Virus record (IMG/VR): IMGVR_UViG_3300020473_000140
Span: 1 to 21,869 of that record
Length of the DNA stretch: 21,869 nt
Reading direction: 5' to 3' (one strand)
DNA from: a virus
Positions 1 to 21,869 of this stretch are shown here, piece after piece; within the stretch, counting starts at the first letter, position 1, and the number at the start of each line of letters is the position of its first letter. Under the pieces are notes generated by a model. It was not told the origin of the DNA and ran no database searches. It worked only from the letters and a program-made list of their open reading frames with translations. Both the position numbers and the translations under genes were made by a program.

Positions 1-339
1 TCTAAAACCTCTATGAAGATTTGCACCAAGTTTCTTATCTTTGAATGGTCTAGCGTCAAGGTCCGTTAGAACATTTCTTCCATTGTTCGTTCCACGAATG
101 ATGACAATCGTAACACCTCTGTCCTGAATGACATCATAAGAAAACTCATTATCGCCAATCTCTTTCCCATCATCGTAAACTCTTTCACAATATCCAGCCA
201 TCTCCAAGAGAACTTCTATCCCTACTGGTAGATTTTCTTTTGTTCCGTTTGCACCACCCATACTCAAAAATTGATTTGTAGAAACACATGAACTAATTAG
301 TAGAGTTATTACTCCTATTATTATGAATTTCAACTTCAT
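1..339 (-). CDS. Lipoprotein with class-3 lipase-like domain (3' end beyond window)
   Basis: I read this frame directly: ATG at 337-339, then 113 codons open to the left edge. The product begins with a lysine-bearing start and a hydrophobic stretch (residues 4-15), followed by a lipobox I-S-S-C with the lipid-accepting cysteine at residue 18. That predicts a signal peptidase II lipoprotein of the cell envelope. The mature part has YCERVY (50-55), IVIIRGTNN (78-86), a following D-L pair and LHRGF (108-112). This order matches the N-terminal half of class-3 lipases (FRGT, then D-L, then HxGF). The catalytic GxSxG would lie outside the window, so activity is unproven. A GGAG element stands 8 bases before the ATG. 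The gene overlaps the holin-like gene by 47 bases, which suggests a lysis or envelope role. It could instead be a degenerate lipase-fold lipoprotein. Confidence 0.62.
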   Translation of the reverse strand, partial: MKLKFIIIGVITLLISSCVSTNQFLSMGGANGTKENLPVGIEVLLEMAGYCERVYDDGKEIGDNEFSYDVIQDRGVTIVIIRGTNNGRNVLTDLDARPFKDKKLGANLHRGFR

Positions 340-589
340 CTTTCTTTCTCCATGCAGTTGCACCAAGGATCGCTCCAAATGAAAGATGAAGCATAGCACC
401 TGCTTGTAATGTCAATGGTTCCCACCTGCTCGTCTTACAATCTTGACCAGACGCCAAAACCTCTGCACAAGCATCAAACATCAACAAATTCCACCAAAGA
501 GGCCCTACAAAGAAGTCGCACAAGCATATGAACAAATACACAAGTGCGGCCCAATCTCTCCAATAGCGATTTATTAACTTATTTATCAC
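293..589 (-). CDS. Putative holin-like small membrane protein
   Basis: 98 aa with two clear hydrophobic segments, about residues 13-36 (VYLFICLCDFFVGPLWW region) and 58-80, a basic N-terminus and a hydrophilic tail. The spacing and the motifs WEPLTLQ (56-62) and FGAILGATAW (71-80) resemble small phage holins with a YxxICLxDF first helix. Holins form inner-membrane lesions at lysis. The start is GTG at 587-589, overlapping the upstream gene's TGA as GTGA, so translation is probably coupled; only a weak Shine-Dalgarno is visible. No ATG lies before the end of the first helix, which supports the GTG. A lipase-like lipoprotein gene overlaps the 3' end, a setting that fits lysis. No endolysin is seen in the window, so the holin role is inferred from membrane topology and sequence resemblance. 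Confidence 0.6.
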   Translation of the reverse strand: MINKLINRYWRDWAALVYLFICLCDFFVGPLWWNLLMFDACAEVLASGQDCKTSRWEPLTLQAGAMLHLSFGAILGATAWRKKDEVEIHNNRSNNSTN

Positions 590-795
590 CTCATACGCTT
601 TCGGGTGTTTTCAATCGTTTGTTGAGCACGTTTAATTTTGCTCTTACGAAGTGATTCTACCTTGTCAGTAGAACCAGTTGACATCTTTTTATCTTCCATG
701 ATAGAGATGGTGAGTTCCGCATTTGCTTCGTGCATTGCGATTGTTTTTTCCAGGCGCTTAATTGCACCCTCTTGACGTTCACGTTTTGTTTGCAT
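586..795 (-). CDS. Hypothetical small basic coiled-coil protein
   Basis: 69 aa, strongly charged and lysine/arginine rich, with no cysteine and no hydrophobic segment. Residues 1-30 and 45-69 look helical and could form a coiled coil. I do not recognise the family. The ATG is preceded by AAAGGAG with 4-5 bases spacing, which makes it a convincing gene. Its stop overlaps the GTG of the holin-like gene (GTGA), and it starts 11 bases after the end of the 190-aa gene upstream, so it belongs to the same transcript as the holin-like gene. Confidence 0.65.
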   Translation of the reverse strand: MQTKRERQEGAIKRLEKTIAMHEANAELTISIMEDKKMSTGSTDKVESLRKSKIKRAQQTIENTRKRMR

Positions 796-806
796 AATCT
801 CCTTTG

Positions 807-1379
807 TTATGCGGTTTCAAAATGTTCTGCAACAATTTCACCCATACCATACCGATGCCACTTTTCAACGACAACTTCCAACTCATCTGCATACTCTTCA
901 TATTCAGCAGTATCTCTGTTGTCCTCAAGTGCAAGATCCCTAAATCGTTGTACTGTCTTACGTCCTGAACGAACAAATGAAGTAACCAACCAAGAGAACC
1001 CATTCCAAGTTGACTTGTATTCAGCATCTCTTCCAAATCCCTCAATAGTTGTGGTCCAAGACGAAACCATCCATTTTCCACCAGTCCAGAGATAACCAAA
1101 CTCAAGATGACTGTTTTCCATCAAATATTCTTCAAACTCGGTCATGGAATCAAACATCTCAACTTCTTCGGTATGAACTGAACTTTCCAGTGACTCTCTA
1201 AGGTCTTCACTCAAACTTGAATAGTAACCCCCGACTGAAACAGCAAGGGCTCTCTCGTCTGAATTGTAGTGTTCCAGAAGGGTCATTCCAACCCCTGTCT
1301 CATATCCATCATAGTGAACGTATGAACTCACGATTGAACCATCACTTCTTAAATACCCAACAACAGAATTAGTACTCAT
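807..1379 (-). CDS. Conserved phage protein of unknown function (MSTNSVVGY / YVHYDGY type)
   Basis: 190 aa. The N-terminus follows a pattern widespread in phage genomes: MSTxS, G, DG, then YxHxDGY (residues 20-26), VG and LLEHY (34-38). Members occur in many T4-like and other phages without a known function. The C-terminal half is acidic and aromatic-rich with several tryptophans; no catalytic motif is evident. The start is fixed by AAGGAG 5 bases before the ATG. That Shine-Dalgarno overlaps the TAA stop of the 35-codon ORF upstream (TAAGGAG), implying coupled translation. It lies downstream of the host-type promoter at 1533-1561. Confidence 0.75.
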   Translation of the reverse strand: MSTNSVVGYLRSDGSIVSSYVHYDGYETGVGMTLLEHYNSDERALAVSVGGYYSSLSEDLRESLESSVHTEEVEMFDSMTEFEEYLMENSHLEFGYLWTGGKWMVSSWTTTIEGFGRDAEYKSTWNGFSWLVTSFVRSGRKTVQRFRDLALEDNRDTAEYEEYADELEVVVEKWHRYGMGEIVAEHFETA

Positions 1380-1388
1380 AGTATCTCC

Positions 1389-1496
1389 TTAGAGGGAAAA
1401 GAACATTACGAAATTGATATAAAGGACAGCCGCACTGACTACCCACCCACTGAAACAAAGAACCAACTCTCTTATCACTTCTCTTTCCATAATCAT
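1389..1496 (-). CDS. Small single-helix membrane protein, 35 aa
   Basis: Too short for ordinary gene calling. ATG at 1494-1496, 35 codons, TAA at 1389-1391. A charged N-terminus (MIMEREVIRE) precedes a hydrophobic segment from about residue 11 to 35, with FSGWVVSAAVLYINFVMF as its core. This is a likely single transmembrane helix. Its stop codon is embedded in the Shine-Dalgarno of the next gene (TAAGGAG). It is the first ORF about 30 bases downstream of a near-consensus promoter. Against it, no good Shine-Dalgarno precedes either ATG (codon 1 or 3). Function unknown; a lysis or membrane-modulating role is only a guess. Confidence 0.45.
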   Translation of the reverse strand: MIMEREVIRELVLCFSGWVVSAAVLYINFVMFFSL

Positions 1497-1532
1497 TTTT
1501 GGGAAAAGGGTTTCTCAATCACTCACACTTAT

Positions 1533-1561
1533 ATAATACCAAGAAAAACACTCAATGTCAA
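1533..1561 (-). promoter_or_regulatory. Host sigma70-type promoter
   Basis: Read on the minus strand: TTGACA (1556-1561), a 17-bp spacer, then TATTAT (1533-1538). Transcription would begin near 1526, about 30 bases before the 35-aa ORF, and read through the small-gene run to the holin-like and lipoprotein genes. The -35 is a perfect consensus and the -10 matches five of six. Confidence 0.75.
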
Positions 1562-1568
1562 ATTATTT

Positions 1569-1991
1569 TCAACAATATTGAGCAAATTCACTGATAATCT
1601 TTGACCTTTCAGGATGTCTCATCCTATGCAATGCTCGAGCTTGCATTTGACGAACACGATCTTTACTTATTCCCATTTTTTGTCCCACCTCTTTCAGAGT
1701 ATGAACTTTACCAGACAATCCAAACCTCATGTCAAGAATCATTGATGATCTTTCATCCAAAGTAGAAAGACATTCCCTCAACTTCAACCCCAACATTTCC
1801 AACCGTACAGCGCCCATAACAGTTGATTCGCCATCTACAACATCCATGAAATCACGTTCAAGTTCCTCGTCGCCCATATTCACAAGATTGTCATCCAGTT
1901 CTTCTTCAAGAACTCTGCGAATCTTGATGTATTGGTCATAATCAGTCATTGACATACCTCCCCAATCAACTCCATTCTTTCCAATCGTCAT
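1569..1991 (-). CDS. Stand-alone sigma-70 region 3.2/4 protein
   Basis: 140 aa. Residues about 66-130 match the C-terminus of primary sigma factors: LDMRFGL (86-92), then a helix-turn-helix HTLKEVGQKMGISKDRVRQ (97-115) and ARALHRMRHP (118-127). In RpoD the equivalents are MRFGI, TLEEVG, RERIRQ and KALRKLRHP. Residues 43-60 (ELERDFMDVVDG) resemble the region 3.2 finger. Regions 1, 2 and 3.0/3.1 are absent, so the protein cannot melt a -10 by itself. The -35-contacting positions correspond to K110, D111, R114 and Q115, conservative with RpoD R, E, R, Q. AAGGAG stands 7 bases before the ATG. It has its own TTGACA promoter and is not overlapped by neighbours. It may bind the RNA polymerase beta flap, replacing host region 4 or acting like T4 gp33. 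The domain is certain, the role inferred. Confidence 0.88.
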   Translation of the reverse strand: MTIGKNGVDWGGMSMTDYDQYIKIRRVLEEELDDNLVNMGDEELERDFMDVVDGESTVMGAVRLEMLGLKLRECLSTLDERSSMILDMRFGLSGKVHTLKEVGQKMGISKDRVRQMQARALHRMRHPERSKIISEFAQYC

Positions 1992-2034
1992 ATCAAATCT
2001 CCTTTTCAGAGGTTATCATCATCAATCAGTTTAA

Positions 2035-2063
2035 AGTATATCAAGAATATCCTATGATGTCAA
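2035..2063 (-). promoter_or_regulatory. Host sigma70-type promoter of the sigma-region-4 gene
   Basis: Minus strand: TTGACA (2058-2063), 17-bp spacer, TATACT (2035-2040), with an A-tract directly upstream of the -35 that could act as an UP element. The predicted start near 2028 gives a leader of about 37 bases containing AAGGAG. Confidence 0.78.
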
Positions 2064-2070
2064 GTTTTTT

Positions 2071-2508
2071 TTATTTTGTGAGATATCTCAGAGCTCTCTC
2101 TACCGATTCAATGGTATCTCCAATACCCCCAAGTCCAGTATTGCAGGACTTACACAACCAACCACGAAACTCTTTAGTATCATGGTCATGATCACACTGC
2201 CAACCCCAACGACCATCGACACCTTCAGGAATCTCACTTTTATGACGATAAACAGGTTTGTCACAAAGATCACAATGGTCACCATATTTAGGTTTGGGAT
2301 GATCTTTCAGAAGAGTTTTCTTGATCTCTGAAAGTTCTTTGGATGTAGCACGAGCACAAGGATCACAATAAGTATTGACCCTCAGACGATAACCATCTTT
2401 TGTCAGTCGTGTCTTATAGAATGAAAAATGAATATTGTCTTTAACTGTCTTACAAACGGAACACTCACAAGTGCCCTCTGGGATGTTTGTCAAATCTTTC
2501 GCTTTCAT
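2071..2508 (-). CDS. 49: Recombination endonuclease VII (Holliday-junction resolvase)
   Basis: 145 aa, close to T4 gp49 (157 aa). The endonuclease VII signature is clear: CDLC (79-82), CDHDHD (105-110), RGWLC..CN (115-123) and LGGIGD (126-131). Four cysteines bind structural zinc, and the DHDH and N residues form the metal active site of the ββα-Me fold. It cleaves branched DNA before packaging. The N-terminus has a second pair, C16/C19 and C48/C51, an extra zinc-ribbon-like module. An in-frame ATG at 2572-2574 is rejected: it lies inside the promoter spacer, upstream of the predicted transcript start. The ATG at 2506-2508 has AAGGA a few bases upstream. The gene has its own promoter and is separate from the 46/47 operon. 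Confidence 0.9.
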   Translation of the reverse strand: MKAKDLTNIPEGTCECSVCKTVKDNIHFSFYKTRLTKDGYRLRVNTYCDPCARATSKELSEIKKTLLKDHPKPKYGDHCDLCDKPVYRHKSEIPEGVDGRWGWQCDHDHDTKEFRGWLCKSCNTGLGGIGDTIESVERALRYLTK

Positions 2509-2564
2509 GTTATCCTTTGATTTATGAGTTGTGAAAGATAGTGATAAATTATCATCACATAAAC

Positions 2565-2593
2565 AATATATCAAATTGTTTTGTGATTGTCAA
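2565..2593 (-). promoter_or_regulatory. Host sigma70-type promoter of endonuclease VII
   Basis: Minus strand: TTGACA (2588-2593), 17-bp spacer, TATATT (2565-2570), preceded by an A-tract. The -35 overlaps the stop codon of the preceding 111-aa gene. Transcription from about 2558 leaves a leader of some 50 bases to the ATG at 2508. Confidence 0.78.
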
Positions 2594-2925
2594 GTTTTTT
2601 GCATATTAATCATCATCATGAGTCCACGACCAGCTTCGATTGCAGTATCAACAATCCAATCAAGATTCTCTTCGTCATAGTTCCATTTTCCTTTGACATA
2701 TTCCACAAGTTCATCATATTCCTCATCTGTCAAATCTTCAATCTCTGGAAGAACCTCTTCAATATCATCTACCGCTTCAAAGAGTTTTTTCACAGGATCT
2801 ATGAAATATCTTGCATCACTCCATGACATTTCACCATCTGCTTTTGCTTTACCGACTGCTTCTACAAACGAGAATACGAAATCAATAATATCTCTCGTTT
2901 CTTCAATACCTCTTTTCTCAACCAT
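2590..2925 (-). CDS. Hypothetical acidic helical protein, 111 aa
   Basis: 111 aa, strongly acidic and predicted largely helical; no signal peptide and no catalytic motif. Acidic runs such as EEVLPEIEDLTDEEYDEL (about 57-74) and a hydrophobic patch DIIDFVFSFVEAVG (about 12-25) are the main visible traits. I do not recognise the family. It has AAAGGA about 8 bases before the ATG and overlaps the end of the deformylase gene by 8 bases, so it is probably the last cistron of the gp55-to-here operon. Its stop codon is part of the next promoter's -35. Confidence 0.7.
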   Translation of the reverse strand: MVEKRGIEETRDIIDFVFSFVEAVGKAKADGEMSWSDARYFIDPVKKLFEAVDDIEEVLPEIEDLTDEEYDELVEYVKGKWNYDEENLDWIVDTAIEAGRGLMMMINMQKT

Positions 2926-3445
2926 TTCTTTGTTTCCTTTCGACTTTGCGTTTTAGAATTTTACGTTTCTTCATTGCGGATTTCAGTTTGAAGTCCGATA
3001 CATTATCTATAAAAAGTTCACCTTCCATATGTTCCATTTCATGTTGAAATATTATGGACAACAAACCACCAAAACTTCCAAATTGTTCTGTCCCATCTTT
3101 GAGTTGAAATTTGACTCCAATTGTCTCTGCCCTTAAAACAGGCATGAAAAGATGAGGAAAAGACAAACATCCCTCTTTTTCATAAATTTCTTCGTCACTC
3201 CATTCCACAATTTCTGGATTAAAAACCGCCATTGGGTCACCATCAGAAATCATCGAAAACACTTTTGTTGGAATACCAATCTGATTAGCAGACAACCCGA
3301 TTCCATTATAGTGAAACATATTATCAATCAAACGTTTCTCAAGTTTATCTGGATCTTCGTGTGGACTGTCAAAATCATAACGATGAGGAACCTCTCGTAG
3401 AAAAGGATCTTTCTCATCAATCAAGGGCATAATCAAATCACTCAT
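2918..3445 (-). CDS. def: Peptide deformylase
   Basis: 175 aa, full length for the family. All three deformylase motifs are present: GIGLSANQ (48-55), EGCLS (91-95, with metal-ligand C93) and QHEMEH (134-139, with ligands H135 and H139 and catalytic E136). It removes the N-formyl group from new proteins in the cytoplasm. Marine phages often carry such a gene, proposed to keep maturation of new proteins going during infection. The third motif has E138 where bacterial enzymes usually have D (HExDH). A basic C-terminal tail follows (about 159-173). It overlaps the upstream 78-aa gene and the downstream 111-aa gene by 8 bases each. A GAAAGAG element stands about 7 bases before the ATG. Confidence 0.95.
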   Translation of the reverse strand: MSDLIMPLIDEKDPFLREVPHRYDFDSPHEDPDKLEKRLIDNMFHYNGIGLSANQIGIPTKVFSMISDGDPMAVFNPEIVEWSDEEIYEKEGCLSFPHLFMPVLRAETIGVKFQLKDGTEQFGSFGGLLSIIFQHEMEHMEGELFIDNVSDFKLKSAMKKRKILKRKVERKQRNG

Positions 3446-3674
3446 GGTTTAACTCTTTCTTGAGGGTTTTAACTTCTTGTTCAAGACGATCAACTCGCAT
3501 AGATAACAATTCTACTGGTGAATAATAACGTGGAACTGCTTTGTTTGCTTTTGTTTGCCAGGTTTCTCCACCAGTTACACCAATTCTTTCAACAGTTTCA
3601 CGACCATTCTTTTTATTATGTTCGTCAATGTCATTGATGTATTCACCAGCTGTTGTAAATTTTAAATCATTCAT
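3438..3674 (-). CDS. Hypothetical protein with C-terminal coiled coil, 78 aa
   Basis: 78 aa. The last third (about residues 52-77) has a leucine/valine heptad pattern, ELLSMRVDRLEQEVKTLKK, typical of a short coiled coil. The N-terminus is polar and unrecognised. It shares a 4-base ATGA overlap with the end of gp46 and an 8-base overlap with deformylase, so it is translationally embedded in the recombination operon. It may help oligomerisation or contact a neighbour's product; no function can be assigned. Confidence 0.68.
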   Translation of the reverse strand: MNDLKFTTAGEYINDIDEHNKKNGRETVERIGVTGGETWQTKANKAVPRYYSPVELLSMRVDRLEQEVKTLKKELNHE

Positions 3675-5389
3675 ACTGTCTCTATCTTACTGAAGTTTTT
3701 TTCTTTCACAAACTTGATTGTGCTGAGAAACTTATCATAAAGAATTTCTCCTTTGTGTGAAATCACGAACACATTGGTATTTTCATCCATCGTGTTTATG
3801 ATTTTGAGGAATGCATCAGTTCCATCTGCATCAAGAGAAGAGTCAAACACCTCATCCATAATAAGTAGATTGGTGTTGACACTATTCTTGAGTTTTGCAA
3901 CCTGACGCCATGTGAACAGAAGTGCAAGGTCAATCCTCATCTTCTCACCTTCTGAAAAAGAAGAGTAAGTAAACTCATCACGATATTGAGAACGAATTGT
4001 CTCGTTGAAGTTTTCGTCAATCGAAAAGTTGATGAGGAAGTCAAGCTCATTTAAATACTTGTTGACAAACTTGTTGATTATCGGCACGTACTGTTTGATA
4101 ATCTTTGTCTTGATTCCTGTGTCACGCAAAAGTTCATGTGCATAGTCATAAAGTTGTTTCTGTTCTGTCAACTTAGCATAATCCTGCAAACACTCTTCAA
4201 GATTCTGTTGTAATAATTTTAGTTCATCTTTCTCTGTATTGTCAAGTTTTTTCTTGTCTCTAAGTTTTTGAATCTCTTGCGTAGTTTTCTTTATATTTTC
4301 ATCCAATGAACCAATATAGGATTGAAGCGCTGCAACTTTCTTGTTCTTTTCTACGATTGACTGACCAATCTCTTGAAACTCACGCAAAGTTTGTTCCAAA
4401 GAATCTATTTCTGATTGTATGTCATCAATAGCATCGTCATATTTCTTTGATTGATCCAACAATTGTGTATTTCGTGTCTTCTTGAAAGTTTCATTGATAG
4501 GTTGCTCACATACTGGACAATCATCATTCTTGGTAAAAAACTCTCGTTGTTTATCTACCTCTGATTTCTTTGCACCAATCTTGTTCTGAACTTTGTTGTA
4601 TTCTTTTGTCTTCTTCTTGACTGCATCCTCATTTGTCAGTTTTTCTCCCAGAGTTCCTATTTCTGTTTGAAGTGCAGCTACTGTATCAGTTTCTTCGTTG
4701 ATTGTCTCTCTGTAATTCTCAATGTCCTTTTCTTTTTGTGATATGACTGATTCGTTGTCCACCTTGAGTCGTTCAATATAATCTTCTTGAATCTTTATCT
4801 TCTGGTTATACAATCCTTTCTCTACCTCAAGAGTTCCCAAGTCATCTTTCAACTCCAAGTTCTTTTTCTTGAGAACAGTATTCATCGTTGAGAAAATTTG
4901 TATGTCAAGTAAGTCCTCAACAATAGCTCGTCTGTCTGACTGTTTAAGTTGCATGAATGGTTCAAAACTTGAACTTCCAAGCAGAACAATTTGAGTGAAC
5001 GATTTGTAATTCAGTTTGAGAATAACCTTTTCCAGATACTCTTGATAATCTCTATTGTTTGCCAACTGGTCAATCAACTTACCATTCAGATGAATTTCAA
5101 ATAGATTTGGTTTTGCTCCTCTGCGAACAATATAGTTCTTCTTACCAATCGTAAACTCAATCTCTACCAACAAACTCTTTTCGTTGATGGTGTTCACCAG
5201 TTGTGGTTTGTTAATATTGCGATATGCTTTTCCAAACAACCCAAAAGTCAGGGCATCAAGAATAGTTGACTTTCCAGAACCATTCTCTCCAATGATAAGA
5301 GTTGTTGGTGATCTGTCAAAAAAGACAGTTGTTGGATTATCTCCTGTTGAAAGAAAGTTAGACCAAGAAATTTTTTTAAATGTAATCAT
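3671..5389 (-). CDS. 46: gp46 recombination nuclease ATPase subunit (Rad50/SbcC-like)
   Basis: 572 aa (T4 gp46 is 560). SMC/Rad50 layout: Walker A GENGSGKST (34-42), two long coiled-coil arms (about 165-285 and 300-415), zinc-hook CPVC (291-294) at the apex, ABC signature SFSEGEKMR (477-485), Walker B LLIMDE (508-513) with the D-loop SSLD (517-520), and H545 as switch histidine. With gp47 it resects DNA ends for UvsX-dependent recombination and replication restart, and in T4 it helps degrade host DNA. The ATG overlaps the stop of the 63-aa gene as ATGA. A TTGACA/TAAAAT pair occurs inside the gene (4216-4245), listed under rejected items. Confidence 0.97.
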   Translation of the reverse strand: MITFKKISWSNFLSTGDNPTTVFFDRSPTTLIIGENGSGKSTILDALTFGLFGKAYRNINKPQLVNTINEKSLLVEIEFTIGKKNYIVRRGAKPNLFEIHLNGKLIDQLANNRDYQEYLEKVILKLNYKSFTQIVLLGSSSFEPFMQLKQSDRRAIVEDLLDIQIFSTMNTVLKKKNLELKDDLGTLEVEKGLYNQKIKIQEDYIERLKVDNESVISQKEKDIENYRETINEETDTVAALQTEIGTLGEKLTNEDAVKKKTKEYNKVQNKIGAKKSEVDKQREFFTKNDDCPVCEQPINETFKKTRNTQLLDQSKKYDDAIDDIQSEIDSLEQTLREFQEIGQSIVEKNKKVAALQSYIGSLDENIKKTTQEIQKLRDKKKLDNTEKDELKLLQQNLEECLQDYAKLTEQKQLYDYAHELLRDTGIKTKIIKQYVPIINKFVNKYLNELDFLINFSIDENFNETIRSQYRDEFTYSSFSEGEKMRIDLALLFTWRQVAKLKNSVNTNLLIMDEVFDSSLDADGTDAFLKIINTMDENTNVFVISHKGEILYDKFLSTIKFVKEKNFSKIETV

Positions 5390-5577
5390 TCTGTTTCATT
5401 CAATAATTGTGGTTTAGTTCCATTTTCAAACTGATAGTCAGATTCTTTGATTTTATCTTCTAATACTCTGATGATGAAATCATTAAGTGTTATTTTATGC
5501 TCGTGAGCTGCAAGTGACAATTGCACGATTGTTTTGTCATCTAATGCAAGTTCTACATCTACTGTTTCTTTAGTCAT
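5386..5577 (-). CDS. Hypothetical protein, possible ribbon-helix-helix-like, 63 aa
   Basis: 63 aa. It begins with a strand-like stretch (TVDVELALDD) followed by two probable helices, the second being ITLNDFIIRVLEDKIKE. This is reminiscent of ribbon-helix-helix or CopG-like folds, but the usual basic DNA-contacting strand is absent and the protein is acidic. I do not assign DNA binding. It is linked by 4-base ATGA overlaps to the oxygenase gene before it and gp46 after it, so it is co-translated with the recombination nuclease. Confidence 0.68.
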   Translation of the reverse strand: MTKETVDVELALDDKTIVQLSLAAHEHKITLNDFIIRVLEDKIKESDYQFENGTKPQLLNETE

Positions 5578-6413
5578 GATTTTTCTATCGTTAGGGTTGG
5601 AATCTCACCTTTGTAGGTTGTTTGACCTTCTTTCATTTGTTTAGTTTGGTTTGCTTCCAACAATTGTTTTTGTTGTTCTTGTTGTGCTTTTATTTCATCC
5701 TCAGTTGCAAAAATGGCATTAAAAGACACGCTTCTCCTTTCTCCTTTTCCATCAGCAGTTCTGAACGGATAGACGAAATGTGATTGTTGTGCTGGAAAAA
5801 CAAAGAAATCTCCCACCTGAGGCCTCCATGAAAATTGAGGTGATACTAATTGAGAATCGTTACAAGTACTATTTACAAACACAATATTTCCATCGTCTTC
5901 CCTACCTTTTTTTCTACTTGGAAGATACTCTGGTATTTTAAGATACATTACAGAAGATATTTGACACTCAGTATGAATGTGCATAGGATTATATTCACCA
6001 TCTTTCTGTGATATAACCCACATTGACAACATTTGAGTCAACCATTTTTCTTGTTGTATCGCTTGTTCATTGCCTGGGTGTTGTTGTGATTTTGTTGCAA
6101 CTACAAAATGACGAACTATGTCCATGAAAAAATTATAGATTCCAGCTTCGTGTAACTTTTCGTGTTCTATATACAATTCGTGTTCTATTTGTCCTGCAAG
6201 ATTCTTACCCCAACTTTTTTCGTTTTCTGCGTTGTCTACCATCTCGTCTGTAATCTCAAGCATCTTACCCAAAATAGGATCTGGTAATTTTGTCTTCATA
6301 ACAAAAGTAGACCAAGGTTGAATCATCGACATATTCATTTCAAACTTTTGTTCTGGAACTCTATTTTTCTTTTTTTCTTTTCTTTCTTGCATTCTTCTTT
6401 GTTGTCTATTCAT
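5574..6413 (-). CDS. 2-oxoglutarate/Fe(II)-dependent oxygenase family protein
   Basis: 279 aa. The double-stranded β-helix signature is visible: NPMHIHTECQISSVMYLKIP (142-161, first iron-binding histidine region H145/H147), GDFFVFPAQQSHFVYPF (201-217, distal histidine H212) and RRSVSFN (226-232, with R227 suited to bind 2-oxoglutarate). Such enzymes hydroxylate proteins, nucleic acids or small molecules; the substrate here is unknown. Residues 1-20 are very basic (RQQRRMQERKEKKK), suggesting contact with nucleic acid, and the C-terminus is glutamine-rich. It lies between gp47 and gp46, which are usually close neighbours, with ATGA overlaps on both sides. A role tied to DNA or to the 46/47 complex is inference only. 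Confidence 0.82.
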   Translation of the reverse strand: MNRQQRRMQERKEKKKNRVPEQKFEMNMSMIQPWSTFVMKTKLPDPILGKMLEITDEMVDNAENEKSWGKNLAGQIEHELYIEHEKLHEAGIYNFFMDIVRHFVVATKSQQHPGNEQAIQQEKWLTQMLSMWVISQKDGEYNPMHIHTECQISSVMYLKIPEYLPSRKKGREDDGNIVFVNSTCNDSQLVSPQFSWRPQVGDFFVFPAQQSHFVYPFRTADGKGERRSVSFNAIFATEDEIKAQQEQQKQLLEANQTKQMKEGQTTYKGEIPTLTIEKS

Positions 6414-7468
6414 ACTGTCTCCACTGTCAGTGCCTCATTATAAAGGTCTTGCATCAATTTATTCAGTTCACCTTTACTGGTAATTTGTAAACTATCCACA
6501 CAATTTTTGATTACACTCATTGTATCTTCCACATCTTCGATACTCTCCAAATCTTCGCCCAAATCCTCAATATCAAAAAGATTATCTATGATTGAAATAT
6601 TACCCACTCCAACCTTAATAAGACCATCCATCAAAGCTTCAAACATATACTGATTTGTCTTGTTCTTGATGATAATTTTGACATAACAATCTTTGTATCT
6701 TGACAAGTCCTGTTCTGGTTCTTGTCCCTCAGAATCATCATAATAGATTTTGTGAAACATAGAAAAAGGATTTGGTATAAACTCTGTATCCAATGTTTCA
6801 GTATCAAAGATATGAAATCCTCGTTGATCATTGTAATCTGCCCATGTCATCTCATATGGATTTCCAAGATAGTGAATATTACCTGTGATAGAACGATGAT
6901 GAAAATGACCACTGAACACTTTACGATAAGCTTTGAAAAGGGAAGGAGAAAAACCATCTGTACTCATAGAACCTTTTGTATGTTCTATTCCGTCTAAGTG
7001 TAAATGTCCAAACACAACTGGACATCTTGACTTCTCAAGCATTGACATTGACTTTTCATGATTGTCCTCACATATCCAAGGAAGAATCAACGCTTCAGTA
7101 TTTCCTAACTTCACAACCGACGGCTCTTCATAGTAAGATAGATAATCATACCCATCCATCAACTCACGAACAGCATTCACTTCCAAAGTGTTCTTAAAAT
7201 AAATGTCGTGATTACCAATGATGATTGATGATGGTATCTTCAGTTCATTCAAAGGACCAAGAAATATTTCTCTCATTGTGTTAAGAGTTTTGTAGTTGAT
7301 GAACTTTCGTCTGTCAACTATGTCTCCCAAGTGAATCACTCCATCCACTTTTCGTTCTACGAGAGTTGGAAAGAAAACCTCTTCGTAAAATCTACGAAAG
7401 AAGTTTGCAAAAATCAAACTATCATTTCTCGCTCCAAAGTGAGTATCGGTTATGAGTGCATATTTCAT
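6410..7468 (-). CDS. 47: gp47 recombination nuclease subunit (Mre11/SbcD-like)
   Basis: 352 aa (T4 gp47 is 339). The five metallophosphoesterase motifs are in order: DTHFG (8-12), GDIVDRR (48-54), GNHD (85-88), GHLH (154-157) and GHFHH (187-191). These bind the two catalytic metals. The C-terminal part, with an acidic stretch near 299-315, would form the capping and gp46-binding region. With gp46 it processes double-strand ends for recombination. The ATG overlaps the gp55 stop by 4 bases and its own stop overlaps the oxygenase gene by 4, placing it second in the operon started by gp55. Confidence 0.97.
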   Translation of the reverse strand: MKYALITDTHFGARNDSLIFANFFRRFYEEVFFPTLVERKVDGVIHLGDIVDRRKFINYKTLNTMREIFLGPLNELKIPSSIIIGNHDIYFKNTLEVNAVRELMDGYDYLSYYEEPSVVKLGNTEALILPWICEDNHEKSMSMLEKSRCPVVFGHLHLDGIEHTKGSMSTDGFSPSLFKAYRKVFSGHFHHRSITGNIHYLGNPYEMTWADYNDQRGFHIFDTETLDTEFIPNPFSMFHKIYYDDSEGQEPEQDLSRYKDCYVKIIIKNKTNQYMFEALMDGLIKVGVGNISIIDNLFDIEDLGEDLESIEDVEDTMSVIKNCVDSLQITSKGELNKLMQDLYNEALTVETV

Positions 7469-8061
7469 GCAGGAAGTTCCTCGTTAAGATAGGTTGTCAA
7501 AGGAGACATTTTTACAAGTTTTGTATCTACTGTCTCTTTGGGTTTTTTCTTCTTTCTTTTCTTTTCTTCAAATGCGTAGATAAAATCATATATTGTAGCA
7601 CGTTTGTCTGAAGTGAGGGGTGAGGCTCCAGTTGAGATGAAATCCTCTGACTCCATAGAACTAGTATCAGAGTTTTCTTCTAATGAATCAAACTCGTTCA
7701 TCGTCTTGTATTTAATGTACAACTGCTTTTTTTCTTTTTCAATTCTTCGTAAGAACGCATAGTAAATAATTTGAGTAAAGTAAGCAAATGGGTTTTGTGA
7801 TTTCTCTGGGTTGAAATTATTAGCATACATCACACAATTTTCTATCCCATCACTCACCATTTCTTCACGAAATGCATAGTTAATAAAGTTTGGTCGATGT
7901 GATAGTTTCTCTGCAATTTTTAAAAAACACTCTCCTGCATAATCTGGAATTACTGGTGGCTCTATATCGTTATCTTTAGCAATTAGATATTGTTCACGAT
8001 ATTCGCTCATAACCTCAAGGAGTTTAGAATTATCAACATAATGTTGTTTCTTTCTTGGCAC
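7465..8061 (-). CDS. 55: gp55 late-transcription sigma factor
   Basis: 198 aa (T4 gp55 is 185). Alignable with T4 gp55 across the core: YVDNSKLL near the start, EKLSHRPNFINY (51-62), REEMVSDGIENCV (65-77), NPFAYFTQI (90-98) and FLRRIEKEKKQ (103-113). This is the region-2-like core that recognises TATAAATA. The C-terminus SPLTTYLNEELP is placed like the T4 sliding-clamp-binding tail. The start is GTG at 8059-8061, with AAAGGA 6 bases upstream. A perfect TTGACA-N17-TATAAT promoter gives a 28-base leader. Three exact late promoters occur elsewhere in the window. The residues after 165 are lysine-rich and differ from T4. Confidence 0.93.
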   Translation of the reverse strand: MPRKKQHYVDNSKLLEVMSEYREQYLIAKDNDIEPPVIPDYAGECFLKIAEKLSHRPNFINYAFREEMVSDGIENCVMYANNFNPEKSQNPFAYFTQIIYYAFLRRIEKEKKQLYIKYKTMNEFDSLEENSDTSSMESEDFISTGASPLTSDKRATIYDFIYAFEEKKRKKKKPKETVDTKLVKMSPLTTYLNEELPA

Positions 8062-8095
8062 AGGGTTCCTTTCATAAATTTAATCATATAAGAGT

Positions 8096-8124
8096 ATTAT
8101 ACATGACTACAGACCAAATGTCAA
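8096..8124 (-). promoter_or_regulatory. Perfect-consensus sigma70 promoter of the gp55 operon
   Basis: Minus strand: TTGACA (8119-8124), exactly 17 bases, TATAAT (8096-8101). Both hexamers are identical to the bacterial consensus. The start near 8089 would drive gp55 and the seven overlapping genes after it. Confidence 0.88.
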
Positions 8125-8149
8125 GTATGTTTTTTACACTTGACATTTG
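8115..8149. repeat. Perfect 12-bp inverted repeat joining two -35 elements
   Basis: CAAATGTCAAGT (8115-8126) and ACTTGACATTTG (8138-8149) are exact reverse complements separated by 11 bases. Two further arms nest outside: TGACTACAGACC (8104-8115) against GGACTGTAGTCA (8169-8180), 11 of 12 pairing, and AGTATTAT (8093-8100) against ATAATACT (8203-8210), perfect. The gap of 147 bases between genes is thus nearly all palindromic or promoter sequence. Confidence 0.85.
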
Positions 8150-8167
8150 TGCCACAGACGATATAAT
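8140..8167 (+). promoter_or_regulatory. Divergent perfect-hexamer promoter on the plus strand
   Basis: Plus strand: TTGACA (8140-8145), 16 bases, TATAAT (8162-8167). It points rightward, where no plus-strand gene exists, so a transcript from about 8174 would be antisense to the 109-aa gene and uvsW. Its -35 lies in the right arm of the inverted repeat whose left arm holds the gp55 -35. Confidence 0.6.
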
Positions 8168-8208
8168 AGGACTGTAGTCATTAAGAATAATAGTATATAC
8201 AGATAATA

Positions 8209-8538
8209 CTAGTTCATCATCATGTTCTTGAGCATCTCTTCTGATACGAAATCTTCTTGATGTTCGTTCACTTCTTTTAGAATATCATCATAAATTTCAC
8301 TCATTTTCTTTGAAAGAGAAGCCATGGTGACTATGTATTTGGCGGATACTGGTACGGAGTGGTCTTCTGTAAATGGAATCCACTTGGTGAATCGCACACC
8401 ATCTTCGCCATCTTCGTCTAAGATGTGGGATATTTTGATTGGATGTTTGAAATGGAAAAGTCCTCCCTCTGGTTTCTCCAAAATTGTGAGAAGTTCATCT
8501 CCTGTGGAAAGTTTGACGTATTTAATGCTTGGGTCCAT
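8209..8538 (-). CDS. Conserved hypothetical protein, 109 aa
   Basis: The ATG at 8536-8538 is preceded by AAAGGA at good spacing. An ATG two codons earlier (8544) has the same AAAGG directly against it and overlaps the uvsW stop, so the later start is preferred. The N-terminal half, IKYVKLSTGDELLTILEKPE, then a strand-rich section, looks like a small β-barrel of Sm-like type. The second half is helical and ends in methionines (EEMLKNMMMN). Similar proteins occur beside uvsW in marine T4-like phages as far as I recall, without known function. It is the last gene before the palindromic promoter region. Confidence 0.72.
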   Translation of the reverse strand: MDPSIKYVKLSTGDELLTILEKPEGGLFHFKHPIKISHILDEDGEDGVRFTKWIPFTEDHSVPVSAKYIVTMASLSKKMSEIYDDILKEVNEHQEDFVSEEMLKNMMMN

Positions 8539-8540
8539 AT

Positions 8541-10001
8541 TCATCCTTTGATTGGTATGGTGTATATATGATACGGAAATTGTTCTGAACTGTAAATTTT
8601 GACTCTTTCCATAAAATGATTGAGTGTATAGTTTTTCCTCTCTTTAAATGTTAGGTCATCTGCGATGTCGTAAAGTGAAGCTGATGACTTTGTGTCTGAC
8701 TTTCGCAAACCTCTTCCTATTGATTGTAAATTTCTGATACGTGATTTAGAAGGAGAAGCAAAGATAATGTTATGCAAATTCCTAATATTGATGCCGGTAG
8801 AGTATACCCCATAAGAAGCACAAATGACTGCATCTTTTTCAGTTTCAATAATAGACCTGACCTGTTCTCTTGACTCTGCATCTGTACCTCCATATACAAA
8901 GAATACTCTTCTTGAGTTGTCCAGTTTATCTTGCAACATATCATACAAAATGTTGCCATGTTTTTCTACTAATTGAAATAATACGAGTGAATTACCTCTC
9001 AATCCGTCTACGAGATTACATATATACTTATTTCTTTCAGGATGACTTACCAAAAAGTCAATCTCTTCTTGATACTTTAATTTAGACACAATCATGGCCG
9101 ACTCTCTGGGATACTTCAGAACCAAACACCGAATACTTATTTCTGAAAGTGTCTTCTTCTTGATGAGTTCTTTTGTTGTCGTGACCTTTTTTACTGGTCC
9201 GAAAAGTCCTGTGAGAATCAACCTGTGTACCTCTACTTCATCCAATGTTCCAGTTGTTCCAATACGATAAGGAGCATTCACTAGGTTTTTCATTATTTTT
9301 GTAAGTGACTTTGCTTTATACAAATGTGCTTCGTCACCAATCACTACCTCAAAATCATTGAAGAAAGGTTTCTTGAGTTCGTACAATGATTGCCAAGTTG
9401 AGATGATTACTTCCTTGTTCGACTCCTTATCCTGTCCACCATAGATTTGATGAACATGATTTTTTACTTCAAAATCTTTGTCTGCATAAGCATCAAAGTC
9501 AGAATACATTTGATTTACAAGTGACAGAGTTGGAACGATTATCAACGTTCTTCTGGGAAAGTAGTATCGCATCAAATAATAGATGATGAGTGATTTTCCA
9601 GAAGCTGTTGGTGAAAGTAAAAGACATCTCTCTTGGTCTATTGCATATCGTACTGCATTGCTCTGATAGTCCCTGAGTTTGTATTCACAAGGAAACGATG
9701 TGAGAAACTGAAAATAATCTTCGTTTGTGATGTTTGAATTTTCAAATACAGTATTGTCTTTTACTCTGTACTCTCTGTCATTTGCAAATCTATAAACCTC
9801 ATGTTTTAGACCCGAATAAATCTTTCCATTATCATAATTGAAAAGATAAACATACCCATCCCATTTCTTCGCACGAAACATGGGCATGAATTGATAGTTA
9901 TTTGGACGAAAACGAAAATAATGATTCAGTTCCATCTTCAGAGATGGTTCACATGAGATTTGAATATAGACATTATCAACTGAATTTATTTCCAATTCCA
10001 T
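8541..10001 (-). CDS. uvsW: UvsW recombination/repair helicase (superfamily 2)
   Basis: 486 aa (T4 UvsW is 503). The N-terminal double-stranded-DNA-binding domain contains FRAKKWDGYVYLF (42-54), matching the T4 FRYGNWDGRIRLL pattern. Helicase motifs: PTASGKS (131-137, Walker A), IIVPT (154-158), GDEAH (222-226), TGTLD (250-254, motif III), VICASYGVYSTGINIRNLH (392-410, motif V) and QSIGRGLRK (426-434, motif VI). UvsW unwinds branched DNA and R-loops, helping to switch from origin-dependent to recombination-dependent replication. It begins one base after the uvsY stop, so the pair is coupled. Confidence 0.96.
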   Translation of the reverse strand: MELEINSVDNVYIQISCEPSLKMELNHYFRFRPNNYQFMPMFRAKKWDGYVYLFNYDNGKIYSGLKHEVYRFANDREYRVKDNTVFENSNITNEDYFQFLTSFPCEYKLRDYQSNAVRYAIDQERCLLLSPTASGKSLIIYYLMRYYFPRRTLIIVPTLSLVNQMYSDFDAYADKDFEVKNHVHQIYGGQDKESNKEVIISTWQSLYELKKPFFNDFEVVIGDEAHLYKAKSLTKIMKNLVNAPYRIGTTGTLDEVEVHRLILTGLFGPVKKVTTTKELIKKKTLSEISIRCLVLKYPRESAMIVSKLKYQEEIDFLVSHPERNKYICNLVDGLRGNSLVLFQLVEKHGNILYDMLQDKLDNSRRVFFVYGGTDAESREQVRSIIETEKDAVICASYGVYSTGINIRNLHNIIFASPSKSRIRNLQSIGRGLRKSDTKSSASLYDIADDLTFKERKNYTLNHFMERVKIYSSEQFPYHIYTIPIKG

Positions 10002-10002
10002 A

Positions 10003-10419
10003 TCAAAAACCCGCCTGAAACTTCCTCCAAGTTATTGCGTTGTTGATATGGAAACTTCGGTTTTCAATGATTGATAATACCTTACTCAGATACTCTACTT
10101 TCGCTTCCTGCTCGTTAAGAATCTTTTCTGCTTTTTGTAGTGGTTCATCGGCAGCAACATAATACTTCTCAAGTTCCGTCTTGGACAGTCGTATGTTATG
10201 TTCTGGAGCCTTACCACTTTTAGAAATCACAACTTCCCATCTTTGTTGAAACAACACCTTCCAGTGTGTCTTTAAGTCAGAAAGTTTGCGTTTCTCTTTA
10301 CTGTAAATGTTTAAGTATTTTTGGTGAAGATTTGGTATCTTCAAAGATTCATTATCTAAATCTGTGTCATCAATATGAGAGTCATTCTCCCACATTGTCA
10401 TTATTTCATCAATTGTCAT
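10003..10419 (-). CDS. uvsY: UvsY recombination mediator
   Basis: 138 aa, against 137 in T4. Similarity is low but patterned: LHQKYLNIYSKEKRKL matches the T4 LYSKWLNKHSSIKKEM region, KTELEKYYVAAD matches KSEMKTVLSAD, and the end ITWRKFQAGF matches the T4 MRAFEAGK end. Helical and charged throughout. UvsY loads UvsX recombinase onto gp32-covered single strands. The position directly before uvsW supports the call. No Shine-Dalgarno precedes the ATG; translation may depend on the gene 17 bases upstream. Confidence 0.9.
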   Translation of the reverse strand: MTIDEIMTMWENDSHIDDTDLDNESLKIPNLHQKYLNIYSKEKRKLSDLKTHWKVLFQQRWEVVISKSGKAPEHNIRLSKTELEKYYVAADEPLQKAEKILNEQEAKVEYLSKVLSIIENRSFHINNAITWRKFQAGF

Positions 10420-10435
10420 GAATTATATAGTTTGT

Positions 10436-10972
10436 TCAATTATCAAGTAGGTTTTTGATTTCATAGTTTACATATCGAAAAGTAGCAGTTGCAATGAAAT
10501 ATTCAACGTCTGCTGCAGAACTGTCAAACTCAATAGACGATACATTGATTGGAAATGCATCGTAAAAATGAAACTCCATTTGTGGATTCATTGCACTTGT
10601 CAAAAGTGTGAGAACAATAGTAGAAACTGTTCCACCTCTTGCAGTTGGATTTGAACCACTTGCTTTGAGTTTGCGAAACTTTTCTTGTCCTTCCGCAAGT
10701 CCAAGAGCTATGATTCGGTCATAAATCTCAGTCCAGTTTTTCATGTGTTCATCTACGATAAAACGAACTGACAACTCTTCAAAACTTACTCTCGAACCAG
10801 CTACAGGAATAGTTGCAGTTGGATTGAATATCTCTATTGCATCTATCGAAACGCCTGGGATGTTCGCTGCCTGACAAAACCATGTCATGTGTGGAGCATC
10901 TTCCATCGTCAGACGAAAACTGACATTAGAGAGATAGTTTAAATTTTCGGGTACTTTATTTGATGCGCTCAT
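10436..10972 (-). CDS. Tail-tube-fold virion protein (gp19/gp54/gp3 type)
   Basis: 178 aa. The layout follows the T4 tail-tube fold: an early strand with FCQAANIPGVS (32-42, like the T4 FQCKATALPAG), then IPVAGSRVSFEELSVRFIVDEHMKNWTEI in place of the GDRTFDDWTVTV...EARQKFVDW block. The C-terminal strands are INVSSIEFDSSAADVEYFIATATF. It differs from the three gp19 copies near the sheath gene. It is probably a tube initiator, terminator or baseplate adaptor; gp54- and gp3-like roles both fit. As I recall, some marine T4-like genomes place a tail-completion gene between gp23 and uvsY, but I cannot confirm the paralogy. Only a weak GGAAA precedes the ATG. Confidence 0.72.
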   Translation of the reverse strand: MSASNKVPENLNYLSNVSFRLTMEDAPHMTWFCQAANIPGVSIDAIEIFNPTATIPVAGSRVSFEELSVRFIVDEHMKNWTEIYDRIIALGLAEGQEKFRKLKASGSNPTARGGTVSTIVLTLLTSAMNPQMEFHFYDAFPINVSSIEFDSSAADVEYFIATATFRYVNYEIKNLLDN

Positions 10973-10980
10973 ACTATTAT

Positions 10981-11721
10981 TTATTTCCAGTATTCTTTAA
11001 CAAAATCATCATTCACTTCATCTGGTTTTGGCAAACCATGAAACACTACAATTTTAGCATCATTTATAGGACTGAATTTGTAACTTGCGAGCCAACCTTC
11101 GGGAAAATAATCAATTTTTATATTATTCTGAATCAAAGAAAAATACATCCACTCTTGGTCACTGTTGAATACAACAGGGGGAAGATTCATTAAATCATGG
11201 TAAGTAACTTTACCATTATATCCCAAAGCAGAATCATAAAATTTTTCTTCCATCAAACCATTTCTTTTCTCGTAAAAATCCTCTGCTACAAAACTTAAAC
11301 TTCCAACGTCAAACCTCATAGCCGAACCATTAAATGGTCTTATGTCTTCATTTAACATCATCCCATAGTCAACGTAATCCATATTCCATTCACTTATAGA
11401 AACAAATTTACTTTCTGGTGAAAAATCAAAGAATTCATTTATGTTATCCTTAATGACAACATCCAAATCAAAGAAAAGAATCTGACCTTCTATATCGTAT
11501 AGAGTTTTTTCAAAAAGTGTTACTTTATTCCAACATATTTCTAAATCTGTTCTAGGTATATCAAACACTTCTACATTTGGGTCTATACCTTCTGGGTCTT
11601 CTGTTAAACAGATGAACCTATCAAAGTTAGAACAATTACGATTGACAGCACGATAAAGTTTGTTTACGTAAGATGAGTCAAATTTTTTACCCCACTTGAT
11701 ACACACTATATTATTTTTCAT
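10981..11721 (-). CDS. Putative GT-A-fold glycosyltransferase
   Basis: 246 aa. It shows a nucleotide-sugar transferase pattern: N-terminal strand NNIVCIKWGKKF, FICLTED (36-42), WNKVTLFEKT (64-73) and ILFFDLDVVI (81-90), whose D85-L-D87 is the metal-binding DxD. Later come NGSAMRFD, a DQEWM motif and VVFHGLPKP near the end, as in GT8-like and related enzymes. It would transfer a sugar to an unknown acceptor in the cytoplasm. It overlaps the preceding gene as ATGA, forming a two-gene cassette behind the gp23 terminator. Marine T4-like phages carry such genes, presumably for modifying capsid, DNA or host surface glycans; the acceptor here is not inferable. Confidence 0.78.
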   Translation of the reverse strand: MKNNIVCIKWGKKFDSSYVNKLYRAVNRNCSNFDRFICLTEDPEGIDPNVEVFDIPRTDLEICWNKVTLFEKTLYDIEGQILFFDLDVVIKDNINEFFDFSPESKFVSISEWNMDYVDYGMMLNEDIRPFNGSAMRFDVGSLSFVAEDFYEKRNGLMEEKFYDSALGYNGKVTYHDLMNLPPVVFNSDQEWMYFSLIQNNIKIDYFPEGWLASYKFSPINDAKIVVFHGLPKPDEVNDDFVKEYWK

Positions 11722-12446
11722 ATTATCTCAATTTTTGATTCAGGATACTTTTCAACGATATCATTGACATATTTTTCCCAATTATCAGCATCTTTGGGTC
11801 TGTATGTTTCTGGATGTCTCAAACCATCGTGAGAATGTGCATCTGTTTTATACAAAAATGTTCCATCATAAACATTTCTATAATTACCACTCTTCAATCC
11901 ATCAAAACCATACATTACGATTTCTTTATGACCATTTTCTGCGGCTCTTTGTAATGCCATGGTTCCTGTGCTTGGAAGTTCAGTTAATGGTTTAAAGTTC
12001 CATTCGTATTGTGGTGTTTCCTCTTCGTTTACCCATAGTACTTCATGGACATTGCCTGCATAACCCATATACACAAAACTTGTAGCCGTATCTCTGTTGC
12101 CTGTATAATTGATATTTACACCTTGATTTGGTGGTAATGAAAGACGTATACCCTGCAAAACATCTTCAAAGTAATGGACAGGTAAAACATCTAAATCTGA
12201 AAATACACAATTGCCTTTATATTTGTCTTTGTGTATTTCAGATACCATTCTAAAATCGTTTGCAAAAAGAAAATCTGGTTCCCAATCTCTGTAAAGTGCA
12301 TTACAACCATAAACAATACCATCTTTTTTCAATTCGTCTAAATCTAAATGTTGTCTACTTGGACCATTACCCAAAACATATGCTTTGAATTCAGAACACT
12401 CAACTGTCGCTTTTTGGTTTTCTCTTTTGACTATCACTTGCACCAT
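11718..12446 (-). CDS. Putative glycosyltransferase, sialyltransferase/DUF115-like
   Basis: 242 aa. Residues 23-30 (VLGNGPSR) and 44-52 (IVYGCNALY) reproduce the GNGPS...N-x-x-Y pattern shared by GT42-type sialyltransferases and DUF115 proteins. PDFLFANDF (57-65) and STGTMALQRAAENGHKEI (159-176) followed by MYGFDG (178-183) fit the second half of such folds. The likely role is transfer of a sugar from a nucleotide donor; acceptor unknown. GGAG stands 5 bases before the ATG. It is the first gene after the gp23 terminator and overlaps the second glycosyltransferase by 4 bases. No promoter is recognisable in the gap, so expression may come from read-through. Confidence 0.68.
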   Translation of the reverse strand: MVQVIVKRENQKATVECSEFKAYVLGNGPSRQHLDLDELKKDGIVYGCNALYRDWEPDFLFANDFRMVSEIHKDKYKGNCVFSDLDVLPVHYFEDVLQGIRLSLPPNQGVNINYTGNRDTATSFVYMGYAGNVHEVLWVNEEETPQYEWNFKPLTELPSTGTMALQRAAENGHKEIVMYGFDGLKSGNYRNVYDGTFLYKTDAHSHDGLRHPETYRPKDADNWEKYVNDIVEKYPESKIEII

Positions 12447-12475
12447 ATTATCTCCACAGGAAAATTACTACAAAC

Positions 12476-12507
12476 AAAAAAGGGAGAGGATTTCGTCCTC
12501 TCCCTTT
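12476..12507 (-). terminator. Rho-independent terminator behind gp23
   Basis: On the minus strand AAAGGGAGAGGA, loop CGAAA, TCCTCTCCCTTT, then further T residues: a perfect 12-bp stem (12479-12490 with 12496-12507) running into a U-tract. The stop codon of gp23 lies 29 bases upstream. A smaller hairpin, CCTACA/TGTAGG (12514-12528), lies between them. Confidence 0.93.
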
Positions 12508-12535
12508 GAAATCCCTACAATATGTAGGTAATGAA

Positions 12536-13933
12536 TTACATCAAGTTAGCAATTCTGCACTTTCTGTAATATTCATTTTGTTCTGCAGCAGCGTTTGAAG
12601 TAACACCTGTTACTCGTCCACCAGCAGCAGTACCTTCAGCTGCAAGTCCACCTTCTGCAAATGGATTTGCAACCATTCCGTATCGTGTTTTGAAAGCGAT
12701 ACGTGGTTGAAAACTGGAACTATCAACCGCACGAACCATTTGCAATGGAACATATGGGCAATAGAAAATACCAGCATCCATTGGAGATGCACCTTTATAA
12801 CCTACTGTATAGTATTCTGCAGCATTCTTTGCAGCAAAAGGATCAACATACACTTTGTAACGTCCGTTGAGAACACCAGCAAAAGTATTTGATGCTTCGT
12901 CAACGTTAAGGTCTGTGCTCATTGAAGGTGCGTAGTCAAGGACTCCGGCCATCTGAAGAGCAGATGCAACGTCTGAGGATGTAATGATGATGTTTCCTTT
13001 ACCTCGGCGAGTTCCCTTAGCAATGGAGTTAGCATCACGCTCAATGTGCATCATAAGACCTTTGAACTTCTCAACCATCCAACGTCCGTTAGAATCTGTG
13101 TCAAGGTCAAATACACCAGTGTTAGTAGAAGGTGTGTCACTGATCTTTGCGTTGATGTAAATCTTACGAACAACCTCACGATTGATCTCTGCAAGAATTT
13201 CAGCGGAAAGAATGTTTGCAAGTTCACCCTCAGCATCAAGACCATGAACAGCACGCAGGTCTTGTGCAAGTTCCATTGAATAGGAACCTTTGAGTGCTCT
13301 TGTTCCAGCGGCAACTGAAACTTTTTCAATTGTGAAAGTCATTTCATTTGAAATGTCTCCCTCACCAGTTGTTGTTGTCATTGCCGAACCAGATGAGTAA
13401 ACAGTTGCAGTAGCATTTGCTGTTCCATCTGTATGAATTAAAAGCCCTGGTGTTGTTACTGCATCACCAGTTGAATTTCCGGCTTGTCCAGAGAAACTAG
13501 TCAATGCTTCATTAAAAAGTTTTTCTTCTCTGTCCTGTGTTGCATTAGCAGTAGCTGCACGAGCACGTAATGCAAAAATAAGTCCAGTTGGTCCAGACAT
13601 TGGTTGTACACCACAAATATCATAAGCGATAAGTTGTGGCATTGCACGGCGAACCATGCTGATAAGAACTGGGTCAGCAAAAGCGACATCAGTTTGAGTA
13701 GGATTACCCAATACACCACCAACGTTAGGATCTGGTGTTGAAAGACCCATTGCAGTCAATGGTGTTGCTTCTGAAAGAAGTCCTCCACCTTGCTGGTCTT
13801 GAGCAAATTGTTTTTCAACATTCTCAAGACATAAAGCAGTTACCGCTCTTCGATGACTATCCTTAATCTCTGGGAGTTCGGGATGGTCAAGAACAGGCGC
13901 CCACTTTTTATTAATTTGTTCTGCGAGTTGCAT
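12536..13933 (-). CDS. 23: Major capsid protein gp23
   Basis: 465 aa (T4 gp23 is 521). Highly typical of the marine T4 group: RRAVTALCLENVEKQF (28-43), the VRRAMPQLIAYDICGVQPMSGPTGLIFALRA section (about 93-123), GDISNEMTFTIEKVSVAAGTRALKGSYS, and AEGELANILSAEILAEINREVVRKIY. It assembles the HK97-fold shell and is cut by gp21; a matching site LLSE|A occurs at residues 52-56. AGGAG stands 7 bases before the ATG. It follows scaffold gp22 at 40 bases and ends before a strong terminator, as expected of a highly expressed gene. No vertex gp24 gene is found beside it. Confidence 0.98.
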   Translation of the reverse strand: MQLAEQINKKWAPVLDHPELPEIKDSHRRAVTALCLENVEKQFAQDQQGGGLLSEATPLTAMGLSTPDPNVGGVLGNPTQTDVAFADPVLISMVRRAMPQLIAYDICGVQPMSGPTGLIFALRARAATANATQDREEKLFNEALTSFSGQAGNSTGDAVTTPGLLIHTDGTANATATVYSSGSAMTTTTGEGDISNEMTFTIEKVSVAAGTRALKGSYSMELAQDLRAVHGLDAEGELANILSAEILAEINREVVRKIYINAKISDTPSTNTGVFDLDTDSNGRWMVEKFKGLMMHIERDANSIAKGTRRGKGNIIITSSDVASALQMAGVLDYAPSMSTDLNVDEASNTFAGVLNGRYKVYVDPFAAKNAAEYYTVGYKGASPMDAGIFYCPYVPLQMVRAVDSSSFQPRIAFKTRYGMVANPFAEGGLAAEGTAAGGRVTGVTSNAAAEQNEYYRKCRIANLM

Positions 13934-13973
13934 TTTAAAACTCCTGTTATGTTTTAAAAACTATGTAAAAAAA

Positions 13974-15047
13974 TTACTTACGAGCAATTGCTTTGCTGTA
14001 AGCTTCCATGATGTTGTTCATCTTAGGGGTTTCATCAACCTCTTCTTCTGAAACGACATCTTCTTGTTCAATATTTTCATCCTGTTTAACTTGATTAGGA
14101 AAATAACTCTCCTTAATCATTTTTACCTTATTCTCAAAATCATCTGCATTTTCCTCATATGTGACTCCATCAACCAAAGATTTCATTTTCTCTGCTTGTG
14201 TGTCTGCAAGGTCTTCACATACTTCTTCAAGAATTTTGTTTTTGCGATAATCGTTGAGTTCGTCTTTAACCTTGACGTTCTCTTGAATTTGAGAATTTAA
14301 CTTCTCTTCTAGTTCCTCAACTTTGTCAAAAAGGTTCTCTACAATGTCAACCTTCTCTTCTGGAACTTCGATGTAATGTTCGGTAAATAGATTTTTCAAT
14401 CCACTCATGAACTCTTCTGTGATTTCGCTTCTCAAGGAACTTTCAAGTGCAAGTTCGTTTTCTTTCATCCACTCTTCTACTACGTAGTTGAGGTATCCGT
14501 CAACTTTTTCAGTCAACTCATCACGGAAAGAAACGATTTCTTCTTGCAAGTTATCTTGAAATTCTTTTTCGAGTTCGTCAATTTTTTCACTCGAAACTTC
14601 CATTACCTTTTGATGTACTGCGGCTTCGAAAATTGTTGCTGCTTTTGATTTGAATTCTTCGGAAAGTTCTTCTCCTTGAACCAAAGCGGCAATGTCTTCT
14701 TTGACATTGATTTCAGGCATCGCAACTTTCATTTTCTTTTTCTTCTTACCGACTGCAACCTTATCTCCTTCTGGATCAGCAGTCATTGGATCTTCTCCAC
14801 CCATGTCTTCTGCTTCGATTACATCAATAAGTTCTTTGAAACGTTTTGAAACTTCTTCTTTTTTCAATCCGTTTACTTTGTCAAAAAGTTGTTTGATCAT
14901 TGCAGTTTTAGTAGAAGGAATTTGAATCTCTTCAATCTTCTCTTCTTCTACAGTTTCTTCTGCAACTTGCTCTGGAGCTTCAACAAGTTCCTGTTCTTGC
15001 TCGGTCTGTTCCAGAACTTCTTCTTGGTTATTAATTTCTTCAGTCAT
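13974..15047 (-). CDS. 22: Prohead scaffold (core) protein gp22
   Basis: 357 aa, longer than T4 gp22 (269). Extremely acidic and lysine-containing, with glutamate runs at residues 9-45, long helical coiled-coil sections and almost no cysteine (one), as expected of a scaffold that is digested after assembly. Several [IL]xE sites suit gp21 cleavage. It lies directly between protease gp21 and capsid gp23, the T4 order. The ATG has AGGAG 5 bases upstream and an exact late promoter 42 bases upstream. Primary similarity to T4 is weak; the assignment rests on position, composition and helix pattern. Confidence 0.88.
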   Translation of the reverse strand: MTEEINNQEEVLEQTEQEQELVEAPEQVAEETVEEEKIEEIQIPSTKTAMIKQLFDKVNGLKKEEVSKRFKELIDVIEAEDMGGEDPMTADPEGDKVAVGKKKKKMKVAMPEINVKEDIAALVQGEELSEEFKSKAATIFEAAVHQKVMEVSSEKIDELEKEFQDNLQEEIVSFRDELTEKVDGYLNYVVEEWMKENELALESSLRSEITEEFMSGLKNLFTEHYIEVPEEKVDIVENLFDKVEELEEKLNSQIQENVKVKDELNDYRKNKILEEVCEDLADTQAEKMKSLVDGVTYEENADDFENKVKMIKESYFPNQVKQDENIEQEDVVSEEEVDETPKMNNIMEAYSKAIARK

Positions 15048-15088
15048 TGAAACTCCTAAAGTTTTTATAAGTAGTTCGTTACTGTTAA

Positions 15089-15096
15089 TATTTATA
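15089..15096 (-). promoter_or_regulatory. Late promoter TATAAATA before gp22
   Basis: Exact T4-type late promoter box on the minus strand, 42 bases before the gp22 ATG, in the 53-base gap after the gp21 stop. No TTGACA stands upstream at sigma70 spacing. Expected to serve gp22 and gp23. Confidence 0.85.
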
Positions 15097-15100
15097 AAAC

Positions 15101-15751
15101 TTAAAGATTAGACAATAAATTTTTGAATTCTTTGAGTTTTACTTCTTCAAGTTGTTTTGAAGATGCTTTTTGAATATTTGTCTTTGCACGCTCAACATCC
15201 TGTGCTTTCAACAAACCATTATCCCAAACCCATTCCACACCTTCCATAATACCTTCAACAAAAGCATTTGGTGCAGAAGGATCTGCTACAATATCAGCCG
15301 CAGTTGCAAGATAAAAATCATCCTGAACAATCTGTGCTTTCTTGTCTGGTTTCAGTGTTCCCATACCTCTTGAGGAAACACCTAATCTTGCACCTTCATC
15401 AATCAAACTTTTTACGATCTGACCATTCGGTGTATCAAGAATCTTTGCTCTTCCGATAAAGTTTTTTCCATCCTCTACCAACTCTGTAATCATGTGTGAA
15501 ACACGATCAAGATTTACAGTTGGTCCGTCTGGATGTCCCAACTCTCCAAAGGCTCGTTTTGGTTCTACGTACTCTTTGACGTAACGATTAACCTCTTTTT
15601 GAAGAACTTCTTTTGGATAGATTCGTCCGTTTTTGTTTTTCTGCTCGGACTGCATAAAGATACCTTCAATGAAATATTGCTTTTTTCCGCCGGCACCTTC
15701 TTCAATAAGTTCATAATCTACTGATTCTGTTAATTCGCAGATTAATTTCAT
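15101..15751 (-). CDS. 21: Prohead maturation protease gp21
   Basis: 216 aa (T4 gp21 is 212). The herpesvirus-assemblin-like fold is marked by FGELGHPDG (68-76, catalytic H73) and LGVSSRGMG (123-131, catalytic serine at 126/127); the T4 equivalents are H85 and S140. RIYPKEVL (43-50) is also a conserved family feature. It cleaves scaffold, core and capsid proteins inside the prohead and then itself. AAAGG precedes the ATG. It follows the gp68-like gene by 8 bases. Confidence 0.95.
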   Translation of the reverse strand: MKLICELTESVDYELIEEGAGGKKQYFIEGIFMQSEQKNKNGRIYPKEVLQKEVNRYVKEYVEPKRAFGELGHPDGPTVNLDRVSHMITELVEDGKNFIGRAKILDTPNGQIVKSLIDEGARLGVSSRGMGTLKPDKKAQIVQDDFYLATAADIVADPSAPNAFVEGIMEGVEWVWDNGLLKAQDVERAKTNIQKASSKQLEEVKLKEFKNLLSNL

Positions 15752-15759
15752 ATTTGCCT

Positions 15760-16236
15760 TTATTTTGCGTTACTAAATGCAAAATCCAAAACTTTCATAA
15801 AAGATTTGGTATCTTTATTCATGTTCATTTGCATTTTTTTCTTGTTGGAAGAATTAAGTGAGTCATATGTTTTCAATAACACATTTGCTGAATCTGGGTC
15901 GATTGGAACCTCTGTCCCAGAATCGAACTTTATTTTCATTTCTTTTTTCTTTTTGGAAATGTTTCGCAACATATTAATTACATCTTCTTTTATTTGTTTT
16001 TCTTCGTCCATTGGGTACTTGATGTAATTTGCAGCTGATTCCAATTTTTCTCTTGCAGAATTTATTTTGTTCATCCACCACGATTCCAGAGAATCATCAC
16101 CCGACATGGAACTTAGTGCAGTTTCAATTTCAGAGATAGATTCAGACATGACCTTCAACGAGCGCATTGCACTTGGAACGTCTGTATGTCCGTCTTCTTG
16201 GATGTTTTGATTCTTAAATTCTGTTAGTGTTTTCAT
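15760..16236 (-). CDS. Prohead core protein, gp68-like
   Basis: 158 aa. A frame extended seven codons upstream would use TTG; the ATG at 16234-16236 is better because AAGGG stands 4-5 bases before it and the preceding gene stops one base upstream. Helical and lysine-rich, with a basic patch NISKKKKEMKIKFD and a C-terminus KSFMKVLDFAFSN. T4 places gp68 between gp67 and gp21, exactly this position, and its size (141 aa in T4) is similar. Sequence similarity alone is not enough for a firm call. Confidence 0.65.
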   Translation of the reverse strand: MKTLTEFKNQNIQEDGHTDVPSAMRSLKVMSESISEIETALSSMSGDDSLESWWMNKINSAREKLESAANYIKYPMDEEKQIKEDVINMLRNISKKKKEMKIKFDSGTEVPIDPDSANVLLKTYDSLNSSNKKKMQMNMNKDTKSFMKVLDFAFSNAK

Positions 16237-16237
16237 T

Positions 16238-16516
16238 TTACCCTTGGTAAATACCAACTGCTGTTAATTTAACATCTGCGTTAGCAGCAAAAATTTTATC
16301 TGTTGCATCCTTGCGAATCAAGACAGTTTCCATTGGTGCTAAAGTAAATGTACCTATGTCAGTACCACCAGATTCTTCAAGTGTTACTAAATAATCTGTT
16401 GTAGCATTTGTGTTTACACAACGAACAACTCTCGCCGAACCGACATTCGATGCAGTTCCAGAACCAGTTCCCGCCGCTGCTTCTGTTCCTTTGAGTATTA
16501 AAATGTTTGCACTCAT
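16238..16516 (-). CDS. Small β-rich protein of unknown function in the prohead cluster, 92 aa
   Basis: 92 aa, low in charge, rich in alanine, threonine and glycine, with a strand pattern (VRCVNTNATTDYLVTLEES, TFTLAPMETVLIRKDATD). This suggests a small β-sandwich, as in decoration or fibre-type virion proteins. I do not recognise a family. Its ATG overlaps the gp67-like stop as ATGA and its stop is one base from the next ATG, so it is tightly built into the 20-67-68-21 unit. T4 has no gene at this place. A minor capsid or portal-associated protein is a reasonable guess. Confidence 0.7.
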   Translation of the reverse strand: MSANILILKGTEAAAGTGSGTASNVGSARVVRCVNTNATTDYLVTLEESGGTDIGTFTLAPMETVLIRKDATDKIFAANADVKLTAVGIYQG

Positions 16517-16791
16517 GCCTGTACCTCCGTTGTTTCCTCTTCTGGTTCTATGATGGGTTCTGTCACAACTTCTTCAGGTTCTGCTTGAATTTCTTCTTCT
16601 GGTTCTACTTCAACCTTGTCTGCAAACATATTGTTTGAAACTTCTTGTTTTTTGGTTGCTAACATATCTACAACCTTAGAAGAAATAAGTTGATTGAAAG
16701 CATCGTTTACTTTCAAAGGGTTGTTCTGCATTGAAAAATCTACTATGTCCACTGTCTTAAACTCTTGCTGTTTTTGTGGTTGTTCTGACAT
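16513..16791 (-). CDS. 67: Prohead core protein, gp67-like
   Basis: 92 aa (T4 gp67 is 80). The middle contains LISSKVVDMLATKKQEVSNN (about 35-54), which resembles the T4 stretch RTIDLIKEEKIAIARN in spacing and helix character. The last third is a run of glutamate and proline (EPEEEIQAEPEE and similar), the acidic tail expected of this core protein. Location between gp20 and gp21 matches T4. GGAGG stands 4 bases before the ATG, and an exact late promoter lies 26 bases upstream. Confidence 0.75.
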   Translation of the reverse strand: MSEQPQKQQEFKTVDIVDFSMQNNPLKVNDAFNQLISSKVVDMLATKKQEVSNNMFADKVEVEPEEEIQAEPEEVVTEPIIEPEEETTEVQA

Positions 16792-16816
16792 AATCCTCCA
16801 AAAAATTGTCTATTAA

Positions 16817-16824
16817 TATTTATA
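16817..16824 (-). promoter_or_regulatory. Late promoter TATAAATA before the gp67-like gene
   Basis: Exact late box on the minus strand in the 36-base gap behind gp20, 26 bases before the ATG of the gp67-like gene. It would serve 67, the 92-aa gene, 68 and 21. Confidence 0.85.
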
Positions 16825-16827
16825 AAA

Positions 16828-18315
16828 CTAGATGTCCTCATCTTCTGAGCCATCTGATTCACTTTCAAGTTCACTTTCGATTCTTTCGTCTTCCAATTGT
16901 GCTTCTTCTTCATTTTGTCTAAGTATGTTCGTCCTGAACCATTCTTTTGAATAATATTTTCCTACAAAATCTTCCATATCTCTTGCAAGAGTCATTCTTG
17001 CAGTCATAATCTCTTGATGTTTCAACTCTGTATAAAAATGGTCTGACGTAAAATCGTATTGTATTTTGTCTCTAATCTTAGACCACTCAGCAGAAGTCAT
17101 CACTTTTTTCAATATTAACTGTTTTTCCATCACATCTTGAAATAATGAGGAAAATCTTATTTGAAGTTTTGCAACAAACTTACTGAACAGTAGTTCGTCC
17201 CTTGTGATTTCACTTTCTCTACCAAGAGAGAATCCTGAATCTGCTTCTAATCGTGAGACAGGAACGTGCATGGCTTTGTAAAGTTTTCTCTGAAAATATT
17301 CTACGTCATCCATCTGTCCAAGGTTTTCACCGCCTGGAAGTGTAGTAATTTCTGTTCCTCTTCCACCTTCTCTACGTGGTAACCAGTAATCTTCTAGCAT
17401 TGACTGATGTCTGCGGTCATCCCTGACTTCACCTGTGTCAGAGTCATAAACCAACCGATTCTTGTATCGTGTCATAATGTCACGAATGTACTGTTCTGCT
17501 TTGACTTTTGGTAGATTTCCTACGTCAATGTAAAAAATTCTTCGTTCTGGAGCTCGTGATATGCGATAGATAACGATTGCATCTTCAACCATCCGTAACT
17601 GATTGAGTGGTTTGATTGCCTTGTGAAGATACGACAATACTTGTTTTTTCTTTGGGTCAAGGAGTCCAGATGTGCAATATGCAATACTGTCTTTGGAAAT
17701 CAGAATACCTTGTTGATGTTGATTATTCAACCCAGCAGGATTATATGTGAATACTTCATCGACCTTTATGTTGACAGTATCTTGTGCTTTTTGTTTGTTG
17801 ACTTGATTAACTTTTTTGATTTTTGTAGCATCCAAACTTCGTAACTCAACGATTCCTCTTGATGGGTCATTTTCGTCAATCATGATGTGGTAATATAATC
17901 TTCCCTCCACATACCATCTGCGAAAAATCTCATGTCCAAAGTTATTGAAGTTCAACAAGTCAAGGACAACATCAAACTCGTTTCGTATTTTTGTTTTGAT
18001 TGATTCTGTAAGACCTGTGTTGTCAAGAAGAATATTTACTGGTCTTTCACCCTTTCCTGCAACAATTGCTTCGTTTACAATATTCTCTATTGCAATTTCA
18101 CAATCTGAAAGTGAGGACATTTCACGATATTTAAAGATAAGGTCAACTTCACTTTTGTATGCACCTTCCATGTTGAGATAAGAACCATAAGCTCCTCCCC
18201 CAGCAATCATCATTGAACCATCTTCATTTTCTGGAAGTGCAAATGCAGGAATTCTTGCATTTGGTTCTTCTTCACTCTTTCTTTCAATTTTGAAACCAAA
18301 TATTTCAAATGCCAT
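16828..18315 (-). CDS. 20: Portal vertex protein gp20
   Basis: 495 aa (T4 gp20 is 524). The classical portal block is present: EDAIVIYRISRAPERRIFYID (about 242-262), LVYDSDTGEVRDD, then LEDYWLPRREGGRGTEI and TTLPGGENLGQMDDVEYF, followed by AMHVPVSRLE and REXEITRDELLFSKF-type residues. This region is the standard marker of marine T4-like myoviruses. It forms the 12-mer through which DNA is packaged. The C-terminus is acidic and serine-rich (from about 470). AAAGGA stands 7 bases before the ATG. Confidence 0.98.
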   Translation of the reverse strand: MAFEIFGFKIERKSEEEPNARIPAFALPENEDGSMMIAGGGAYGSYLNMEGAYKSEVDLIFKYREMSSLSDCEIAIENIVNEAIVAGKGERPVNILLDNTGLTESIKTKIRNEFDVVLDLLNFNNFGHEIFRRWYVEGRLYYHIMIDENDPSRGIVELRSLDATKIKKVNQVNKQKAQDTVNIKVDEVFTYNPAGLNNQHQQGILISKDSIAYCTSGLLDPKKKQVLSYLHKAIKPLNQLRMVEDAIVIYRISRAPERRIFYIDVGNLPKVKAEQYIRDIMTRYKNRLVYDSDTGEVRDDRRHQSMLEDYWLPRREGGRGTEITTLPGGENLGQMDDVEYFQRKLYKAMHVPVSRLEADSGFSLGRESEITRDELLFSKFVAKLQIRFSSLFQDVMEKQLILKKVMTSAEWSKIRDKIQYDFTSDHFYTELKHQEIMTARMTLARDMEDFVGKYYSKEWFRTNILRQNEEEAQLEDERIESELESESDGSEDEDI

Positions 18316-18334
18316 TATTTAATCCTTTCATTTG

Positions 18335-18934
18335 TCATCCACTTGGACTCGTAAATGTTGGCGTAAAGGTTGCACTTCCACCAGTGTCACCACTTGATGC
18401 AGAAGCTGACTCCCAATGATCGTATGTCCATGTGCAAGAAAATTCTTCTATTTCTCCTGCACCCCAATCTAATGTTATTGGAGACAAAGCAGTTGGAAAT
18501 GCGTTCATAAACTTGTATATTTTAATTGCATCACCCTGCTTACTGAATTGTGTAACTGTTAAATCTTTTTTATAATTAACGTTATCACCTTCAGATACCC
18601 CAAAACTACTATCTCTATTATTTAGTTTGACATTTGACACTAAATTCATCCATTCTTCAATAGTGTTTCTTATTCCAAAATCTTCATCGTTGATAATTGT
18701 AGTTTCCCAAGTGTCAAAGGTTCTATCACCAGCAATTTTGATCGATTTTCCATGAAAAAATACTTCATGAGTGCCAATATTAGATGCTGGTAGAGATGAA
18801 GCTCTAACAAGAAATTCTGAACGTGTAGGTGGGTTAGTTACACCCGATGGATAGAGAAGGTCAACTTTAAACAGGGAAGGTCTTGCCCCTCCCTGTTTTA
18901 AATTAGATTTGAACTCTGTGACTGAAAATGCCAT
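18335..18934 (-). CDS. 19: Tail tube protein gp19, paralog A
   Basis: 199 aa (T4 gp19 is 163). Family features in order: GGARPSLFKVDL (15-26), FLVRASSLPASNI, a GDRTFDTWETTIINDEDF block, and LSPITLDWG...EEFSCTWTYDHWE near the end. The T4 counterparts are ARPNLFQVEI, AGDRTFDDWTVTVMNDE and LDWDS...FEVTLALDYWE. It stacks as hexameric rings inside the contractile sheath. A glycine/serine/threonine tail follows the fold. It is the copy next to the portal and closest to T4 at the GDRTFD motif. The Shine-Dalgarno is weak, so it may be translated by coupling from paralog B 14 bases upstream. Confidence 0.93.
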   Translation of the reverse strand: MAFSVTEFKSNLKQGGARPSLFKVDLLYPSGVTNPPTRSEFLVRASSLPASNIGTHEVFFHGKSIKIAGDRTFDTWETTIINDEDFGIRNTIEEWMNLVSNVKLNNRDSSFGVSEGDNVNYKKDLTVTQFSKQGDAIKIYKFMNAFPTALSPITLDWGAGEIEEFSCTWTYDHWESASASSGDTGGSATFTPTFTSPSG

Positions 18935-18948
18935 TCATTATAAACTCA

Positions 18949-19521
18949 TTATGCTGTTCCTGAAATCACGGAATTGTTTTCCTCTGCGGATGCTCCGTGA
19001 CTCCAATAGTCATATGCCCAAGTGCAAGTATATTCTTCCACTGCATCACTTGACCAATCAAGTGCAATTTCACTCAATTCTGTAGGCCACAATTTATAAA
19101 ACTTCCATGACTGAACGTCATTTCCACTTACGTCAACTTGTGTCACAACTGCTTCGCCTGGTGAATCAGTTATACCATTTTCACCATCTCTTGTGCCATC
19201 TGCTTGACCAGATAGACGATACATCCAATTCATTATTTTTTCACGAATTGCAAAATTTTCATCATTAATAATTGTGGTAGTCCAATTGTCATAAGTACGA
19301 AATCCTGTCATTTTGTATGCTCGTCCAGCATAGTTTACTGGTAATGCTGCAATCGTAGCAGCAGGAACTGCCGCTGCTTTGACTAGTATATTTTCAGTGT
19401 CAGAAAAAGAAAAATCAGCAGATGAGTCAGTTATAGAAATTTTATATAATGATGGTCTTGCACCACCCGCTGCAGCTGCGGCAAAGAGGTTACTTTTAAA
19501 ATCTGTTACTGTAAACGCCAT
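18949..19521 (-). CDS. 19: Tail tube protein gp19, paralog B
   Basis: 190 aa. Begins MAFTVTDFKSNL like paralog A but has an alanine-rich insertion (residues 13-19) before GGARPSLYKI. TGFRTYDNWTTTIINDENF replaces the GDRTFD block, and LSEIALDWSSDAVEEYTCTWAYDYWS closes the fold. GAGGA stands a few bases before the ATG. It is the middle of three tandem copies and is clearly paralogous to A, closer to it than to C. Confidence 0.9.
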   Translation of the reverse strand: MAFTVTDFKSNLFAAAAAGGARPSLYKISITDSSADFSFSDTENILVKAAAVPAATIAALPVNYAGRAYKMTGFRTYDNWTTTIINDENFAIREKIMNWMYRLSGQADGTRDGENGITDSPGEAVVTQVDVSGNDVQSWKFYKLWPTELSEIALDWSSDAVEEYTCTWAYDYWSHGASAEENNSVISGTA

Positions 19522-19529
19522 TTTATCCT

Positions 19530-20066
19530 CTATGCAAAAGTGTAGTAATTATAAGACCAAGTTACATCGAACTGTTCTATGTCACTTGCGGTATCATAAC
19601 TTAATGCAATTTCACCTATCGTATTTGGCCAACAGTCAACAAATTCAACTGTATGAATGGGTGTAGTGCTTCCACTCTTTCCGTATTGTTTTAACTTGAC
19701 TGTTCCAGCAAAACCATTTGAAGTAACATGACCAGCATTCATATCATTACCAATCGTTCCATTTATTTCATTCATCCATATCTCAAGTTCAGAACGTTCA
19801 TCTCCACCTTCTGTCATGATAATTGTAGTTGTCAAATCACCAAAAACCATGTCGCCTGGAATCTTAACAGTTCTACCAAAATATTGTCGTTCAATTGGTG
19901 TGACTGTTAAAGGTGGTAGTGCTGACACATTACAAAAATATTTAACATTTGCAAGAGAGGGATCACTTACACCAGCAGGAGTTCCAGTAATCTCAAGTTC
20001 AAATAAACTTGGACGGGCGCCCCCCGAAGCGAGCGCACCTTGAAATGTCGATAAGCTAAACGCCAT
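19530..20066 (-). CDS. 19: Tail tube protein gp19, paralog C
   Basis: 178 aa. MAFSLSTFQGALASGGARPSLFELEI opens it (residues 1-26 in outline), followed by FCNVSALPPLTV, IPGDMVFGDLTTTIIMTEGGDERSELEIWM in place of the GDRTFD block, and IGEIALSYDTASDIEQFDVTWSYNYYTF at the end. It is the most divergent of the three copies and the one next to the sheath gene. GGAG stands 8 bases before the ATG, and an exact late promoter lies 30 bases upstream. Confidence 0.88.
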   Translation of the reverse strand: MAFSLSTFQGALASGGARPSLFELEITGTPAGVSDPSLANVKYFCNVSALPPLTVTPIERQYFGRTVKIPGDMVFGDLTTTIIMTEGGDERSELEIWMNEINGTIGNDMNAGHVTSNGFAGTVKLKQYGKSGSTTPIHTVEFVDCWPNTIGEIALSYDTASDIEQFDVTWSYNYYTFA

Positions 20067-20095
20067 TTGATTTCTCCGATCTTAATCGTTTTAAT

Positions 20096-20103
20096 TATTT
20101 ATA
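20096..20103 (-). promoter_or_regulatory. Late promoter TATAAATA before tail tube paralog C
   Basis: Exact late box on the minus strand, directly behind the sheath stop codon and 30 bases before the ATG of paralog C. It would transcribe the three tube genes and possibly the portal. Confidence 0.85.
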
Positions 20104-21869
20104 TCAAACAGCACCAACGACTTCAGAGAACTCAACACCAGAACGAACCGCAACAAAGTTCAACTGAATAAAGTTGATAGCTCGTGATGGTTTGATGAAA
20201 ATGTCTCCCCTGAACTGATTTGAGTCAACAACTTGCGCTGTGTTATTTGAAGCATCACAAACAACACGGAAGTCCGTGATTCCACCTCTACCCTGAATAT
20301 CACGGAGAAATGGTTCCACAATTGAAACAAATTGCGAACGAGTGAACTCATCGTTGAATTCAAATAACTGAAATCTTGCTGCATTCGCAATCGCTTTTTC
20401 AAGTAAGATAAACAAACGTCTTACGTTAATTCGGTCAAATGCAGATGGTTTTGTAAGTTGTGTCTTATCGCCAAAAAGAACTGTTCCTTCGCCTGGGAAA
20501 GCGACAACTGGATTAACTTGATTTGAGTAAAGTTTATCTCTCTCCGCTTGTTTTGGATTATAAGGTAATCTGACAACACCTTTAATCTGTCCTCTTGTGA
20601 AACCTCCTGGCGAGAAGAAAGGATCTCTGTCTGCATCTGTTCTTGCACAAAGTCCTGCAATGTCACCATTCAATGGGACAAAACGAAACTTATCATTGTG
20701 TTTGTCGAACATGAACTTGTAACCAGAGTCCATGACTGCATAAGAAGAATTCATATTGACTGTCTCTCGATAATCAACAACATTATCTGTTGCAGTTGAA
20801 GAGTCAGTTACACCAACAACATCTGCTTTTTCTGGTGAGAAGAATGCAACACAATCTTTTCGTACTTCTGCAATGTTATTGATAACGTGTCTAACCACTG
20901 TAGAACCATGATTTGCAGTGGTAATTAAAGAAACATCAGTGTCTTCCGCTGATTTCATCTCGTCATATGCACGAATAATATCTGCAGCAGAAGGTGCTGC
21001 ACCATCTGATCCACCTTGTAAACTTGTTGAAAGAGGAGCGTGAGGCATCATAAATGCGTTATTCGCTGAACCACCAGTAATGTTCTGTGCGAGAGCCGCG
21101 GTAGAGGTTATTCCCCATCCATGAAATGTTCCACTTCCAGTTCCACTTGTTAAAGTTATACTTGCACCACCACCAGTGTCAATTGTTTCTGTATCATCTG
21201 TTCCGTCTGCTTGTGGGACATTAAAAATTGGATGGTCTGCAAACCAAACATACTCAGATTCTCTATTTAGATAGTTTGCATAATAGATATTTTCTCCATC
21301 AGCGCCTTTTGCATCTCTGATAACTGATAGATTTCCATGTGCTTCTACAACTTCATCAACTGTTCCTGACCAATCACCATCTTCGTCAACTATTGCAACA
21401 TGAATTTCATCTAATTCAAGATTTTTGTCTTCCGCAAACGCAGATGTGGTGGGTGGTCCTTCAGAAAACGCAGATGCATATTCCCATTTTCTCTCGTATG
21501 CAACTGTTGCATTAACACCGATAAATTTTTCTGAAACAGTTAAACTTGTATCACTTGCAATTGCAGATATTTTTCTCTCTTCCCCACCAACTACGATTAT
21601 ATCTCCGACTACAAATTGTGCAGAAAACACTGTTGCTGTTCCTGTTACAGTTGTAGAATCAGCGGCAGTTGTTACTGTTCCTGCCATGTCTGCGGATTGT
21701 TGTTGATATACTGATCTTTTTCTTCGTGTTAAGGCAGCACCAGCACTTATGTCTGCTTGTGTTCCAGATAATTCTTCACCCGTAGCAGCAGTGTCTGAGG
21801 TAACTGCTGTAATTACGATGCCTGGAGTTGCACCAGCAATATCTACAATATCACCCACTCTTAATTCGT
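20104..21869 (-). CDS. 18: Tail sheath protein gp18 (5' end beyond window)
   Basis: At least 588 codons, open at the right edge: the frame continues through E-L-R before the GTG at 21858, so that GTG is internal, not the start (T4 gp18 is 659 aa). The C-terminus is diagnostic: a block with NVRRLFILLEKAIANAARF, FEFNDEFTRSQF, GGITDFRVVCDASNNT and FIKPSRAINFIQLNFVAVRSG. This C-terminal domain forms the inner sheath layer contacting the tube, while the upstream threonine/serine-rich part forms the outer protrusion domains. It contracts to drive the tube through the host envelope. Confidence 0.96.
   Translation of the reverse strand, partial: ELRVGDIVDIAGATPGIVITAVTSDTAATGEELSGTQADISAGAALTRRKRSVYQQQSADMAGTVTTAADSTTVTGTATVFSAQFVVGDIIVVGGEERKISAIASDTSLTVSEKFIGVNATVAYERKWEYASAFSEGPPTTSAFAEDKNLELDEIHVAIVDEDGDWSGTVDEVVEAHGNLSVIRDAKGADGENIYYANYLNRESEYVWFADHPIFNVPQADGTDDTETIDTGGGASITLTSGTGSGTFHGWGITSTAALAQNITGGSANNAFMMPHAPLSTSLQGGSDGAAPSAADIIRAYDEMKSAEDTDVSLITTANHGSTVVRHVINNIAEVRKDCVAFFSPEKADVVGVTDSSTATDNVVDYRETVNMNSSYAVMDSGYKFMFDKHNDKFRFVPLNGDIAGLCARTDADRDPFFSPGGFTRGQIKGVVRLPYNPKQAERDKLYSNQVNPVVAFPGEGTVLFGDKTQLTKPSAFDRINVRRLFILLEKAIANAARFQLFEFNDEFTRSQFVSIVEPFLRDIQGRGGITDFRVVCDASNNTAQVVDSNQFRGDIFIKPSRAINFIQLNFVAVRSGVEFSEVVGAV

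Follow-up and report, generated by a model that had tools for sequence, protein, structure and literature searches.

The two-component spanins of phages lambda (Rz/Rz1) and T7 (18.5/18.7) are encoded by a lipoprotein gene that overlaps, in another frame, the gene of an inner-membrane protein. In mycobacteriophages, lysis involves the lipolytic enzyme LysB, which acts on the outer layer (available part of PMC5707550). For the methylophage Melnitz, the available part of PMC9004378 gives one putative endolysin and proposes a role for a curli pore in the timing of lysis. Class-3 lipases are represented by the lipase of the T4-like Prochlorococcus phage P-SSM2 (phrog_21992) and, among eukaryotes, by the fungal lipases and feruloyl esterase A. 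The fungal lipases and feruloyl esterase A have no lipoprotein anchor, and to our knowledge LysB has neither a lipid anchor nor an overlapping partner with two transmembrane (TM) segments. Our literature searches turned up neither a phage lipase system in lysis nor a two-gene module of the kind reported here, and the available part of PMC9636201 does not contain the word 'lipase'.

The stretch of DNA analysed here (the window) comprises 21,869 bases of a virus record. This 21.9-kb fragment belongs to a T4-like marine phage and has most of its genes on the minus strand (Table 1). Its major capsid protein has its closest cultured relatives in the Pelagibacter phages Mosig and HTVC008M (56%), followed by cyanophages and Methylophilales phages (~54–55%). 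The cultured relatives listed infect Gram-negative marine bacteria.

Table 1. Positions of the module and of other features in the window
Feature	Position	Strand	Basis or remark
Lipoprotein class-3 lipase gene, 5' part	1..339	minus	frame and lipobox, complete relatives, Lipase_3, fold
Lipobox Cys18 codon	286..288	minus	sequence
98-aa two-TM protein, GTG start	293..589	minus	frame and family alignments
Overlap of lipase and two-TM genes, 47 bases	293..339	minus	coordinates
GGAG, probable ribosome-binding site of lipase	348..351	minus	inside two-TM gene, sequence read directly
Sigma factor	1569-1991		phrog_351
Endonuclease VII	2071-2574		
Peptide deformylase	2918-3445		phrog_2890, E 8e-35
Protein resembling 2-oxoglutarate oxygenase	5574-6413		by eye
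T4-like major capsid gene	12536-13933		

A class-3 lipase with an invariant catalytic triad

At the left edge of the window, a minus-strand frame begins at an ATG (339–337), which the GGAG (351–348) precedes by 8 nt, and encodes a protein that starts MKLKFIIIGVITLLISSC. Reading of this frame confirmed the features for which the first-pass annotation had singled it out: a lipobox with cysteine at residue 18, followed by IRGT (81–84) and LHRGF (108–112). The edge cuts the gene after 113 codons, with the 3' end beyond the window. Because the window ends before the catalytic serine, we used relatives for the catalytic residues. A pattern scan of IMG/VR with the 114-aa window fragment returned 24 loci, most with complete proteins of ~240–265 aa, and a profile scan returned 429 relatives, of which the best 79 loci were analysed. 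The complete relatives are lipoproteins of ~245 aa with a class-3 lipase domain. One of them (L003) matched Pfam Lipase_3 (PF01764) at 72.2 bits against a cut-off of 22 (E 5e-20), and 19 of 20 members matched at E 0.1; the exception (12.3 bits) is consistent with the cut fragment from the window.

Ser139 (in GHSLGG), Asp187 and His228 were invariant in the alignment of 65 distinct sequences (65/65; best 79 of 429), among which identity falls to 36%, as were RGT (82–84), His109, Gly111 and Phe112. Simple text patterns recovered the aspartate in 69 and the histidine in 72 of 75 rows. The dN/dS of the mature lipase was 0.02–0.13 in 15 pairs of relatives, with dS saturated in many. A structure model built from 48 relatives (pLDDT 79) showed the class-3 lipase fold, matching feruloyl esterase A (2ix9) with a Z of 20.9 and an rmsd of 2.8 over 204 aligned residues; for feruloyl esterase A and Rhizomucor lipase together, Z was 20–21 over ~204 residues. 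The lipase profile also matched fungal lipases in the PDB. The catalytic Ser and Asp region aligned with that of the fungal lipases and feruloyl esterase A (4tgl, 1tib, 2ix9), although these are eukaryotic enzymes with only ~20% identity. From this family membership and modelled fold, the protein is almost certainly a lipid-ester hydrolase, which bears out the class-3 lipase first suggested by the fragment. The first-pass annotation would have been refuted by a full-length protein without the GxSxG serine and the fold; both are present in the complete relatives, along with the downstream aspartate and histidine. A weak fold match to a Mycobacterium phage hydrolase was also seen (E 0.06).

The P-SSM2 lipase belongs to the same enzyme family (window fragment against phrog_21992, E 7e-6) and likewise to T4-like phages, but it shares ~32% identity over 65% of the length and has neither a lipobox N-terminus nor a two-TM gene before it. 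A complete lipase compared with 50,697 phage records gave only 14 matches, all below 60% identity; therefore, no phage record in that collection carries the lipobox form closely. Chance or artefactual frames were ruled out by the hundreds of relatives that keep the catalytic residues. A recent host origin was rejected as well, the best bacterial relatives among the top matches listed reaching at most ~38% identity in the best segment.

A predicted outer-membrane anchor

Cysteine occupied the lipobox column in 60 of the 62 distinct relatives that reach it. We examined 76 genes for a lipobox (75 loci and the window), of which 73 keep the 5' end, L002, L022 and L107 being cut there; a lipobox was present in 70 of these 73 (best 79 of 429). 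The lipobox, pairing and triad counts omit L046–L060, L062 and L066, whose contigs were already represented, and L013–L016, which carry the same lipase as L012. The three genes that lack a lipobox (L110, L116 and L117) are near-identical; phenylalanine takes the place of the cysteine, and in this lineage the lipase is possibly soluble and periplasmic.

Wherever the cysteine is present, the residue after it is V, M, L, T, A or S and never aspartate. Glutamate occurs at that column in two rows, both of them phenylalanine variants. By the E. coli sorting rule, lipoproteins without aspartate at position +2 go to the outer membrane, and the missing aspartate therefore indicates this location. We infer from these residues that the lipase is probably acylated at Cys18 and held in the outer membrane, facing the periplasm.

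A near-obligate overlapping gene pair

The 47-base overlap with a small membrane-protein gene, noted earlier in the window, was exact. A two-TM gene lay directly upstream of 60 of the 70 lipobox lipases (best 79 of 429). All 60 adjacent pairs had the same relative frame; 58 of them overlapped by 17–74 bases and two were separated by a one-base gap, lengths that rest on a heuristic choice of start codon. The lipases without the lipobox cysteine (L110, L116 and L117) also follow the partner gene. The other ten lipobox lipases had no adjoining upstream partner (L017, L019, L023–L025, L068–L070, L072 and L076); L019 has a copy of the partner upstream, at 5726–5980, and in L072 and L076 its place is taken by another protein with two hydrophobic stretches. 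When loci were fetched by the two-TM sequence alone, a lipase lay directly downstream in 78 of 80 (best 80 of 506 relatives), a count made of 77 by script and L223 by frame reading, with several of the 80 contigs near-identical. The two loci with no adjoining lipase were L218 and L242. L223 carries two complete pairs (58–1102 and 3989–4979), each followed by the same two genes.

The pair was found in more than one setting. In the window it lies downstream of the sigma-factor region, with the same two genes also preceding it in L003 and L006; in L004, L012 and L269 it follows a series of membrane and periplasmic genes. Only the lipase, on its own, occurs among virion genes in L023 and L024. The movement of the pair as a unit between different settings argues for a joint function. 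We regard it as secure that a genuine class-3 lipase with a lipoprotein signal forms a tight, near-obligate overlapping two-gene module with the two-TM protein, and equally that hundreds of viral contigs carry it. Uncultured marine T4-like phages are its likely carriers. The pairing is far more conserved than a single window could reveal.

In the partner, a basic N-terminus leads into a hydrophobic stretch; ~30 residues of loop separate this from a second hydrophobic stretch, and the tail is basic. The two-TM call is one of hydropathy only. Asp25 and His68, which lie in or beside the hydrophobic stretches, were invariant in 83 of 83 aligned sequences (of 84 distinct). Homologues with no adjoining lipase are present in the jumbo phages Atu_ph07, Phosso and PA5oct. 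Those of Atu_ph07 and PA5oct are near tail-fibre or structural genes, and that of PA5oct is annotated as structural with mass-spectrometry support.

The near-obligate pairing and the joint duplication would suit a partner that restrains, folds or releases the lipase and so averts early damage to the cell, and the same fold occurs in a lipase effector of a type VI secretion system (T6SS) whose structure was determined together with its immunity protein (9cys, Z 12.3). We nevertheless consider such a controller very unlikely: the short loop offers only ~30 residues between the hydrophobic stretches, 10 of the 70 lipobox lipases have no upstream partner, and the jumbo phages carry the partner without an adjoining lipase.

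Gene neighbourhoods and possible envelope remodelling

Upstream of the pair, L016 (7163–9465) and L269 (7701–9579) encode a 114-aa multi-TM protein and a solute-binding protein (SBP_bac_3, E 3e-10), together with a CxxCH membrane protein that matches SoxA/TsdA cytochrome c only weakly (E 0.0012). In both, the gene for a protein with a PycTM (Pycsar effector) domain lies beside the pair (L016, 11174–11761, E 1e-21; L269, 9591–10181, E 2e-23), and L016 also encodes a phage-borne ammonium transporter (3320–4576, Pfam E 7e-102). By eye, L266 (3845–5885) and L029 (531–2117) contain a run of membrane proteins reminiscent of ExbB/TolQ and ExbD/TolR, which in contig G034 is flanked by a small lipoprotein; the stretch at 979–1626 of L029, part of one member, had no clear match in Pfam.

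The pair is often found in a run with the solute-binding protein, the cytochrome-c-like membrane protein and the PycTM protein, in one contig together with the ammonium transporter. Such company would be consistent with envelope remodelling or lipid scavenging, in which the lipase frees host fatty acids for energy, membrane change or vesicle shedding and has no direct part in lysis. This explanation, which we regard as unlikely, does not account for a near-obligate tie to a single small membrane protein.

The partner and the endolysin

The first-pass annotation had called the partner holin-like and proposed that a lipase next to a holin could break the outer membrane, or else be an envelope-modifying or exclusion protein. 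In size (98 aa) and in its two hydrophobic stretches by hydropathy, the partner is indeed like a phage holin, but it matched no curated holin family in Pfam or PHROGs. The Atu_ph07 homologue gave sub-threshold matches to phrog_3427 (holin) and to GTA_holin_3TM, and the phrog_3427 search was non-specific, with matches in 10 of 14 control genomes at a loose limit and in 3 of 24 records. Attempts to place the partner in a holin family through Pfam, PHROGs, bridging homologues and phrog_3427 produced weak, non-specific matches only.

Holin genes are usually, if not obligatorily, next to the endolysin gene. Of 30 distinct contigs searched, four gave an M15 endolysin (phrog_894). In each of these four, which show the lipase as well, the two genes were 28–44 kb apart (G034, 28 kb; G015, 36 kb; G016, 37 kb; G010, 44 kb), and G016 has no two-TM gene before the lipase. 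The gene directly upstream of the endolysin in G034 matched GTA_holin_3TM over nearly its full length at 13.3 bits, against a cut-off of 24.8, and belongs in PHROGs to phrog_6637, a family of unknown function. These phages may therefore have another holin. Of the original proposal, the lipase is strongly supported and its membrane-protein neighbour confirmed; the partner is holin-like in size and topology only, and the part in lysis is no more than possible.

Spanins and the late motif

Endolysin and spanin genes near the pair had also been suggested as a check. Beyond the distant endolysins, Pfam Rz (PF03245) gave no match at E 1 in 16 of 16 contigs, most of them fragments. A simple screen that looks for a one-TM protein beside a small lipoprotein recovered the lambda and T7 spanins. 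In ten contig sets it found no embedded pair beyond the present module, which was listed for the window, lipoproteins of more than 200 aa being listed for the window only. It gave one non-overlapping candidate in G034, a small lipoprotein (L266, 5652–5885) adjoining a TM protein, and two doubtful candidates in G018 (L019). The lack of spanin matches is suggestive only, because the contigs are incomplete and spanins diverge fast. The module shares with two-component spanins a lipoprotein gene that overlaps a membrane-protein gene in another frame, but it falls outside their definition: its lipoprotein is a 245-aa enzyme, and its partner is a two-TM hairpin with no Rz family match.

The consensus of the T4-type late motif is TATAAATA. 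In the window, three genes of the virion cluster have an exact copy that starts 33–49 bases before them. Upstream of the partner gene, we found no exact copy within 700 bases at any of 62 loci, some of which have fewer than 700 bases available. This speaks mildly against a late promoter of the module's own; the result is weak because transcription may start further upstream.

A pair with no late motif next to it could be produced early in infection and change the envelope in such a way that injection by a second phage fails. Like the partner, T4 Imm is small and membrane-bound, and Llp of phage T5 is a lipoprotein. However, the invariant catalytic triad means that enzyme activity matters, and we know of no exclusion protein that is a lipase. 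We judge superinfection exclusion to be quite unlikely.

A possible role in lysis

Our best guess, which is a tentative one, is that the enzyme is a periplasm-facing outer-membrane lipase acting at lysis. After export, the lipase would receive its lipid at Cys18 and be delivered to the inner face of the outer membrane, from where it would attack envelope phospholipids from the periplasmic side, and the partner would be an inner-membrane hairpin protein. The two proteins are probably made together, because the lipase start lies inside the partner gene. As infection ends, the two-TM protein would permeabilise the inner membrane or signal there, the endolysin would then remove the wall, and the lipase would weaken the outer membrane by hydrolysis, where spanins work by fusion. 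The phospholipid substrate, the co-translation, the topology and the lysis role are all what we infer from genes and predicted proteins.

The lysis role is favoured by the invariant triad, a Lipase_3 score over the cut-off, the fold match (Z 20.9) and a lipobox without aspartate at +2, and further by the overlapping pairing, the joint duplication in L223, the lack of Rz matches in 16/16 contigs and the spanin screen. It is weakened by a partner that matches no holin family above threshold, by an endolysin that is 28–44 kb away and once beside a possible holin, by the lack of TATAAATA near the partner in 62/62 loci, by the 10/70 lipobox lipases without a partner, and by the position of the pair, in several genomes, among host-takeover- or transport-like genes.

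If the module does act at lysis, it would work somewhat like LysB, through enzymatic action on the outer layer (available part of PMC5707550), and be arranged somewhat like Rz/Rz1, in both cases by analogy. LysB differs in acting on mycolyl-arabinogalactan. It is doubtful, if conceivable, that marine T4-like phages have here a new and widespread mode of outer-membrane lysis for Gram-negative hosts, in which a two-gene unit of a dedicated inner-membrane hairpin and a lipid-anchored lipase would break the outer membrane enzymatically, without spanins or disruptins.

The conserved lipoprotein lipase and its near-obligate membrane partner provide a concrete two-gene candidate for the unsettled step by which marine T4-like phages get through the outer membrane. 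If its role is not in lysis, the lipase would still be an enzyme that many phages direct against the envelope of their hosts.

Follow-up and report, generated by a model that had tools for sequence, protein, structure and literature searches.

A stand-alone sigma-70 region 4 encoded in an exchangeable, presumably early cassette of a marine T4-like phage

By sequence comparison and structure prediction, a 140-aa protein encoded by a T4-like phage is a sigma-70 region 4 of the RpoD type with no other recognizable part of a sigma factor, and its gene, when its surroundings are aligned with those of relatives, belongs to an exchangeable cassette of presumably early genes in this marine phage. The gene occupies positions 1569-1991 (minus strand) of the window, by which we mean the whole stretch of DNA analyzed, spanning all 21,869 bases of a viral record. 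The major capsid protein of this T4-like phage is closest to those of the pelagimyophages Mosig and HTVC008M (56%).

The 140-aa protein matched the Pfam family Sigma70_r4 (PF04545) at 2.1e-15 over residues 74-126, scoring 56.4 bits against a gathering cut-off of 24.1 and covering model positions 1-50 of 50, and its best PDB matches were the C-termini of SigA and RpoD proteins (5e-16). No match to region 2 (Sigma70_r2) or region 3 was found in the Pfam search at E <= 1. An earlier note on this DNA had described a protein with a region 4 helix-turn-helix (HTH) and no region 2, which is borne out here, and the reading frame is intact. Region 4 spans residues ~61-139, with the HTH recognition helix at 109-117, and the protein is 33-40% identical to the aligned RpoD/SigA sequences. 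The AlphaFold model consists of a confident five-helix region 4 (pLDDT 82-97 in the blocks covering residues 61-130 and 79 for 131-140), which superimposed on residues 525-613 of E. coli sigma70 in the holoenzyme (6psq_L) with Z 13.9 and 1.8 A over 88 residues, and on the sigma-A region 4 of a fusion with the beta-flap tip (7kug) with 1.0 A over 73 columns. In the alignment, K110, D111, R114 and Q115 are the equivalents of E. coli R584, E585, R588 and Q589, confirming the conservative substitutions previously proposed at the -35 contact positions, and the hydrophobic face of the C-terminal helix is retained, with I132, I133 and F136 in place of V606, L607 and F610.

Residues 1-58 form a phage-specific N-terminal segment of low model confidence. 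The earlier note had also credited the protein with a region 3.2 finger, a claim for which no clear support emerged: residues 1-60 scored 22.8 against RpoD finger segments, compared to 22.4 +/- 3.6 for shuffled sequences (p = 0.38), and the fold alignment begins at sigma70 residue 525, past the finger, which we take to lie at about residues 513-519. In the alignment, four residues (D41, L44, D47 and F48) are still identical to the finger motif, and a faint trace of the finger is possible. The segment shares an 18-residue motif with the region-4-only protein L195 (score 48 versus 24 +/- 4.5, reached in 0/1000 shuffles) and a weaker motif with L160 of contig G001 (p = 0.006), suggesting that the gene has been inherited among phages as a free-standing unit. 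When the common N-terminal motif was searched for as a DNA pattern, the only matches were L195 and a chance hit in an Hsp20-like gene.

Alignment with relatives (blastn) delimits an insert of ~1 kb at positions 1573-2586, which holds the region-4 gene and, as its second gene, an endonuclease-VII-like gene at 2071-2508 (minus strand; PF02945, 1.8e-12; phrog_2633, 3e-18), whose ATG start lies at 2508 and whose open reading frame reaches a TTG at 2574. The insert is flanked by two conserved minus-strand genes: a gene of family phrog_1987 with no assigned function at 807-1379 and, on the other side, a gene for a 111-aa protein at 2590-2925. In a close relative, L005 (gp55 92% identical), the insert is absent and the flanks are contiguous, and in L003 (gp55 98% identical) the same site holds ~2.7 kb of different cargo; the loci retrieved through gp55 or through the gene for the 111-aa protein contained no region-4 protein. 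The insert boundaries coincide with repeated early TTGACA promoters that follow the pattern AAACTTGACAT-N-TATTATATAA, present in the window, L003 and L005, and a promoter repeat of ~70 bp (1503-1572) occurs twice in L003. Promoter cassettes termed PeSLs are said, in work cited in PMC4503421, to mediate gene shuffling in T4-type phages, and the window insert would likewise reflect exchange at repeated early promoter sequences. The cargo of L003 (15574-18390) includes an N6/N4 DNA methyltransferase (PF01555, 1.7e-30), an adjoining 176-aa reading frame that could be a partner nuclease and an additional 322-aa reading frame, the latter two with no Pfam match. Adjoining the insert in the window is a phage-encoded peptide deformylase (2918-3445; PF01327, 5e-32).

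Promoters were located by consensus scan, and their activity and timing are read from sequence alone. The region-4 gene is preceded by a Shine-Dalgarno-like AAGGAGA (1998-2004, minus strand) and a putative sigma-70-type promoter, TTGACA-17-TATACT (2035-2063, minus strand). Putative promoters of the same type precede the endonuclease-VII-like gene (TTGACA-17-TATATT; 2565-2593, minus strand), overlapping the insert boundary, and the phrog_1987 gene (TTGACA-17-TATTAT; 1533-1561, minus strand), within the ~70-bp repeat; another, with the perfect consensus TTGACA-17-TATAAT (8096-8124, minus strand), is assigned to gp55. The window's three T4-type late promoters, TATAAATA, all on the minus strand and devoid of a -35 box, precede structural genes; they lie at 15089-15096 (41 nt from the gp22 start), 16817-16824 (25 nt from the gene start at 16791) and 20096-20103 (29 nt from the gene start at 20066). 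The TTGACA class is therefore the only class seen here with a box for the HTH. The gap at 8062-8208, between gp55 and an Sm-like reading frame, contains two perfect (12/12) sigma-70-type promoters on opposite strands: the minus-strand one directed at gp55 (8124) and a plus-strand TTGACA-16-TATAAT (8140) that points into a region whose assigned genes are all on the minus strand, where it could possibly drive antisense or small-RNA transcription. The Sm-like frame itself (8209-8544), which adjoins gp55, scored 27.8 bits with PF16243, just under the Pfam cut-off of 29.4.

Used as the sole query against the viral collection, the window protein returned no relative. Alignment-based and relative-based ranked searches of viral contigs identified region-4-only proteins in five or more further groups of marine T4-like contigs. 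In G001 (21.5 kb) and G003 (69.6 kb), the region-4 gene lies downstream of gp55-gp47-gp46 on the same strand. L178-L183, which are related to G003, also encode region-4-only proteins, and L191-L194, L195 and L198-L200 represent further groups, with L194 and L198-L200 sharing genes with G003 and the neighbors of L191, L192 and L195 resembling T4-type baseplate and head genes on a reading of their sequences. Purifying selection acts on the G003-type proteins (dN/dS 0.14-0.40); values above 0.7 for the pairs L191/L192 and L193/L194, which probably reflect divergent N-termini in the alignment, were not used. Over region 4, the G003-type protein is mostly 70-80% identical to alphaproteobacterial RpoD, as judged from its best 80 bacterial matches, which are alphaproteobacterial as far as their titles tell, and this points to capture from a host. 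The T4-like region-4-only proteins are scattered in a region 4 tree, which requires six label changes, at least two of them forced by supported branches, making more than one capture likely; the tree does not fix the position of the window protein, which is the most diverged. No region-4-only protein was found in HTVC008M, Mosig, Melnitz-3, P-SSM7, S-SSM7, AG-345-F15, ACG-2014f or DSL-LC03, and the annotated matches inspected in a phage collection were full-length sigmas only.

The recognition helix varies among these relatives, with the equivalents of R584G and Q589S in G003 and of R588T in L179. Reading of the -35 box may therefore not be a function common to the group, and in relatives with an altered helix the flap may matter more than DNA. 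A pairing of the altered helix in G003 with a TTGACT rather than a TTGACA box was considered and set aside as uninformative, since TTGACT is also the box of HTVC008M, a phage without a region-4-only protein.

Several further loci were recorded in the course of these searches. In G001 (2216-6192), the region-4 gene is followed by what appear from their sequences to be a large VWA/peptidase-like reading frame and a MoxR/CobS-like ATPase, and L324 has similarly placed 771-aa and 402-aa reading frames upstream of its clamp and clamp-loader genes. In another kind of viral region-4 protein (L137, L138, L134 and L149), ~200-220 aa long, region 4 forms the C-terminal part; the N-termini of L137 and L138 weakly match Cro/C1-type HTH domains, which would suit a promoter-reading repressor. 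T4 itself (NC_000866, 168763-168873; L413) matched Sigma70_r4 only weakly, at 20.9 bits and thus below the cut-off of 24.1, in a 312-aa frame near the genome end that is possibly rIIB.

We also determined whether gp33 occurs alongside these proteins, using its family phrog_254, which recovered T4 gp33 as a positive control at 1.6e-33. This family had no match in the 21.9-kb window and none to the 140-aa protein at E <= 1. A gp33 homologue and a region-4-only protein are present together in G003, G038 and G040 (phrog_254, 2e-24 to 2e-20), and gp33 was found, besides T4, in 7 of the 8 T4-like genome records named above. Region 4 in G003, G038 and G040 is thus an addition and not a replacement, which contradicts, for these relatives, the earlier suggestion that the protein stands in for gp33. 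For the window phage, the record of 21.9 kb is too short to tell: gp33 lies ~54 kb from gp55 in G003, and its absence from the window is therefore uninformative.

In T4, the host polymerase is captured through AsiA, which remodels sigma region 4, or through gp33, which takes up the docking site of region 4. We tentatively favor, with a confidence just short of even, the reading that the region-4-only protein is an early accessory mimic acting in trans, which competes at the beta flap, at the TTGACA box, or at both; this comes closest to the earlier note's suggestions that the protein swaps out host region 4 or acts at TTGACA promoters. Host holoenzyme would transcribe the gene soon after infection from its TTGACA/TATACT promoter; the product would occupy, or compete for, the beta-flap tip via its C-terminal helix, its recognition helix could touch TTGACA -35 boxes, and host sigma transcription at -35-dependent promoters, be they host or phage early ones, might be weakened or retuned. 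The protein would supplement the gp55/gp33 late system without taking its place. It is the combination of both region 4 faces being kept, a host-type promoter, an exchangeable location and the co-occurrence of region-4-only relatives with gp33 that leads to the reading as an early accessory factor, and the alignment argues for it in that both the -35 contact residues and the flap-docking hydrophobic C-terminal helix are retained. Against it, a region 4 on its own may have little affinity for the flap, and the recognition helix is not constant among relatives (G003, L179).

The alternative that holds up best, which we nonetheless regard as unlikely, is a free DNA-binding regulator that uses the HTH only, leaves the polymerase untouched and acts on TTGACA early promoters, its own among them, by repressing or tuning them. 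The conservatively retained recognition helix of the window protein and the TTGACA boxes that precede gp55, the region-4 gene and its neighbors are in keeping with such a regulator, but the region 4 fold is kept whole, including the flap-docking C-terminal helix, where a minimal HTH needs less, and the recognition-helix residues vary in relatives.

The earlier note had proposed a split sigma system, with the region-4 gene lying beside that of gp55. The window does encode this late sigma factor (7465-8061, minus strand; phrog_234, 3.1e-57), which is sigma region-2-like, as claimed, but it is 5.5 kb away with eight genes between. In a split sigma, gp55 would supply region 2 and the 140-aa protein region 4, and the pair would read promoters that combine a -35 box with a gp55-type -10 element, in the manner of RsoA and SigO. 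Two-subunit sigmas with a separate region 2 (RsoA) and region 4 (SigO) are known (PMC10028694), a fusion of T4 gp55 and gp33, which gives gp55 a flap-binding domain, is functional (PMC2988020), and gp55 and a region-4-only protein occur on one contig in the window, G001 and G003; phrog_234 had no match in 28 further contigs, but as these are mostly short fragments, this does not argue that gp55 is absent there. The promoters do not bear the proposal out. Counting boxes within two mismatches as TTGACA-like, and bearing in mind the small numbers, 3 of the 13 late promoters on region-4-bearing contigs (0.23) had such a box, compared to 0.24 expected from shuffles, and the fraction was 0.14 at the 22 late promoters on contigs where no region-4 protein was seen; there is thus no -35 enrichment before TATAAATA, and the window's own late promoters contributed 0/3. 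In addition, the near relatives L003 and L005 (gp55 98% and 92% identical) have no region-4 gene at the insert site, so that gp55 there is probably independent of a region-4 protein, and gp33, present in region-4-bearing relatives, would compete for the same flap site. A split sigma is accordingly a rather doubtful prospect, and it is improbable that some marine T4-like phages assemble a third holoenzyme from gp55 and a host-RpoD-derived region 4 with promoters distinct from the early and late ones. As a separate observation, the gp55 C-termini in the window, G001 and G003 end, on our reading, in a hydrophobic/acidic stretch (e.g., LTTYLNEEL, MLDFL, LELFYED) that resembles the sliding-clamp-binding tail of T4 gp55, and these tails suggest that clamp-activated late transcription may be kept.

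It is likewise improbable that the protein serves as a decoy, titrating a factor that targets region 4, such as a host anti-sigma or Rsd-like protein, an AsiA-like protein of a rival phage or a host defense factor. AsiA is known to target region 4 (PMC2988021), the gene occupies an exchangeable cargo site at which L003 carries, among other cargo, a DNA methyltransferase, and some relatives tolerate changes in the recognition helix, whereas the DNA-contact residues are conserved in the window copy, which would be needless for a decoy.

That the gene is a non-functional fragment of a captured host rpoD seems very unlikely. Phages do pick up host DNA, and the window protein is a single copy with no close homologue, but its reading frame is intact with a putative promoter and ribosome site of its own, the N-terminal motif held in common with L195 marks it as an established phage gene, and the G003-type relatives evolve under purifying selection. 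Lowest of all we rate a flap-binding late co-activator that replaces gp33 in a gp33-less lineage, for which sigma region 4 and gp33 do share one flap site (PMC2988020) and no gp33 was seen in the 21.9-kb window, but against which stand the three relatives that encode both proteins and the presence of gp33 in T4 and most other T4-like genome records.

Compared with sigma-70 (RpoD/SigA), the window protein keeps the region 4 fold, conservative versions of the -35 contact residues and the flap-docking helix, but it is the product of a separate phage gene without regions 1, 2 and 3 and with an unrecognizable finger. T4 gp33 is also a small phage protein, which works with gp55 at the region 4 site of the flap, presumably the site of the window protein as well; gp33 differs in lacking sequence similarity to sigma and in not reading DNA (PMC2988020). 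In B. subtilis SigO-RsoA, regions 4 and 2 likewise come from two proteins (PMC10028694), whereas a gp55 partnership of the window protein is only hypothetical and a -35 box is missing from the late promoters. The same region-4-only size and fold is found in two proteins of uncultured Caudovirales annotated as 'Sigma70_r4 domain containing protein' (A0A6J5S254, 136 aa; A0A6J5LJJ3, 95 aa), which the window model matched in BFVD at E 1e-4 and 1.3e-3, respectively; these are known by annotation alone, with no function, from phages that may or may not be T4-like. The T4-like cyanophage ACG-2014f has, in addition to gp33, an extra RpoD-like sigma (AAJ63_gp193, 230 aa) that, unlike the window protein, appears from its sequence to contain a region-2-like stretch besides region 4. 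Region-4-only annotations in uncultured phages are therefore already known, as are T4-like phages that encode an entire additional sigma. A literature search that covered few subscription papers and preprints turned up no account of region-4-only genes in T4-like phages; the earlier note, too, knew of no description of the arrangement in this group.

Together, these data indicate that some T4-like phages carry a bacterial RpoD region 4 as a separate gene, which selection has maintained in one lineage or more. Such region-4-only genes constitute a natural test of what region 4 does without the rest of sigma. In marine T4-like phages, middle promoters have not been identified (PMC9004378), and region-4-only genes may help explain how these phages switch away from host promoters.
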